Source: Anderseniella sp. Alg231-50
GTDB lineage: Bacteria > Pseudomonadota > Alphaproteobacteria > Rhizobiales > Aestuariivirgaceae
DNA length: 64,000 nucleotides
Reading direction: 5' to 3'
Assembly (NCBI RefSeq): GCF_900149695.1
Contig: NZ_LT703005.1
Span: forward strand, 248,013 to 312,012
Position numbers and translations under genes: made by a program. The notes under the pieces were generated by a model that worked only from the letters and a program-made list of their open reading frames with translations, was not told the origin of the DNA and searched no databases. Shown piece after piece: positions 1-64,000 of the stretch (position 1 is the stretch's first letter; each line of letters starts with the position of its first letter).

Positions 1-48
1 GCCGGCAGACCGCCTTCAATCAGCAGGCTGCAAGGATACCAGGACAAA

Positions 49-282
49 TCAGCTCTTGGCTTTGTCCTTGGCCTTTTCGGTCATCTCTTCTGCTTCCAGC
101 TCAATAGTCTTGGCTGTGTCAGCGACCGTTTCCTTGGTCTCATCAACTTCTTCGGCGATGCCTTTTTTGAAACTCTTGATGCCCTTGGCGACGTCACCCA
201 TAAGCTCGGAAATCTTGCCGCGGCCAAACAGGATGACCAAAAGCAGAACGATAATAATAATTTGCCATGGTCCGATAGACAT
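49..282 (-). CDS. tatA: Sec-independent translocase subunit TatA
   Basis: TatA forms the oligomeric pore component of the twin-arginine pathway that exports folded proteins across the inner membrane. The 77-residue product has the family plan: a short N-terminal transmembrane helix ([20 protein letters not shown]), the [18 protein letters not shown] hinge and amphipathic helix with conserved F-G, then a charged Glu/Lys-rich tail. The length is normal for TatA and too short for TatB. It is read leftward; tatB and tatC would be expected just beyond the left edge, and the 48 bases left of the stop hold no start codon for them. In related genomes it follows scpB directly, but here two genes intervene. 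The identification is secure. Confidence 0.95.
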
Positions 283-413
283 TTAAATTCTCCCTATACA
301 CAAAGGCCCCACCCGGACCTCTCGTAATTCGCGCGCACTATTGCAGAAAGCCCTATGGGTCGCAACACGAGATAGCGGCAACAAGCATAGAGCGGTTAAT
401 ATGTGAAATGGTG

Positions 414-1532
414 TCAGCCACCCAAATTGTCAAACACAAGTACATGATCGTGATCTAGGCGGAAACGGGCCGTCTCGCCCAGCTTCGGGCATCCGGTTGT
501 CGCCACCCTGGCGTAGACCACCTCATTCAATCCTTCAAACATCAGTGAAAGCTCCACCTTATCGCCCAGAAAACGCTGATCGGTTACTTGCGCGGCAATC
601 GAGCCTGCATCGTCGTCACCGGTTCGCACAAACGCCTGCGGCCGGATCATGACAAGTGCCGGGCCGCCCTCCTCACCAACATCGGTCTTGAACCTGCCAA
701 GCGGTGTATCCGCCGCACCATCGACAATACGCACCCGCAACTCGTTCACGTCCGAAAAGAACCGGGCCGCTTCGGCGTCCGCCGGCTGGCGATACAATTC
801 ATCAGGCGTGCCGATCTGCACCACGCGCCCGGCGCGCATCAACACAATACGGTCCGCCATGCCCATGGCCTCTTCAGGATCATGGGTCACCAGGATGGAA
901 CTGGCGCGGGTTTCTTTCAGTATAGCCAGGGTTTCATGACGCACATGTTCCCTGAGACGCTGGTCCAACCCTGAAAACGGTTCATCCATCAGCAATACGG
1001 CCGGGCGCGGTACAATCGCCCGGGCCAGTGCGACGCGCTGCTGCTCACCGCCGGACAACTCATGCGGATAGGATTTTTCCAGATGATCCAGCCCGACCCG
1101 CAACAAGGCTGAACGCGCAGCGTTGGTGGCGCTTTCCTTGTCCACCCCCTTCAACCCGAACGTCACATTGCCCATCACGGTGAGATGCGGAAACAGCGCA
1201 TAGTCCTGAAACATCAGGCCAACCGAACGCTTTTCCGGCGGGACGAACCTTGCATCTGAAGCCACTTCGGCGCTGTCGAGCAGAATACGCCCGGAATCCG
1301 GGCGTTCCACGCCGGCCGCCAGCCGCATCAAGGTGGACTTGCCGCACCCCGATGGTCCCAGCAGGCAAACGATCTCGCCCTGCTTCAATTCAAACGATAC
1401 ATTGCGGACGGCTTCAGTCTCGCCATACGCGAGAGACACGTCATCAAAAGTGACGCTGGAGGCAAACGCCGCCGCTGCCGTGCCGCGCGGTCCCCAGCGG
1501 CCCCTGGTGGTTCTGTGAAGTACTTCTGTCAT
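414..1532 (-). CDS. ABC transporter ATPase, FbpC-like (iron/polyamine/thiamine import class)
   Basis: This is a cytoplasmic ATP-hydrolysing subunit of an ABC importer. The 372 residues show Walker A GPSGCGKST at 59-67, the Q-loop FQD at 108-110, signature LSGGEQQ at 159-165, Walker B VLLMDEP at 179-185 and the switch His at 217 (VTHD). A C-terminal TOBE-like regulatory region follows (about 290-370, with RFLGDKVELSL). This architecture is that of FbpC/PotA/ThiQ-type ATPases. No permease or binding-protein gene is adjacent, so the substrate cannot be named and the gene is an orphan here. It begins close to a divergently read gene. The first 25 residues precede the ABC fold and no clear ribosome binding site is visible, so the true start may lie slightly downstream. 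Confidence 0.85.
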   Translation of the reverse strand: MTEVLHRTTRGRWGPRGTAAAAFASSVTFDDVSLAYGETEAVRNVSFELKQGEIVCLLGPSGCGKSTLMRLAAGVERPDSGRILLDSAEVASDARFVPPEKRSVGLMFQDYALFPHLTVMGNVTFGLKGVDKESATNAARSALLRVGLDHLEKSYPHELSGGEQQRVALARAIVPRPAVLLMDEPFSGLDQRLREHVRHETLAILKETRASSILVTHDPEEAMGMADRIVLMRAGRVVQIGTPDELYRQPADAEAARFFSDVNELRVRIVDGAADTPLGRFKTDVGEEGGPALVMIRPQAFVRTGDDDAGSIAAQVTDQRFLGDKVELSLMFEGLNEVVYARVATTGCPKLGETARFRLDHDHVLVFDNLGG

Positions 1533-1663
1533 TGCGGATGGTGATTACACCAACACGTCGCAACTATCCAGCATTCACGAGGTCGCTATTCCATTCCTGC
1601 ACAGAGCAACCTATAGAGAGCACTCAATCGGGACACGCAGCGATTGTGCTGCGACAGAGACAG

Positions 1664-2779
1664 ATGGCAGACCACGGCACCTTCAGGCAAAGCTTCAGGC
1701 GGTTCGCGCGCGCATTGCACCAATCCCACAGGGACAAGGCTTTCCTGTCTGACGGGACATTGCTGGGCTTTGTCCGGGAAAACGATTTCATTGCCGGTGA
1801 CAGCGATATCGATCTAGCGATGTTCGCTGAAGATTACGATGCGTCCGTCATAGACAGTGTGGCTCGCGCGGGTTTCGTCTTGACCAAGCAGTCCGGGGCC
1901 GAGGAAAACGGCCTCTCCCTCAAGTTCCATGACGGACAGACAGGAATTGACCTCACGCTGTTCTACACAAATGCCTCGGGACATCATTGCTACGTGTATC
2001 AAAGGCGCAACCGCGTTCGGTATTCGTTTCCGGCGTTCAAACTGCAGCCGGCCGTGTTTCAGGGCATGCCGGTCATGTGCCCGGCAGACGCCGAGCGGAT
2101 GCTTGAAGTCCAGTACGGGCCAGACTGGCGAACCCCGTCGAAATATTGGAGCTATGCGTTTTCGCCGGCCAATGCCGCGCCGGACGGCGGCTTGTTGTGG
2201 CGGTCATACTTCACATGGCGCCGCGCCAAATGGAAATTGCGCTGCATGGCAAAGGCAGTGGGCCTGCTGGCGGTTCCGTCACCACGGCCCGCCCTGCCGC
2301 CGGTTGCCGATCGCGGCAATCAGCTGAAAACGGGCATCATCTTCACGGACGGCGTTTTCGACATGCTGCATGCAAATCATGTGAAAGTGCTGGAAGCAGC
2401 AAAAGCACTGGGAGAATACCTGGTTGTCGCCGTCGCTACCGACAAGCTGGCTGATACCTACAAGCGCAAACCGGTGATCTGCGAACAGGAACGCCTGTTG
2501 ATGGTCCAGTCACTGGCGTGCGTTGACGAAGCGTACCTGATGTCCGGGCCCCTCGATGCATCGGGCATGGACCATATCCTGAATCACTACAGTCCATGCG
2601 CCGTCGTTTACGGTGGCGATGCAACACCTGGGTTTTACGAGCCGGCTGAGCGCGCCGGCATCATGGTCAGGCCTGCCTACCGTCCGGGCATCAACAGCAG
2701 CGCCATTATTGACACCGTGCTGTCCAGGCCGGACACGCTGGCGCCCAAAGTGAACCTGCCGCCTGTCGAGGTTGACTAG
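1664..2779 (+). CDS. LicD-like phosphotransferase fused to a TagD/RfaE-type cytidylyltransferase
   Basis: Two domains are visible in a 371-residue protein. The N-terminal part carries the LicD-family pattern DGTLLGFVREND at 30-41 followed by DSDIDL at 46-51, as in enzymes that attach phosphocholine or similar groups to glycans. From residue 222 the protein resembles CTP-using nucleotidyltransferases (TDGVFDMLHANH at 228-239, and an INSS motif near 343 in the place of ISST). The usual HxGH catalytic signature reads HANH, so the glycine is Asn. The reading frame is open from 1532, but that start would sit on the start codon of the divergent ABC gene; the ATG at 1664 leaves room for a promoter and keeps the LicD fold whole. 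A phospho-alcohol activation and transfer role is inference. Confidence 0.75.
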   Translation: MADHGTFRQSFRRFARALHQSHRDKAFLSDGTLLGFVRENDFIAGDSDIDLAMFAEDYDASVIDSVARAGFVLTKQSGAEENGLSLKFHDGQTGIDLTLFYTNASGHHCYVYQRRNRVRYSFPAFKLQPAVFQGMPVMCPADAERMLEVQYGPDWRTPSKYWSYAFSPANAAPDGGLLWRSYFTWRRAKWKLRCMAKAVGLLAVPSPRPALPPVADRGNQLKTGIIFTDGVFDMLHANHVKVLEAAKALGEYLVVAVATDKLADTYKRKPVICEQERLLMVQSLACVDEAYLMSGPLDASGMDHILNHYSPCAVVYGGDATPGFYEPAERAGIMVRPAYRPGINSSAIIDTVLSRPDTLAPKVNLPPVEVD

Positions 2780-2781
2780 GG

Positions 2782-3747
2782 TCAGGCCCCGTTGCCGCCG
2801 CCATCGTCATCAAGCACCTCCGGCAGGTCCATGTTCAGGGCTTCATCAGGCTCGGCAGATGCATCATCGGTTTCTTCATCGTCGGGCAGGTGCATCTCAA
2901 GCTCCGGCTCGAAATCAGTTGCATCCAGCGGATCTTCATCCGGACCCAGCGTATCATCATCGCTGGGGCTTGGAATGAACATGTCAGGCGGCAGATTACC
3001 CGACAGCAAACCGGCGCCTTTCAGTTCCACCATTCCCGGTAGATCGCGGATTTCGTTCAACCCGAAATGCTCCAGGAATTCCTGGGTCGTGCCATAGGTG
3101 ACCGGACGGCCGGGTGTACGCCTGCGGCCGCGCATCTTGATCCAGCCGATTTCCATCAGGATGTCCAGCGTACCTTTTGCCGTGGCCACACCTCGGATGT
3201 CTTCAATTTCAGCGCGGGTAACCGGCTGGTGATAGGCGATGATCGACAATACTTCGAGACCGGCACGCGACAGTTTTTTCTGCTCAACAGCTTCTTCGCG
3301 CAACAGGAAGCTCAGATCATCTGCCGTGCGGAATGCCCACTTGCCGGCAATCTGCATCAGGTTCACGCCACGCATCTGATAACTTTCCTGCACGGCCTCC
3401 AGCAGAGCCGCAACATCTGCGTCTTTCGGCAAAGCTGCTGCAAGTTCTGCTTCAGACAGCGGCCCGGTCGCTGCAAACAGAAGGGCTTCAACCACACGCT
3501 GTTGCTGCAACTCCGGCATGACACCGGAAATCGCATCGCCCTTGCGCAGCAGGTAGTCCGGCAAATCACTATCGTCGACCGGTGGCAGGTCTTGGACAGA
3601 CCCGATGTCATCGGCCGTAGATGCGGCTTCTGTCACCTCGTCTTCAAGGTCATGCGACGGCTCTTGTCCGTTTTCCATCTTCACTGCTTGCTTGGCCAAC
3701 TTGTAAACCCTCTTGCCCCATTTGGCCCTCATCCAGGGCCATAACAT
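2782..3747 (-). CDS. scpB: Segregation and condensation protein B
   Basis: ScpB is the winged-helix kleisin partner of the SMC-ScpA condensin complex in chromosome segregation. The core contains the diagnostic stretches VVEALLFAATGPLSEAELA, ALEVLSIIAYHQPVTRAEIE-like sequence (here LEVLSIIAYHQPVTRAEI) and RGRRRTPGRPVTYGTT. At 321 residues it is longer than typical ScpB. The extra length is an N-terminal leader of about 70 residues and a very acidic C-terminal tail rich in Asp, Glu and Pro. The start codon at 3747 abuts the scpA stop at 3748, so the two are translationally coupled; an internal ATG at 3678 is an alternative start. It is convergent with the LicD fusion gene, with two bases between stops. 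Confidence 0.93.
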   Translation of the reverse strand: MLWPWMRAKWGKRVYKLAKQAVKMENGQEPSHDLEDEVTEAASTADDIGSVQDLPPVDDSDLPDYLLRKGDAISGVMPELQQQRVVEALLFAATGPLSEAELAAALPKDADVAALLEAVQESYQMRGVNLMQIAGKWAFRTADDLSFLLREEAVEQKKLSRAGLEVLSIIAYHQPVTRAEIEDIRGVATAKGTLDILMEIGWIKMRGRRRTPGRPVTYGTTQEFLEHFGLNEIRDLPGMVELKGAGLLSGNLPPDMFIPSPSDDDTLGPDEDPLDATDFEPELEMHLPDDEETDDASAEPDEALNMDLPEVLDDDGGGNGA

Positions 3748-4575
3748 CTAACCTGCGCGTGAGCGCCGCATATAAATCGCGTCAAACGCCTTTTCCTGCC
3801 GCACTTCCAGAACCCCCTCGCGCGCCAGCTCAAGCGACGCCGTGAACCCTGATGCGATCACGGACGCCCGCTTTTCCGGCTCCACCATGTATTCCAGCAA
3901 ATAGGAATCAAACCGGCCCCATTCATCCATCGTGCCCAGCATTCGTTCCAATGCGGTACGGGCTTCCTTGAGGGTCCACACCGGCATCCGCTTGATTTCG
4001 TAGTTATGGTGGGCCGCCTTGCGTTGCCTGCGGTCTGCATAAACCTGCAACAGGTCAATCAGGGTGTCGCTCCACTCAACCTGCTTTTCCACCACGACAG
4101 GCTCCGGCCAGCCGCGGGCAAACACGTCACGTCCGAGACGGTTGCGCGACATCAGCTTGGCGCCTGCATCCCGCATGGCCTGCAATCGCTGCAGACGGAA
4201 CTGCAACCGTGCCGCCAGTTCTTCCGGCGGCGGTTCATCACCATCATCGGCTTCCTTGGGCAGCAACAGGCGCGATTTGAGATAGGCAAGCCACGCCGCC
4301 ATCACCAGGTAGTCGGCTGCCAGTTCCAGCTTCATCTTGCGCGCATCTTCAATGAACACGAGATACTGCTCGGCAAGCGCCAGAATGGAAATCCTGGTGA
4401 TGTCGACTTTCTGGTTGCGCGCCAATTGCAGCAAAAGATCCAGCGGGCCTTCAAAACCGTCCAGGTCGACAATCAGCGGCAGACCGTCGTCTTCCGGCTC
4501 CGGCATAAGACGCACCGGCCCCTGACCATCCGGCCATAGCTCGTCCTGTGCTTGAGTTGTCGCATCTTTGCTCAT
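3748..4575 (-). CDS. scpA: Segregation and condensation protein A (kleisin)
   Basis: ScpA bridges the SMC heads in the condensin complex and recruits ScpB. The N-terminal pattern DGFEGPLDLLLQLARNQKVD with the following RISILALAEQYLVFI is the family signature. The AADYLVMAAWLAYLKSRLLLP segment is the SMC-neck binding helix, and the C-terminal winged helix contains FTASLELAREG. Its length of 275 residues is normal. The gene lies 155 bp downstream of nagZ, the order seen in many alphaproteobacteria, and runs straight into scpB. Confidence 0.95.
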   Translation of the reverse strand: MSKDATTQAQDELWPDGQGPVRLMPEPEDDGLPLIVDLDGFEGPLDLLLQLARNQKVDITRISILALAEQYLVFIEDARKMKLELAADYLVMAAWLAYLKSRLLLPKEADDGDEPPPEELAARLQFRLQRLQAMRDAGAKLMSRNRLGRDVFARGWPEPVVVEKQVEWSDTLIDLLQVYADRRQRKAAHHNYEIKRMPVWTLKEARTALERMLGTMDEWGRFDSYLLEYMVEPEKRASVIASGFTASLELAREGVLEVRQEKAFDAIYMRRSRAG

Positions 4576-4730
4576 GAAATCCGCACTTCAATGCCCACAT
4601 GTCGCGGGTTTGTCACAATTGATACACCAGATATAGCGCGCTTCGCCATCCCTGACAGCGGCTATACGCACTTATCCTCAAGTGATGTGGCCGCCATGTG
4701 ATGAAATTGCGCCAGCCGCCGCAGGCCCGC

Positions 4731-5786
4731 TCAGGCCATGGCCATCATACTGTCCAGCACACGTTCTGCTTCAGCCACGTCAAAATCATCCGGTGTGCGC
4801 AGGAATGACAGCGCTCGCAGAGCCCGTTTTTCGGCAATGCCTTTCAAGGTGCCGGCTGCATCTGCAACCTGGTTCATCTCTTCAATGTCCCCATTGCAGT
4901 GCAACAGCACATCACATCCGGCCTTGAGCGCCAGTTCCGCGCGTGCATGCATTGATGACCTGAAATTGGAGAGATCTTCGCCTACCACCTGGGTAAGCGA
5001 AGCATCCAGCGCCTTCATTGACAGATCATCGCTCATCAAAAGGCCGTCAAAGCCGATCTGCTTGCGGACCACATCACCGATCACCTTCGAAGACAGGGTG
5101 CATGGTGCATCTTCATCAATTGCCGAATAGACGACGTGAGCCGTCATCGCCATCGGAATGTCGGCCAGCGCCGCAAATGGCGCAAAGTCCACCTGCTCGA
5201 GCTGGTGGTGCGGTACATCGACCACCGGCAACTCCAGATGGCTGTCGCAGAACGCGCGGCCATGACCGGGAATGTGCTTGATGATCGGCAACACGCCGCC
5301 ATCCATCAGACCCTGCGCAGCGGCCCTGCCGAGTAACGCGACCTGCTCGGGACTACTGCCGTAGGCACGGTCTCCGATTATTTTGTGACTGCCGGCCTGC
5401 GGAACATCCAGCACCGGCACACAATCGACATTGATGCCGACTTCGGCCAGGTCCCTTGCAAGCAGTCGATAAACCAGCCGGGTCGCCGACAAACCGGTCA
5501 GTGCATCAAGCTCATAGATGTCGGCATAGGAGCGCCCGGGTGGGTATTTACGCCATTCAGGCGGGCCCATGCGCTGCACCCTGCCGCCTTCCTGATCAAT
5601 CAGCACCGGAGCGTCTGTTCGCCCGACTAGCTCGCGAAATCGCGATGTCAGGTCGCAAATCTGCTTACGGTTTTCGACATTCCGGGCAAACAGGATGAGG
5701 CCCCAGGGCTGTGCATCACGAAAAAAAGCTTCTTCATCAGCACTCAGCTCAACGCCTGCGCAACCGCAAATAAACGCACCAATCAT
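4731..5786 (-). CDS. nagZ: Beta-N-acetylhexosaminidase, GH3 (peptidoglycan recycling)
   Basis: NagZ removes GlcNAc from 1,6-anhydro-MurNAc muropeptides in the cytoplasm. Starting at the ATG at 5786 the protein has 351 residues. DQEGGRVQR lies at 64-72, the catalytic-loop motif KHIPGHGRA at 170-178, and the nucleophile Asp in MSDDLSMK at 253. The frame is open to 5891, but the upstream 35 residues look unlike the family, whereas 5786 is preceded by GAGAGGG at a proper distance and begins MIGAFICGC, as NagZ proteins do. It heads the nagZ-scpA-scpB group. Confidence 0.93.
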   Translation of the reverse strand: MIGAFICGCAGVELSADEEAFFRDAQPWGLILFARNVENRKQICDLTSRFRELVGRTDAPVLIDQEGGRVQRMGPPEWRKYPPGRSYADIYELDALTGLSATRLVYRLLARDLAEVGINVDCVPVLDVPQAGSHKIIGDRAYGSSPEQVALLGRAAAQGLMDGGVLPIIKHIPGHGRAFCDSHLELPVVDVPHHQLEQVDFAPFAALADIPMAMTAHVVYSAIDEDAPCTLSSKVIGDVVRKQIGFDGLLMSDDLSMKALDASLTQVVGEDLSNFRSSMHARAELALKAGCDVLLHCNGDIEEMNQVADAAGTLKGIAEKRALRALSFLRTPDDFDVAEAERVLDSMMAMA

Positions 5787-6056
5787 GGTTTGCGTAACCC
5801 TCTCACCCGAATCGGCCCCGGTAATCTCGCTGAATTTAGCGATTTTGACTCGGCGTGCAATTCCTGCGTGCCGAGCACTGATAAAATACACCGCAAATTT
5901 GCTTAAAATTGTCCGTTGTCCGTTCAGAAATGCGCAACGTTAACAAGGGATTTAAGACCCGCTCACCCAATCATTGTAGTAAACAAATCCTCATCAAAGC
6001 CCGAACACATCAACGGGCTCATGGGAACAATTGGTTAAGTTAGAGGGAGAGAGAGA

Positions 6057-6314
6057 ATGTTACGTGTAGCACCGAACGAGCAAATGATTCCGTGGCAGAA
6101 ACTGGCAAACGAACGCCTCAGTGTTGCCAATACGCTGGCGCGCATTTGCGTAGTGCTGTTCGCGGTCCTGGTGGTTCTCGGCGTAAACTCGTTTTCAGTG
6201 ATGTCGCAGCAATCACGGCTGTGCTCCAGCTTGATGGAGGCTCACAGCACCATCGACAAGTATCAGGCAAGCAAACTGCCGACGACACCGATCATCAAGA
6301 GTTATTGCCACTAG
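6057..6314 (+). CDS. Small single-pass membrane protein, unrecognised
   Basis: An 85-residue product is preceded by an exceptionally purine-rich ribosome binding site (GAGGGAGAGAGA directly before the ATG). Residues 25-47 form one hydrophobic segment (NTLARICVVLFAVLVVLGVN) flanked by polar ends, so it is predicted to span the inner membrane once. Cys78-containing and Cys58-containing polar regions follow the helix. It is closed by a strong terminator at 6409-6443. The family is not recognised. The translation signal, isolated transcription unit and TM segment make it likely to be a real gene. Confidence 0.6.
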   Translation: MLRVAPNEQMIPWQKLANERLSVANTLARICVVLFAVLVVLGVNSFSVMSQQSRLCSSLMEAHSTIDKYQASKLPTTPIIKSYCH

Positions 6315-6408
6315 GGCATCATCACCTGCCCTTTTGTGTTCCTGCAGCATTCTACATCTGCACGAATTGCAAACATCTCCTGATCAGGTTGCAGCGCCAG
6401 AATTAGGT

Positions 6409-6443
6409 AAAGCCCCGCTTTCCGGCAAGGACAGCGGGGCTTT
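6409..6443. terminator. Bidirectional intrinsic terminator
   Basis: AAAGCCCCGCT at 6409-6419 pairs perfectly with AGCGGGGCTTT at 6433-6443 across a 13-base loop. The arms end in T on one strand and on the reverse complement of A on the other. It lies between the convergent small membrane gene and the XRE-cupin gene and can serve both. Confidence 0.9.
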
Positions 6444-6464
6444 CTCGTCATGCCTGACAATAGT

Positions 6465-7064
6465 TCACCCGGGCTGGCGCACCACCAGCACCATGGTTGC
6501 ATGAGCCGGCGCAGAGCCGGTGTTCACCAGTTTGTGGGGTTTGTCGGCATGGTAGCGTAATGCCTCGCCGGCTTTTACCGCGCGGCTTTCACCATCCACG
6601 GTCACTTCCAATTGTCCTGTCACCACATAGAGATGCTCAATCGTTCCCGGTGGATGGGGTTCGGACTCAAGCACTCCGGCCGGCTTGGCGTGGAAATCAT
6701 ACCATTGCAGGTGGTCAACCAGGTTCAACGGCCCGGCAATCGCCAGCCTGCACAGTCCGTCTTCGCTCTCCAGCAAGGGAATAGCGGCCCTCGTCTGATG
6801 ATCGACAAACGCATCGCTCTTACCGGTTTTCAGCACTTCCTCGATAGTCGTGTCGAGTGCCTGTGACAGCCGAAACACGGTGGAAATTGTCGGATTAGTC
6901 TCATTTCGCTCGATTTGCGAGATGATTGACTTTGCAACGCCGGATTGCTCGGACAAATCTCCCAACGACATCTTGTAAGCCTTGCGCAGGCGCTGGATGG
7001 TTTTGCCCAGTTCCGGTGTGACGTCAGACGGTGTGTGGGTTTTACGTCCGCGTTGTGTAGCCAT
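6465..7064 (-). CDS. XRE-cupin family transcriptional regulator
   Basis: This is a 199-residue DNA-binding sensor: an XRE-type helix-turn-helix at about 19-72 (ELGKTIQRLRKAYKMSLGDL, then SGVAKSIISQIERNETNPTI) and a C-terminal cupin_2 domain at about 130-198 with HPPGTIEHLYVV and GEALRYHADKPHKLVN. Such proteins sense small metabolites, and some regulate amino-acid or polyamine genes. The frame is open to 7262, but the ATG at 7064 has an AGGG site at good spacing and starts right before the HTH; the upstream stretch is better read as regulatory DNA. It is divergent from the ferredoxin gene, with an 11-bp inverted repeat between them as a possible operator. Confidence 0.88.
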   Translation of the reverse strand: MATQRGRKTHTPSDVTPELGKTIQRLRKAYKMSLGDLSEQSGVAKSIISQIERNETNPTISTVFRLSQALDTTIEEVLKTGKSDAFVDHQTRAAIPLLESEDGLCRLAIAGPLNLVDHLQWYDFHAKPAGVLESEPHPPGTIEHLYVVTGQLEVTVDGESRAVKAGEALRYHADKPHKLVNTGSAPAHATMVLVVRQPG

Positions 7065-7237
7065 TTGTGCCCTGCCCCGGTAATTGCTCAGGTCGATGTA
7101 TTCAGGTGAACCCAAGTTGCTGAAGTTGTTCGTTATCAAGAACGTATACCTCAAAGACGTCCTGTAAGACAAACAACTTCGGCACAGCCTGCCTGCAGAA
7201 ATCAATCCCTGTTGCGACAATTGTTGCATTGCACAAA

Positions 7238-7277
7238 CGAATCCAAACATGTTAGTGTGCAAACAAGTTTGGATTCG
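7238..7277. promoter_or_regulatory. Perfect 11-bp inverted repeat, candidate operator
   Basis: CGAATCCAAAC at 7238-7248 is matched by GTTTGGATTCG at 7267-7277, with 18 bases between. The element lies 14 bp before the ferredoxin start and within the divergent control region shared with the XRE-cupin regulator. It could be a regulator-binding site or a stem-loop in the ferredoxin leader. No T-tract follows, so it is not a terminator. Confidence 0.5.
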
Positions 7278-7291
7278 CAGGGAAAACGGCC

Positions 7292-7627
7292 ATGGGCGTG
7301 ATCAACGTAATCGACACCAACAACAAAACTCACGTACTGGAAGCGGTCGAAGGCTGGCGCGTCATGGAAATCATTCGCGAACACGGTCTGCCGATGGAAG
7401 GCCTGTGCGGGGGTGCGTGCGCCTGTGCCACCTGCCATGTCATTGTCGATGACAACTGGACCGACAAGCTGTTCCAGGCACGTGACGAAGAAGAAGACAT
7501 GCTTGATACCGTGCCCAACGTCATGCCGTCTTCGCGCCTGTCCTGCCAGTTAATCTACAGCGAGGAACTGGATGGTTTGACGGTTGCCCTTGACCCGGCA
7601 ATTGCGGATGCTGCAAGGGCTGCCTGA
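7292..7627 (+). CDS. 2Fe-2S ferredoxin, adrenodoxin/Isc type
   Basis: A 111-residue soluble electron carrier of the adrenodoxin/FdxB class. Cluster ligands are seen as Cys39, Cys45 and Cys48 in LCGGACACATCH and Cys85 in SSRLSCQLI; Cys43 is an extra cysteine inside the loop. The DEEEDMLDTVP acidic helix, which docks redox partners, is present. A CAGGGA site precedes the ATG. Its partner reductase or P450 is not in the window. It stands alone rather than in an isc operon, and the gene reads divergently from the XRE-cupin regulator, which may control it. Confidence 0.93.
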   Translation: MGVINVIDTNNKTHVLEAVEGWRVMEIIREHGLPMEGLCGGACACATCHVIVDDNWTDKLFQARDEEEDMLDTVPNVMPSSRLSCQLIYSEELDGLTVALDPAIADAARAA

Positions 7628-7659
7628 ACCAAACCCTGCCGCCTTGCGTTGACAGTGAA

Positions 7660-8058
7660 ATGACCTGGATTATCGCTTACATCTTCACTGCCATCGCGTT
7701 TTTCGCGATAGATTTTCTCTGGCTGGGAACAATTGCCAGAAGATTCTATTTCTCCCGCATGTCACACCTGCTGGCCGGCAAGGTGAATTATCCCGCCGCC
7801 GCCGGGTTTTATGCCGTTTACGTGGTTGGCTTGATCATATTCGCCGTGGCGCCGGCTATCGAGGCCGGCACATGGCAAACCGCCGCCCTGTACGGCGGTC
7901 TGTTCGGATTCTTCTGCTATGCCACATATGACATGACCAATCAGGCCACGTTGAAAAACTGGCCGGTTGCCGTCACCGTGGTCGACATTTTGTGGGGCAC
8001 TTTGCTGTCCGGCACCGCGGCATCCGCAGGGTATATTGCTAGCCGGGCATTCGCATGA
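7660..8058 (+). CDS. DUF2177 family integral membrane protein
   Basis: The 132-residue product has four hydrophobic segments (about 2-22, 46-66, 77-93 and 103-125) and the family signature FFAIDFLWLG near the N terminus, with YDMTNQATLKNWP around 88-100. No biochemical function is established for DUF2177. The gene overlaps the next one (CIA30-like) by four bases (ATGA type), so the pair is probably cotranslated. Confidence 0.85.
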   Translation: MTWIIAYIFTAIAFFAIDFLWLGTIARRFYFSRMSHLLAGKVNYPAAAGFYAVYVVGLIIFAVAPAIEAGTWQTAALYGGLFGFFCYATYDMTNQATLKNWPVAVTVVDILWGTLLSGTAASAGYIASRAFA

Positions 8059-8510
8059 CTGCGCTTCAACTGCAGTGGGAACTGGTAACCGACCGTGTCA
8101 TGGGCGGCGTGTCGAACGGGCGAATAGAGCAAATACTCAGCAATGGTCAGCCGGCCAACCGCATGACCGGCCGCGTCAGTCTCGACAATAATGGCGGTTT
8201 CATTCAGATCGCAGCAGACCTGCCGCCGCCTCCAGCCGGTGCAATCGGCATTGCGCTGAACCTCATCGGCAATGCAGAGACCTACAACATTCACCTGCGC
8301 ACCAGTGATCTTGTCCGCCCCTGGCAATCCTTTCGCCAGGCATTCACCGCACCGACGGAATGGACACTGTGCCATTTCGAATTCGGGAATTTTGAGGCCC
8401 ATCGAACAGACGAACCACTTCGTGTCGAAAACATTCGCCGCATCGGCATCGTCGCGATTGGTCGCGTGTTCGATGCAGATGCGGCGGTATCGTCCGTCAG
8501 CTATTACTAG
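8055..8510 (+). CDS. CIA30 (NDUFAF1-like) domain protein
   Basis: The 151-residue protein starts with the CIA30 hallmark WELVTDRVMGGVSNG and contains the beta-sandwich pattern TGRVSLDNNGGFIQ. The WTLCHFEF motif and RRIGIVAIG near the end are also typical. In mitochondria this domain occurs in a complex I assembly factor; bacterial stand-alone copies have no proven role. No signal peptide is seen. Coupling to a DUF2177 membrane protein by start-stop overlap suggests that the two work together, which is inference. Confidence 0.82.
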   Translation: MTALQLQWELVTDRVMGGVSNGRIEQILSNGQPANRMTGRVSLDNNGGFIQIAADLPPPPAGAIGIALNLIGNAETYNIHLRTSDLVRPWQSFRQAFTAPTEWTLCHFEFGNFEAHRTDEPLRVENIRRIGIVAIGRVFDADAAVSSVSYY

Positions 8511-8528
8511 CTGTTCGAGCCTGCAGGT

Positions 8529-9881
8529 TCACGCCGCACGCGACTTTTGACCGCCCTGCTTCGAGCGGTTCGGACGCCGGCGCCGGTTTGGACCAGGTGA
8601 GGACTTCTTCTCCTGATCACCCGTTTTGCCCGTGCCCTTGGCAGCACCGCCGCCAGGACGGCGCGACTGATGCGACCGCTTCTTGTGCTGCGGTTTGGCC
8701 CGCGGATCACGATGGCGAGGCTCACGCGGAATGTCACGCATTGAGATATCCGGCAGGCCTTCCGGCACCGGAATCTCGTCCACCTTGCGCTTCAGCAAGC
8801 GTTCGATATCACGCAGCAGGCCACGCTCATCATGTGCGCACAGCGCCACTGCAAAACCGGATGCACCGGCACGGGCGGTGCGGCCAATGCGATGCACATA
8901 GACTTCCGGCACATGCGGGAGTTCGTAATTGATGACCATTTCAACGCCTGGCACATCAATGCCGCGCGCCGCAATGTCGGTTGCAACGAGGATCGGGCAT
9001 GATCCCTTGCGGAACCGGTCCAGCGCCTTTTCGCGATTGGACTGTGACTTGTTGCCGTGAATGGCTGCCGCCTCAAAGCCGTCCTGTGCAAGCCGCTTCA
9101 CAACCCGGTCGGCACCACGCTTGGTGCGGGTAAACACGATCACGCGCTTGCCCATGTTCTCACGCGCCAGGTGAGCCACCGCAGCAATCTTGTTGCCGGC
9201 GGCAATATGCATGACCGACTGGTTGATACGTTCAGCCGGTGTGGATACCGCAGCCACGGCAATCTCCACCGGAGATTTCAGGTGGTCATTGGTGAGCTTG
9301 CGGATTTCCTTCGGCATGGTCGCAGAAAACAGCAGTGTCTGACGTTTTTCAGGAACCATTGCCACGACGCGGCGGATGGCCGGCATGAAGCCGATATCCA
9401 GCATCTGGTCTGCTTCATCCAGGATCAGCACCTCAACCGCGTCCAGCCGCATGGCGCGCTGGTCGATCAGATCAAGCAGACGGCCCGGCGTGGCGACCAC
9501 GACATCGACACCGCGTGCCATTGTGGCTTTCTGCGGCCTGATCGAAACACCACCCACTATGGAGGTTGCGGACAGTTTCATGCGGGACCCGTAATCGCGC
9601 ACGGACTTCATGATCTGGGTCACCAGTTCACGGGTCGGCGCCAGTATGAGCGCGCGGCAGGTATGCGGTTTCGGCCGCCCGCCGGTCGCGGCAAGTCGCT
9701 GCAGCAAAGGCAGCGCGAAGGCCCCGGTTTTACCGGTCCCGGTCTGGGCAAGCCCGATTACATCACGTCCGTCTAGAATTGTAGGAATTGCCTTCACCTG
9801 AATTGGCGTAGGCACATCATGGCCCAATGCATCAAGCGCATTGAGCAACGGCCTGTCGAGGCCGAGGTCGGAAAATTTCAA
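8529..9881 (-). CDS. DEAD-box ATP-dependent RNA helicase, RhlE-like
   Basis: All helicase motifs are visible: Q-motif region LGHDVPTPIQVKAIP, motif I AQTGTGKT, Ia PTRELVTQ, II VLILDEADQM, III SATMP, V VATDIAARGIDVPG and VI HRIGRTARAG. The tail of about 85 residues is rich in Arg, Lys, Gly and Pro and probably contacts RNA. The frame is open to 10001, but the family begins near FSDLGL. A TTG at 9881, preceded by AAGAAAG, gives MKFSDLGL and is preferred; the upstream 40 residues look unrelated. The likely role is rRNA maturation or mRNA decay. Confidence 0.9.
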   Translation of the reverse strand: MKFSDLGLDRPLLNALDALGHDVPTPIQVKAIPTILDGRDVIGLAQTGTGKTGAFALPLLQRLAATGGRPKPHTCRALILAPTRELVTQIMKSVRDYGSRMKLSATSIVGGVSIRPQKATMARGVDVVVATPGRLLDLIDQRAMRLDAVEVLILDEADQMLDIGFMPAIRRVVAMVPEKRQTLLFSATMPKEIRKLTNDHLKSPVEIAVAAVSTPAERINQSVMHIAAGNKIAAVAHLARENMGKRVIVFTRTKRGADRVVKRLAQDGFEAAAIHGNKSQSNREKALDRFRKGSCPILVATDIAARGIDVPGVEMVINYELPHVPEVYVHRIGRTARAGASGFAVALCAHDERGLLRDIERLLKRKVDEIPVPEGLPDISMRDIPREPRHRDPRAKPQHKKRSHQSRRPGGGAAKGTGKTGDQEKKSSPGPNRRRRPNRSKQGGQKSRAA

Positions 9882-10348
9882 GTTATTGTTCTTTCTTGTA
9901 TGCAATGCGCACGAAAGGGTCGGCGCATCTGGGTTTCTTTTCGACGGCAACGGGCAGTGAACCCGATTTGATGGCTCAAGGTCGCCACCGAAGAAAAACA
10001 TCTGTCACGGGCACGGAGTAGTTTGCGACTCATGTCGGTCGCGGCCCATGTCCAATGGCCGCACAAGCACAGATGTGGGTATTGAAGTCAAGCAAAGCAA
10101 TGCCGTGCGGTGCAGATGCCGCAGGTCATGCTTAACACCCGGTTCAGACAACCGTTGTCAGAATAGTTCAGATGACATCTGCCCTGGCTCCGCGAGTGAG
10201 CCGTTCAACTGGTTACCGGGCTGATGGGCAGCAAGTATGCTCTCGTCCTGTTCTGCCACCGTGTAAAGACACTCCGCGGCCAAATATTCCCAGGCCGTAG
10301 ACAACCCTTCTTCATGCGTATACACACGAATTGTAGTAAGGGGCAACA
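9882..10348. other. Intergenic region upstream of helicase and lipoprotein genes
   Basis: About 470 bases between divergent genes. It should hold both promoters and the 5' leader of the helicase. A minus-strand frame of 65 codons (10158-10355) crosses it but lacks a convincing ribosome binding site and overlaps the lipoprotein start. No RNA gene or repeat was recognised. Confidence 0.4.
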
Positions 10349-10795
10349 ATGACACGTTTGTTAATATTACCGGTAGCGTTGTTACTCACCGGATGCGTGA
10401 CGGCGGAACTGCCGCCGATAGAACAGCCAAAAGCGATCTCTCTCGACCAGGGTCCCAACTCGGCAATAATCTATCTTACAAGAGAGAACGGTGGCGCACT
10501 GGGCCATACGACCGCTGAAATAATACTGGACGGCGAGAGAATTGGAACAATGACCAACGGGCAGTGTGTGCGGCTTGCCATTCCGGCCGGATCTCACAAT
10601 TTGCAGTTGACCAAAAGCGTCTTCGGCAGTCTCGGAAGCGCACTCGGCAACGCAATTGCCAAGGCGTTCAAAGTGTACAATGTCAAAATCGAGGCTGGCC
10701 AGCGCCTGCATTACAGAGCTCAGGCACGTTATGACGGTCCGAAGACCGGTTGGTTGTTCTCCGTTTCAAAGCAGGCATCGGGCCAGCCGTGCTAG
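10349..10795 (+). CDS. Outer-membrane/periplasmic lipoprotein, DUF2846-like
   Basis: The 148-residue precursor has a lipoprotein signal peptide MTRLLILPVALLLTGC with the lipobox LTGC at 13-16, so mature protein begins at Cys16. The rest is a beta-rich domain with AIIYLTRENGGALGH, ILDGERIGTMTNGQCVRLAIPAG and LHYRAQ, a layout seen in DUF2846-type lipoproteins. A GGGG purine stretch lies before the ATG. Function is unknown. It is convergent with the hydroxyacid dehydrogenase gene. Confidence 0.75.
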   Translation: MTRLLILPVALLLTGCVTAELPPIEQPKAISLDQGPNSAIIYLTRENGGALGHTTAEIILDGERIGTMTNGQCVRLAIPAGSHNLQLTKSVFGSLGSALGNAIAKAFKVYNVKIEAGQRLHYRAQARYDGPKTGWLFSVSKQASGQPC

Positions 10796-10814
10796 GCATC
10801 CGGTTTGTGGCGCA

Positions 10815-11960
10815 TCAATCAGTTTGCTGTTTATGTGGTTGCTCCACAGCAAGCGTGTCCGCCAAGTGGTGCATCGATGTTCGCCCCAATTGCGCAAGGG
10901 TGAGGCTGGTTTCATCTGACACGACGTCCCACAGTTGCGCCAGGCCGCGCTCACCACGCGCCGCCATGGCGAACAGCAAGGGACGCCCGAGAAACACAAA
11001 ATCGGCCCCCATCGCATACGCCTTGACGACATCCTCGCCGGACCTGATACCGGAGTCGTAAAACAGCGGGAATTCCGTGCCGACTGCTGCGCGAATACGC
11101 TGCAGCATCCTGATCGCCGGCGGTGCGCTGTCCAGCTGGCGGCCACCGTGGCTGGAGACCTGAATTCCGTCTACACCCTCCTGTTTGAGGCGCACCGCAT
11201 CCTCGATGCTCAGGACCCCTTTGATCACGAGGCGTCCCTGCCATTGCTCGCGCAGGCTTTTCAGTTTTGTCCAGTCAGCCGCCGCCCGGCTTTCGGTGCG
11301 GTCGAACTTGTTGTCCGGCCCGGTGAAATTCGCCATTTCGGGACGCCCGTTTATCAGCGTCGAAAGCGACCAGCGCGGATGCAGGGCGAAATCGATGAAC
11401 TGGCGCGGTCCGATCCTGAAGGGCATCTTGAAACCACGCCGCAGTTCGCGCGGGCGCCGGCCTACCTCCGGCACATCAAGCGTCACCACCAGGGTGCGAT
11501 AGCCGCACGCCTGCGCCCGGTCCAGCAACCCTTTTGTGCTGCTGCCGTCGCCGCTGATGTAAAGCTGGAACCAGGCATGCCCATCGGCCTTTTCGATCAT
11601 CGTCTCCAGCGCTGTGGACGCCACCGTCGATACGCCGACCGGCACCTTGTGGCGCGCCGCCACCCGGGCCAGCATCAGGTCGGCCCCGGGCGTGGACAGG
11701 TTGCACATGCCCATCGGACTGATGCCGAACGGGCGTTCCGCCTCGTGGTCGAACACCGTCACGCCAAGCTTGCGCTCAGCGACATTGATCAGGATGCGCG
11801 GCTGCAGGCGCAGGTCCTGCAATGCGGCCCGGTTAAGGGCTTCGCCATGTCCCTCGCCGGCCGCGCCGTCGATATAGTCGAACACCATCCACGGCAGGCG
11901 CCCCCGCGCCAGCACGCGCGCGTCTGCTGCAGAATGGATTTCACTCGAGGCAAACAACAA
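10815..11960 (-). CDS. FMN-dependent alpha-hydroxyacid dehydrogenase (LldD family)
   Basis: This flavoprotein oxidises a 2-hydroxyacid to a 2-oxoacid. The 381 residues include ISPMGMCNLSTPGAD, PVGVSTVAS, TLDVPEVGRRPRELRRGF, LVIKGVLSIEDA, the catalytic-base motif SSHGGRQLD and the FMN-phosphate loop DSGIRSGEDVVKAYAMGAD. The start is a TTG at 11960 with AAGGAA seven bases before it. It is the last gene of a minus-strand operon behind ComE/ComD-like, SDR and HpsN-like genes. In that setting the likely substrate is sulfolactate, doing the job of SlcD; lactate or glycolate remain possible. The substrate call is inference. Confidence 0.85.
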   Translation of the reverse strand: MLFASSEIHSAADARVLARGRLPWMVFDYIDGAAGEGHGEALNRAALQDLRLQPRILINVAERKLGVTVFDHEAERPFGISPMGMCNLSTPGADLMLARVAARHKVPVGVSTVASTALETMIEKADGHAWFQLYISGDGSSTKGLLDRAQACGYRTLVVTLDVPEVGRRPRELRRGFKMPFRIGPRQFIDFALHPRWSLSTLINGRPEMANFTGPDNKFDRTESRAAADWTKLKSLREQWQGRLVIKGVLSIEDAVRLKQEGVDGIQVSSHGGRQLDSAPPAIRMLQRIRAAVGTEFPLFYDSGIRSGEDVVKAYAMGADFVFLGRPLLFAMAARGERGLAQLWDVVSDETSLTLAQLGRTSMHHLADTLAVEQPHKQQTD

Positions 11961-11970
11961 AAGGTTCCTT

Positions 11971-12525
11971 CTAGGCCTGAACAGCCTTCATGAACCTGTC
12001 GCGGATCACTACCGGATCCATGGTGATCACCGGCACTTTCACGTTACCGCTCTCGCACTTGGCGACAATAATAGTCATCTTGTTGCCGTCCAGAGCCGCC
12101 TGGATGGTCTTGCCGGTGTCTTCGGCGCTGCACTCAACAACGTTTTCGCACCCGCATGCCCTGGCCACTGCCGTCAGCGACGTCTTCTTGCCGGCATAGG
12201 TCGGCTGGTCACCGGTGGAACCGTAGCTGCCATTGTCGATGATAAGCAGAATGAAGTTGTCTGCCACATTGTTGGCGATTGTCGGCAGCGTACCGAAATT
12301 GGTCAGCACCGAGCCATCGCCGTCAATCGAGATGACTTTCTTGCCTTGTGCCAGGGCCAGGCCAAGACCGATGGACGATGACAGGCCCATGGTGCCCAGC
12401 ATGTAGAAGTTGGTCGGCTGGTCGTCGGTCAGGTGCAGTTCCTGGCTCGGCAGCCCGATATTGCAGACGACAAGGTGGTCACGAATGATGGGCGCGATGT
12501 CGCGCAGGATTTCAGAGCGGATCAT
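11971..12525 (-). CDS. comE: Sulfopyruvate decarboxylase beta subunit-like (ComE; TPP-binding)
   Basis: This is the thiamine-diphosphate half of a two-subunit 2-oxoacid decarboxylase. The 184 residues carry the TPP/Mg motif: SIDGDGSVLTNFGTL, followed by IANN and DNGSYGSTGDQ. The size and split arrangement match ComE, which with ComD turns 3-sulfopyruvate into sulfoacetaldehyde; phosphonopyruvate decarboxylases are close relatives. The frame is open to 12705, but that would overlap comD; the ATG at 12525 has AAGGA before it and starts two bases after the comD stop. The neighbours favour the sulfopyruvate substrate over phosphonopyruvate. Confidence 0.82.
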   Translation of the reverse strand: MIRSEILRDIAPIIRDHLVVCNIGLPSQELHLTDDQPTNFYMLGTMGLSSSIGLGLALAQGKKVISIDGDGSVLTNFGTLPTIANNVADNFILLIIDNGSYGSTGDQPTYAGKKTSLTAVARACGCENVVECSAEDTGKTIQAALDGNKMTIIVAKCESGNVKVPVITMDPVVIRDRFMKAVQA

Positions 12526-12527
12526 GA

Positions 12528-13025
12528 TCAGTATCCTTTCCAGAAACTGGCGTCGGTCAGAATGGCAACCGGCTTGTTGCACATGAAAGTGTATTTGAGG
12601 ATTGCGTCCAGTTCGTCGACGTCGTCTTCCTGGTGGAAGTGGTAGGTCGGGATGTTCAACTGGTTGAGCAGGGCTTTCGTATGCACCGCCATTTCCACCT
12701 GGCACGCCACCGGCTCACCCAGCTCGCCCCGGTATGAAATCAGCATCGGCAGCGGCATCCGGTAGTACTGGGTCAGCGTCACCAGTGTGTTGACCGTCAC
12801 ACCAATGGCCGTGTTCTGCATGATGATGGCCGGGCGCTTGCCGCCCATGAAGGCACCGGCGCAAAGCCCCATGCCTTCATCTTCCTTGTTGGCCGGTATG
12901 TGATAAATTTTCTCGCAGGCATCTATTTCATCGATGACGCCGGCCAGTTGCTTGCAGGGCACTGTGGTGACAAATTCGACGCTGTTGGCGACGAGGTCAT
13001 CCACTATCTTGGTATTAACAGACAC
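12528..13025 (-). CDS. comD: Sulfopyruvate decarboxylase alpha subunit-like (ComD; PYR domain)
   Basis: The 165-residue protein is the PYR half of the split decarboxylase, with VPCKQLAGVIDEI, the conserved glutamate region IPANKEDEGMGLCAGAFMGG that activates TPP in the partner, and MQNTAIGVTVNTL. It starts at GTG 13025 with GAGGAG nine bases upstream. The paired order comD-comE with a two-base gap indicates a fixed heteromeric enzyme. In archaea ComDE works in coenzyme M synthesis; in bacteria without that cofactor, and next to an HpsN-like gene, a catabolic role in sulfolactate breakdown is more likely. Confidence 0.82.
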   Translation of the reverse strand: MSVNTKIVDDLVANSVEFVTTVPCKQLAGVIDEIDACEKIYHIPANKEDEGMGLCAGAFMGGKRPAIIMQNTAIGVTVNTLVTLTQYYRMPLPMLISYRGELGEPVACQVEMAVHTKALLNQLNIPTYHFHQEDDVDELDAILKYTFMCNKPVAILTDASFWKGY

Positions 13026-13072
13026 AGAAATTACTCCTCATATGTAGGGAAAGCGTAAGGAATTGAGCGGAC

Positions 13073-13840
13073 TCATTTGGCCGTATAGCCTCCATCAACG
13101 GACAGCACCTGCCCGGTAATGTAGGAAGATGCAGGCGAACAGAAAAACAGGATGGAACCGTCGATGTCTTCCGGTTCGCCATTGCGGCCGATGCAGGTTT
13201 GAGCGGCATTGCGCGCCGCCCTGTCGGGATCATCGAACACGGGTGCGGTCAGTTCCGTTCTGAAAAAACCCGGTGCCAGTGCATTTGCCGTAATCCCGAA
13301 CGATGACCAGGCTTCGGCCATGGCGCGGGTCATCTGGCTTACACCGCCCTTTGACGTGCCATAGGCCAAGCCGCCGGGAAACGCCCTGAAGCTTTGCAGG
13401 GAAGCGAAATTCATAATGCGCCCAAACCCGTTCCGCTTCATGGCCGGAACGAAACCCTGCGCCAGGAAGAAGGGAGCTGCAAGGTTCAGGTCCAGTGTCA
13501 CATTCCAGTTTTCAGACGTGACGCCATCAGCCGCCTCGCGAGTGTTGATCCCGGCAGCATTGATCAGGATGTCGGGTGGACCGAATACGTCACTGACAGT
13601 CTCGACAACCTTTTTCAGGCAGGAACGGTCCGCCAGGTCAGCCTCGACGAAACCGGCCTGGCCGGGGTGATCTTCAGCCCATTCGGACAATGTATCACCG
13701 CGGCGCGCCACGCCCACGACACGAACACCGGCGGCAAGCAGAACATCCGCCGAGCGGCGCCCCAGTCCCGCACTTGCGCCGGTTACACAAGCCGTCTTGC
13801 CTGAGATGTCGAACAGGGAACTGTGAGCGTCGTCCTGCAT
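13073..13840 (-). CDS. Short-chain dehydrogenase/reductase (classical SDR)
   Basis: A 255-residue NAD(P)-dependent oxidoreductase. TGASAGLG at 20-27 is the dinucleotide fold, NAAG sits at 94-97, and the catalytic Ser147, Tyr160 and Lys164 (YGTSK) are all present. The C terminus VLSVDGGYTAK is typical. It lies eight bases after the HpsN-like gene and 47 bases before comD, so it belongs to the same operon. By position it might act on DHPS, sulfolactate or sulfoacetaldehyde; the sequence alone does not decide which. Confidence 0.88.
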   Translation of the reverse strand: MQDDAHSSLFDISGKTACVTGASAGLGRRSADVLLAAGVRVVGVARRGDTLSEWAEDHPGQAGFVEADLADRSCLKKVVETVSDVFGPPDILINAAGINTREAADGVTSENWNVTLDLNLAAPFFLAQGFVPAMKRNGFGRIMNFASLQSFRAFPGGLAYGTSKGGVSQMTRAMAEAWSSFGITANALAPGFFRTELTAPVFDDPDRAARNAAQTCIGRNGEPEDIDGSILFFCSPASSYITGQVLSVDGGYTAK

Positions 13841-13848
13841 GTCACCCT

Positions 13849-15156
13849 CTACATGGCCGCCGTCAGGTCAAAGTCTTCGTCAGGGAAGTACTTCGCCAGC
13901 CGGATATCGGCGGTCCGAGCATGGCCTTCCATGCCTTCAAGCCTTGAAATCCGTGCTGTTGCTTCCGCCACCGGTTTGGCGCCTTCGCGGGTGGCACGCT
14001 GCCAGGTGACGATCTTCATGTACTTGTGAACCGAAAGCCCGCCGGTGTATTTGGCAGCGCCCGATGTCGGCAGCACATGATTGGTACCCGAAGCCTTGTC
14101 ACCGAAGGCAACCGTGGTTTCCTCGCCAAGGAACAGCGAGCCGTAACATTTCAGCCGGCCCAGCCACCAGTCCAGGTCTTCTGCCTGGACGGTAAGGTGT
14201 TCCGGTGCATAGTCGTCCGATGTGGCAGCCATCTCCTCGCGCGTGTCACACACGATCACCTCGGCATAATCGCGCCAGGCTGCTTCGGCGTTCTTGGCAT
14301 TGAGTTCAGGCAGGTCCGCGATCAGTCCCGGCACCAGTTCCAGGACACGCTCGGCCAGTGCCTGATCATCAGTCACCAGCCACACCGGTGAATTGTAACC
14401 ATGCTCGGCCTGGCCGACGAGGTCGGCCGCCACGATTGCCGCATCAGCCGTCTTGTCAGCCAGTATGAGGCTGTCGGTCGGACCGGCAAACATGTCGATG
14501 CCGACACGGCCAAACAGAATGCGCTTGGCTTCAGCCACGAACTGGTTGCCGGGGCCGACAAGAATGTCGGCCTTCGGCAGGTCGAACAGGCCGAATGCCA
14601 TTGCGGCCACACCCTGGACGCCGCCCAGCGCCAGGATGGAATTCGCCCCGCAAATGTGGGCTGCATAGATTATGGCCGGTGCAATGCCGACGTCGGGGCG
14701 TGGCGGCGAACAGGCAATGATGTTTTCACAACCGGCAACGCTGGCGGTCGTAACCGTCATGATTGCCGAAGCGATATGGCTGTAACGGCCACCGGGGATG
14801 TAGCAACCGGCGGTGCGCACGGGGATACTTTTCTGACCGGCAATCAGGCCGGGAACCACTTCGACCTCGATGTCCTTCATGGTCGCCATCTGGGCTTCGG
14901 CAAAGCGGCGCACATTGTCATGTGCAAACTGGATGTCCTGCTTCAGTTTTTCAGGTACCAGCGCTGCAGCGGCCTCTATTTCGGCGGGTGTGAGCTTGAT
15001 GTTGCCTTCATAGCGATCAAACTTTGCAGCATATTCAAGGGCACCGGCATCACCACGCGCTTCAATATCATTCAGAATTGACTGCACTGTGTCGCGCACA
15101 TCGTCCGCACCACTGGCTGCGGTCAGATCGGCTTTCTTCAAATAGTTGCGGGACAT
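13849..15156 (-). CDS. HisD-family dehydrogenase, HpsN-like (DHPS 3-dehydrogenase candidate)
   Basis: The 435-residue protein is a histidinol-dehydrogenase homologue: GCYIPGGRYSHIASAIMTV, VGPGNQFVAEAKR, MFAGPTDSLILAD, the zinc and catalytic region QAEHGYNSP and the Glu-His pair in DDYAPEHL are present, as is the C-terminal SGTNHVLPT and GGLSVHKYMK. It is not beside his genes. Its company of ComDE and a hydroxyacid dehydrogenase resembles HpsN, which oxidises 2,3-dihydroxypropane-1-sulfonate to sulfolactate. The ATG at 15156, with AAGGAG ten bases before, is preferred over the TTG one codon upstream. The HisD family is sure; the HpsN role is inferred from context. Confidence 0.8.
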   Translation of the reverse strand: MSRNYLKKADLTAASGADDVRDTVQSILNDIEARGDAGALEYAAKFDRYEGNIKLTPAEIEAAAALVPEKLKQDIQFAHDNVRRFAEAQMATMKDIEVEVVPGLIAGQKSIPVRTAGCYIPGGRYSHIASAIMTVTTASVAGCENIIACSPPRPDVGIAPAIIYAAHICGANSILALGGVQGVAAMAFGLFDLPKADILVGPGNQFVAEAKRILFGRVGIDMFAGPTDSLILADKTADAAIVAADLVGQAEHGYNSPVWLVTDDQALAERVLELVPGLIADLPELNAKNAEAAWRDYAEVIVCDTREEMAATSDDYAPEHLTVQAEDLDWWLGRLKCYGSLFLGEETTVAFGDKASGTNHVLPTSGAAKYTGGLSVHKYMKIVTWQRATREGAKPVAEATARISRLEGMEGHARTADIRLAKYFPDEDFDLTAAM

Positions 15157-15204
15157 CAATCACAATCTCCTTGCTTACGGGTCGCGACAGCTCACTGTCG
15201 AATA

Positions 15205-15390
15205 TCACTGGTATAAAAACGATACTATAAAGATCAGAAGCAGAAACGGCACCACCTTGGCTGCAATCCTGCCGAATGGCTCACCGGTAAAACCTGTCAT
15301 GAATACGCTGGCCGCAGTGACGACGCCAAGTGCGGCCAATGCCAGGATCGTCAGAACCAAATACACTTCGAACTCCCGACCCGGTTTCAA
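15205..15390 (-). CDS. Small two-helix membrane protein, leader gene of the HpsN-like operon
   Basis: The frame encodes up to 61 residues with two hydrophobic stretches: VYLVLTILALAALGVVTAA and VVPFLLLIFIVSFLYQ, joined by GFTGEPFGRIAAK. The listed start is TTG at 15390; a GTG at 15366 has GGGAG seven bases before it and is a good alternative giving 53 residues. It ends 48 bases before the HpsN-like start and probably shares its transcript. The family is not recognised. A link with sulfonate uptake or a membrane-bound dehydrogenase is only a guess. Confidence 0.5.
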   Translation of the reverse strand: MKPGREFEVYLVLTILALAALGVVTAASVFMTGFTGEPFGRIAAKVVPFLLLIFIVSFLYQ

Positions 15391-15401
15391 TTCTCAGATA
15401 A

Positions 15402-15441
15402 ATGTAATAGCTTGCATCAGGAAAAATGCAAGCTATTACAT
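15402..15441. promoter_or_regulatory. Perfect 16-bp inverted repeat in the lacI/operon control region
   Basis: ATGTAATAGCTTGCAT at 15402-15417 is exactly mirrored by ATGCAAGCTATTACAT at 15426-15441, with an eight-base spacer. Each arm contains TGTAA/TTGCA half-sites of the kind LacI-type regulators bind. It lies between the divergent small-membrane/HpsN-like operon and the LacI gene. It could be a double operator or a regulatory stem-loop. Confidence 0.6.
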
Positions 15442-15484
15442 GAATTAATTCCGAAGATTCACCGAGCTGTGCAATAAGCTCCTG

Positions 15485-15500
15485 AATTGTTGAAACAATT
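15485..15500. promoter_or_regulatory. 16-bp palindrome, candidate LacI operator
   Basis: AATTGTT-GA-AACAATT is a perfect palindrome around a two-base centre, 19 bases before the LacI gene start. Size and symmetry suit a LacI-family dimer and would give autoregulation. Confidence 0.5.
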
Positions 15501-15519
15501 GATTACCGGCTGACACCAA

Positions 15520-16554
15520 ATGGCATCCACGGGACGCAACCTGCCGACACTTGAAGATGTAGCCCGCGCCGCCGGTGTGTCTACGGCGACGGTTTCTCGC
15601 TGCCTGAATGAGCCCGGCAAGGTATCGGAAAAGACGCGGGAACGCGTCATGCAGGCCGTCAGCAAGCTCAACTACTCACCCAATTTCGGCGCCCGTGCAA
15701 TCGCGGCAAATCGCACCGGCATATTTGGTGCCGTCATCCCCACAATGGAAAACGCCATTTTCGCCCGCGGTATTGAGGCCTTTCAAAAGTCACTGGTTGA
15801 GAAAAATGCCACGACGCTTGTCGCAAGTTCCGCCTATGACCCCGAGCAGGAAGCGCAGCAGATCCGCACCATGGTCGCACGCGGTGCCGACGGATTGCTG
15901 CTTATCGGAACCGAACGGCGCCCGGAAATTTATGACTTCCTGTCGGACCGCAACATACCCACGGTGATAGCCTGGGCATGCGCTGCGGACAAAGACCGGT
16001 CCTATGTCGGATTTGACAATCGCACCGCTTCCGAACACCTGGTATCCAGGGCTATCGGCATGGGTCACCGGACGTTTGCCTGTATATCTGCGCCGGCCGG
16101 TAACAATGACCGGGCCCGGGACCGTGTTCTCGGCGCGCAACAGGCAATCACCGCTGCAGGACTGGATGCCGCTTCCATGCCGATCATTGAAACTGACTAT
16201 TCCATTCAGAACGGTCGCGAGGCATTCAAAAAAGTTGCCGAAGCAGGTTCCCTTCCCTCGCTCATCATCTGTGGCAACGATGTTCTGGCCGTCGGCGCCA
16301 TACAAGCTGCCAAGCAAGCAGGCCTCGACGTTCCAGGCGATGTCTCGATTACCGGCTTTGATGATATAGAACTGGCCACCGTCATCAGCCCCGCCCTGAC
16401 AACCGTTCATGTGCCTCACCGCCAAATGGGACAACTTGCAGGCGACACGCTCTACAGTCTGGTCAAGGATGCCACGGCAGCACCGGTCAGGATCGAGCTG
16501 GAGACCAGACTGGTCGAACGCGAGTCACTCGCCGCGCCCAACCGCATACGATGA
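15520..16554 (+). CDS. LacI-family transcriptional regulator
   Basis: A 344-residue repressor. The N-terminal helix-turn-helix is at 9-30 (LPTLEDVARAAGVSTATVSR) with the hinge helix region KLNYSPNFGARAIA, followed by a periplasmic-binding-protein-like sensor domain (GIFGAVIPTMENAIFARGI, SVTGFDDIELA-like SITGFDDIELATVISPALTT). It is read away from the HpsN/ComDE operon across a region holding two inverted repeats, so it is the obvious candidate to control that operon in response to its substrate. The GntR/GulR-type subgroup is possible. It ends near the convergent AsmA-like gene without a clear terminator. Confidence 0.92.
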   Translation: MASTGRNLPTLEDVARAAGVSTATVSRCLNEPGKVSEKTRERVMQAVSKLNYSPNFGARAIAANRTGIFGAVIPTMENAIFARGIEAFQKSLVEKNATTLVASSAYDPEQEAQQIRTMVARGADGLLLIGTERRPEIYDFLSDRNIPTVIAWACAADKDRSYVGFDNRTASEHLVSRAIGMGHRTFACISAPAGNNDRARDRVLGAQQAITAAGLDAASMPIIETDYSIQNGREAFKKVAEAGSLPSLIICGNDVLAVGAIQAAKQAGLDVPGDVSITGFDDIELATVISPALTTVHVPHRQMGQLAGDTLYSLVKDATAAPVRIELETRLVERESLAAPNRIR

Positions 16555-16599
16555 GACCATTGGTTAGGACTGCATCTTTTCCGGACATTACAGTGCGTT

Positions 16600-17958
16600 C
16601 TAGTTTTCAGGCACCGGTGCCTTGCGGGTCTTGTCCAGCAGACTCTTGAAACTGTCTGTAGCCTTGTCCACCAGACCGCGCGCTTTCTCCTCCTGGCTGC
16701 CGGATGTTTGGCCATCTTGTTCAACAGGCTCTCCCGCTTTCCGGTACTTCAGAGCCAGTGCCTTGATAAATCCGTCCCTCACTGTTGCCCAGAGATTGGC
16801 GGCCTCCAGTGAGGCGGCACCTTCAAACTGATCTTCGTTCATGACAAGCGAAAATGACACGTCGACCGGCTTGTCGCGACCGTTCAGATATTTTTGTGCC
16901 GGTATGAAAACAGTTTTTTGCATCAGCCCGGCGTCGGCCGGAATCTGCATTTTCACGTTGTTTGCCAGCAGGCGCCAATCCATATTGATCTTCGCACGGT
17001 CCGTCACTTTCCAACTGTCTGTCACGTCAATATCAAGCGTGCCTTGCTCAAGCCAGCTGATTACCGGAGCATCTGAAAAATGGCCGAGGACCGATACCGG
17101 CAACTGATCGATTTTCCACGTCGTGGCCCGGCCACCATCAGTGGGTGCTGACCGGATTTCCAGCTTTCGCCCGGCCAGCGTGCCTGAGATGTTCGATCGG
17201 AAAAACACATCAAACACCGCGTAATTGCTGCGTAACGGCCTGGATTCCACTGAGTTAAAATTGACATCCAGCGCTTCTTTGCTGGCATTGTAGAGTTGCA
17301 GGGTAACACCCGAGATCATCATGTGTTTGACAATGAAATCTCTTCTCGTCTTGATTTTCCGGGGCTTGCGGTCCTTGTCGCGTTTTTTGACATCAAACCG
17401 CCCGGACACTCCATTGACGGACAAGGTGTCAAACACCGGTGTCCCAAAGACCAGAGAGTTCATTACAAGATTGCCGGAGACTTCATCAACCTTCAGGTCG
17501 AAACTGCTCTTTTCACTGCTCTCGCGCTTTGCGGTCAGGCCGGTTAACCTGAACGATCCGGTAAACAGGTTTCCCGAGATATCGGATGCTGCCACTTCAA
17601 TCCCGGTCCGTTGCTCAAGTTTTGCCAAAGCCCAGTTGCCAATCGGCTTGAGGAACAGGAAGTTGATCACGATCAGGCCGGCGATTATGACCACAAACAC
17701 ACCCACCGAAGCTCGCTTGATCCATTTGAGGGCGACAGACGGACTGTAATTTGCAGGCGGCGAGACAGGTTCATCCTGCTCGTCTTGTCTGTCGGCCTCG
17801 CTTGGCGCATTCGAGTGACCGCCCGAACTCCCGGCAAGATCCGAGATCAGATCTACAATCCAGGCAATCACCGCCGCGGCAAAACTCGCAATGGCAGGAA
17901 CGACAGCCACGACAAATGAGATCAAAACCTCAACCAACAGACCGACAAGTAATTCCAT
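16600..17958 (-). CDS. AsmA-like inner-membrane-anchored protein
   Basis: The 452-residue product has an N-terminal hydrophobic segment (MELLVGLLVEVLISFVVAVV, extending to about 40), a polar linker, a second transmembrane helix (about 83-102, VGVFVVIIAGLIVINFLFL) and a long beta-rich region. The latter has the AsmA-type pattern WALAKLEQRTGIEVAASDISGNLF-like (shortened here) with repeated GxLxxD units. The last 60 residues are charged. The frame is open to 18021, but the ATG at 17958 has AGGA upstream and removes a non-hydrophobic extension. AsmA-family proteins affect lipid transport and envelope structure; the specific role here is unknown. Confidence 0.55.
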   Translation of the reverse strand: MELLVGLLVEVLISFVVAVVPAIASFAAAVIAWIVDLISDLAGSSGGHSNAPSEADRQDEQDEPVSPPANYSPSVALKWIKRASVGVFVVIIAGLIVINFLFLKPIGNWALAKLEQRTGIEVAASDISGNLFTGSFRLTGLTAKRESSEKSSFDLKVDEVSGNLVMNSLVFGTPVFDTLSVNGVSGRFDVKKRDKDRKPRKIKTRRDFIVKHMMISGVTLQLYNASKEALDVNFNSVESRPLRSNYAVFDVFFRSNISGTLAGRKLEIRSAPTDGGRATTWKIDQLPVSVLGHFSDAPVISWLEQGTLDIDVTDSWKVTDRAKINMDWRLLANNVKMQIPADAGLMQKTVFIPAQKYLNGRDKPVDVSFSLVMNEDQFEGAASLEAANLWATVRDGFIKALALKYRKAGEPVEQDGQTSGSQEEKARGLVDKATDSFKSLLDKTRKAPVPEN

Positions 17959-18136
17959 AACCACTATCCTGATTACAAGAGAACACCGCCAACTTCGGTA
18001 TTCGAGGCTACCCAGCGCCAAAGAATGCCACGGCAGGCAAACATAACGACATGGAATGTATTACATTTGTTGAAAGGCTCTCGAATCTTGCGGTTCATAA
18101 ACCTCCGGCCGGTCAAGAGGCAGTGGTTATCGTTGT

Positions 18137-18766
18137 CTACCGCCGGTCGAATGCCAGTTTTGCCGCCAGGCCGAGGAATACCGCCGACGACACATAACCG
18201 AGCGTTCGGGCAATCCATCTGTTTCCCGCCAGTAGACCGCGCACTGAGCCTGCACCGATCCCGACGAAACCGTTTACGGTCGTGCCTGTAATGTTGAGAA
18301 CCAGCCCCAGCAACAGGAACTGCAGCACGGTCGACCCGCGCTCCGGATCGACGAACTGCGGCAGGAACGCCAGCGTGAACACGATAACTTTCGGGTTCAG
18401 CAGATTGACCAGCACGCCATCGCGCCAGGCTCTCATCGGCCGCGACCGGCGGGCATCATCGGGCAGGTCGAACTGCACCGGATGCCTCAGTGCCTGCACC
18501 GCCAGCCACACCAGATAACCGACACCGGCCCAGCGCAACACTTCGAATGCCACCGGGTTGGCCGCAATCAGTGCCGCCAGGCCGAAGGCGGCCAGCAGGA
18601 CATGGACAATACTGCCGGTTGCAATTCCAAGGCTGGCCGCAAAGCCCGCCTGCCGCCCCGACTTTAGCCCTTGCGACAGGCAAAACATCATGTCCGCACC
18701 CGGCGTCAGGTTCAGCGCAATGCCGGCCATCATGAAAATCAGCAACTGCGCAGGTTCGATAATCAT
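18137..18766 (-). CDS. LysE/RhtB-family exporter
   Basis: A 209-residue inner-membrane protein with six hydrophobic segments and the family opening LNLTPGADMMFCLSQGLKSG, followed by FAASLGIATGSIVHV. The MRAWRDGVLVNLLNPKVIVF segment (conserved G-x-x-x-N-x-x-N-P-K) is diagnostic. Members export amino acids such as lysine, homoserine or threonine; the substrate is not readable here. It starts 13 bases after the GNAT stop and is probably cotranscribed with it. Confidence 0.9.
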   Translation of the reverse strand: MIIEPAQLLIFMMAGIALNLTPGADMMFCLSQGLKSGRQAGFAASLGIATGSIVHVLLAAFGLAALIAANPVAFEVLRWAGVGYLVWLAVQALRHPVQFDLPDDARRSRPMRAWRDGVLVNLLNPKVIVFTLAFLPQFVDPERGSTVLQFLLLGLVLNITGTTVNGFVGIGAGSVRGLLAGNRWIARTLGYVSSAVFLGLAAKLAFDRR

Positions 18767-18779
18767 GATGTCGCCTTTT

Positions 18780-19244
18780 TCAGTCTCGCGCCAGTTCGAG
18801 GGTCATGCACACATTGTGTTGCGTGATCGTATAGTCCGCAAAGGCATCGCAGTAGTCAAACCCGAAGCGCCGGTAAAGCCGGTGCGCCGGGCGAAAATCC
18901 ACATGGGTGCCGGTCTCCAGGCTGATCCGTTCATACCCCCGCTGCCGGGCAACTTCGAGGATGTGCCTGACCATCCGCTCCGCCACACCCTTGCCGCGAT
19001 GTTCGGGAGCTGTGCGCATGGACTTGATTTCCGCGAATGTCGGAGAAATTTCTTTCAGCGCGCCGCAGCCCAAAAGGTCGGTTCCATCCCACACGGTCCA
19101 GAAGGTCACTTCCGGCACCCGCAAGGCCGCCAGATCGAGCGCATAGACGGTATCCGGTGGCGACAGTGTCCGCATATGGTCAAGGTGGCCTTCAAGCAGG
19201 GCCGCGATTTCGGGCCCGCGCAGATCATCTATGCGAATTTCCAT
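18780..19244 (-). CDS. GNAT-family N-acetyltransferase
   Basis: A 154-residue acyl-CoA-dependent acetyltransferase. The acetyl-CoA pyrophosphate loop is RTAPEHRGKGVAERMVRHIL (R-x-x-G-x-G/A form) at about 85-104, with MEIRIDDLRGPEIAALL at the start and RRFGFDYCDAFADY before the end. The frame is open to 19259, five codons earlier; the ATG at 19244 begins the usual family N terminus. It lies upstream of an exporter gene in one unit, so both may deal with the same small amine or amino acid; this is inference. Confidence 0.87.
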   Translation of the reverse strand: MEIRIDDLRGPEIAALLEGHLDHMRTLSPPDTVYALDLAALRVPEVTFWTVWDGTDLLGCGALKEISPTFAEIKSMRTAPEHRGKGVAERMVRHILEVARQRGYERISLETGTHVDFRPAHRLYRRFGFDYCDAFADYTITQHNVCMTLELARD

Positions 19245-19449
19245 AAGCGGTTGCCGCAATTACCATGATTGTTTCTTAAAGAGTTGAAGCAACTTTATGG
19301 ATATAATTGGACAGATACCGTGTTGTTGCTCCGGCCGGATAATTATACAGGCAGACATTATCTTCAAGTGCGGAAAACATCTTTCCACATATACTCAACC
19401 ACCCCGCCCCACAAATACAACATCGCCCGGTACAAGTGTCGTTCCCATG

Positions 19450-20325
19450 TCAGTGAGAGCGTTTAAAAATCGCCGCTATCCACTTTGTGACTTCCGCAAT
19501 CCGGCGCAGCGAGTGTTGATTCCGATGGGACAACAACCAAACCTCTCGTGAAACTTCTGTGCAACCGGCATCCAGTTGCCGCAGAGCGGGAATACGGCCT
19601 GCAATAGGGGTCGGCAACAACGACTTGCCAATACCGGCAATGACAGCCTCCAGCGCCGTTTCGATATCGTGTACCCGCAGCCCCGAGGGTTGTCCGCCAT
19701 TTCGTTTCAGGGTTTGCGCCAGCCATTTCGCCTGCGGCAGATGAGCCATGCTGTCATCATACGTGACCCAGGGAAGGTTGATGTCCTGCAGATGCGAAAC
19801 TGATTTGGCGGAAAACACGGAAAACGGCAGTAATCCAACCCGGCGGGCAATCACGTCATTGCCGCCGGTTTGCGGCCGGGCGAAACGCAAGGCAATGTCT
19901 GCTTCGCGCAGGGTGAGGCTGAAATCCCTGCTGTCGGGAATGAGATCGATCTGCAGCTTGGGATGCTGCTGCAGAAGACTGTCGACTTGCGGGGCCAGCC
20001 AGCGGTTGATCAGCAATGGAACGGAAGTAATCCGGACGGTTCCGATGCATTCATTTGCGCCCCCTCCAAACGTCTCGCTCAGAAGGTCGGTTTCCCGCTC
20101 CATGGCCTCTATATGAGACGTTGCCTTTGCACCATGATCCGTCAAAACCAGGGACCCGTCCGGTTGCCTGTGCAACAGATCCTCGCCGAGAGCACGTCGC
20201 AAGGCAGCTAGCCGGCGTGACACGGTAGTGCCGTCCACGCCCATCAGACGTGCTGCTGCCGACAGGGAGCCGGCTCTCTTGACGGCCAGCAGATAGCGTA
20301 GATCGTTCCAGTTCAGATGCTGCAT
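19450..20325 (-). CDS. LysR-family transcriptional regulator
   Basis: A 291-residue regulator with the N-terminal winged helix NWNDLRYLLAVKRAGSLSAA-type motif (LNWNDLRYLLAVKRAGSLSA), RLMGVDGTTVSRRLAALRRA and a C-terminal effector-binding domain. It is divergent from the YciI-like gene across about 100 bases, the classic arrangement for a LysR protein and its target. The C-terminal domain carries the WLLSHRNQHSLRRI pattern of the GcvA-like branch. The effector is unknown. Confidence 0.9.
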   Translation of the reverse strand: MQHLNWNDLRYLLAVKRAGSLSAAARLMGVDGTTVSRRLAALRRALGEDLLHRQPDGSLVLTDHGAKATSHIEAMERETDLLSETFGGGANECIGTVRITSVPLLINRWLAPQVDSLLQQHPKLQIDLIPDSRDFSLTLREADIALRFARPQTGGNDVIARRVGLLPFSVFSAKSVSHLQDINLPWVTYDDSMAHLPQAKWLAQTLKRNGGQPSGLRVHDIETALEAVIAGIGKSLLPTPIAGRIPALRQLDAGCTEVSREVWLLSHRNQHSLRRIAEVTKWIAAIFKRSH

Positions 20326-20422
20326 ATTCGCAGTTTAAATATGCAAGAGAACAGCTTCAAGCTGCAAATCTGCGCCCGTATGATGATGCCGCGAGACAAT
20401 TTTCAGGAAAAGGATATCCATC

Positions 20423-20728
20423 ATGCTGTTCGCCGTTCTGTTTGAAGACAACCCGGGCGCAGGCGCCGACATCAGAGCCCGGCACATGCCGGACCATCTC
20501 GCCTTCCTGCAGCGCAACAATTCAGAAATAAGAGCTGCCGGGCCTCTGACAACCGGCGACGGAGCAGGCGCCGGTGGAATGTGGCTGGTCGAGGCAGCCG
20601 ACGAAACAGCCGCTCGCAAGCTGGTTGAGGAAGACCCGTTGTGGCCAACCGGATTACGCAAGTCCGTAAAGATATTATGCTGGAACCAGGTATTCGCCGA
20701 CGGCGAGCGGCTGATTTCGCCGCAGTAG
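20423..20728 (+). CDS. YciI-like protein
   Basis: The 101-residue protein is a dimeric alpha-beta barrel (ferredoxin-like) of the YciI family: it opens MLFAVLFEDNPGAGADIRAR, has the conserved His in RHMPDHLAFL and the Asp in EEDPLW. Family members include dehalogenase-related enzymes and muconolactone-type isomerases, but most have no proven reaction. It starts 97 bases from a divergent LysR gene. A GGAAAAGGA site precedes the ATG. Confidence 0.85.
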   Translation: MLFAVLFEDNPGAGADIRARHMPDHLAFLQRNNSEIRAAGPLTTGDGAGAGGMWLVEAADETAARKLVEEDPLWPTGLRKSVKILCWNQVFADGERLISPQ

Positions 20729-20891
20729 CGCAAGCCAGCTTGCAAATCTTGATATATCGAAAACGCCATATTGAGACCGCCCGGCTTTCACTCCAAGGTC
20801 ATTCGACAAGGTTTACCAGGCACCGCTGGTCCTGACGTGAGCAAGGACATACCAGCAATGGTGACCAGAACAGTTTTGGGAGGTGAAACCC

Positions 20892-23213
20892 ATGACCGTA
20901 CCGGCTGGATCAAGCAACAGGTTACGCAATTCCATGTTGGGCACTTCCTGCCTGGCAATCCTGTATGCTGCGATATTTCATCCTGGCATTGCTGCGCACG
21001 CCGCAAACAATTCATCTGCCTCAAACACCGATAGCCTGGCCAGCCAGTCCAGGTTTCAGCCGGTCACGGAAATTGATGCGGCAGTGTTCGCCAATGGCCG
21101 TTCCTACTTTTTCAAAGGCAGTCAGTATTTCAGGCTTCGGCATAGCAAGGTTGAAGCAGGTTATCCAAAATCCATGGCTCTCTGGAAAAACCTCCCGGTG
21201 TCGTTTCAGTCAGGCATCGATGCTGCGCTTTACCTGCCCGACAACAGAAAAATATATTTCTTCAAGGGCGACCAGTATGTCCGGCTCACCGTAAATGCGG
21301 TGGATCCCGGCTATCCCAAACCAATCTCGATATGGAAAGGTCTGCCGCGTTCGTTTCATTCCGGCATTGATGCCGCGGTCTACCAGAACGGCAGTGTTTA
21401 TTTCTTCAAGGGCCGTCGCTATGTCCGCTTTGCAAACGGCAGGATGGTCAAGGGTTATCCCAGGAAGCTGCCCGGTGAGTGGGGGTTGCCGTCCGGCTTC
21501 CGGCGCGGCATCGACGCTGCCTTTGAGATGGGCACCAACAAAAGGCATTATGTTTTCCGCAGCAACCGTTATGTCAGATTGCGCGGCCGGGAACCGGAAA
21601 TTGGTTATCCCAAGAGCATCAGCCTCTGGAAAGGTCTCGTCGAACAATCGACAGCAGGCGCCCCGCCGGTCAACGCTGTCCCTCCGCCTTCACCCGGCAG
21701 CGACCTTTCAGTCCTGATGAACAACGCCCGGCCGCCGGCATCGAAACAACGCCCGCCTGCCAGCGACAATCTGGCCCGCCCGCTAAAACCGGCTGCCGGC
21801 CAGTTCACGAATCCGGGCGCAATTTCGCTTCGCGGGCTTTGTCCCAATGAAGACGCCTGTCCCGGCCTTATCAGGTATCTGTATGATGTCCGCCTGCGAA
21901 GTTATGTTCCACCAAGGTTTGTAAACCTGGGTGATTACGCGCCGCAGGGAATAGGCCTTGCAGACCTGGTGGCTATCCGGGATGTTCCGAAGTACGGCGT
22001 ACGGGCCGGCTGCCGGTTTAACGATCAGCGCTATCGCAACATCATTCGCGACAATCAAAGTGTATGGGTGGACGGTCTTGAACTGGGGACAGCAATTCTG
22101 GACCAGTGGGGCGGTGCGTTGAAAACTGCAAAGGCCGCAGTGGCTGGCGTGGTCGCGGGCGAGATTTGTTCAGTCATTGATGACAGCGCCAAGTGCCGTT
22201 CAATAGTAAGCGCAGCAATTACCACCGGAATAAACGCAGGCATGGTTGCCCTGGGCCTGCCACCCGACATTCCCGACCTGAAGCAATTGCGCGAACATGG
22301 CATCAATTATCTCGCGGCTGAAGCAGTCTCCATTGCCATGAGCCGGGTCGACAAGGTAGCCGGAGATGCAATCCCCGCATTGCTGCGCGAACAGGTCTAC
22401 AAACGCGCCTTTGATGCTGCCAGCGATGTATTGTCGGATCAACTGGATCATCTCGTTCCGTCCGCCGAATACAATCCTGACAAGCCTGAAACCTGGGGTT
22501 ACAGGGTCCGGGCCTACTCTCCTCATCCTGCGCATGCATATGTGGAGATCAAGCGGCGCGACGGATTGGACCCCAACGTGTATGCTTTGATTGCGGCGGA
22601 AAATCTTGACAATTGGCCGGTCGTTGGCCTGGTCGACCATAGCGGAACCTGGGCGCCCATGATCATACCGTTTCCCCGGTATATCCCTGCCCAGGGCGTT
22701 ACGCTGCCCATTGCCTTGCGCCCGGCTCTCGAACCTGAAACTGCGGCGGACATCGTGACCTACGCCAGAATCCCGGGCCAAAGGATTTCGAACAAGTGGC
22801 TGACGCAGAAGTTTGGCCTGACCCCCAGCCAGATGCTGCGAAACCAGGCCAACTACGACTACATCACATCGACCGCAGGTGCGCCCGGTTCAGATTGGGA
22901 CTTGTTCTACCCGCCGGTAGCGGGAAGCTACAAATTCCATCTCGTGGCCAGTTGGTCACCCTTCAGCCCGGATCGCAAAGGATACGAAAAAATCACCTAT
23001 TCGGAAATACCCGGCAACAATGGCTCGGTCTGGGATGCAGTTACCGGGAGAGGTGTTCGACACGGAACACCCAAATGCAAGAACAGCTGGTGGTACCATG
23101 ACCAGTTGAACGACTATGTCGGACGCATGGACCCGCCGCCAAGGTGTGACGGCCGTCCAAACTGGCCCAATCTCAGCAGCTTACCTGAAACGTTAAAGAA
23201 AGCGTGCCACTAG
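20892..23213 (+). CDS. Secreted protein with a four-blade hemopexin-like propeller and an unrecognised C-terminal region
   Basis: The ATG at 20892 has GGAGGT seven bases upstream; a GTG three codons earlier also fits the frame. The 773-residue precursor starts with a Sec signal peptide (hydrophobic core SMLGTSCLAILYAAIF, likely cut after AHA near 37). Residues about 58-249 hold four hemopexin-type repeats, each with I-D-A-A (61, 109, 159, 207), a YFFKG or VFRSN turn, Y-x-R-L/F and GYP followed by W in three repeats. Then comes a Pro-rich linker (about 254-290) and 480 residues with a hydrophobic AAVAGVVAGEICSVI stretch and paired cysteines. Hemopexin propellers bind haem, metals or glycans. 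No transport partner is adjacent. The propeller call is firm; the function is unknown. Confidence 0.75.
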   Translation: MTVPAGSSNRLRNSMLGTSCLAILYAAIFHPGIAAHAANNSSASNTDSLASQSRFQPVTEIDAAVFANGRSYFFKGSQYFRLRHSKVEAGYPKSMALWKNLPVSFQSGIDAALYLPDNRKIYFFKGDQYVRLTVNAVDPGYPKPISIWKGLPRSFHSGIDAAVYQNGSVYFFKGRRYVRFANGRMVKGYPRKLPGEWGLPSGFRRGIDAAFEMGTNKRHYVFRSNRYVRLRGREPEIGYPKSISLWKGLVEQSTAGAPPVNAVPPPSPGSDLSVLMNNARPPASKQRPPASDNLARPLKPAAGQFTNPGAISLRGLCPNEDACPGLIRYLYDVRLRSYVPPRFVNLGDYAPQGIGLADLVAIRDVPKYGVRAGCRFNDQRYRNIIRDNQSVWVDGLELGTAILDQWGGALKTAKAAVAGVVAGEICSVIDDSAKCRSIVSAAITTGINAGMVALGLPPDIPDLKQLREHGINYLAAEAVSIAMSRVDKVAGDAIPALLREQVYKRAFDAASDVLSDQLDHLVPSAEYNPDKPETWGYRVRAYSPHPAHAYVEIKRRDGLDPNVYALIAAENLDNWPVVGLVDHSGTWAPMIIPFPRYIPAQGVTLPIALRPALEPETAADIVTYARIPGQRISNKWLTQKFGLTPSQMLRNQANYDYITSTAGAPGSDWDLFYPPVAGSYKFHLVASWSPFSPDRKGYEKITYSEIPGNNGSVWDAVTGRGVRHGTPKCKNSWWYHDQLNDYVGRMDPPPRCDGRPNWPNLSSLPETLKKACH

Positions 23214-24415
23214 CTGCTCCTGAGCGCGCCGGTCAGATCACCGATAAGGTCTTCAGCATCTTCCAGCCCGACCGACAGCCTGACCATGCCATCTGTTACT
23301 CCCATGGCATCGCGCGCCTCCTGGCCGATATTGCGATGTGTGGTCGTCGCCGGATGAGTGATCAGTGACTTGGCATCACCAAGATTGTTGGAAATGTCGA
23401 TGATCTCCAGCCTGCGCAGCATGTCGAAGGCGGCCTGTTTTCCGCCGGCCAGTTCAAACGTCACCATGGTGCCGCCCGCGGTCATCTGCCTGCGGCACAG
23501 GTCGGCCTGCGGATGACTGTCCAGCCACGGATAGGTGACACTTGCCACCCCTTGTGTGCCTTCAAGTGCCGAGGCGATGTTCAGCGCGCTTTCACACTGG
23601 GCACCAACCCGCAACTTCAGGGTTTCCATGCCCTTGACCAGAACCCAGGCATTGAACGGCGACAGCGACGGCCCGGTATGGCGCAGGAACGGCTTGAGCT
23701 TCTCATCCTTGAACTCGACGGTAGACACGACCGCACCGCCCAGCACACGGCCCTGCCCGTCCATGTGCTTGGTGCCGGAATAAACAATCACGTCGGCGCC
23801 CAGCGGCAGCGTCTTCTGGACAATCGGTGTAGCGAAAATATTGTCCACAACCACGCATATGCCGTTGGCTTTGGCGATGTCGGCAACCGCCGCGATGTCA
23901 AATACCTGCAGGCCGGGATTGGACGGCGTCTCCAGGAAAAACACCTTGGTCTCGGGCCGGATTGCCGCGCGCCATGCGTCAAGATCATTGCCGTCCACCA
24001 GTGTCGATGTGATGCCGAATTTCGGCAGGATGGCGGTGAGTATCTGGTAACACGAACCGAACAGCGCTTTTGAGGCTACGATGTGATCACCCGCTTCGGT
24101 CTGGCAGGCCAGCGCACCCCACACGGCCGCCATGCCGGACGCTGTGGCATAGCAGGCTTCGGCGCCTTCCAGCAGGCGCAGGCGTTCCTCAAACATGGTC
24201 ACCGTTGGATTGCCGTAACGCGCATAGACATAGCCTTCCGCTTCACCGGAAAACCGGTCTTCGGCGGTTTCTGCATCGTCGTAGACAAACCCTGAATTGA
24301 GATAAAGCGCCTCTGCGGTTTCGCCGTGATGCGACCGTTCCAGGCCGCCGCGCACCAGCCTTGTGGCTTCGCCCCATTTGGATGGATTTACTTGATTTTT
24401 GACCGATTTTTTCAT
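23210..24415 (-). CDS. metZ: O-succinylhomoserine sulfhydrylase
   Basis: This PLP enzyme makes homocysteine from O-succinylhomoserine and sulfide in methionine synthesis. The 401-residue protein has SGFVYDDAETAEDRFSGE, YARYGNPTVTMFEERL, the PLP-lysine motif SGTKHMDGQGR and SVGLEDAEDLIGDL. The SGTKH(M/I)DGQGR form distinguishes MetZ from MetB and MetY. The frame is open to 24532, but the ATG at 24415 matches the family length. It follows the rhodanese gene by four bases and may be cotranslated; its stop overlaps that of the convergent propeller gene. Confidence 0.93.
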   Translation of the reverse strand: MKKSVKNQVNPSKWGEATRLVRGGLERSHHGETAEALYLNSGFVYDDAETAEDRFSGEAEGYVYARYGNPTVTMFEERLRLLEGAEACYATASGMAAVWGALACQTEAGDHIVASKALFGSCYQILTAILPKFGITSTLVDGNDLDAWRAAIRPETKVFFLETPSNPGLQVFDIAAVADIAKANGICVVVDNIFATPIVQKTLPLGADVIVYSGTKHMDGQGRVLGGAVVSTVEFKDEKLKPFLRHTGPSLSPFNAWVLVKGMETLKLRVGAQCESALNIASALEGTQGVASVTYPWLDSHPQADLCRRQMTAGGTMVTFELAGGKQAAFDMLRRLEIIDISNNLGDAKSLITHPATTTHRNIGQEARDAMGVTDGMVRLSVGLEDAEDLIGDLTGALRSS

Positions 24416-24419
24416 GATG

Positions 24420-24821
24420 TCACTGCTGTATCCAGGGAAGACCGCGTGCCTTCCAGCCATTGGTTTTGCCGCGATGACGGCTCTCATCCAGGTCACCCTC
24501 AAAGCCTTCGGCCACATTATAACAGGTGGCAAAGCCCGCTTCGGTCAACAAAGACGCCGCCGCTGCAGACCGGCTGCCGGACCGGCAGATCAGGTAGATG
24601 TCGGCATCCTTGCCGATACCGGCCTCCTTAACCGTTGCGACAAACTCCTCGTTGACCTGCATGGAGGGGAATTGCTGCCAGGAAATGGTCGCCATTCGCT
24701 CCACCGCCGGCACCCCGACGAATGCCCATTCGGCCCGTGTGCGCACGTCAATCATCACCGCGTTGTTGTTGCTCGAAAGCTGTTCGAATGCTTCCTGCGG
24801 ATTGACGTCACCCTTGTACAT
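24420..24821 (-). CDS. Rhodanese-domain sulfurtransferase
   Basis: A single-domain rhodanese of 133 residues with the conserved start VMIDVRTRAEWAFVG and the active-site loop CRSGSRS, where the Cys carries the persulfide. Its six-residue loop is typical of thiosulfate- or polysulfide-type rhodaneses. It precedes metZ in the same orientation with four bases between them, so a role in supplying reduced sulfur for methionine synthesis is plausible but not proven. Confidence 0.92.
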   Translation of the reverse strand: MYKGDVNPQEAFEQLSSNNNAVMIDVRTRAEWAFVGVPAVERMATISWQQFPSMQVNEEFVATVKEAGIGKDADIYLICRSGSRSAAAASLLTEAGFATCYNVAEGFEGDLDESRHRGKTNGWKARGLPWIQQ

Positions 24822-25131
24822 GCCCGGTTACCTTGCCTGATGATTGTTGAATAGCGCGACGCTCCTTATACACCGCGCCTGCGCGTATTGTAAGAAGAAC
24901 ATTGTGTCTCTTATGACGAACATTGCACCCATCACCGGAAGACGTAACACCAGTAACTTGTTCTACCCTTGCGCAAATCTTGACGGCACACTTTCGCGAG
25001 CCCCGCAATGCTAATTACTGGCGAACTCCACTCTTACCGATTGTATTTTTCACACACGGCAATACGGTTGGACATTAGCTGGTGTTCGCGAAAATCCAGA
25101 ACCGGAATTTTCCGAAAGGAGAAAATCGTCA
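24822..25131. other. Intergenic region between rhodanese and a small gene
   Basis: About 310 bases between divergent genes. The sequence is noticeably more AT-rich towards 25010-25130 than its surroundings. No RNA gene, repeat or clear terminator was seen. It must hold the promoter of the rhodanese-metZ unit on the left. Confidence 0.4.
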
Positions 25132-25344
25132 GTGAACAACGTCAAACGACCAAGTTATCAATCAATACAAGCTGCGGCGAAGGTTCTAGATGAAACGGGA
25201 AGACACCATCATTGGTGGCCAAGTTCGACTCCCGATTATGAAAGGCTGGATGAAATTGGAAAGGATGAGTTCGAAGCGATAGTCGAACAAATCCTTATTG
25301 CTGCACAGCAGGCTGATAGAGAATATCTAAAGCGCAGAAAGTGA
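25132..25344 (+). CDS. Hypothetical 70-residue soluble protein
   Basis: The GTG start at 25132 follows GAAAGGAG. The product is charged and soluble, with a HHHWWPSS patch at 25-32 and a predicted helical C-terminal half rich in Glu, Lys and Gln (DEFEAIVEQILIAAQQADRE). No family is recognised. Lower GC and different codon use from its neighbours could indicate a recent arrival. It stands alone between two intergenic stretches. Confidence 0.45.
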   Translation: MNNVKRPSYQSIQAAAKVLDETGRHHHWWPSSTPDYERLDEIGKDEFEAIVEQILIAAQQADREYLKRRK

Positions 25345-25480
25345 ATTGTACCACTTAAGCATGCCGCCCGAACGATGAAATCTGCTCAACCAGAGTTTCG
25401 CATTCTGGCCCTATCGTGGCGGACGTTGCCTTGCTAGTTTGCCGGCCAATTCGGGACTTTTTACATCAGGGAATCTTTAT

Positions 25481-27937
25481 ATGGCCAAGGAACTTCCAAC
25501 CCAGGCGGATGTTGTCATTGTTGGCGGCGGCGTCATTGGCACTTCGCTGGCCTATCACCTGACCAAAATCGGCATCACCAATGTCGTGCTGCTGGAGCGC
25601 AAGCAACTGACCTGCGGCACCACCTGGCATGCGGCTGGCCTGGTCGGGCAATTGCGTGCCAACCGCAACATGACTGAACTGGCCAAATACACTTCCGAAC
25701 TGATGAAGGGTCTCGAGGCCGAAACCGGCCAGGCCACCGGCTTCAAGCAGAACGGGTCGGTTTCGGTCGCCCTTACCGAGGCCCGTTTTGAAGAGTTCCG
25801 CCGCGGGGCGTCCATGGCCAAGAATTTCGGACTGGATGTGCAGGTGATCTCGGCCGGAGAAGTAAAGGAACGCCTGCCCCATCTCGCCACCCATGAAGTC
25901 ACCGGCGGCGTCTTCCTGCCCGGTGATGGTCAGGTGAACCCGATTGACGTTACCCAGGCCTATGCGGCCGGCGCGCGTTCGCGCGGCGCAAAAGTGTTTG
26001 AACACACCAAGGTCACCCGCCTGTTGAAGGACGGCAACCGGGTGACCGGCGTGGAAACCACCGCCGGCACCATCATGGCCGACAAGACCGTGATTTGCGG
26101 CGGCATGTGGTCGCGTGAACTCGGCCAGCAGGTCGGCGTGCAGATCCCCCTGCATGCGGCAGAGCATTTCTACGTGGTCACCGAACCTCATGACGACCTG
26201 CCCAAGGAAATGCCGGTTGTCCGCATTCCCGATGAATGGGCCTATTACAAGGAAGATGCCGGCAAGCTGCTGCTCGGCGCCTTCGAGCCGGTCGCCAAGC
26301 CGTGGGGCATGGACGGCATTCCCGATGACCATGAGTTCGAAACTTTCCCGGAAGACTATGATCACTTTGAACCGGTGCTGGAAAAGGCGGTTGCACGCAT
26401 GCCGCTTCTGGAGACCGCCGGCATAGCCTTGTTCTTCAACGGGCCTGAAAGCTTTACCCCGGACGACCGCTACTACCTTGGCGAGGCACCGTTCACCGAT
26501 GACCTGTTTGTCGCCACCGGTTTCAACTCCATCGGCATCCAGTCATCCGGCGGTGTCGGCAGGGTGCTGGCCGACTGGATCAAGGACGGCTACCCGCCAA
26601 TGGATGTGGCCGACGTGGACATCCGCCGGGTGCATCCGTTCCAGTCCAACAAAAAATACCTGCATGACCGCACCACGGAAAGCCTTGGCCTGTTGTATGA
26701 AATGCACTGGCCGTACTTCCAGCCAACCACCGCACGCGGTGTCCGCAAATCACCGTTCCATGATCGGCTTGCCGCCAGGAACGCCTGCTTTGGCGAGGTC
26801 AACGGGTGGGAGCGCGCCAATTTCTTCGCACCCACGGCAGCAGAGGCAAAATACGAGTATTCGTTCCACCGCCAGAACTGGTTCCCGTACGCCCAGGCTG
26901 AAGCGGATGCGGTGGCAAACACGGTTGGCCTGTTCGACCAGACAAGCTTTGCCAAGTTCCTGGTGCAGGGCCGCGATGCCTGCGCGGTTCTCAATGAAAT
27001 CTGCGTCAATGACGTGGACGTAGCCGCCGACAAGCTGGTCTACACCCAGTGGTGCAATGACCGCGGCGGTATCGAGGCCGACCTGACGGTCACCCGGCTC
27101 GACGAAAACGAGTTCATGGTGGTCACCGGCGCCGGCCCGCAGATCCGCGATTTCTCATGGCTCAAGCGCCACATCGGCGACCGCTTCTGTACTGCAACAG
27201 ATGTCACGTCCGGACTGCCCATGCTGTCTCTGATGGGACCCAATTCGCGCGCACTGATGGAAAAACTGACCGGTGAGAGTTTTGCAACCGATATCCAGCC
27301 GTTCGGCACTTCGCGTGAAGTCGAAGTCGGCTATGCCCGGGTACGCGCCAGCCGCATCACCTATGTCGGTGAACTGGGCTATGAGCTCTATATCCCGGCT
27401 GAATTTGCCCTGCATGTCTATGACACCATTATCGAGGCAGGTGCGGATTTCGGCCTGGCCCATGCCGGCATGCACACCATGAACAACTGCCGCACCGAAA
27501 AGGCCTATCGCCACTTTGGCCATGACATTGCCGATGAGGACACCCCCATCGAAGCCGGTCTCGGTTTCACCATTGCGTGGGACAAGAAGGGTGGCTTCAT
27601 TGGCCGCGATGCACTCTTGAAACAGAAGCAAGCACCGATTCGCAGCAAGCGCATGATCACGCTGGCCCTTGAAGACGACAGCGAAGCCTCTCCATTGATG
27701 TATCACGAAGAACCGATTTACCGCGATGGCATCCGTGTCGGCTCAACCACTTCGGGCGCCTGGGGCCACCGGGTCAACAAGTCTCTCGGCATGGGCTATG
27801 CCCATTGTGAAGAAGGCGTCACAAAGGACTGGATTGACTCAGCAAAATGGGAAGTCGAAATCGCCTGGAAGCGGTATGAGGCAAAGGTACAGTTTGCACC
27901 GTTCTATGATCCGAAGAGTGCACTGATCAGGGCTTGA
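25481..27937 (+). CDS. FAD-dependent dimethylglycine/sarcosine dehydrogenase-like protein (DAO-GcvT fusion)
   Basis: An 818-residue flavoenzyme that should oxidatively demethylate an N-methyl amino acid and pass the one-carbon unit to tetrahydrofolate. Domains in order: FAD/DAO with [18 protein letters not shown], the [10 protein letters not shown] motif whose His carries covalent FAD in sarcosine and dimethylglycine dehydrogenases, an FAO_M linker (about 370-425), then a GcvT aminomethyltransferase domain (about 430-815) with [12 protein letters not shown] and SLGMGYAH. The ATG at 25481 with AGGGAA before it is preferred over 25439. It is a single-gene unit. Exact substrate (sarcosine or dimethylglycine) is not decided. 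Confidence 0.88.
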
Positions 27938-27950
27938 GAACCCCGGCAGA

Positions 27951-28652
27951 CTAGTCGCGGGTTTCCGCGTGCTTGTCCAGCAACTGCACGATCTCTGTCT
28001 GGCCGCGTGACCTGGCGTGGTCAATTGCCATAACGCCTTCCTTGTCACCGATAGAGGCGTCGGCGCCGGCCTGCAGCAGCAGGTCAACAATATCCCGGTA
28101 CGTCCGGCTGCCGTTGCCGAGTATCACCGCTTCCAGCAGGGCGGTCCAACCGAGAAAATTGACATGGTCGATATCGGTTTTGGTTGTCAGCAGATAGCGT
28201 ACAACCTCCACGTGCCCATGATGCGCAGCCGGGATCAGTGCGGTGCCGCCATAACGGTTCACAGCCTTTAGATTCGCCCCTGCCGCAACCGTCATTTTCA
28301 AAATCTCAAGGCGGCCCTCGGCACCGGCGTACAAATATGGGCTGTCTTGCAGTCGGTCCTTGGCATTCACATCCGCGCCCGCTTCTATCAGCACTCGAGC
28401 AGCGTCAATGGCGTTGGCCTGGGTGGCAATCATCAGGGCTGTCCTGCCCTCTGCATCTGCGCTGTCCACCGGCACTCCTGACTTCAAATCGGCATTCAGT
28501 TTCTCGGTATTGTTGGCACTTGCCGCAGCCAGAAAATCTTGCAGCACCGTCTGCCCGGTATCTGGCAAATCATGTCGCTTCTGCCCACTCGCATTAATGG
28601 TAACTGATCCCAGTACAAGGGCTACAGCCAGCAATAATCTGATAAATGACAT
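27951..28652 (-). CDS. Secreted ankyrin-repeat protein
   Basis: The 233-residue precursor has a signal peptide MSFIRLLLAVALVLGSVTIN, followed by at least five ankyrin repeats. Recognisable units are DAEGRTALMIATQANAIDAA, LEAGADVNAKDRLQDSPYLY-like sequence, NRYGGTALIPAAHHGHVEVV, NFLGWTALLEAVILG and GADASIGDKEGVMAIDHAR. Periplasmic ankyrin proteins usually act by binding a partner. It starts seven bases after the stop of the exported deaminase, so the two are probably cotranscribed and could interact. Confidence 0.85.
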   Translation of the reverse strand: MSFIRLLLAVALVLGSVTINASGQKRHDLPDTGQTVLQDFLAAASANNTEKLNADLKSGVPVDSADAEGRTALMIATQANAIDAARVLIEAGADVNAKDRLQDSPYLYAGAEGRLEILKMTVAAGANLKAVNRYGGTALIPAAHHGHVEVVRYLLTTKTDIDHVNFLGWTALLEAVILGNGSRTYRDIVDLLLQAGADASIGDKEGVMAIDHARSRGQTEIVQLLDKHAETRD

Positions 28653-28658
28653 GACGTT

Positions 28659-29123
28659 TTATCTGCATAATCTCGGTGCACCGGCATTGCCGGTGTTTCG
28701 ACCATATATCATGCCGTCGATACCTGCCCAGTACGCGGCAGCCTCGCACATGGGACAGGCGCGTGAGGACGAATACAGGACGGCACCTTTCAGACTTCGA
28801 GACGCAAGGCGGCGGGCGGCATCCCTGATGGCGGATATTTCGGCATGCCCTGTCGGGTCCTGATCCAGTACCACCCTGCTCCATGACTGGCCGACAATGA
28901 CATTGTCACGAACAATGACCGCACCATAGGCCTGGTCGCCGTTTTCGACCGCCAGCCGGCGCATCTCAAAGGCACGCTCGATAAAAGCGGTTGCGTCCGG
29001 CATGGCAGGTTGAACAATCGCCGCATCTTCAAAATCAGCATAGGCACGGCGACCGGAAGCAGTCAGCGCACCTGCGAAAGCTGCTGCATGGCAAAGCCAT
29101 CGTCTCGAAACAGGAACAGACAT
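28659..29123 (-). CDS. Exported cytidine/deoxycytidylate deaminase-fold protein
   Basis: A 154-residue zinc hydrolase of the CMP/dCMP (guanine/cytosine/TadA) deaminase class: catalytic HAEISAIRDA and zinc cysteines in CPMCEAAAYWAG. The N terminus VPVSRRWLCHAAAFAGALTA has a twin-arginine-like S-R-R-W-L and hydrophobic core ending near AYA, so it is predicted to be sent to the periplasm, unusual for this fold. The ATG at 29123 has AAGG upstream; the frame extends to 29213. The usual PCxxC reads ACPMC, keeping both cysteines. The substrate is unknown. It is followed by an exported ankyrin protein. Confidence 0.75.
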   Translation of the reverse strand: MSVPVSRRWLCHAAAFAGALTASGRRAYADFEDAAIVQPAMPDATAFIERAFEMRRLAVENGDQAYGAVIVRDNVIVGQSWSRVVLDQDPTGHAEISAIRDAARRLASRSLKGAVLYSSSRACPMCEAAAYWAGIDGMIYGRNTGNAGAPRLCR

Positions 29124-29444
29124 GAAAATGACCTTAGTTTTGCCGGCCCGCTGACCAGCGCCTTGAACGTACCGAAGGAACTGTATCCAATCGTGACCGT
29201 TTCTCGATTCCATTACAACATTCTGCTGTCCGGTTAAGGATCAAATTCGAGCACGTCGGCATTACAAATCCAGCTGCGAACCGCTGATTTCGGACAAATT
29301 TGACCGCAGGTCGGTCAAAATGTCCTCACACTGTTCAAATTCGTCATCAGACCTGTTTCAGGTCACCTGACGGCATTCGACGACGCCACCGCGCGCGGAA
29401 CGACGCCGGACGTGAGTGATACTGGTGGTCTGGGAATTGAATTC

Positions 29445-32400
29445 ATGGAACGCAAAACATCTGCACTGAGGCAGTCCTTGATGCTCAGTGTTTCCGCGGT
29501 GGTAATGTTCGGATTGTCAACATCGCCTGTTGTGGCACAGTCTTACAATATCGAAAATCGCACTGAAACGGTGGACGGTTCAAATAGCTCGAGTCCACTC
29601 GGCGTCAGCAATCTCTTTATATTCGTCGGCAGGAGTTCCACTGCTGCCCTGAACGTCATAAACAACGGACTGGTCGCCAGTCGAGGCGGTTACATTGGAT
29701 TCAATAGCGGCGGTAACGGCAGTGTTCTGGTTGATGGCGGGAGCCAATGGTTCACGCTTGGGTCTACCTCCATCATTTCGGTGGCATTTAACGGCACGGG
29801 CGATCTGACTGTTTCCAATGGCGGCCAGATATTCGGGTCTTTCGGCTACATTGCCGAACGCTCGGGAAACTCGGTCGGAACTGCCATTGTTACCGGTGCC
29901 GGGTCCTACTGGCAAAACAGTGAGACCCTCTATGTCGCGGAAAAGGGCAACGGCACTCTCACCATTTCACAAGGCGGCCATGTTCAGGCGAGAAAATTTG
30001 GCGTCATTGGCCGGCAATCCGGATCTGTCGGCACAGCGACTGTCGACGGTGCGGACTCGCTATGGGAAAACGTCGGCCAGTTTTACGTGGCGGAGGCCGG
30101 CCGGGGCACGCTGGATGTAACCAATGGCGGCCAGGTCAGTGTTAAGAACGATAGTCGCATTGCAGTGTCTTCCGGCTCCGTCGGTACAGCCAGTGTCTCC
30201 GGTGAAAATTCAGCCTGGACTACCGGAGGCAATTTGTTCGTTGGCGCAGGTGGCCAGGGAACTCTGACCATTGCCGATCAGGCGGAGGTCAGCGTGAAGG
30301 GTGGTTTGGGGCTTGCTTTTGTCGGCTGGCTTGGCGGCTCCACCGGCGTGCTGAACATCGGTGCGGCAGCAGGCAGTCCTGCAGCAGCGGCAGGCACTCT
30401 AAAAACAACAGAAGTCCGCATCAACACCGCCAGTTCAAAACTGGTTTTTAATCACACCGACACGGATCATGTCTTCACCCCCCGCATAAACGGAAGCGGT
30501 GGTGTTGAGGTCTATTCCGGCACGACGGCGCTGACCGGGAACAATACATATACCGGCACTACATCAGTGAACGGCGGCACCCTGCTGGTCAACGGCTCCA
30601 CCGGAACCGGCGCCGTCAACGTCAACACAGGCGGCACCCTGGGCGGAACCGGAACCATAGGCGGGTCCACCAGCATCAATGCCGGCGGCACCCTGTCGGC
30701 AGGCACCAGCCCCGGAACACTGACAATTGCTGAAGACCTGGTCCTTGACGCGGATTCCACAAGCGAATTCGAGCTTGGCCAACCTGATATGGTCGGCGGC
30801 GACAAAAATGATCTGGTTGTCGTTAAAGGCAATGCGGAAATTGGTGGCACCCTCAATTTAAGTGATGGTGCCGGGAGCTTCGCGGTATCGGGTTTCTATA
30901 CGCTGTTTCAGGTTGCCGGCACGACCACCGGAAGTTTTGCTACGGTCAACAACATTGGTACAGAGTCCATAATCGAGCAGATCATCACCAACGGCGGTGA
31001 TACCCCGTCCGAATTCAATATCCTGGTCAACAACGGACAACAGATCCAGTTCTGGGACGGCGCAGACTTGTCAGCCAATGACAGCGTCGATGGCGGCACC
31101 GGGACCTGGAACACCGACAACACCAACTGGACGACCGAGGCTGGCGATACCAACAAAAAGTGGTTGAGCGGTGTCGGGATTTTCCAGGGAACGGCAGGCA
31201 ATGTCGGCATTGTCGGTACGCAAAATTTCCAGGGCCTGCAGTTCAAGACGGACGGCTACACGCTGAGTGGCGGCACCATCAACATGACCGGTGATAGCGA
31301 GGGGAACGAGAACGCCAGCTTTCTGAACGCCGATGCCGGAACCAGCACAACCATCGCCTCGGTGATCTCCGGCGATGATGGGATCGGTGTCGACAAGTTC
31401 GGATCCGGAACCGTAATCCTGACCGGAGTGAACACATTCACCGGCGCCACCACAATCAAGGGCGGCAGGCTTGAGGTTACTGGCATTGGGTCGCTCGCCT
31501 CGACAACCATCGATATTGAGAACGGAACCTTCCGGACCGACGGCAGTGCGCTCAACTCCGGTGCATCTGTCGGAGTGAGCGAGAACGGCACTTTCGATGT
31601 AGACGGCGATGAAACAATAACTGCCCTGAACAATGTTGGCGGCAAGGTCGATGTCGCGGCCGGACAGACACTTTCTGCAGGCACTGTCCAAAATGCTCAG
31701 GGCGCCGTCATCACCAATGCCGGCACACTCACATCCGGTAAGCCGATTGCCAACAACCAGGCCGCGACCATCACATCGACGGGCACCATAGACGCCACCG
31801 TCAACAATGCCGGGACGCTGAACGTGTCGGGCACAACCAATGGCAATGTGACCAACACCGGCAGCTTTGCCGCCGGCGGAATCAACACGGTGGCGAGCGC
31901 ATCGATCACCGGTGACTTTAGTCAATCTTCCGAAGGTGTGCTGGAGGTTGATGTGGATGCGGCAGCCGGCATTCATGATCTTGTGGCCATTTCCGGCAGT
32001 GCTGAACTATCCGGCACGGTGGAAGTCAACCTGATCAATGGCAGTCCGCTTGGCATTCTCACCATCCTGTCAGCAACGCAGGGCGTAACCGACAACGGAC
32101 TTGTGCTGGGCGAACTTACCGGCGTCCTCAACCCGCTGGCAGAGCTCGCGCTGCTGTTTTCCAATGCCACAGATGTTGCACTGGGCTTCCAGCTGAATGC
32201 GGACACGGGCAACTTCAACCGCAACCAGGTCAACTTGCTCGGCCACATCAACTCCGTCAACGCAGCAGGTGCAGGCAGCGTCGGCCCGGTGATTACAGGC
32301 CTGTTTGACCTTGGCAGCGCGGAAGAAACCGCTGCTGCTCTCGATCAGCTGTCGCCGGAGGTCTATCTCAACACCCAGACGGCAATGCTGTATTCAGCGG

Positions 32401-33296
32401 AAAACTTCACCAACGACCTGTTTTCCTGCCAGGTGTCGGGTCAGGATTATGCGGTCATCCGGGAAGGAGACTGTTTCTGGATGCGGCCTCAGGGCCGGTT
32501 TCTGACCCGTGACGCAACATCCGAAACCCTGGGGTTTCAGGAACAGGGAGGCGGAGTATCAGTCGGCGGTCAGTCAGCGATTGCTGAAAACTGGCATGCC
32601 GGCCTTGCGCTCGGCTATGAGCGCAGTTTCCTCGACACGGAATCCGGCGCCGAAAGCGATAGCAGGCGCTTCCATGCCGGTGGCATTGTGAAATACCAGA
32701 ACGGGCCACTGCTTTTCGCAGGCGCCGTTACCGGTGGCATCGGACACTATGAAACCACCAGGACGATCGCTTTCGGCAGCGTAAATGCAACTGGCACATC
32801 CGATCACGATGTCAGCTATGTCAGCGCGCATTTTCGCGCCGGCTACCTGATGGAGCACGAAGGGTTCTATGCCAAACCGATGGTTGATCTGGCCCTGACC
32901 CACCTCGACCGTGACGGCATCAATGAAGCCGGAGACCCGGCCACCGACCTTGTTGTGCAAGGTGGCAGCGATACGATTTTTTCAGCCGCCCCGGCAATTG
33001 AACTCGGCAGCGAACACGCGCTCACCGAGACCCAGGTCATGCGCGCATACGTAAGGGCCGGCGTCACCTTCTATGCCGACAGTGAACACGCACTCACCGC
33101 AGGCTTTGCCGGTGCCCCGGCAGATACCCCCGGCTTCCGGATCACATCCAGCTTCGATGACACTGTTGCTGACATGGAGGCAGGCCTTACCCTGCTCGAC
33201 GGTGGTGCGGCGGTGCTGCAAGTCGGTTATCAGGGGCACGTTGCGCAGCACACCGATCAGCATGGCGGCTTCATCAAGGGCTCCGTCCGGTTCTGA
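29445..33296 (+). CDS. Type V autotransporter with repeat passenger and C-terminal beta-barrel
   Basis: The 1283-residue precursor starts at the ATG at 29445 (GGGAA upstream) with a signal peptide ending near VVAQS. The passenger is made of beta-helix-type repeats with G-S-x-G-T-A-x-V-x-G-A-x-S-x-W units and N-G-G-Q turns, then PATR-like units such as GTVILTGVNTFTGATTIKGG and GNNTYTGTTSVNGGT. From about residue 1010 comes the autotransporter barrel (CFWMRPQGRFLTRD, GGGVSVGG, RAGYLMEHEGFY) ending in SVRF with the terminal Phe that the BAM machinery reads. It is expected on the cell surface, perhaps as an adhesin. It is a single-gene unit. Confidence 0.9.
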   Translation: MERKTSALRQSLMLSVSAVVMFGLSTSPVVAQSYNIENRTETVDGSNSSSPLGVSNLFIFVGRSSTAALNVINNGLVASRGGYIGFNSGGNGSVLVDGGSQWFTLGSTSIISVAFNGTGDLTVSNGGQIFGSFGYIAERSGNSVGTAIVTGAGSYWQNSETLYVAEKGNGTLTISQGGHVQARKFGVIGRQSGSVGTATVDGADSLWENVGQFYVAEAGRGTLDVTNGGQVSVKNDSRIAVSSGSVGTASVSGENSAWTTGGNLFVGAGGQGTLTIADQAEVSVKGGLGLAFVGWLGGSTGVLNIGAAAGSPAAAAGTLKTTEVRINTASSKLVFNHTDTDHVFTPRINGSGGVEVYSGTTALTGNNTYTGTTSVNGGTLLVNGSTGTGAVNVNTGGTLGGTGTIGGSTSINAGGTLSAGTSPGTLTIAEDLVLDADSTSEFELGQPDMVGGDKNDLVVVKGNAEIGGTLNLSDGAGSFAVSGFYTLFQVAGTTTGSFATVNNIGTESIIEQIITNGGDTPSEFNILVNNGQQIQFWDGADLSANDSVDGGTGTWNTDNTNWTTEAGDTNKKWLSGVGIFQGTAGNVGIVGTQNFQGLQFKTDGYTLSGGTINMTGDSEGNENASFLNADAGTSTTIASVISGDDGIGVDKFGSGTVILTGVNTFTGATTIKGGRLEVTGIGSLASTTIDIENGTFRTDGSALNSGASVGVSENGTFDVDGDETITALNNVGGKVDVAAGQTLSAGTVQNAQGAVITNAGTLTSGKPIANNQAATITSTGTIDATVNNAGTLNVSGTTNGNVTNTGSFAAGGINTVASASITGDFSQSSEGVLEVDVDAAAGIHDLVAISGSAELSGTVEVNLINGSPLGILTILSATQGVTDNGLVLGELTGVLNPLAELALLFSNATDVALGFQLNADTGNFNRNQVNLLGHINSVNAAGAGSVGPVITGLFDLGSAEETAAALDQLSPEVYLNTQTAMLYSAENFTNDLFSCQVSGQDYAVIREGDCFWMRPQGRFLTRDATSETLGFQEQGGGVSVGGQSAIAENWHAGLALGYERSFLDTESGAESDSRRFHAGGIVKYQNGPLLFAGAVTGGIGHYETTRTIAFGSVNATGTSDHDVSYVSAHFRAGYLMEHEGFYAKPMVDLALTHLDRDGINEAGDPATDLVVQGGSDTIFSAAPAIELGSEHALTETQVMRAYVRAGVTFYADSEHALTAGFAGAPADTPGFRITSSFDDTVADMEAGLTLLDGGAAVLQVGYQGHVAQHTDQHGGFIKGSVRF

Positions 33297-33321
33297 CCAG
33301 TACCAGCCGGCTACTCCCGAC

Positions 33322-35532
33322 TCACTTCTGTGTCAGCTGGATCATCTTGTTCGCCACAGCGAGTTTTTCCGACAGGTTACTGGCCAGCAACTGGTGGGCC
33401 AGGGCTGCAAGTTGCGGATCGTCCGACTGCATTCGCAAAAGATCAGCGGCACTGAGTTGGAAAATTTCAGACGGCGCGTCCACGATAACGTCGGCAATAC
33501 GCGGTTGCTTGAGGTAAAGCGCAATTTCTCCGACAATTGCACCGGCCAGCATGGTGCGCACCCGCATCACCTCGCCATTCGGCAGTGTGAGCTGCACACG
33601 GACCCGGCCACTGGCGACAAAGAACACGTCATTGGCATCCTCACCCTGCCTGATCAGGACATCCTCCGGCTGCAATTCGAGCCGGGTCATGTTGTCGACC
33701 AGGGCGGGCAACCTGGGATGCTCGCCAATTGCCAGCACGAAATGCCTCAGCAGGCTCTTTTCACCGTCCACATCGACATGTTCACTCAGCAGGGTTTCTT
33801 CTGCCCTCTCCAGCGCGCGGTCGATATCGTGCAGCACGCTTATCAGCTGGTTTTCGCCAAGTTCAAGGCCCGCAAGCGTAAGACTGTTGCGCAATTCCGG
33901 AGCCACCCGGGTCAGTGACACACTTACATTGTTATCCTCCGCCAGCCTGGCGATCTTCATGAAACAGGCAATGGCGGCTGAATCGGCACCACTGACATTC
34001 TGGAAATCAAGCACGACGAACTGCAGCGGCGGCTTGTCTTCCGCGATCAGCCTGCGCCGGACAATGTTTACGATCCGGTCTGCAGTTCCGAAAAATATGT
34101 AGCCCTGCAGCTGGATGACCTCGATCGCATCACCGTGTTCGGAAAGATATTTGATGGCTGTCGGCGACCGATCGACGGAACTTCGCTGTTCAACACCCGT
34201 GGCGCGGAACCGTACTACCGGCAACAGAGAATATTTGAAGATGAACAGCGCACTGGAAACCACCAGTCCCAATGCCAGCCCTTCCATGAAACCGACCAGC
34301 GCGACGGTAAGCAGAATACCTGCCACGACCAGCCATTCGGACAACGGCATCCTTTCCCGGGTATCGACTAACCATTCCTTCAACAGCCCTATGCCGAGGA
34401 AAAGCACGAACCCTGCGGTCAGGAAAATCGGCACCTGAAAAATCAGGTGACCTGCAAAAAACAGGGCCAGCAGCATGGCGATCGCCGTGGCGATGCCTGC
34501 ACCGCGACCGGTCGCGCCGGTCTTCTGGGCCAGCACCGTCATTGAAAGCCCGACATAGCCGGACGGACCGCCTACCCCTCCCGACAACACGTTCGCAAGA
34601 CCGGTGGAACGAAGTTCAGCGTTCACATCGATGTCCCGGCGCATGGCAAGTTCCAGCCCGCTTACATTGAGCATCAATCCGATCATGCTCAGACCGGCGA
34701 TGACCAGCATCACAGGTACAGCCGCCAACACTGCGGCCCAGTCAATCTTGGAGAGCAGGTGCGGTGTCGGCAGTTCAACGCCACCGCTCATGTTGATCGC
34801 CGGAAGATGTCCGAGATCGCGCACAACTTCCAGGTCTAGTCCGGCAAGCATGAGCACTGCATTGAAGCAGGCCACGGCGGCGATCATGATCAAAGGCATG
34901 ATGGCCGGATGCGACAACCGGCTTAGTGCGCCAAACATGACAATTGCGAGTCCAATCGCTGGCAACACCCGCCACAATATCTGCGGTTCACTCAGCGACC
35001 GCGCAAACTCAAGCCCGAAGTCATGGCCAGTCAACATCACCGATGCACCGTTCACCAGCAACCAGCCAGATCCGGCCAGAAAACCGGCCATCACCGGATA
35101 CGGCAGATAGCGAACCAAACCACCCAACTTCAGCTTTCCCGTAATCCAGAACAGCGCGCCGGTCACAATGCTTGAGGCACCAATGATCACAATTGCCGTG
35201 GCAATCTTGGCTTCTGCGCCTCCGACAGACTGTACAGCCATGGCCGCTATGGCTGCAGCAACAACCGCGATTGTAGATTCCTGCACCAGAGCGACGCTGT
35301 TTGGCAGGACGCTTCGTATCGCCACGACCAGCGCCAGCAATGCGCCCCCGAACAGCACTACCCCGACACCAAGGCCCATGCCATCCGACAAGGGTCCGGT
35401 GAACATCAGGGCACCAATGGCCAACGCCGCCGCCGTATTGTCGATACCGGCAATCAGACCAATCATGGCCGGCGGCAACACGGCGCGCAGCGGACTATTC
35501 CTTGGCTTGGTATCTGTCGTGTTGACTGCCAT
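33322..35532 (-). CDS. SulP-family anion transporter with STAS and cyclic-nucleotide-binding domains
   Basis: The 736-residue protein has a SulP membrane domain of about 11 hydrophobic helices (GLIAGIDNTAAALAIGALMF, YLPYPVMAGFLAGSGWLLV), then a STAS domain (VIQLQGYIFFGTADRI, VLDFQNVSGADSAA) and at the C terminus a cNMP-binding domain (DVLIRQGEDANDVFFVASGR, GAIVGEIALYLKQPR). The ATG at 35532 is preferred to 35544. Fusions of this kind are known in bacteria and are taken to couple anion transport to a nucleotide signal. The transported anion (sulfate, bicarbonate or other) is not readable. Confidence 0.88.
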   Translation of the reverse strand: MAVNTTDTKPRNSPLRAVLPPAMIGLIAGIDNTAAALAIGALMFTGPLSDGMGLGVGVVLFGGALLALVVAIRSVLPNSVALVQESTIAVVAAAIAAMAVQSVGGAEAKIATAIVIIGASSIVTGALFWITGKLKLGGLVRYLPYPVMAGFLAGSGWLLVNGASVMLTGHDFGLEFARSLSEPQILWRVLPAIGLAIVMFGALSRLSHPAIMPLIMIAAVACFNAVLMLAGLDLEVVRDLGHLPAINMSGGVELPTPHLLSKIDWAAVLAAVPVMLVIAGLSMIGLMLNVSGLELAMRRDIDVNAELRSTGLANVLSGGVGGPSGYVGLSMTVLAQKTGATGRGAGIATAIAMLLALFFAGHLIFQVPIFLTAGFVLFLGIGLLKEWLVDTRERMPLSEWLVVAGILLTVALVGFMEGLALGLVVSSALFIFKYSLLPVVRFRATGVEQRSSVDRSPTAIKYLSEHGDAIEVIQLQGYIFFGTADRIVNIVRRRLIAEDKPPLQFVVLDFQNVSGADSAAIACFMKIARLAEDNNVSVSLTRVAPELRNSLTLAGLELGENQLISVLHDIDRALERAEETLLSEHVDVDGEKSLLRHFVLAIGEHPRLPALVDNMTRLELQPEDVLIRQGEDANDVFFVASGRVRVQLTLPNGEVMRVRTMLAGAIVGEIALYLKQPRIADVIVDAPSEIFQLSAADLLRMQSDDPQLAALAHQLLASNLSEKLAVANKMIQLTQK

Positions 35533-35774
35533 CCGCCCCCGCAAGCGATGTCAAAAATCTGCCCATCTGGTGCGATTTCAATCATTCTGTCGACAAACTG
35601 CTCGGGGACAGGAATTGCGCGGACCAAAGGTAAGAAATCACAATTTTCCATAGATACCAGCCGGCCGGTATTTGCAACAAGGCGCATACGGATTTGTTGA
35701 AGCAGGTCGTTGACTTTCATTAAGCTGAACCGCAGCAATAGTGGCAAACCGGTAATTGTCTGACCTGAGCTGGA

Positions 35775-36668
35775 TCAGACCAGCGCCGCCTGCAGCTTTT
35801 TTTCAATGAACTCAGTGAACACCTGGACCCTGGCAGATACAACGCGGCCCGGCGGGCGGACAGCCCACAGGCTCCATTCCGGTTCAACGACGTGGTCCGG
35901 GAGCACTTCCACCAGTGCCCCGGCGGCCAGTTGATCCACGATATCCCATCGGGACTTCAGCGCGATCCCGACACCACTGACAGCCGCCTCAGTTGCAGCC
36001 TCGCCATAACTGGTGGTGAAATTGCCATTCACGCTGATTGCGCTTTGCTTGCCGTTTGCATCCCGCAGTTGCCAAATCCGGGTTGCGCCCAGCAAAAGGC
36101 AGTTGTGGTCTGCAAGCTCACTGGCCGCAGCAGGAACGCCATGAGCCTCCAGATAGCCAGGCGAAGCAACAAGGATACGCGGGTTGTCAGCAATCCTGCG
36201 GGCCACCAGGGTGGACGGCGCGAGTGTCCCGATCCTGAGTGCAAGGTCAAAGCCATGCTGCACGATGTCGAAGACACCGTCGCTAAGCTCCAGGTTCACC
36301 GAAGCATCGGGATGATCACGCAGAAACTCTCCGACAAACGGCGCAACATAGCGGCGGCCGAAAGAGGCCGACGCCGTCACGCGCAATTCACCAGCGACGG
36401 TTTTGCGGTTTCCCTGCAAATCCGTAACAGCGTCTTCGATGTCATCGACGATCTTTCTGGCGTGAACCAGGAATTTCTCGCCGTCGCCCGTCAGGGAAAC
36501 CGTTCGTGTCGTCCGATTGAGCAGCTTTGATCCAAGCGCCTCTTCCAGCATCTGGATACGTTGCGAGGCAGCCGTGGGAGAATAGCCGAAATCGCGCCCT
36601 GCCCGGCCAATCGCACCAATCGCTGCCACGCGGATAAACAGTTTCATGGATTTTACGTCGAGTTCCAT
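35775..36668 (-). CDS. LysR-family transcriptional regulator
   Basis: A 297-residue regulator with an N-terminal winged helix (MKLFIRVAAIGAIGRAGRDF, YSPTAASQRIQMLEEALGSK) and a substrate-binding-like C-terminal domain (TASASFGRRYVAPFVGEFLR, DHPDASVNLELSDGVFDIVQ). It belongs to the common DmlR/PerR-like branch. It is divergent, across 111 bases, from the zinc-free alcohol/quinone dehydrogenase gene, which is its most likely target. Confidence 0.92.
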   Translation of the reverse strand: MELDVKSMKLFIRVAAIGAIGRAGRDFGYSPTAASQRIQMLEEALGSKLLNRTTRTVSLTGDGEKFLVHARKIVDDIEDAVTDLQGNRKTVAGELRVTASASFGRRYVAPFVGEFLRDHPDASVNLELSDGVFDIVQHGFDLALRIGTLAPSTLVARRIADNPRILVASPGYLEAHGVPAAASELADHNCLLLGATRIWQLRDANGKQSAISVNGNFTTSYGEAATEAAVSGVGIALKSRWDIVDQLAAGALVEVLPDHVVEPEWSLWAVRPPGRVVSARVQVFTEFIEKKLQAALV

Positions 36669-36779
36669 TATCCCGATTTAGCAAATAGTATTTGTTGCAA
36701 CAACAGGATTATCCCGAATGAAGACCGCTATATACATGTGTCGACCGCCCAAAAACCATTGCAACCCGAGGTGAAAACA

Positions 36780-37790
36780 ATGAAAGCCGTTGGTCTTACT
36801 CATTACCTGCCGATTGAAGACCCTGATGCTTTTCTCGATGTCGAGCTGGACAAACCGACACCGGCGGGCCACGACATACTGGTGGCTGTGAAGGCTGTCG
36901 CCGTCAATCCCGTCGACACCAAGGTGAGAGCGCCGAAGGACGCCGTGGAAAATCCTCCACGCGTGATCGGATACGACGCCAGCGGCGTTGTCGAAGCTGT
37001 TGGCCCCGATGTCACCCTGTTCGAGGCCGGAGACGAAGTCTACTACGCCGGTGACATCACCCGCTCCGGCACCAATGCCGAATTCCACCTGGTCGATGAA
37101 CGCATCGTCGGCCACAAGCCGAAATCCCTGAACCATGCCCAAAGTGCCGCCCTGCCGCTCACCACGATAACTGCCTATGAAGCCTTCTTTGACCGCCTCG
37201 GCATTGACCGTGACGGGGCGAACAAGGGCGAGAGCCTGCTGATCATCGGCGCCGGCGGAGGTGTCGGATCAATCGGCATTCAGCTTGCCAAGGCAGCCGG
37301 GCTGGTCGTGATTGCAACCGCCTCGCGCCCGGAAACAACAGCCTGGGTGAAACAGCTCGGCGCCGACCATGTCATCAACCATCGTGAAGACATGGTGAGC
37401 CAGGTTCGGGCCCTGGGCATGCACCACGTTGATCATGTCGCCATCTTCAACGACATGCGCCACTGGAACGCCGCAGTTGAACTGATCCGGCCCCAGCACG
37501 GCATTGTCTCCATCGACAACACCGACCAGCCGATGCCCATGGCCGACATGAAAACCAAGTCCGCCAGTTTGCACTGGGAATTCATGTTCGCCCGCGCCAT
37601 GCACCAGACGCCGGACATGATCGAACAGCACAAGCTGCTGAGCCATGTTGCCGGTGAAATCGATGCCGGGCGCATACGCACGACCGTGTCAGAAGTTCTC
37701 TCACCCATTAACGCCGCCAATATGCGCGAAGCCCATCGGCTTGTGGAAACCGGCAAGGCCAAAGGCAAGATCGTCGTGGAAGGGTTCTGA
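36780..37790 (+). CDS. Zinc-binding-type alcohol dehydrogenase/quinone oxidoreductase (MDR superfamily)
   Basis: A 336-residue NADPH-dependent medium-chain reductase. VNPVDTKVRAPKDAVENPPR, GYDASGVVEAVGPDVTLFEAGDEVY and the Rossmann motif GAGGGVGSIGIQLAK place it in the ZADH/QOR group. The ATG at 36780 has GAGGTG eight bases upstream and matches MKAVGLTHY, the family start; the open frame to 36561 runs through the divergent LysR gene and is not coding. It is likely induced through the neighbouring LysR and may reduce quinones or enals. Confidence 0.9.
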   Translation: MKAVGLTHYLPIEDPDAFLDVELDKPTPAGHDILVAVKAVAVNPVDTKVRAPKDAVENPPRVIGYDASGVVEAVGPDVTLFEAGDEVYYAGDITRSGTNAEFHLVDERIVGHKPKSLNHAQSAALPLTTITAYEAFFDRLGIDRDGANKGESLLIIGAGGGVGSIGIQLAKAAGLVVIATASRPETTAWVKQLGADHVINHREDMVSQVRALGMHHVDHVAIFNDMRHWNAAVELIRPQHGIVSIDNTDQPMPMADMKTKSASLHWEFMFARAMHQTPDMIEQHKLLSHVAGEIDAGRIRTTVSEVLSPINAANMREAHRLVETGKAKGKIVVEGF

Positions 37791-37859
37791 GGTAAAGGGG
37801 CTGAATTCGACGCCCCCACATCGTGGCGCAAGCGACCTAGTGAAAAAGTGAGACGTAAA

Positions 37860-38183
37860 ATGGCATTTTTTGAACTGCGGCAATACCAGGTGAAACCGGG
37901 CAAGATGGAAGCATGGCTGGACCTTATGGAAGGCGAGATCATCCCGTACTCCGTCGCCACGGGAATGATGCCCATAGCCAGCTTCCGGGGTGAGGAAGAT
38001 CAGTCGGTGTATTTCTGGATCCGACGTTTTGAAAACGAAACAGAGCGGGAAAAACTTTATGCGGCATTCTACGAAAGCGACCATTGGAAACAGGTACTGG
38101 CGCCAAAGGTCGGTGAATTGATCAACCGGGAAGCGAGACAGGTGCAACGAGTACTGGCGACGCGGCTGTCCCCGATCCAGTAG
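37860..38183 (+). CDS. NIPSNAP-family protein
   Basis: The 107-residue protein has the family pattern: FFELRQYQVKPGKMEAWLDL at the start, YSVATGMMPIASFRG, then FWIRRFENETEREKLYAAFY and WKQVLAPKV. NIPSNAP proteins have a dimeric ferredoxin-like fold and no settled bacterial function. The ATG at 37860 begins MAFFELRQY; the frame extends four codons upstream. It lies 69 bases after the reductase gene on the same strand. Confidence 0.88.
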   Translation: MAFFELRQYQVKPGKMEAWLDLMEGEIIPYSVATGMMPIASFRGEEDQSVYFWIRRFENETEREKLYAAFYESDHWKQVLAPKVGELINREARQVQRVLATRLSPIQ

Positions 38184-38296
38184 AGTTCTTTGCGCAGCAA
38201 GCATATGTGAGCAGCTGACCCTTTTGACTTTGCCGGCCCGGTGCAGACAGTCTAGAACTCCGCAGAGAGCGGGATTCAACGAAGGGTGCGAGCCGC

Positions 38297-39070
38297 ATGG
38301 CACAATATGCTGATGAGTTTATCGATCGCCTGCATCTGGTCTGGGGGCCGGGGTTCCTGTCGCCCGGCGGACCGGAGGAAGTCGCAGAGGTCACTCGTGG
38401 ACTGGATCTCAAGGATGCACGGGTGCTGGACATCGGCTGCGGTACCGGCGGTCCGTCCATTGCACTCGCCCGCGATATGGGCGCACGGGTACTGGGCATT
38501 GACATCGAACCGCAGTTGCTCGACCGCGCCCGCGTGCTGGCTGAGCAAGCCGATGCTGCCGATCGCGCAGAATTCCAGCAGGTAACACCCGGCCCCCTGC
38601 CCTTTGAAGACAACAGTTTCGATGTCGTGTTCAGCAAGGATGCTCTCATCCATATTCCCGACAAGCAGGCATTGTATGCCGACATCATGCGGGTTCTGAA
38701 ACCCGGCGGCGCGCTTGCCGCCAGCGACTGGCTGTCAGGTGACAATGCCGATAAAGACGAGGCCTTCCAGCACTATCTGTCCCTGGTGCCTCTCGATTAC
38801 AGCATGGCAACGGCGGGGCAGACTGCCGATGTAATGCGTCAAGCCGGTTTCGAACGCGTCGAGACCAGAGACCGAAACGCCTGGTATGCGGAAATGGCGC
38901 CACGAGAAGTTGCCAGGATTGAGGGGCCGCTGCGCGAAAGGATCATCGAGGTATCGAGCGCCGAAACCTACGAAAAATGGCTGGCGATCCGGCGCGCCCT
39001 GGCATCAGCGGCACAGTCGGGCGGGCTACGGCCTACACACCTGCGCGGATACAATCCCACGGCGGCCTGA
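38297..39070 (+). CDS. SAM-dependent methyltransferase, phosphoethanolamine N-methyltransferase-like
   Basis: A 257-residue class I methyltransferase with SAM motif I VLDIGCGTGGPSIALARDMG and acidic residue GIDIEP. Its ends match Pmt-type enzymes: FLSPGGPEEV before the SAM fold, SKDALIHIPDKQALYADIMR and VLKPGGALAASDW afterwards. Pmt enzymes methylate phosphoethanolamine to phosphocholine; related enzymes methylate glycine or sarcosine, and the substrate cannot be fixed from motifs. It stands next to an operon for demethylating N-methyl amines. The start codon follows a GGTGCGAG stretch; the fit to ATG 38297 is good. Confidence 0.75.
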   Translation: MAQYADEFIDRLHLVWGPGFLSPGGPEEVAEVTRGLDLKDARVLDIGCGTGGPSIALARDMGARVLGIDIEPQLLDRARVLAEQADAADRAEFQQVTPGPLPFEDNSFDVVFSKDALIHIPDKQALYADIMRVLKPGGALAASDWLSGDNADKDEAFQHYLSLVPLDYSMATAGQTADVMRQAGFERVETRDRNAWYAEMAPREVARIEGPLRERIIEVSSAETYEKWLAIRRALASAAQSGGLRPTHLRGYNPTAA

Positions 39071-39103
39071 CGGAATTCGACGCCATTTAGCCTGCGCGAC
39101 CGG

Positions 39104-40411
39104 TCAGCCAAGCACTGAGAAACTGGACTGTTCATTGACCGCGCGCTTGCGCGAATAGAAGCCGGCATTGATGGAGCGCTGAATGTACGGCAGCATGAAC
39201 TGCAGGGGCTTGTCATCATGGTCGTTGCCCGCTTCACAATACGCCACCAGCGCCGCCATCATCTTGCCGGCAATCGGAGCGTTCTTGTACTGGTTGCCGC
39301 TGGTACCGCAGGCCATGTAGAAGCCGTCCAGCGCAGACTTGTCATAGATCGGGATCCAGTCGGTCGAGGCATCGTAGAGATCAACCACGCCGCGACTGGT
39401 GCCGGGTATGCCGAGGCTCGGCACCCGTTGCGCCAGGCGCATGGCCTGGGTGGTCCACTGGTCCGAAAAATTGCGGTCATAATCCGTCTCGTCTTCCACC
39501 CACTGGTGCTCGTCGCACGCGGGATCTTCACTGCCGACCAGGATATTGTTGCCGTGCTCGGGCCGGCAATAGCAGGCAATATCGCTGTCGGACACAATCG
39601 TGCCGTTGGCCTCAAAATCAAACCCGGCAGGTGACGGCACGTGCACAACCTCCTGCCGCAGGGGTTTCGTCTCGATGGTCATGTCACCGGTCACACCGGC
39701 CATGTGGTTGATGACCGACGAGCCGGGACCGGCGACATTGACCACGACAGGTGCATGGATTTCCTCTCCGCCGCCAAGTTTCACGCCCCTGACCTTGCCG
39801 CCGTCAGTCAGGATTTCGAGCACTTCGGCCCCCATGCGGAAAGCTGCACCGTGCTTGCGCGCGGCATCTGCCAGGTTTTGTGACGATAGGGCCGGATCGG
39901 TGACATAGCCGGCATGGGGCCAGAACACCGCACCGTTCAGGTGGCTGCCATTGGGTTTGCCAAAATCAGGGTCATGCATCCGTTTGGCCGGTGCATAGCT
40001 TTCCAGCGAATAGACGGGAAGTTTTTCCACGATCTGTTCCGGCGTCCATTCCTCAAACGGGCAATTCAGCGCTGCGGAGTTTTCCATATGGCTTGCCAGG
40101 TGTCCGTTGGCATCGGTCTTCATTACCAGGCAGCCGATCTCGCGGAACCGGGCCAGGTCCACATCCGTCTCAAGCCCGAGATACTCAGCCCAGTCGCGCC
40201 AGTAATGATAGCCTTCCCAGGCAAAGGCGGTTCCGTCAAAGGTCGAGTAATGCATGCGCACAATCGCACATGATCCGGCGGTGGAACCGTGGCCGGCCTG
40301 CGAATTCCGGTCCAGCGACAAGGTCTTGAAACCCAGCTTGGCCATTTCAAAGGCGGTAGCCGTTCCGATGACTCCAGTCCCGATGATGATCGCATCAAAC
40401 ACTGAGCTCAT
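39104..40411 (-). CDS. FAD-dependent amine oxidase, sarcosine-oxidase/DAO family
   Basis: A 435-residue flavoenzyme that should oxidise a secondary or N-methyl amine. FAD motif DAIIIGTGVIGTATAFEMAK, SLDRNSQAGHGSTAGSCAIV and the late DGFYMACGTSGNQYKNAPI loop are visible. The absence of a GcvT domain distinguishes it from the larger flavoproteins nearby. Its start overlaps the TetR stop by four bases (ATGA), so it is the last gene of the operon 45048-39104. N-methyl substrate is inferred from its partners. Confidence 0.85.
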   Translation of the reverse strand: MSSVFDAIIIGTGVIGTATAFEMAKLGFKTLSLDRNSQAGHGSTAGSCAIVRMHYSTFDGTAFAWEGYHYWRDWAEYLGLETDVDLARFREIGCLVMKTDANGHLASHMENSAALNCPFEEWTPEQIVEKLPVYSLESYAPAKRMHDPDFGKPNGSHLNGAVFWPHAGYVTDPALSSQNLADAARKHGAAFRMGAEVLEILTDGGKVRGVKLGGGEEIHAPVVVNVAGPGSSVINHMAGVTGDMTIETKPLRQEVVHVPSPAGFDFEANGTIVSDSDIACYCRPEHGNNILVGSEDPACDEHQWVEDETDYDRNFSDQWTTQAMRLAQRVPSLGIPGTSRGVVDLYDASTDWIPIYDKSALDGFYMACGTSGNQYKNAPIAGKMMAALVAYCEAGNDHDDKPLQFMLPYIQRSINAGFYSRKRAVNEQSSFSVLG

Positions 40412-41091
40412 GATTTCTCTCCCCTGCTGACTGCAGTTGCGTAGTCCCGCAAAGCTTCCACCTCGCCCGGAGCCGGCTGGAGACCGGTGAACGCATGAAG
40501 GTAATGCGGCACCATCTTCAGACGCTGCGACATCGGTTCATTCAGTTCCGCCAGGTTGTATCCTATCTGCATGTAATACAGCACCCGTGCCCTGGTAAGC
40601 GCCTCTGCAGCCGGATAATCATAGCGGGCGAACATGGCTTCAAGTGCAGCCAGCCGGGTCTCGTCCGACTGGTCCAGCACCCGGCGCACCGAACCGGACC
40701 GGCGCGCCCAGTCACGTATGGCAAAATCCAGCCACGTATTGAACAGGCTGTCGTCGACAAAGCACCTGAACACATTGCAGATGGCGCCCGTTATCGTATC
40801 GGCCGGTGTCTCCGACTGGTGCACCAGCGCGGCTGTGTTGGTCTCGTCCCAGTGCTGCAGCAGCGCATTCAGCAGATCCTGCCGGCTCTTGAAGTACCAG
40901 TAGAAACTTGACCGTGACACGTTCAATCGCTCGCCCACGGTCAGCACCTTGACCTGTTCGACGCCGTCACTGATCAGAATGTCCATGGCGACGTTCAGCC
41001 AGTCCTGGCGTGTGACCTTGGTGTTGCCGGTCAGCGGTTCGCTGTCCGGGTCATTGCGCTGTAAGAGGGGTGTCACGTTTTTTCGGGTCAT
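40408..41091 (-). CDS. TetR-family transcriptional regulator
   Basis: A 227-residue repressor with the N-terminal helix-turn-helix QDWLNVAMDILISDGVEQVK plus VLTVGERLNVSRSSFYWYFK, the standard TetR pattern, and a helical ligand domain. The ATG at 41091 lies eight bases after the MttB stop; an in-frame ATG at 41118 would overlap. It sits inside the operon it may regulate, whose promoter region at 45103-45128 holds palindromes. The ligand may be the methylated amine. Confidence 0.9.
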   Translation of the reverse strand: MTRKNVTPLLQRNDPDSEPLTGNTKVTRQDWLNVAMDILISDGVEQVKVLTVGERLNVSRSSFYWYFKSRQDLLNALLQHWDETNTAALVHQSETPADTITGAICNVFRCFVDDSLFNTWLDFAIRDWARRSGSVRRVLDQSDETRLAALEAMFARYDYPAAEALTRARVLYYMQIGYNLAELNEPMSQRLKMVPHYLHAFTGLQPAPGEVEALRDYATAVSRGEKS

Positions 41092-41098
41092 GTCGATT

Positions 41099-42646
41099 TC
41101 AGCTTTCCGGCGGCGCACCGCCGGCAGCGGTTCGCGTTCGTATCGATGCCTGCAATTGCTCTACCCTTTCGCCGTCCAGTTCAGGGCCGGTAAAGTCGTT
41201 CAAAATCGACTGCCATGTTCCCGTGGCGCGCTCATTGGCATCCTTGCTGCCACGTTCGGTCCAGGTGCCGAAGTTGGACCAGTCGCCAGCCATTGGTTCG
41301 TAGAACGCCGTCTGGTATCGCTGCATGGTATGGGCTGCACCGAAGAAATGCCCGCCCGGCTGCACTTCGCGCAGCGCATCAAGCGCAATCTCGTCCGCCC
41401 CGCATGCTGTCGGAGTGCACAGTTCCGCTACCATCTGAAGCACCTCCATGTCAGTGATGAACTTTTCATAGGACACGGTCAGCCCGCCTTCCAGCCAACC
41501 GGCAGCATGAATAATCACCGTCGCGCCTGCAAGCAGCGATCCCCACAGGCCGAATTGCGTCTCATTGGCTGACTGGGCATCATTGATATTGGCGGCGCTG
41601 CCGGTCGCACTCCGCCACGGCAGGCCGAGCTTGCGCGCCAGTTGACCAGCCCCGAGGCTGGCCTTGAAGTGTTCAGGCGTACCGAAGGCCGGCGCGCCGG
41701 ATTTCATGTCCACATTGGAGGTGAACGTGCCGTAACACACCGGCGCACCGGCAAGTGCCAGTTGGGTAAGTGTGATGGCCGCCAGTGCCTCGGCATGCGA
41801 CAGGGTAAGCGCGCCTGCGACAGTGACCGGCGCCATCGCGCCCATCAGGCAAAACGGCGTTACGATCGACACTTGCCCTGCCCTGGCAAAGTCGATCAGT
41901 CCTTGCGCCATGGGAATGTCCAGCTGCCGTGGCGAATTGGTGTTGATAATCGTGTAGCAGTGAGGGGCTTGGTGAAACTCGTCGTCTGACAGGCCGCGAA
42001 AGTCTCTCAGCAATTCGAAGCTGTCATGAACCTGGCCGGTGCCGCGTGCAAACACAAATGGCACCTTGTCCGACAGGGTGAGCTGGGCCCGCAGGGTCTC
42101 GTAATGCCGCACGTGCACAGGCACGTCCTGCGGCTCGATCAACGGCGAGATCATCTGCAGGACGTCAAAATGCTGGGTCAGCTTGACCAGTTCCGAAAAA
42201 TCACCGGCAGTGCCGGGACGCCTGCCCCGTTTCAGGTCGGTAGTGTGCGGCGAGCCGCCACCCGGTTGAAATGCCAGCCGGTCCAGTTCCAGTTTTACAT
42301 CGCGCGACCTGCTGCCGGCCCGCATCGAGATGCTGCGTGGCGCGCTTGCCAGCGCAGCTTCAACAATGTCCCGGCCGATCCAGACCATCTCGATACTGTC
42401 ATCGACGCGCGCCCCGCCGGACCTGAACATTGTCCGGGCTTCGTCAAGCAACACCTTGATGCCCAACTCCTCGAGCACGTCCAGGGCTGCCTCGTGTATG
42501 GCTTCGACCCGGTCGTCACTGAACGCGCGCATGGGCGGAATTGGACTGCGCAGATTGCGGTAGTCGATGTTGCGCCCGTCTGCACCTGCAGCAGCGCGCG
42601 CGGCACGCCCGCGTCGGCCGGTGCGCGATGCCCGCTCGGGCATCAT
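41099..42646 (-). CDS. MttB-family trimethylamine/quaternary amine methyltransferase homologue, non-pyrrolysine
   Basis: A 515-residue TIM-barrel protein of the trimethylamine:corrinoid methyltransferase superfamily. Recognisable stretches are AIHEAALDVLEELGIKVLLD, GGGSPHTTDLKRGRRPGT, AGQVSIVTPFCLMGAMAPVT and CTPTACGADEIALDALREV. No in-frame UAG is present, so it resembles the non-pyrrolysine group that includes glycine-betaine methyltransferase MtgB. The start overlaps the upstream flavoprotein stop (ATGA). No corrinoid protein gene is in the operon. A role in removing a methyl group from glycine betaine, proline betaine or carnitine-like compounds is inference. Confidence 0.85.
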   Translation of the reverse strand: MMPERASRTGRRGRAARAAAGADGRNIDYRNLRSPIPPMRAFSDDRVEAIHEAALDVLEELGIKVLLDEARTMFRSGGARVDDSIEMVWIGRDIVEAALASAPRSISMRAGSRSRDVKLELDRLAFQPGGGSPHTTDLKRGRRPGTAGDFSELVKLTQHFDVLQMISPLIEPQDVPVHVRHYETLRAQLTLSDKVPFVFARGTGQVHDSFELLRDFRGLSDDEFHQAPHCYTIINTNSPRQLDIPMAQGLIDFARAGQVSIVTPFCLMGAMAPVTVAGALTLSHAEALAAITLTQLALAGAPVCYGTFTSNVDMKSGAPAFGTPEHFKASLGAGQLARKLGLPWRSATGSAANINDAQSANETQFGLWGSLLAGATVIIHAAGWLEGGLTVSYEKFITDMEVLQMVAELCTPTACGADEIALDALREVQPGGHFFGAAHTMQRYQTAFYEPMAGDWSNFGTWTERGSKDANERATGTWQSILNDFTGPELDGERVEQLQASIRTRTAAGGAPPES

Positions 42647-45048
42647 GTGCGCATGGCCTTGCCTGACGGATCATATGGCGATGATGCAATGATCGTTGCA
42701 GGCCGCTTAACCCCGACAACATGAACACTGAGCTCAGTGCCCTCTCCTGCCAGATCACCGTTGACCAGCGCCATGGCCAGTGATTTGCCCGTCGTGTGCC
42801 CATATCCGCCTGAGGTGACAAACCCAACGCGCTGATCGCCCGACCAGACAGGTTCATAGCCGCTGGCATCGGCATCATCTGCATCAATCTCGAGAGTGAC
42901 CAGCACCTGTTCCGGCCCGTCACCGTCACGCTCGCTCAATGTCGCCTGCCGGCCGATGAACTCCTGTTTCTGCCAGTCGATCCACCGGTCCATACCGGTC
43001 ATGCCCGGCGTGTAGCCTTGGGTGAACTCAGCCGACCAGATGCCAAAGCTCTTTTCAAGCCGCAACGACAGCAGGGCATTGAAGCCATATTCGCGGATCC
43101 CCTGGTCAGTGCCCGCCGCAAGCAGCGCTCTGCGCAGTGCGATATGTTCGCCCGCCTGACAATGGATTTCATAACCCAGCTCACCGGCCACGGACAGCCT
43201 GCCAACTTTCGCCCGGATCATCCCGATGTCAAACTGGCCACACCCCATGAACGGCAGTGCACCGACATCGCCATCCGTCAGTTTTGCGATGACATCGCGC
43301 GATTTCGGGCCGGCAAGTGAAAAACCGACCATGTCATCGGCAATATCGCGCACTGTCACACCATCCTGCATATGGCTGTCAAACCACCGCATGTGCCACT
43401 CGCGCAGGTAGTAGCTGCCCATGATCCACCAGCTCCCGTCACCCCAGTTGAAAACGGTGAGATCACCCTTCAACTTGCCTTCCGGTGACAGCATGGGCGC
43501 CAGCCTCGCCTTGCCGGGTGCCGGCAGTTTTGACGCCATCAGCCTGTCGAGCCAGGCATGCGCATCGGGGCCGGTGACTTCAAAACGCGAAAATCCCGTT
43601 ATATCGAGCAGGCCGACACCGTCGCGTACAGCACGGCATTCTTCACCGATAATGTCAAACGCATTGGAGCGCTTCAGCGACGGTGTCTCGGCAAAACCTT
43701 CCGGTGCAAAATACAACGGCACTTCGAGGCCCCAGCTCGCGCCCCAGCGGCATCCCGCCGCCGTCATCTCGCTGTGGGCCGGTGACATTTTCAGCGGTCT
43801 GCCCGCCGGCAGTTGTTCATTGGGATAGGTCATCACAAAGCGGCGGGTATAGAATTGTCCGGTGGTTTCCTTGATGAACTGCTTGTTACCGGCAAAGTCG
43901 CCATAGCGCGCAACATCCATGCCGTAGACATCGGCCTCCGGCTCGCCGTTGATGATCCACTCGGCGAGCGATTTTCCGACACCGCCGCCTTGCAGGAAGC
44001 CGGCCATGACGGCGCAGGCGCACCAGTATCCCGGTTTGCCACGCACCGGTCCTACAAGCGGATTACCGTCGGGTGAGAATGTGAAGGCTCCATTGACCCA
44101 GTTCCTGACACCGGCGGTCTGCAGCACCGGATAGCGTTCAAATCCGAGTGTCAGCTCGTCGGCGATGCGATCGGTGTCTTCCTGAAGCAACTCGATGCCA
44201 TAGTCCCATGGCGCTCCATCCATCATCCAGTGCTCGTGGTTGATCTCGTAAATGCCGAGCAGCATGCCGTTCAGGTCCTGGCGCATGTAGGTAAACCCTT
44301 CCAGGTCCACCACCAAAGGCAACTCTGCATCCATCTCGGCTATTTCAGGGATTGATTCCGTCAGCAGGTAATGATGCGACAAAGGCGAAACCGGCAGTTC
44401 AATACCGGCCATGCGGCCAACCTGCTTGGCCCACAAACCGGCGGCGTTGACCACGTGCTCGCACTTGATCGTGCCTTGCTCGGTGACCACCTGCCATCCG
44501 TCCCGCGTCTGGTTCAGTTCCAGCACGCGGTTGTGTTCGATGACACTGGCACCATTGTTCCGGGCTGCTTTCGCATAGGCATGCACCGTTCCGGTGGTGT
44601 CGATATAGCCTTCCCGGTCAGCCCACATGCCGCCGAGTATGCCATCCGTCGACATGATCGGGCACAGCTCACCGGCCTCTTCCGCCGTAACCAGCCGGAC
44701 GTCTTCGATCCCGAGACTCTGGAAGATGCGATAGGCCGACTGCAGCCACTCCCAGCGGTCCGGTGTGCCCGCCAGCGTCAGGCCGCCGGTCATGTGCATG
44801 CCGACCGAATGCCCGCTTTCCTCTTCAATCTTGCCCAGAAGATCGATGGTATAGGCTTGCAGCGCCGCGATATTGGGATCTGCATTAAGCGCGTGGAACC
44901 CGCCTGCGGCATGCCAGGAAGATCCTGCGGTCAGCACGGAGCGCTCAATCAGCGCCACATCACTCCAGCCCATTTTTGCCAGATGATACAGAACCGAGGC
45001 GCCGACTACGCCTCCGCCAATGACCACGACCCTGTATTCGGACTTCAT
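42643..45048 (-). CDS. FAD-dependent dimethylglycine dehydrogenase-like protein (DAO-GcvT fusion)
   Basis: An 801-residue flavoenzyme with the same plan as the one at 25481 but a distinct paralogue: VVIGGGVVGASVLYHLAKMG, covalent-FAD type motif SSWHAAGGFHALNADPNIAA, FAO_M linker, then a C-terminal GcvT domain (GDLTVFNWGDGSWWIMGS, GELGYEIHCQAGEHI, GFVTSGGYGHTTGKSLA). The start at ATG 45048 has GGGAGGT seven bases before it. It is the first gene of a four-gene operon with mttB-like, tetR and amine-oxidase genes. The GcvT domain implies that the removed carbon is handed to tetrahydrofolate. Confidence 0.88.
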   Translation of the reverse strand: MKSEYRVVVIGGGVVGASVLYHLAKMGWSDVALIERSVLTAGSSWHAAGGFHALNADPNIAALQAYTIDLLGKIEEESGHSVGMHMTGGLTLAGTPDRWEWLQSAYRIFQSLGIEDVRLVTAEEAGELCPIMSTDGILGGMWADREGYIDTTGTVHAYAKAARNNGASVIEHNRVLELNQTRDGWQVVTEQGTIKCEHVVNAAGLWAKQVGRMAGIELPVSPLSHHYLLTESIPEIAEMDAELPLVVDLEGFTYMRQDLNGMLLGIYEINHEHWMMDGAPWDYGIELLQEDTDRIADELTLGFERYPVLQTAGVRNWVNGAFTFSPDGNPLVGPVRGKPGYWCACAVMAGFLQGGGVGKSLAEWIINGEPEADVYGMDVARYGDFAGNKQFIKETTGQFYTRRFVMTYPNEQLPAGRPLKMSPAHSEMTAAGCRWGASWGLEVPLYFAPEGFAETPSLKRSNAFDIIGEECRAVRDGVGLLDITGFSRFEVTGPDAHAWLDRLMASKLPAPGKARLAPMLSPEGKLKGDLTVFNWGDGSWWIMGSYYLREWHMRWFDSHMQDGVTVRDIADDMVGFSLAGPKSRDVIAKLTDGDVGALPFMGCGQFDIGMIRAKVGRLSVAGELGYEIHCQAGEHIALRRALLAAGTDQGIREYGFNALLSLRLEKSFGIWSAEFTQGYTPGMTGMDRWIDWQKQEFIGRQATLSERDGDGPEQVLVTLEIDADDADASGYEPVWSGDQRVGFVTSGGYGHTTGKSLAMALVNGDLAGEGTELSVHVVGVKRPATIIASSPYDPSGKAMRT

Positions 45049-45102
45049 GACGAGACCTCCCTGCATCGATGATGACGACACAGTAATTCCGCTTTTAGGA
45101 GA

Positions 45103-45128
45103 TGTCTAGACACAACTGTCCAGTACTG
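45103..45128. promoter_or_regulatory. Clustered palindromes, candidate TetR operator
   Basis: TGTCTAGACA at 45103-45112, ACTGTCCAGT at 45115-45124 and CAGTACTG at 45121-45128 overlap in 26 bases, 55 bases before the first gene of the amine operon. Spacing and symmetry suit a TetR-type regulator, and the operon encodes one. Confidence 0.4.
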
Positions 45129-45258
45129 TTCCAGCATCGCCAACACCAGCCCGCCGGCTGCAGGAAACGACACGATGCCCGCAACAAACCGGCACCATTT
45201 CAGGGTGTTGGATGGAATTGTTGATCAGATGACGCTGACTGCCGGAGCACTGGTCATT

Positions 45259-46368
45259 TCAGTGCGGGGCCCGGGCGACCCGTTCATACACTGCCAACGT
45301 CCTTTCACGGCCCACCGTTTCGGAGAAATTATCAATCACGTGCCGACGCCCATCGCTAACCCTCCGTGCCTGCAGCTCCGCGGGTTCACGTGCCGATCGA
45401 ACCAGACCGCGGGCCAGCGCCTGCCAATCGTCCGGATCAACCAGTTCGCAGAACTGTTCAATATAGCTTCCTGCATAGGCACGCAGGTTTGCGGTCACAA
45501 CGGGCACACCGCAGGCGGCAGCTTCCAGCAATGTGGAGGGAAACGCATCTGCAACCGGATAGTTGACGACAAAATCAACCATTCCATACATGCCTGGCAT
45601 CATTTCGTAACGAACCTCGGGGATCCAGTACAACCGTTCGGAAATGCCCAGTTCCTCGGCCAGTTGTTGCAGTTCTCTCACCCGGTCGGACCGATCCCAG
45701 GACCTAGTAAGCCTGATCATGGCGAGGCCTGCGGTGGCCGGAAGATCAGGTAATGCTGAGGCAAACGCCCGAAGTATTTCCTGCTGCCGATAACCATCAC
45801 CGATACCGCGGGCAGAAAAGAACACAATTGCATCAACGGGTATCTGCAGGGCTTGCCGCCAGGCAGCACGCTTGGCAAGTGTACCCGGTTTGTAGTGCAC
45901 CGGATTCACGCCAAGACAGATAAGTTCGCAGTCGATGCCATCATAACGTTTTGTTGCGGCATCAAAAAGCGGACGGCTCTCGACGATGACAGTTGGCCCG
46001 GTTGCCATCAGATCATCTATCCGTGGCTTAGGTGGCACCGAACCTATGAGCCCGTTAAGACCTCCAAACGCCGACAAGATCAGCGGCCCCAACCCCGCCT
46101 CATGATGGAATTCTGTCAGGAAACTGAAATTGTGGGAATGTGTCACGTGCGGGCGGAAGTCGGCGGCAATCGCGGCCAGCTCCGGCACAGGATTGTCCCA
46201 GGACTGTATCTGCACGTGACGGGCCCGGCTTGAGCCGGAAATTTCCCCCAGATAACCGGCCCACACAACTTCATGCCCGGCATCCACAGCCCAGTCACAC
46301 ACCCGTGTGGCAGGAGCTGCGTGCTCGGAACCATACATGAGAACACGCATTGGAGGTCTATCGGCCAT
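45259..46368 (-). CDS. GT4-type glycosyltransferase
   Basis: A 369-residue GT-B fold sugar transferase. Donor-domain motifs VDAIVFFSARGIGDGYRQQE, RLYWIPEVRYEMMPGMYGMV and the acidic loop DAFPSTLLEAAACGVPVVTA (GT4 pattern, with Asp where many have the first Glu) are visible. There is no signal peptide or TM segment, so it acts in the cytoplasm. Its acceptor is unknown. It lies 67 bases downstream of a RiPP-like peptide gene and near a PqqD-family gene on the same strand, so glycosylation of that peptide is a reasonable hypothesis. Confidence 0.85.
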   Translation of the reverse strand: MADRPPMRVLMYGSEHAAPATRVCDWAVDAGHEVVWAGYLGEISGSSRARHVQIQSWDNPVPELAAIAADFRPHVTHSHNFSFLTEFHHEAGLGPLILSAFGGLNGLIGSVPPKPRIDDLMATGPTVIVESRPLFDAATKRYDGIDCELICLGVNPVHYKPGTLAKRAAWRQALQIPVDAIVFFSARGIGDGYRQQEILRAFASALPDLPATAGLAMIRLTRSWDRSDRVRELQQLAEELGISERLYWIPEVRYEMMPGMYGMVDFVVNYPVADAFPSTLLEAAACGVPVVTANLRAYAGSYIEQFCELVDPDDWQALARGLVRSAREPAELQARRVSDGRRHVIDNFSETVGRERTLAVYERVARAPH

Positions 46369-46435
46369 TCGTCATCAGATTGGTGTTCAGTCAATATGGG
46401 CCGGATGCTGTGGACGGCTCAGGTCTGCCTGTTTT

Positions 46436-46606
46436 TCAGCTGTCAGCAGTGCTCGGTTCCGGGCTATCTATTTCTGGTCCGGTGGTGGTTGGCTCCGGGC
46501 TGGACGGATCAATCCACGGTGCTGTTGTCAGGTCCGTTATTGATCCGCACGCTACAATTTTTGGCGCTTGATAAGATTTTGCCGACGGGCTCACTTGCTG
46601 CTGCAT
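46436..46606 (-). CDS. Candidate RiPP precursor peptide with lasso-type leader motif
   Basis: A 56-codon gene too short for ordinary listing. The ATG at 46606 is preceded by GGGAGCGAAATTCAA, a good ribosome binding site. The leader (1-28) contains KSYQAPKIVACGSITDLT at 10-27, which fits the lasso-type recognition pattern Y-x-x-P-x-[LI]-x-x-x-G-x-[LI]-x-[DE]-L-T read by PqqD-like proteins. The core (about 28-56) is rich in Pro, Ser, Thr and acids, with two copies of S-P-E-P-[TS]-T (36-41 and 48-53) and a single Trp31. The only Cys (20) is in the leader. It is 119 bases after the PqqD stop and upstream of the GT4. No cyclase or leader peptidase gene was found beside it. Confidence 0.6.
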   Translation of the reverse strand: MQQQVSPSAKSYQAPKIVACGSITDLTTAPWIDPSSPEPTTTGPEIDSPEPSTADS

Positions 46607-46725
46607 TTGAATTTCGCTCCCTCACTGGGTTTGTTACCTCGGACTTCAAATACCGTAACGGAAGTAAGAAGCCCTATCAAGGAGCTACACGTTGGCTTGT
46701 TGAAGAAGGCGGATTACCGATTATC

Positions 46726-47025
46726 TCAGTCTTGCCCGGAAGGAGAGGGACTTTCTTCCGCGGTGTGAAGCAGGTCCAGTTGAACGAACTCTGCAATCAG
46801 TGCTTCAACGTCCCTTTGCAAGTCCGCAACAGGGACTTGGTACTCCGACGCCATGGCTTCGGTCACTTTGTCACGCGATCCGAGCTTGCCAAGCAACTGC
46901 CAGATGCGTGCTGCTGTGCCGTCCAGCCGGTAATAGTTTTCATTTTTCAGGTTCAGAATGACAGTTTCGTCTTCAACTTCCTGAACGAGAATACTCGTGG
47001 AGACCGTCACTTTCAGATCATGCAT
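46726..47025 (-). CDS. PqqD-family RiPP recognition protein
   Basis: The 99-residue product matches the PqqD/RRE domain: EVEDETVILNLKNENYYRLD, GTAARIWQLLGKLGSRDKV, EYQVPVADLQRDVEALIAEF and QLDLLHTAEE. The winged fold binds leader peptides and positions them for a modifying enzyme. It is not in a pqq operon: no pqqA, pqqC or pqqE is present. Immediately downstream lies a peptide with a fitting leader motif, then a GT4 gene, all read in the same direction. Confidence 0.82.
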   Translation of the reverse strand: MHDLKVTVSTSILVQEVEDETVILNLKNENYYRLDGTAARIWQLLGKLGSRDKVTEAMASEYQVPVADLQRDVEALIAEFVQLDLLHTAEESPSPSGQD

Positions 47026-47194
47026 GTATGGGTCCGTGGTTGCTGAGCGCGCCCGGCTTCATACCATGAACGCAATAACTTCCCACCCGTTATCGCAATC
47101 GCTGCAGGCTCGATCATCAGCGTCCATATTCATGAGTCGGCAATTCCGCTTCGAAGAGCTGACCAGGTGAAATCGATGAATTCTGTGCTGGGAC

Positions 47195-48544
47195 TCAGCC
47201 CCGCACGCTCTCCAGCCCGCACCACTCGGCGATGAACAGGGCGATGGAACCGGTCACCCGTTGCACCGACGACAGAGATACACGTTCATCGAACCCATGG
47301 ATGTTTTCCGAATAAGGGCCGTACACCAGGCACGGGATGTCGCCGTACAAGACGAACACCCGCCCGTCGAGATAGCCCGGTGTCACCATTGTTTCCAGCG
47401 ACTTGCCGTAGGCCGCCGCATGCGCCCGGCCCAGTGCGGCTTCCGCATCAGAGCCTTCTTCCAGCACATAGCCTTCGGCAAAGAACCCGTTGAATTCCAC
47501 TTGCGGCGGGTTGTTTGACAGGAACGCATTGTCTCTCGCGGTGTTGCGTATGCAGTCTTCAACCTCCTTGGCCGCATCGCGCGGGTCCACGCCGGGATAG
47601 ATCGAGATCCGGCAGTCGAACGAACACCATGCCGGCACCGACGAGGCCCAGTCACCGCCCTCGATCTTGCCGACGTTGAAATTGATCGGGTGATTGTAGT
47701 CCTCAAAATAGCGATGCTCATGCTGCCGGCCGTTCCACTCTTCCTCCAGCCTGCGCAGACCCTTCATGACCTCAAAGCTGGCCTCGATGGCATTGGCGCC
47801 GGCGCTCGCCTCGCGCACATGCACCGGCAGTCCGCGCACATTCACCTTGAACCAGATGACGCCGACATTTGCCCGCACCAGCTTGTCGTCTTCGGGTTCC
47901 GGAATGATGGCTGCGTCGGCCCGGTATCCGCGCACCAGCGCGGCCAGCGCACCATTGCCCGTGCACTCCTCCTCGGTTACCGACTGGATGTGCACTGTTG
48001 CTGCCGGCTGGAAACCTAGCGACCTCAAGGCATCTAGTGCATAAATATTGGCAGCAATTCCGGCCTTCATGTCGGCACCGCCGCGGCCATACAGCCAGTC
48101 ACCGTCGCGCCACGGTTCAAACGGCGGTCTGGTCCACATGTCGAGAGGGCCCACCGGCACCACGTCCACATGACCGTTGAGGATCAGGGACCGGCCCGCC
48201 TCTTCACGCGGCCGGTGCGTGCCGACCACGTTGATGGCGTTGGTGTAGTCTACCTTCACCGGCGAAAATCCCGGATGATGTTCAATGTCGGCAACATCGA
48301 TGGACCAGCGATCCATGGCATAGCCACGCTGCTTCAGTTCCCCGAACAGAAAGTCCTGCGCCGTGTGTTCCTGGCCCCGCAGTGACGGAAACCGGACGAG
48401 GTCTTCGGTAAACGCGGTTTGCGCTGCAAACCCCGCATCAACCGCGGCCAGAATATCCCTGGTGAGTTCTGTGTCGAGTGCCATGTCCGGGCCTGCCTGT
48501 GTCCTGCCTGCCGGAACCTTGATCGCGTTGACCATCACAGTCAA
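47195..48544 (-). CDS. M20-family metallopeptidase/amidohydrolase (ArgE/DapE class)
   Basis: A 449-residue zinc hydrolase with the M20 motifs ILNGHVDVVPVG (first metal His), GRGGADMKAG (bridging Asp) and QSVTEEECTGNGAL (catalytic Glu-Glu), then ADAAIIPEPED. The dimerisation domain follows (WFKVNVRGLPVHVREASAGA). Family members deacylate amino acids, including acetylornithine and succinyl-diaminopimelate; the substrate is not determinable. An ATG at 48484 is an alternative start. It is read as a single-gene unit next to the RiPP-like locus, and no link to it is claimed. Confidence 0.85.
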   Translation of the reverse strand: MTVMVNAIKVPAGRTQAGPDMALDTELTRDILAAVDAGFAAQTAFTEDLVRFPSLRGQEHTAQDFLFGELKQRGYAMDRWSIDVADIEHHPGFSPVKVDYTNAINVVGTHRPREEAGRSLILNGHVDVVPVGPLDMWTRPPFEPWRDGDWLYGRGGADMKAGIAANIYALDALRSLGFQPAATVHIQSVTEEECTGNGALAALVRGYRADAAIIPEPEDDKLVRANVGVIWFKVNVRGLPVHVREASAGANAIEASFEVMKGLRRLEEEWNGRQHEHRYFEDYNHPINFNVGKIEGGDWASSVPAWCSFDCRISIYPGVDPRDAAKEVEDCIRNTARDNAFLSNNPPQVEFNGFFAEGYVLEEGSDAEAALGRAHAAAYGKSLETMVTPGYLDGRVFVLYGDIPCLVYGPYSENIHGFDERVSLSSVQRVTGSIALFIAEWCGLESVRG

Positions 48545-48590
48545 TTGTCAGATTGCATGCGGTTGAAACCGGCAAAGCTGCGACCCGACC

Positions 48591-48620
48591 AAAAACACCC
48601 CCGGCTGCAACCGGGGGTGT
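48591..48620 (-). terminator. Intrinsic terminator downstream of the BA14K gene
   Basis: A 10-bp perfect stem pairs 48595-48604 with 48611-48620 around a six-base loop. Read on the minus strand it is followed by TTTTT (48595-48591), 25 bases after the BA14K stop. It also separates the BA14K gene from the M20 gene. Confidence 0.9.
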
Positions 48621-48644
48621 CTTTCAGTCATGAATGTCCGCAGA

Positions 48645-49298
48645 TCAGCTGTAGGGACTGATGCAGGCGTGCCAGTAGCCGTCATAGCCCATATAGGCGT
48701 CACGGCGTTCGTTGTAGGACCGATACCGGTCTTCGCACCATTCAACGTGCAACTCATAATCCGATCCCGCATAACGCGCTCCGCTGTACGCAATGATCGG
48801 TGCCGAATAAAGCCACCACGGTGAGGCATAATAAAAGCCATTGTAGTAATGCTTGTGACTGTGACGGCGATTCCTGAAGCGCTTGCCGTGTTTGCGGCGT
48901 TCGTACCGCCTCGCTCTGCGTTCCCTGCGGTCTGCGCGCCGGTCGGCCCGCCTGGCTCTGCGTTCGGCGCGCCTTTCACGACGTTCCGCACGTTTGACCC
49001 GATCACGACGCCTGACTTTTCGGTCTTTGCGTTTCGCGCGTCTCTCGGCACGCCGTTCAGAGCGGCTTTCAGCACGATTTGCCCGTCTTTCGGCACGGTT
49101 GGCCCGACGTTTGGCGCGATTGGCCCGGCGTTTGGCGCGTTTTGCCCGCTTTTCTTCGGCGGTTGCGCCACGATCATCGAACTGGACAATGGATTTTTTG
49201 AACTCGCGGCCGGCTTCGGCCGACGGCACGGCACTGAATGCACCGACCGACAGCGCCACAGCGCCTGCCACCCCGGCCACAAACTTGAACTTGCTCAT
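48645..49298 (-). CDS. Secreted arginine-rich BA14K-like protein
   Basis: The 217-residue precursor has a Sec signal peptide (MSKFKFVAGVAGAVALSVGA, cut near AEA), then about 95 residues dominated by R-A-x-R-R units (KRAKRRANRAKRRANRAE-type), which is extremely basic, and a C-terminal BA14K domain with WCEDRYRSYNERRDAYMGYD and a paired Cys in HACISPYS. BA14K proteins occur in Hyphomicrobiales and are immunoreactive, lectin-like surface proteins. The long Arg-rich insert is unlike ordinary BA14K members. GGGGGTTCC precedes the ATG. Confidence 0.82.
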   Translation of the reverse strand: MSKFKFVAGVAGAVALSVGAFSAVPSAEAGREFKKSIVQFDDRGATAEEKRAKRAKRRANRAKRRANRAERRANRAESRSERRAERRAKRKDRKVRRRDRVKRAERRERRAERRARRADRRADRRERRARRYERRKHGKRFRNRRHSHKHYYNGFYYASPWWLYSAPIIAYSGARYAGSDYELHVEWCEDRYRSYNERRDAYMGYDGYWHACISPYS

Positions 49299-49500
49299 TG
49301 GGAACCCCCGTTCCTTGCAACAGCCACACCACAGGCGGCCAACTAACCTCTCTCTCTGTCTTATGTAGGAGACGGTTTCGCGGATTCAATGACAAAAAGA
49401 CAGAAAAACCGGGGAAAATCCGCAAGTTACAGATTTGCCGTTAGGACACCGAGCCAAACGTAAAGAGTGCGGCCGGACCGGGAAAGCTGGGCTTCCGCCC

Positions 49501-49962
49501 CTAAACTTCGTCCTGCTGGAGAACGTGGGCCCGCTCCTCAAATGCCGTCATCACTTTGCGCACGGCGATATCAAACACAGACCCCATGGCCATCTGCAAC
49601 AGCCGCGACGACATCTGGTAATCGAGATGAAAGTCGATATCGCAGCCCCCGCGCGCCACCGTAAACAACCAGCGATTGTCGATGTGCTTCACCGGGCCTT
49701 CATTGGAAGTGGCCCGGATGGTCAGGCGTTTTTCGTCAACCACGACATCTGACACAAAGGTCTCCTTGAGCCGCAGTTTGGGATACTCAATGTCGAGGCT
49801 GGCCCGAAACGATCGCCGGCCATTTCCGAGGTCCTTCTCATCCCAGACCCTGGCACCAGTGCACAATGGCAGGAACGCCGGGTAGCTGGCCACGTCGGCC
49901 ACGATCGCCAACAGGTGCTCAGGCGCAAATGCGATCCTGCGTGTTGTATGAAAGACGGTCAC
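49501..49962 (-). CDS. Coenzyme Q-binding START/SRPBCC protein (RatA/Coq10 family)
   Basis: The 153-residue protein has the SRPBCC fold of Coq10 and RatA: RRIAFAPEHLLAIVADVASY, FLPLCTGARV, then VVDEKRLTIRATSNEGPVKH and FHLDYQMSSRLLQMAMGSVF. In mitochondria and alphaproteobacteria it helps deliver ubiquinone to respiratory complexes; the RatA name refers to a ribosome-association toxin claim in E. coli. It follows lipA by 15 bases, the order typical of this group. Confidence 0.9.
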   Translation of the reverse strand: MTVFHTTRRIAFAPEHLLAIVADVASYPAFLPLCTGARVWDEKDLGNGRRSFRASLDIEYPKLRLKETFVSDVVVDEKRLTIRATSNEGPVKHIDNRWLFTVARGGCDIDFHLDYQMSSRLLQMAMGSVFDIAVRKVMTAFEERAHVLQQDEV

Positions 49963-49977
49963 GAAATCAGGCCCGGG

Positions 49978-50946
49978 TCAGACAGAGCGCCTGGCAACCT
50001 TGGCTTCACGCGCCGCGCGCAGTCGGGCAAAGTCATCGCCGGCATGGTGTGACGAGCGGGTCAGCGGGCTTGCAGATACCATCAGGAAACCCTTGGCGTA
50101 GGCAGACGTTTCCAGCGCCTTGAACTCGTCCGGCGTCCAGAACCGGTCAATGGCCGCGTGCTTTGCCGTCGGCTGCAGATACTGGCCAATAGTCATGAAA
50201 TCGATGTCGGCAGCGCGCATGTCATCCATTACCTGCAGGATGTCCTCGCGCTTTTCCCCCAGGCCCACCATGACGCCCGACTTGGTGAAGATACCAGGAT
50301 CAAGCTCCTTGACCTTCTGCAGCAGGCGCAGGGAATGAAAATACCTCGCACCCGGGCGGATACGGCCGTAGAGGTGCGGCACGGTTTCAAGGTTGTGGTT
50401 GAACACATCAGGCCTGGCTTCAACCACAACTTCCATTGCGCCGTCCTTGCGCAGGAAATCGGGGGTCAGGACTTCGATTGTCGTCTCGGGTGCCGCTTTG
50501 CGGATAGCACGGATCACCTGCGCAAAGTGCTCTGCTCCGCCATCTGCCAGATCATCGCGGTCAACCGATGTAATCACCGAGTGGGTCAGCCCCATCTTGG
50601 CAACCGCATCAGCCACCCGCTCCGGCTCGCCCTGGTCCAGGGCATCCGGCATTCCCGTTGTGACATTGCAGAACGCACATGCCCGGGTGCAGATTTCACC
50701 CATGATCATGAAGGTGGCGTGCTTCTTTTCCCAGCATTCGCCGATATTGGGACAACCCGCCTCTTCACATACCGTGACAAGGTTGTGCTCGCGCACCAGC
50801 TGGCGGGTTTCGTGATACTTTGCCGACACCGGCGCCTTGACCCGCAGCCAGTCGGGCTTGCGCCGCTGGACCGGATTGTCGGGCTTGTGGGCCTTTTCGG
50901 GATGCCGCGCACGCGGCGTCTGGGTTGTGTCGAGAACTGTAGCCAA
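49978..50946 (-). CDS. lipA: Lipoyl synthase
   Basis: LipA inserts two sulfurs into octanoyl-protein and supplies the lipoyl groups of PDH E2. Both clusters are visible: the auxiliary-cluster motif [13 protein letters not shown] and the radical-SAM motif [10 protein letters not shown], then [19 protein letters not shown] and [13 protein letters not shown] at the end. The frame is open to 51237, but the family starts near [15 protein letters not shown]; a TTG at 50946 gives MATVLDTT and is preferred, with a weak AACAGG before it. An 11-bp hairpin lies 23 bases upstream. Placed right after pdh and lpd, it is coexpressed with its substrate complex. Confidence 0.93.
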
Positions 50947-50968
50947 AGCCTGTTTGCTTTCTGGTATG

Positions 50969-51001
50969 GGAGCAGGATGAGAAACTCTCACATCCTGCTC
51001 C
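50969..51001. other. Stem-loop upstream of lipA
   Basis: GGAGCAGGATG at 50969-50979 pairs perfectly with CATCCTGCTCC at 50991-51001 around an 11-base loop. It sits between the GlsB stop and the lipA start. No T-tract follows on either strand, so it is probably a leader or processing structure rather than a terminator. Confidence 0.55.
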
Positions 51002-51038
51002 GGATCATGTTGGCGGGTTGCCGGTAACCCGTAATTGT

Positions 51039-51287
51039 TTAGCGTGACTTGATCATCCGGTACACGTAGATCAGCAGACAGGCGCCGGCCACGGCCACCA
51101 CCAGTTGCCCGATCAGACCACCAAACGCCAGGCCAAGCGCGGCCAGCAAGAAATTGCCGATCAGCGCACCGCCAATACCCAGCACGATGTTCATCAGAAG
51201 TCCGGTATCGAACTTCATTACCTTTTCTGCAATCCACCCGGCCAAAGCACCGAGAATGATTGTCATTATCCAGCCAAAACCTACCAT
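51039..51287 (-). CDS. GlsB/YeaQ/YmgE-family stress membrane protein (copy 1)
   Basis: The 82-residue protein has three hydrophobic segments and the family glycine zippers: [60 protein letters not shown]. Transglycosylase-associated stress proteins of this type are poorly characterised. It is one of a tandem pair that lies between lpd and lipA. A GAGGGGAATATG-type site precedes the start. Confidence 0.88.
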
Positions 51288-51330
51288 ATTCCCCTCCTGA
51301 TTGGGTTTGAACGAAGCAAGCCGATTAGAC

Positions 51331-51618
51331 TCACTTGCCCCTGAGCATACGATAAACCGTAATTAGAAGAACAGCCCCGACTACAGACACCAGGACATTG
51401 CCCCAGAACCAGCCGTCAAATACCTCACCCAGCCTAAGGCCCAACGCATTGGCAATCCAGCCGCCAACAAAGGCGCCCAGGATACCGATTACGATATTTG
51501 TCAGGAGCCCGTGGCTCGCGCCGGTCAGCTTTTCGGCAATCCAGCCGGCCACGCCCCCGATCAGCAAGGTGCCGAAAATTCCCACACCGCCGCCAAGATC
51601 CATCAATGCCATATCCAT
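51331..51618 (-). CDS. GlsB/YeaQ/YmgE-family stress membrane protein (copy 2)
   Basis: The 95-residue paralogue of the preceding gene has LLIGGVAGWIAEKLTGASHG, VIGILGAFVGGWIANALGLR and VSVVGAVLLITVYRMLRGK. The two copies share the layout but differ at most positions, so the duplication is old. It is the first gene after lpd on the minus strand. Confidence 0.88.
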   Translation of the reverse strand: MDMALMDLGGGVGIFGTLLIGGVAGWIAEKLTGASHGLLTNIVIGILGAFVGGWIANALGLRLGEVFDGWFWGNVLVSVVGAVLLITVYRMLRGK

Positions 51619-51716
51619 TCTGTAACTTCCTTAAACTTACCCCGTCCAGATCAGTATGGCTTTCGATTGAGTCAATCAAAAGCCATGAGACTGATCGCAC
51701 TTGTGCAGCTCCGGGA

Positions 51717-53162
51717 TTACATATGGATCACGCGGCCATAGGCATCAAGTACGCTTTCATGCATCATTTCCGAAAGTGTCGGGTGCGGGAACACTGTGTG
51801 CATCAGCTCTTCCTCGGTGGTCTCCAGACCCATCGCGATAACAAAGCCCTGTATCAGTTCGGTCACTTCCGCACCGACCAAGTGCGCGCCCAGCAATTGC
51901 CCGGTCTTCTTGTCGAAGATGGTCTTGATCAGACCCTGATCCTCGCCCAGCGCAATGGCCTTGCCGTTGGCCATGAACGGGAACCGGCCGATCTTGACAT
52001 CGATGCCCTTTTCCTTGGCGGCCCGTTCCGTCAGTCCGACGGAGGCTACCTGCGGATGGCAATAGGTACACCCCGGTATCTGTTCTTTCTTCATCGCGTG
52101 CACATTCGGCTGGCCTGCGATCTTGTCGACACAGATCACGCCCTCATGCTCGGCCTTGTGCGCCAGCATGGGCGGGCCGGCCACGTCGCCGATGGCGTAA
52201 ATGCCGGGCACATTGGTGTTGCCGAACCCGTCAATCACCACGCAGCCGCGATCTGTCTTGACGCCAAGCGCCTCCAGACCAAGGTTTTCAATGTTGCCGA
52301 CAACGCCAACGGCGGAAATCACCCGGTCCACCTTCAACTCGGATTTAGCACCCTTTGCATCTTCAATAGTGGCGGTTACGTCGTTTGCACCCTTTTTCAG
52401 GCTCGCCACCTTGGTGCCGGTCATGATTTTGAGACCCTGCTTTTCAAGCTGCTTGCGGGCCAGCCCGGCAATCTCGGTGTCTTCCACGGGCATGATCTGG
52501 TCCATGATCTCCACCACGGTAACATCAACACCCATGGCATTGAAAAAGCTGGCAAATTCAATGCCGATAGCGCCTGATCCCACAACCAGCAGCTTGCCCG
52601 GCATTTCCGGCGGCACCATGGCCTCAAAATAGGTCCAGACCAGCTTTCCATCCGGCTCCAGACCGGGCAGCGCGCGCGGACGGGCTCCTGTTGCGATGAT
52701 AATGTGCTTTGCCTTGTAGGTACCGGGTCCCGCTGCGCCCTTGGGGTCCGGGTGTGCCGGCTGCATTGGCGGCTTGGAAGACTTCGCCACCACCACTTCG
52801 CCCGGCTTGGTTACCTTGGCTTCGCCCCAGATCACCTGAACCTTGTTCTTTTTCAGCAGATGGCCGACACCGCCGTTGAGCCTGCCCGACACCCCGCGCG
52901 AGCGCTTGACCACGGCTGCGGCATCAAAGCTGACATTGTCCGCCGACAGGCCATAGTCGCCGGCATGGTTCATATAGTGATAAATCTCCGCAGACCGCAG
53001 CAGTGCCTTGGTCGGGATACAACCCCAGTTGAGGCAGATGCCACCGAGATGCTCACGCTCTACAATGGCAACCTTCATGCCAAGCTGTGCCGCCCGGATC
53101 GCCGTTACATAGCCACCGGGGCCCGCCCCGATGATGATTACGTCGAAACTCGTTTCAGTCAT
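51717..53162 (-). CDS. lpdA: Dihydrolipoamide dehydrogenase (E3)
   Basis: E3 reoxidises the lipoyl groups of PDH E2 with NAD. The 481-residue flavoprotein shows DVIIIGAGPGGYVTAIRAAQ, the redox-active cysteine pair GGICLNWGCIPTKALL, NAD-binding VVGSGAIGIEFASFFNAMGV, IYAIGDVAGPPMLAHKAEHE and C-terminal His-Glu dyad in HTVFPHPTLSEMMHE. The start at ATG 53162 overlaps the stop of the GNAT gene by four bases (ATGA). The 2-oxoacid operon context gives the function. Confidence 0.95.
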   Translation of the reverse strand: MTETSFDVIIIGAGPGGYVTAIRAAQLGMKVAIVEREHLGGICLNWGCIPTKALLRSAEIYHYMNHAGDYGLSADNVSFDAAAVVKRSRGVSGRLNGGVGHLLKKNKVQVIWGEAKVTKPGEVVVAKSSKPPMQPAHPDPKGAAGPGTYKAKHIIIATGARPRALPGLEPDGKLVWTYFEAMVPPEMPGKLLVVGSGAIGIEFASFFNAMGVDVTVVEIMDQIMPVEDTEIAGLARKQLEKQGLKIMTGTKVASLKKGANDVTATIEDAKGAKSELKVDRVISAVGVVGNIENLGLEALGVKTDRGCVVIDGFGNTNVPGIYAIGDVAGPPMLAHKAEHEGVICVDKIAGQPNVHAMKKEQIPGCTYCHPQVASVGLTERAAKEKGIDVKIGRFPFMANGKAIALGEDQGLIKTIFDKKTGQLLGAHLVGAEVTELIQGFVIAMGLETTEEELMHTVFPHPTLSEMMHESVLDAYGRVIHM

Positions 53163-53740
53163 ACCTTCAGGTCCTTCACCATCAACAGCCACTCAGCAGA
53201 GCCTGTCCGATCTGTTTCAAATGCCACGCGCGGCCGCCGCGCCGTGACCTTGTAGCCCTTGGCCTCATACAAACGCCGGCCGCCATCGTTTTCACTTTCA
53301 AATATGATGCTCATGGTCCGCGCGCCTGTCGTTGCAGCGATTTGATCGGCATGGTCAAGCAACGCCCCGCCGATCCCTGTGCCCCGCCATTCGCCATGCA
53401 CGGCCAGCACGTTGACATACCAGCTTCCCGGCGCTTCCGCCTCGAGTTCCATCAGAGGCCGGAATGTGTCAGGCACATCATTGATGTCAGACAGGTCGAT
53501 GTCGTCGTCCAGCCGGTATCCGACCAGCGCACCGGCCACCGCGCCATCGCGTTCGGCAATCCAGGCATTGCGGTAGGAAAAACCGCCCTCTTCCCGCATG
53601 GCCCGCTTGCGGCCCACCTCAAGTACCGAGGCTTCATCGTCCAGCATTCCCGCCCATACGCCCAGCGGAATGCCGTAGCCTGCACAGTCGATCAGGCAGA
53701 CCAGCTCGGACGCATCCAGTTTCGTAGCGGGCCGGATCAC
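53159..53740 (-). CDS. GNAT-family acetyltransferase within the pdh operon
   Basis: A 193-residue acetyltransferase. The acetyl-CoA loop is in VHGEWRGTGIGGALLDHADQ, with YVNVLAV before it and RRLYEAKGYKVTARR after. The start is GTG 53740 with GGAGGT six bases before and ten bases after the pdhC stop; the upstream open frame is a shadow of pdhC. It is translationally coupled to both pdhC and lpdA. Whether it modifies PDH components or a small molecule is unknown. Confidence 0.87.
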   Translation of the reverse strand: MIRPATKLDASELVCLIDCAGYGIPLGVWAGMLDDEASVLEVGRKRAMREEGGFSYRNAWIAERDGAVAGALVGYRLDDDIDLSDINDVPDTFRPLMELEAEAPGSWYVNVLAVHGEWRGTGIGGALLDHADQIAATTGARTMSIIFESENDGGRRLYEAKGYKVTARRPRVAFETDRTGSAEWLLMVKDLKV

Positions 53741-53750
53741 GTTTGACCTC

Positions 53751-55091
53751 CTAGACCAGCATCGACATGGGATTTTCGAGATAGTGGCGGAAGGCCGTTG
53801 CCAGCTGGCCGCCGAGAGCGCCGTCAATGACGCGGTGGTCAAATGCAAAGGTCGCATTCATCACCGTGGCAACGGCAACCGCACCGTCCTTCACAACCGG
53901 CTTCTGCACCCCTGCCCCGATCGACACGATTGAGGCATGCGGCGGGTTGATGATGGAGGTGAAGTTGTCGACGCCGAACATGCCCAGATTGGACACCGCC
54001 GTGGTGCCGCCCTGATATTCTTCCGGTTTCAGTTTCCGGTCGCGGGCGCGGCGCGCCATGTCCTTGACCTCGGCGGAAATCACCGACAGAGGCTTGATTT
54101 CAGCTTCACGCACGATCGGCGTAATCAGCCCGTCCGGTATGGCAACCGCGACACCTACGTCGGAATGCTCGTGCAGCAGCCTGGCGGTTGATGTCCACGA
54201 CGCATTCGCCATCGGGACATCGCGCAATGCCAGGGCCATCGCCTTGATGATGAAGTCGTTCACCGACAGCTTGTAGGCAGGCTTGTCATCCTTGTCTTTC
54301 GGAGCCGCCGCATTGAGCTCGGCCCGCGATTTCAGCAAGGCATCGAGCGCGCAGTCCACCGAGATAAAATAAGCCGGAATGCTCTGATGGCTTTCGGTCA
54401 GGCGTGAGGCAATTGTCTTGCGCATGCCGTCATGCGGCAGTTCCTCATACGCTCCTTCAGCAAACAGTTTACGCACAATGTCGTCAGACGGGCCGGATGC
54501 CATGGCAGGCGCGGCAGCTGCTGCAGGCGCAGGCGCAGCTGTTGGCACACCATCCTTGAGTGCCGTTTCCACATCCAGCTTGATGATACGGCCGTGCGGA
54601 CCGGAGCCTGATAAAAGGGCAATGTCGATATTGTTCTGCTTGGCGATACGCCGCGCCAGTGGGGATGCAAAGATACGGGCGTCGGGTTCGCGTACCGGCG
54701 CTGCAGCCGGTGCCGGTGCAGCCGCAGGTTTCGCCGTGGCTTCCGCTGGTGCAGACGCAGCTGCGGCGGGCGCGGCTGGTGCAGATGCCTGAGCAGCGGG
54801 TTTCGGCGCAGCGGGTGCCGCACTGGCCTGAATGTCATCGGCGCTTTCACCGTCTTCCAGCAATACCGCAATGGTTGTGTTGACGGCTACTTCCTCGGTA
54901 CCTTCGGTGATCAGGATTTTGCCGACCTTGCCTTCGTCCACGGCTTCCACTTCCATGGTCGCCTTGTCGGTTTCAATCTCCGCAATGATGTCGCCGGACG
55001 TCACCGTGTCACCTTCCTTGACCAGCCACTTGGCCAGCTTGCCGGTTTCCATGGTGGGTGACAAAGCGGGCATCAGAATTTCTGTTGGCAT
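53751..55091 (-). CDS. pdhC: Pyruvate dehydrogenase E2, dihydrolipoamide acetyltransferase
   Basis: E2 transfers acetyl groups from E1 to CoA. The 446-residue protein has one N-terminal lipoyl domain ([17 protein letters not shown], Lys lipoylated), a long Ala/Pro linker (about 88-135), the peripheral subunit-binding domain ([33 protein letters not shown]) and the catalytic domain ending in [18 protein letters not shown] with the active-site His. It lies 14 bases after pdhB. Confidence 0.95.
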
Positions 55092-55105
55092 GACCTTGCG
55101 CTCCC

Positions 55106-56491
55106 TTACCGGTACAGGACGGACTTGGCCGCCTCGACAACTTCATCCACACTTGGCAGCGCCAGTTTTTCAAGGTTGGCCGCATATGGCATCGGCACGT
55201 CCTTGCCGTTGACGCGGGCCACCGGCGCATCGAGATAGTCAAACGCGTGGGTCATGATCTGGGCTGCCACTTCAGAGCCAACCGAGCACACCGGCCAGGC
55301 TTCTTCCACCGTCACGCAGCGATTGGTTTTCCTGACGCTTTCAAGTACCGCCGGGATGTCCATCGGGCGCAGCGACCGAAGGTCAATGACCTCTGCCTCG
55401 ATCCCTTCTGCGGCAAGTTTCTCTGCAGCGTCCATGGAATAGGACATGCCCATACCCCACGACACGATGGTGACGTCACTGCCGGCGCGTGCAATGCGCG
55501 CCTTGCCGATCGGCACCACCCAGTCATCAACCTTTGGCACCTCGAAGGTGCGGCCATAAAGGATTTCGTTCTCCAGGAAGATCACCGGGTTGGGATCGCG
55601 GATCGAGGCTTTGAGAAGACCCTTTGCGTCCGCGGCCGAATACGGCATCACCACCTTGAGGCCCGGCACATGGGCGTACCAGCTGGCATAATCTTGCGAG
55701 TGCTGTGCGCCAACCCGTGCCGCAGCTCCGTTGGCTCCGCGAAACACCATGTGGGCACCCATCTGGCCACCGGACATGTACAGCGTCTTGGCGGCTGAAT
55801 TGATGATGTGGTCGATTGCCTGCATGGCAAAATTGAACGTCATGAATTCGACGATAGGCTTCAGTCCGCCGAACGCCGCACCCACCGCTATACCGGTGAA
55901 GCCGTGCTCGGTAATCGGGGTATCGATGACCCGCTTGTCGCCGAATTCTTCCAGCAACCCTTGCGAAATCTTGTAGGCGCCCTGGTATTCGGCCACCTCT
56001 TCTCCCATCAGGAAAACTGTCTCGTCACGGCGCATTTCTTCCGCCATGGCCGAGTTCAGCGCTTCGCGCACTGTCATCTGCACCATTTCGGTGCCTTCGG
56101 GGATTTCCGGGTCCGGAACCGACACGGCACTCAAGGCAGCAGGTGCCGCCACCGGCGCCGGCGCCGGCGCCGCGGCTGCCTGGGCTGCAGGTGCGGCATC
56201 TGCTGCAGGGGCCGCAGCAGGTGCTGCGCTCACCGCAGACGCATCCTCGCCGTCTGCTGCCAGTACGGCAATCACAGTGTTGACCTTCACGCCCTCGGTG
56301 CCTTCGGCAATGGCGATGGAGGCAACGGTGCCCTCGTCTACCGCCTCGACTTCCATGGTGGCCTTGTCGGTTTCAATCTCGGCGATGATATCTCCCGACG
56401 TAACAGCATCACCTTCCTTGACCAGCCAGCGTGCGAGTTTTCCCTCTTCCATCGTCGGCGAAAGTGCCGGCATCAAAATTTCAACGGCCAT
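55106..56491 (-). CDS. pdhB: Pyruvate dehydrogenase E1 beta subunit with N-terminal lipoyl domain
   Basis: The 461-residue E1 beta contains an extra lipoyl domain at its N terminus ([17 protein letters not shown]), an Ala-rich linker (about 85-120), then the E1-beta fold: [37 protein letters not shown] and a C-terminal [19 protein letters not shown] lipoylated E1 beta is known in alphaproteobacteria such as Sinorhizobium and Zymomonas. It is 70 bases downstream of a small membrane protein gene that separates it from pdhA. Confidence 0.95.
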
Positions 56492-56560
56492 CTCAACACA
56501 CTCCCGCTATGGATAGTTTGGATTTGTTTGCTGTTCCCGCCCCGGCGGTCCGCTCCGAAA

Positions 56561-56875
56561 TCATAGAACAAATAAAAAGAACATGGCTGACAGCCATGTC
56601 GCTGCGACCAGCCAGGCGACGAGGAAAACCAACCCTGCAGTACGCATGTGGGCAAGATGGCCTTGGGCCAATGGCCCTCCATAAGGCGCGAAACAGCCAC
56701 GCACTATGTTCCATTGATACCGAAAGCCCGGAATGTACAAACTCCATCCCTTGTTTCGATCTGGCGAGAAGAAAAAACGAAGCTGGGCATAAACCGCCAC
56801 CAGCCACGCGCCGAAAGCGGTTGCCAATACCGGTGTCAGCACGATTGTGTTGACCCATACCCAGGTTTGACTCAT
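56561..56875 (-). CDS. Small membrane protein located between pdhA and pdhB
   Basis: A 104-residue protein with two hydrophobic segments: VNTIVLTPVLATAFGAWLVA near the N terminus and VFLVAWLVAATWLSAMFFLF at the C terminus, joined by a charged loop with RFFFSPDRNKGWSLYIPGF. The family is not recognised. The start codon at 56875 or 56878 is 18 or 15 bases after the pdhA stop, so it is in the same transcript. A role in docking PDH at the membrane is possible but unproven. Confidence 0.65.
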   Translation of the reverse strand: MSQTWVWVNTIVLTPVLATAFGAWLVAVYAQLRFFFSPDRNKGWSLYIPGFRYQWNIVRGCFAPYGGPLAQGHLAHMRTAGLVFLVAWLVAATWLSAMFFLFVL

Positions 56876-56892
56876 CACCCATTACCCCCACC

Positions 56893-57933
56893 TCACGCGT
56901 CCACATAAATGTCGGTCCATAGTTCCGCAGGGTCAGGCAAGGCGTCTGCCTGGGCAAAGTCGGCTGCGTCCGTCACGATCTTGCGGATGCGGGCATCAAT
57001 GGACTTCAGGTCATCATCGCCGAGGCCGTGATCGCCGCTCAGGCGACGCTTGACCTGTTCGATCGGATCATGTTCCTCGCGCATTTTCTGCACTTCATCC
57101 CGGGACCGGTATTTCGCCGGATCCGACATGGAATGGCCGCGATAACGATAGGTTTTCATCTCAAGGATGTAAGGGCCCTTGCCGGACCGGCAATGCTCGG
57201 TAGCCCGGTCAGCCGCCTCCTTCACCATGCGCACGTCCATGCCGTCGACCTGTTCGCCGGGAATGCCGTAGACCGATCCGCGATTGAACAATTGCTCAGC
57301 CATTGCCGCGGAGCGTTTGACCGCAGTGCCCATGGCATAGCCGTTGTTCTCGATGACGAATATCACCGGCAGTTTCCACAGGGACGCCATGTTGAAGGTT
57401 TCATAGACCTGGCCCTGATTGGTCGCGCCTTCGCCGAAATAGGCGACCGACACCTTGCCGTTGCCCTTGTACTTGTCGGCGAATGCCAGCCCGGCGCCAA
57501 GCGGCACCTGCGCACCGACGATGCCGTGGCCGCCGTAAAATTCCTTCTCGCGGGAAAACATGTGCATCGAGCCGCCCTTGCCGCGCGAATATCCACCCTG
57601 CCTGCCGGTCAGTTCCGCCATCACGCCTTGCGGTTCCATACCGCAGGCCAGCATGTGGCCATGGTCGCGATAAGAAGTGATCATCTGATCGCCTTCGACC
57701 ATCGCCATCTCCATGCCGACAACGACTGCTTCCTGCCCGATATAGAGATGGCAGAACCCACCGATGTGGCCCATGCCGTACAACTGGCCGGCTTTTTCCT
57801 CAAATCGCCGGATCAGCAGCATGTCCTCGTAGGCCTTGAGGTCTTGTTCCTTGCTGAATGTGGAATTGGACTTGGCGCCCGCTGATGCAGCTTTACCGGA
57901 TGCACCAGCCGTTTTCTTGGCGGATTTTGCCAT
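56893..57933 (-). CDS. pdhA: Pyruvate dehydrogenase E1 alpha subunit
   Basis: The TPP-dependent E1 alpha has 346 residues, with GFCHLYIGQEAVVVGMEMAM, the TPP/Mg motif FGEGATNQGQVYETFNMASL ending near VIENN, and the phosphorylation-loop-like YRYRGHSMSDPAKYRSRDEV. It begins at ATG 57933 with GGGAGGGG six bases upstream; the frame runs further but the residues are not family-like. The gene order eno-ftsB-pdhA is the usual one in Hyphomicrobiales, but five genes separate eno from ftsB here. Confidence 0.95.
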   Translation of the reverse strand: MAKSAKKTAGASGKAASAGAKSNSTFSKEQDLKAYEDMLLIRRFEEKAGQLYGMGHIGGFCHLYIGQEAVVVGMEMAMVEGDQMITSYRDHGHMLACGMEPQGVMAELTGRQGGYSRGKGGSMHMFSREKEFYGGHGIVGAQVPLGAGLAFADKYKGNGKVSVAYFGEGATNQGQVYETFNMASLWKLPVIFVIENNGYAMGTAVKRSAAMAEQLFNRGSVYGIPGEQVDGMDVRMVKEAADRATEHCRSGKGPYILEMKTYRYRGHSMSDPAKYRSRDEVQKMREEHDPIEQVKRRLSGDHGLGDDDLKSIDARIRKIVTDAADFAQADALPDPAELWTDIYVDA

Positions 57934-58080
57934 GCAACCCCTCCCTGAGAGATGATAAGAGACCCTCTTTTCGGGGTCGGCGGATTTTTGGCATAGCACA
58001 ACTGGTACCAGAAATGATATTGATCTGGGTCAGTTACCTTAATTTCGGTTATTATTGCCGAAAACGGCAGCGCGCAATGC

Positions 58081-58383
58081 TCAATCCGGCAAGTTAACTA
58101 CAATTGAGTTAATTTTGACATAGCCCAGTTTTTCGCGAACCAGCTGGGATGCCATGTCCGGATCAACGCTTTCAGGCCGCATGAGCTTGACGCGCGCTTC
58201 AATAGCATCGCGCTTTGCCCTGACTTTTGCAAGGTCGGCTTCCCGGGCTTCGAGTTTGGCAACCTGCAGGGCATGGTTGTCCAGACTGCGCGGCCCCTTG
58301 GTCGCATGCCAGTGAAAGAATGACAGCATGGCGGCACAACCGGCAAACACCAGTACATCAAACAATTTGGGAAGTCTGAACAT
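58081..58383 (-). CDS. ftsB: Septum formation initiator FtsB/DivIC family protein
   Basis: The 100-residue bitopic protein has an N-terminal TM helix (FDVLVFAGCAAMLSFF), then a heptad-patterned coiled coil (LEAREADLAKVRAKRDAIEA) and a C-terminal VREKLGYVKIN-type motif. It links FtsL and FtsQ in the division complex. In this group it is regularly followed by pdhA, as here. Confidence 0.9.
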   Translation of the reverse strand: MFRLPKLFDVLVFAGCAAMLSFFHWHATKGPRSLDNHALQVAKLEAREADLAKVRAKRDAIEARVKLMRPESVDPDMASQLVREKLGYVKINSIVVNLPD

Positions 58384-58530
58384 GGGACAAGCGTGGCTTT
58401 CCGGCTGAAGCGAATCCGATTTTGATATCGTTCAGGCTAGCAACCAAGCCATTAACGTTTTGCTAACTGCGTTGAACGGGTACCGGTATGGCATGGCACT
58501 CCGACCGACGCATTTTCGGCTCAGACCCGC

Positions 58531-58562
58531 AAAATGCCCGGCCCGTCGGGATGGGCCAGGCA
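58531..58562 (-). terminator. Intrinsic terminator for the peroxiredoxin gene
   Basis: TGCCCGGCCC at 58535-58544 pairs with GGGCCAGGCA at 58553-58562, with one mismatch; on the minus strand TTTT (58534-58531) follows. It lies 11 bases after the peroxiredoxin stop. Confidence 0.8.
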
Positions 58563-58572
58563 TCCGGCAGTC

Positions 58573-59109
58573 TTAAACCGTGCCGGTATATTCACCACGG
58601 GCGGGATAGTCATTCTTGATGGCGAAATCCAGCGCGCCGACCAGCTCGGCGAAATGGGGCCGGACAAACGGCATTGTCTGCGTCGATCCGTAATACAGCG
58701 TCTGCTCGGGTGTTACCATGAACAGGCCGGGTTCGGAGAACAGGGCCGGTTCTTCAATGCCGATCGAAGTCGTGCCACGGGAGGTGGAGATGTAGAGCCC
58801 CCACTCGCGAGCCTTTCCCAGATCAAGATCATAACCGAACCGCAACTGCTTGGCCTCGATCTTGTCCGCCATGGCGCGCGTCCGGTCTTCGCCGTCGGAA
58901 CTGATCGCGATGGCCGAGACGCCGCGCGCGGCAAATTCAGGCACTTGCTTTTCAAACTCTTTCAGGTAGTTGGCGCAGATCGGGCAGTGCAAACCACGAT
59001 AGAAGCATATCACCGTTCCGCGTTCCGACTGATCCGCTGAAAGATCAAACTCACCGTGATCCAGGGTCTTGACGGTCAAACCAGGCGTTTTCTGACGAGG
59101 GACAAGCAT
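58573..59109 (-). CDS. Peroxiredoxin-like thioredoxin-fold protein (AhpC/TSA_2 type)
   Basis: A 178-residue redox protein with the active-site stretch CFYRGLHCPICANYLKEFEK, where CPIC supplies the peroxidatic or resolving cysteines. GVSAIAISSDGEDRTRAMAD and FSEPGLFMVTPEQTLYYGS are typical of the peroxiredoxin-like family. It is divergent from an AraC regulator across about 100 bases and is probably its target. A two-electron peroxide-reduction role is likely but the reductant is unknown. Confidence 0.85.
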   Translation of the reverse strand: MLVPRQKTPGLTVKTLDHGEFDLSADQSERGTVICFYRGLHCPICANYLKEFEKQVPEFAARGVSAIAISSDGEDRTRAMADKIEAKQLRFGYDLDLGKAREWGLYISTSRGTTSIGIEEPALFSEPGLFMVTPEQTLYYGSTQTMPFVRPHFAELVGALDFAIKNDYPARGEYTGTV

Positions 59110-59209
59110 GTTGGTTTCCTTTTCTAAATGACTGCTTGCCTGCTGTCATACCTGCTTTTATGATTAGGTAAATACGAAAAACCTGATCAGAAATACGATA
59201 TACTCCAAC

Positions 59210-59962
59210 ATGCCCCGATATGATCGATTGTCGGCTCTGCTTACCCGGTTTGAGCTGCACGTAACGCCCGGTGACCAGGCCAGTTCCAATCTGGCCATAC
59301 TGGCGGGCGCAAACGATAGTCTGCCTGGTCGAATAGTGTTTTCTCCGGAGCAGCCTATCGAAGACAAGGTCACCGGCTGTGATGCGGTTTTGTTCAGCGC
59401 AGAGGTCGCGTGGGGAGGGTCTTTCAACCCGCTCCTGTCAACGCTGCCATCTCTGATTGAAATTGAAGTCAACGAAGACTCCGAACTGATCCACATCACC
59501 CGCCTGCTGCAGATAGAAGGCAACAAGCCGCGCTGCGGTTCCGGCACCATTCTCGACCGGTTGGGTGAAGTGCTGATGGTGCGTTTGCTGCGCAGTCAGC
59601 TGGAAGCCGGCACCACCCGGACCGGCCTGCTCGGTGGCCTGTCCGATCCGCGGCTGTCGCGCGCCATTGTGGCCATGCACGAGGCACCGGGCCGGCACTG
59701 GCGAAACGAGGATCTGGCAGACATAGCGGGCCTGTCGCTCAGCCGGTTTTCCGAACTGTTTGCAGCGCGGGTCGGCGAAACACCGATAGCCTATCTGCGG
59801 CGCTGGCGCATGGTGCTTGCTTATCAGGATGCAGAGCGCGGCGATCGCATTCAGGCGATCGCCCGTCGCTACGGTTATCGTTCCGGCGAGGCACTGAGCC
59901 GGGCCTTTCGCCGGGAATTCGATACCAGCGCCGTGAGCCTGCGGCGAAGTATGGAAAACTGA
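59210..59962 (+). CDS. AraC-family transcriptional regulator with N-terminal cupin
   Basis: A 250-residue regulator with an N-terminal cupin-like sensor (LNPLLSTLPSLIEIEVNED-type region) and the C-terminal AraC pair of HTH motifs: WRNEDLADIAGLSLSRFSEL and RIQAIARRYGYRSGEALSRA followed by FRREF. The family includes the FtrA/GlxA-type regulators that control neighbouring redox genes. It is divergent from the peroxiredoxin gene, which it probably regulates. Confidence 0.9.
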   Translation: MPRYDRLSALLTRFELHVTPGDQASSNLAILAGANDSLPGRIVFSPEQPIEDKVTGCDAVLFSAEVAWGGSFNPLLSTLPSLIEIEVNEDSELIHITRLLQIEGNKPRCGSGTILDRLGEVLMVRLLRSQLEAGTTRTGLLGGLSDPRLSRAIVAMHEAPGRHWRNEDLADIAGLSLSRFSELFAARVGETPIAYLRRWRMVLAYQDAERGDRIQAIARRYGYRSGEALSRAFRREFDTSAVSLRRSMEN

Positions 59963-60150
59963 CCTGTACAACGACCGGCCGAGTGACTGGTTGGGTTGCG
60001 GGCAATCGGCAGCAATATTCAACTTGTAATCATTCCATTACAGGCTTGCTAATCGTGCCGACAATTACATCGATGCCATGAGGTCAGAAAAACTGTTTCT
60101 TAACTGCCCCCAACCAGCATGCCCTGGTTTTGATATCCGGAGGTCCAGTC

Positions 60151-60693
60151 ATGCTCAAACCTGTTTCCACAACGATTGTCTTGTCACTCGTCGGTCTGGC
60201 CCTGTCCGGCTGCAAGGCAGAAAAGGGCGTTGCCTACGATATGACGCCACAACAGGTTTATGCGAAGCTGCTCGACAAACGCCTGATTAGCCCGACCGTT
60301 GCAAAGAAATATACCGAAGCTGGCACCTTTCACCGTGTCGATACCCTGCGCGACAAATACGTCACATTTTCATACTCATACAAAAAAATAGAACGTTGGC
60401 GCTATGTCGTAAGCCTCGAACCGGTCAGTGAGACCCGGACTCGTGTTTCCATTGAACTGTTCCCCGGCAAGTTCCTTGCCTCACTACCGAAAGCCTCTGT
60501 GAAACTGACTTATGGCAAAGCCGCCGAACGGGTCTTTTCGACAATTGAAGATCGTCCGTTCAGCGACCGCAAGGTCTCCAACTACACAATGGCCTACATC
60601 ACCATGAACCCTGTGGAGTCCCATTCGGACATCAACAAGATGAAAGCCGAGGCGATAGCTGCGGCCAAGCAAGCCGGCATCAGCGTCGAGTAA
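60151..60693 (+). CDS. Lipoprotein of unknown function
   Basis: A 180-residue lipoprotein starting at ATG 60151 with GGAGGT seven bases before. The signal peptide TTIVLSLVGLALSGC ends in the lipobox LSGC near residue 20. The mature part is mixed alpha/beta, with FSYSYKKIERWRYVVSLEPV and VSIELFPGKFLASLPKASVK. No family is recognised. It is probably anchored to the outer membrane. It is convergent with the alpha/beta hydrolase gene. Confidence 0.65.
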   Translation: MLKPVSTTIVLSLVGLALSGCKAEKGVAYDMTPQQVYAKLLDKRLISPTVAKKYTEAGTFHRVDTLRDKYVTFSYSYKKIERWRYVVSLEPVSETRTRVSIELFPGKFLASLPKASVKLTYGKAAERVFSTIEDRPFSDRKVSNYTMAYITMNPVESHSDINKMKAEAIAAAKQAGISVE

Positions 60694-60735
60694 CGACAGG
60701 CGTTGGCCTGCACTGCAATCCGGTGATCTGACCGG

Positions 60736-61602
60736 TTACTTGGCGCTCTGCTTCAACCGCAGTTCCAGAAACGACAGAACCCGCTTGCCGTACTCGGCCT
60801 CATTGAACCGGTGAAAATCCTGGTGACGGGCGTCAGGCACCACCCATAACCGTTTGGGTTCTGCCGCTCGGGAAAACAATGCCTTTGAATTCGCCAATGT
60901 TGTCCGATCGTCTTTCTCCCCGGCAATGACGAGCAGCGGCGCCTTCAGGTCACCAATCCGGTCAACCGCCGACAGTTCATCTGCATGAAACCCCAATTGC
61001 AGAGATGTCTGCCACAACAGCAACGGTGCCAGAGCAGCTCCGGCAGGCCCCAGCCTGATCCGCAACCGGTTTTCGGTTGCATCCCGAAGGCTGGAGTAGA
61101 CGGCCTCCAGCACGTAGGCATCCGCCCGATGGCGGTTCGCCGCAAAGATAGCCGACGCCCCGCCCAGTGATGTGCCGATTATTGCAAGCTTTTTGCCTGG
61201 CCACAGGTTGCGGGCGTAGCTTGTCGCGGCACTGACGCTGTCAGCTTCACGGTAGCCGAAGGTCAACCGTTCGCCGGCACTCTCACCGTGCGCCTGCAGG
61301 TCTATCATCAGCACCGAATAGCCGTTTTCGAACAACAGGCGCGCGCGGCCCAGCATTGAGCGCCGGTTGGACCGGATGCCATGGACCAGCAGCACCGCTG
61401 CCTTTTCCTCAGCACCGGTTATCGCCCAGCCGCTGACCACTCGCACACGGCTGTCGCTAAACTCGACAGCAGTGACCGGCAGATCATCCGGTGCAGCGCC
61501 AATGGGTTCGTTGGCGGGCGCGGTGGCCACCTTGCCCGCGGCCAGCAATACCAGAGCAATAAACGTAACCAGGACAAGTGCGGTGATGATTGTCTTTCTC
61601 AT
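60736..61602 (-). CDS. Membrane-anchored alpha/beta hydrolase
   Basis: A 288-residue serine hydrolase with an N-terminal TM anchor (IITALVLVTFIALVLLAAG), oxyanion-hole region VLLVHGIRSNRRSMLGRA, nucleophile elbow IGTSLGGAS, an acid in GEKDD and the catalytic His in PDARHQDFHRF. The size and catalytic layout fit an esterase or peptidase-type abhydrolase. The substrate is unknown. It is downstream of the cNMP-domain gene with a 52-base gap on the same strand. Confidence 0.83.
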   Translation of the reverse strand: MRKTIITALVLVTFIALVLLAAGKVATAPANEPIGAAPDDLPVTAVEFSDSRVRVVSGWAITGAEEKAAVLLVHGIRSNRRSMLGRARLLFENGYSVLMIDLQAHGESAGERLTFGYREADSVSAATSYARNLWPGKKLAIIGTSLGGASAIFAANRHRADAYVLEAVYSSLRDATENRLRIRLGPAGAALAPLLLWQTSLQLGFHADELSAVDRIGDLKAPLLVIAGEKDDRTTLANSKALFSRAAEPKRLWVVPDARHQDFHRFNEAEYGKRVLSFLELRLKQSAK

Positions 61603-61654
61603 GTGTCGACCAGCTTCACCGCCCCGTCCTGTCAGTCCACCAGGAACCTTGGTT

Positions 61655-62023
61655 CTAGTCGAGCGCTTTGGCCATGCCGCGAATGCGCTGGGCCATGGTT
61701 TCCATCAGGTACATGGCGAAATTGGGCACCTCATCGACCATGTAGCGAAAGTGCCTTTCGTTGAGGATGGATACTTCGGTATCCGTGCTGGCCGTTGCTG
61801 TCGAACTGCGTGCCGAACCGTCGACAAGCGACATGTAGCCGATGGCATCATTCTGCTTGCAACTGTCGACCAGCTTGTCATCGACCTTCAGCTCAATTGA
61901 CCCGGACTGAACGATGAACATGCAATCGCCTTCATCGCCGCGATTGAAGATGACGTCACCTTGCCTGTACTTCTTGCTGACACCCATCTTCTCGGCAAAT
62001 GCACTCATATTGATGTTTGACAC
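61655..62023 (-). CDS. Stand-alone cyclic-nucleotide-binding domain protein
   Basis: The 122-residue protein is only a cNMP-binding fold: VIFNRGDEGDCMFIVQSGSI, AIGYMSLVDGSARSSTATAS and RHFRYMVDEVPNFAMYLMET. It has no HTH, unlike Crp proteins, and no membrane segment. In the phosphate-binding cassette the usual Gly-Glu is replaced by Gly-Tyr, so nucleotide binding is uncertain. It follows eno by 123 bases and may regulate a partner protein by contact. Confidence 0.8.
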   Translation of the reverse strand: MSNINMSAFAEKMGVSKKYRQGDVIFNRGDEGDCMFIVQSGSIELKVDDKLVDSCKQNDAIGYMSLVDGSARSSTATASTDTEVSILNERHFRYMVDEVPNFAMYLMETMAQRIRGMAKALD

Positions 62024-62146
62024 TGATATTCCTCGTCTGGTTGCGCCATCACGAAGCCAGGAGCCTGAACCGCCCGCTGATGACTACAATCAAGGAGATT
62101 AAAATCCCACACAACATGTTTGAATTCGATTCCGGTAAACCGGGGT

Positions 62147-63517
<1,371 letters not shown>

Positions 63518-63522
63518 TTAGT

Positions 63523-63644
63523 GGTCGAACAGCTTGTCCGCCTTCGGCGGGCCGTTCTTTTTGCTGGTCGAACAGCTTGTCCGCCTTCGGCGGGCCGTTC
63601 TTTTTGCTGGTCGAACAGCTTGTCCGCCTTCGGCGGGCCGTTCT
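63523..63644. repeat. 43-bp tandem repeat, 2.8 copies, each with a hairpin
   Basis: Units start at 63523, 63566 and 63609; the third stops after 36 bases. The first two are identical and so is the overlapping part of the third. Each unit contains a perfect CCGCC-TTC-GGCGG stem-loop followed by a T-rich stretch. The unit length is not a multiple of three, so it does not encode a repeated peptide. It lies in the eno upstream region, between eno and the gene at the right edge. Confidence 0.95.
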
Positions 63645-63772
63645 CCGTTCCTGAACGACCGTAGTGATGAATTCCTCCGAAGCACGTAAGTGCTGAGACA
63701 AGGCCGACCGGCCGCCGCACGAAGTGCGCCCCCGCGGAGCGCAGCCGTCAGGCTGCTGGCGTGAGCGCCAAA

Positions 63773-64000
63773 CTATGCCCCGAGCTGGTTATCGAATTCG
63801 CTGGTGAGCGCTTTCAGCGGCCATGGATCGGCTTCTTCGGCCAGGTCCTTCAGCGGCAGTGCCATGACACCGGAAACTCCGGCGGAATAGTCAGCCTCAC
63901 CCAGTGCCGCCTCGACCAGGTTTTCCGCTGCAAGGCTGTAGTCTTCGGCGCGTTCGTCGTCCCACTCATCAAGACCGATGGCAATCTCTGCCTTGCCCTG
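63773..64000 (-). CDS. C-terminal part of an unrecognised gene running off the right edge
   Basis: The minus-strand frame is open from the right edge to a TAG at 63773, giving at least 75 codons. The C-terminal sequence contains LDEWDDERAEDYSLAAENLV and GVSGVMALPLKDLAEEADPW, an acidic, mostly helical protein. No family is recognised from this fragment. Its terminator region would be the 43-bp repeat block, 130 bases downstream. Confidence 0.6.
   Translation of the reverse strand, partial: QGKAEIAIGLDEWDDERAEDYSLAAENLVEAALGEADYSAGVSGVMALPLKDLAEEADPWPLKALTSEFDNQLGA

Follow-up and report, generated by a model that had tools for sequence, protein, structure and literature searches.

Three open reading frames, all intact and all on the minus strand, lie where the first-pass annotation had described a PqqD/RRE gene, a gene for a 56-residue peptide and a GT4 gene in the window, by which we mean the whole 64-kb stretch of DNA analyzed (Table 1). 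The peptide ORF is 119 bp downstream of the RRE gene, and the GT4 gene starts 67 bp past the peptide stop codon. These same-strand genes make up the entire gene content of an insert relative to the corresponding site of a congener, and none of them encodes a peptidase, an exporter or an immunity protein. No sigma-70 promoter was found in the cassette region, a PADLOC search for anti-phage defense returned no match, and a 257-aa antisense ORF that spans the region has no Pfam match.

Table 1. Positions of the cassette genes, the parts of the peptide and the insert (window numbering)
Feature	Position	Strand	Details
PqqD-like discrete lasso-type RRE (B1/PqqD-like)	46726-47025	-	99 aa; PF05402, 60 bits
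Candidate precursor peptide	46436-46606	-	56 aa, coordinates including stop codon; GGAG before ATG
Leader part, residues 1-28	46523-46606	-	YQAPKI RRE-binding motif at 46556-46573; Thr27 penultimate
Core part, residues 29-56	46439-46522	-	APWIDPSSPEPTTTGPEIDSPEPSTADS
GT4-family glycosyltransferase, divergent	45259-46368	-	369 aa; PF00534, 51 bits
Insert relative to the congener's empty site	45128-47208	no strand	tblastn/blastn of flanks against L078; 139 bp there

RESULTS

The recognition protein and its predicted partner

By sequence and fold, the PqqD-like protein is a lasso-type RRE. It scores 47 and 44 bits against the lasso PqqD models NF033530 and NF033536 (both under the cut-off), and its closest PDB sequence match is TbiB1 (5v1u; E value of 4e-9), with TfuB1 and LppB also among the best solved relatives. 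A single-sequence AlphaFold2 model (pLDDT of 80) finds as its top PDB folds the TbiB1-leader complexes 5v1v and 5v1u (E value of 3e-5; TM score of about 0.7 to 0.8), with PqqD ranking behind them. The pocket residues D72, Y62, L34, L76 and L85 are kept, and the positions with which LppB holds its leader map to L34, D35, I41, M58, Y62, L69, D72, L76, F80 and L85 of the RRE; D72 is the counterpart of LppB D70, which bonds the leader Tyr (PMC13381572). Because the fold is of the lasso type and the LppB-equivalent pocket positions are retained, the RRE is predicted to bind a YxxP leader such as that of the neighboring peptide, and we regard this pairing, as a prediction, as well supported. A role in PQQ biosynthesis was rejected: the true PQQ PqqD model gives 16.2 bits against a cut-off of 46, the peptide has no E-x3-Y, and there is no pqqA-E cluster.

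The leader, YQAPKIVACGSITDLT, carries the full YxxPx[I]x3Gx5T motif, with its Tyr, Pro, Ile, Gly and Thr spaced as in alphaproteobacterial lasso precursors, which bears out the original description of a lasso-type leader matching the RRE. Its Pro-to-Thr spacing of 12 is that of the lasso precursors of L049, L077, L096, L101, L102 and L104; these precursors, from related bacteria, adjoin genes for a cyclase, an HprK-like kinase or B2. The spacing is exact, but the matches to lasso-leader HMMs are sub-threshold (E value of 0.069 for NF033528; 12.2 bits for NF033521, against a cut-off of 19).

Within ORFs of up to 130 aa, the motif [YW]xxPx[LIVAF]x3Gx4[LIV]T has a single match in the 363 kb of DNA compared, namely this peptide, and none in 20 Markov shuffles of the window (1.28 Mb). 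Searched as a DNA pattern, the leader has three matches in the 4.6-Mb genome, against one in a backward-read control; the other two genomic matches are either internal to a long ORF or interrupted by a stop, and only here does the pattern fall in a short open peptide. With the sole good match in the genome situated 119 bp from an RRE gene and on the same strand, a chance occurrence is not plausible. A good ribosome-binding site (GGAG, 10 nt upstream of the ATG) precedes the ORF. Codon usage does not set the peptide frame apart from the other frames, the peptide has no Pfam match, and no homologue was found among relatives and plasmids.

The core and the glycosyltransferase

The 28 residues of the core include 9 Ser/Thr, 7 Pro and 6 Asp/Glu, and the single Cys of the peptide sits in the leader, leaving the core free of Cys. 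In the conserved register, in which Thr27 is penultimate, the core has Ala1, Asp5 and Glu10 and no Asp or Glu at positions 7 to 9, so that the lasso pattern of a small first residue together with Asp/Glu at 7 to 9 is absent. All ten comparison lasso precursors, drawn from this genome, from four congeners or near-congeners and from other Alphaproteobacteria, have Gly or Ser at position 1 and Asp/Glu at position 8 or 9. A nonstandard register (T24-D25|L26TTAPWID) gives a Leu1-Asp8 ring at the price of a Pro-to-Thr spacing of 9, compared with 11 to 12 in all others. Judged by composition, the core may be likened to O-glycosylated linkers.

The GT4 protein has a recognizable C-terminal nucleotide-sugar domain and carries DAFPSTLLEAAACG (DAFPSTLLE), a DX7E in place of the usual EX7E, with Asp as the first acid. 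Its best PDB matches are weak (29 and 23 bits), and a model built without an alignment has a pLDDT of 39. No match was detected at an E value of 1e-30 or lower in 385 genomes of the class, nor at 1e-40 in a set of 100 relatives, five congeners among them. GT4 enzymes usually act in polysaccharide or lipid synthesis; that this one acts on the peptide is nearly an even question.

Origin and distribution of the cassette

In the congener G001, the flanks of the cassette are kept (lipA and genes for a RatA family protein, an M20 peptidase, DMGDH, MttB, TetR and an FAD oxidoreductase), with most proteins 87 to 95% identical, and the M20 and DMGDH genes are adjacent, separated by a short spacer without the cassette. 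The cassette genes also have GC3 values (0.51 to 0.58) below those of the flanking genes (0.69 to 0.73). Given this absence at the congener's site and the lowered GC3, the cassette looks acquired. The insertion site appears to be variable, since two further congeners (G003 and G004) lack the DMGDH block downstream of the M20 gene. The insert edges show no fitting flanking direct or inverted repeats as transposon hallmarks.

We found no second cassette. The searches covered 60 to 100 relatives (with the peptide, PqqD and GT4), 385 genomes of the class (with GT4 and PqqD), about 400 genomes each of the phylum and the order (with PqqD), and genome contigs (where the one match was to a generic Chloroflexi glycosyltransferase), plasmids and viral contigs.

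Two other features of the surrounding DNA were recorded. A palindromic TGTCTAGACA box lies upstream of the DMGDH gene (window positions 45100 to 45130), is kept in congener L078 as ACAGTTGTGTCTAGACAT, and is possibly the operator of a betaine-type catabolic cluster. At window positions 48645 to 49298 is the gene for a 217-aa protein rich in Arg/Ala repeats, with a signal-like N terminus (MSKFKFVAGVAGAVALSVGAF...); the protein varies among congeners (56 to 84% identity).

Lasso machinery elsewhere in the genome

The initial statement that no lasso cyclase or B2 is present holds for the window and fails for the genome, in which PF13471 and PF00733 matches occur on other contigs. At C1:1455-1457 kb, a B2 peptidase gene (NF033537, 71 bits) accompanies genes for PqqD, an HprK-like kinase and a lasso precursor, an arrangement that four congeners share. 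At C1:1428-1435 kb, a polysaccharide region encodes a cyclase-like protein (NF033535, 279 bits), an NTP_transf_5 protein and an MsbA-like exporter. A second cyclase-like protein (NF033535, 187 bits) is encoded at C4:361-365 kb, next to a WxxP precursor and together with an HprK-like protein; both cyclase-like proteins score below the NF033535 cut-off of 525. The lasso machinery seems to be spread across several genomic loci.

At the first of these loci (L047:9193-11388; G000:C1:1455.2-1457.4 kb), the HprK-like, PqqD and B2 genes are followed by a WxxP-leader precursor, with no cyclase gene adjacent; the precursor core, GGFASAGVDNCFTPDGFRCDP, has Gly1-Asp9 and two Cys, and the precursor is conserved in the congeners L050, L051 and L060. 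The polysaccharide region (L095:6863-14503; G000:C1:1427.9-1435.5 kb) also encodes sugar epimerases and, on the opposite strand, a possible WxxP precursor (WVRPRLMCINIAELTKFSCGSGTDTINPGASQPPNC). At the third (L094:7808-9901; G000:C4:360.8-362.9 kb), a 62-aa WxxP precursor (WTKPQLRLVPILAITRGSLPHNTNDNPIFPQ...) ends 4 bp upstream of the gene for the cyclase-like Asn-synthetase protein, forming a second, dispersed lasso unit in this genome. At another RRE-type locus (L048:7409-10418; G000:C1:1075.4-1078.4 kb), the gene for a likely SPASM radical-SAM protein (judged by eye) is followed by those for a third PqqD-like protein and one additional protein.

In the host's lasso precursors found elsewhere, the leaders are of the WxxP type and the spacing is 11; the window peptide alone has YxxP with a spacing of 12. 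In Bacillota, Tyr versus Trp at this leader position insulates two RRE systems (Popov et al., PMC13381572), and by analogy the YxxP/WxxP split may have a similar role in this genome. The host RRE also keeps the Tyr-binding Asp, so cross-talk between the systems is possible.

DISCUSSION

What computation establishes at this locus is a set of intact genes, an RRE with a lasso-type fold and pocket, a matching leader, a core that is not of the lasso type, and a recent insertion. Our tentative preference is for a horizontally acquired, minimal satellite RiPP cassette in which the RRE brings a linear peptide, rich in Ser, Thr and Pro, to the GT4 enzyme for glycosylation. The B1-type RRE would bind the 56-aa precursor by its YxxP leader and present the linear, acidic core to the GT4, which would use a nucleotide sugar to O-glycosylate core Ser/Thr residues. 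Any cleavage of the leader and any export would fall to proteins from other loci, such as the B2 peptidase of the chromosomal lasso system and an ABC exporter of the MsbA type. In favor of this reading are the identity of the RRE and its Tyr-bonding Asp, the near-unique leader beside it, the insertion of the genes as a unit, the hydroxy- and Pro-rich core, and precedents among LPPs and RRE-GT2 proteins. Against it stand the singleton status of the cassette, the uninformative codon usage of the peptide, the lack of peptidase, exporter and immunity genes, the low pLDDT of the GT4 model, and the Asp in its EX7E motif.

Comparison with known systems separates recognition from modification. With lasso clusters that have a discrete B1, B2 and cyclase (TbiB1 and FusE/TfuB1 types), the cassette shares the B1 RRE fold, the pocket, the spacing of the [Y/W]xxPx[hydrophobic] leader (here in its YxxPx[LIV] form) and the penultimate Thr; it differs in having a GT4 gene, no B2 or Asn-synthetase-like cyclase in the locus, and no ring pattern in the core. 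It would act as a lasso-type recognition module but, by its core pattern and enzymes, is not a lasso cluster. On an Antarctobacter plasmid (L104:4543-13772; NZ_CP022542.1), a lasso cluster of cyclase, HprK, PqqD and B2 genes is followed by a PF13692 GT4-type glycosyltransferase gene, whose product has no detectable similarity to the window GT4 and shows that GT4 genes occur near lasso clusters elsewhere.

The LPP peptides of Bacillota likewise have YxxP leaders and RREs of the lasso type and do without a cyclase; they are linear, are modified by a kinase and an NTP transferase, and are located in capsule loci (PMC13381572). The cassette resembles them in these leader and RRE features, in the lack of a cyclase in the locus, in a variable linear core and in the presence of a lasso system in the same genome. 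In contrast to them, it has a GT4 instead of a kinase and lacks an HprK kinase, an NTP transferase and a SipW-like (SpI-like) peptidase, and its leader departs from the LPP consensus YxxPxVLxHQxIxFETxxS (PMC13381572). Pseudomycoidin, a lasso peptide that carries both phosphate and hexose (review, PMC9266682), is a further case of a leader-guided lasso-type system in which the peptide can receive a sugar. There, however, the sugar is on a phospho-Ser of a true lasso and is linked to the nucleotidyltransferase homologue PsmN, not to a GT4.

Glycocins of the sublancin type, which also pair a ribosomal peptide with a glycosyltransferase, rely on GT2 enzymes, double disulfides and transporters with a C39 peptidase, and they lack an RRE. 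The cassette has an RRE, and glycocin identity was ruled out by its GT4 enzyme (PF00534), its Cys-free core and the lack of a transporter among the three inserted genes. A chemical precedent comes from the GtfA/GtfB-type GT4 O-GlcNAc transferases, members of the same superfamily that modify Ser-rich adhesins; the likeness is one of enzyme class, and their Ser/Thr-rich substrates are large proteins. RRE-GT2 fusions exist (PMC12710340), and the literature searched yielded no case of a GT4 partnered by a discrete lasso-type RRE.

The RRE and peptide could instead form a functional RiPP pair to which the GT4 is a passenger, such as a polysaccharide enzyme, with modification by another enzyme of the genome, for example an HprK-like kinase or a nucleotidyltransferase, in the manner of LPP or paeninodin-like systems. 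The usual roles of GT4 enzymes point this way, as do the two HprK-like kinases and the NTP_transf_5 protein encoded near lasso-cyclase-like genes in a polysaccharide region, and the linear, capsule-associated LPPs. We consider this arrangement unlikely: the insert consists of just three same-strand genes, with the GT4 start close behind the peptide stop codon. Less probable still is a lasso precursor, either one that the B2 and cyclase-like proteins of the chromosome mature in trans (with cleavage in an unusual register, a Leu1-Asp8 ring and a long tail) or one left behind after the loss of B2 and the cyclase. Such proteins are indeed encoded elsewhere in the genome, and the alternative register does put Asp at position 8, but that register needs a spacing seen in none of the others, the one conserved in YxxP comparison precursors gives Ala1 without D/E at 7 to 9, and the host's own precursors have WxxP leaders.

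That the peptide ORF is spurious, so that the PqqD-like protein is an orphan and the neighboring GT4 has no relation to it, seems to us very improbable, since a fully spaced leader motif next to its RRE would hardly arise by chance and the ORF has a good ribosome-binding site. The lack of a homologue, the codon usage and the antisense ORF (itself without a Pfam match) would nonetheless fit a spurious frame, and of some 8,000 discrete RREs of the lasso type, about half occur without B2 and a cyclase (PMC7470986). The locus may also be a remnant of a larger system rather than a functional cassette, although all three frames are intact.

Returning to the proposed glycosylation cassette, we think it rather doubtful that the locus represents a new RiPP type, in which a lasso-type RRE, standing alone, steers a GT4 to the linear Ser/Thr/Pro-rich peptide that this enzyme glycosylates, with all three genes in one mobile cassette and a YxxP code distinct from the host lasso WxxP. 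If the cassette does work as proposed, the RRE, the peptide and the GT4 would make up a very small system for glycosylating peptides under RRE direction and would put the lasso recognition code to a new use. Such a system would also be a natural instance of YxxP/WxxP insulation inside a single Gram-negative genome, and it would be a convenient tool for directing glycosylation by a leader.
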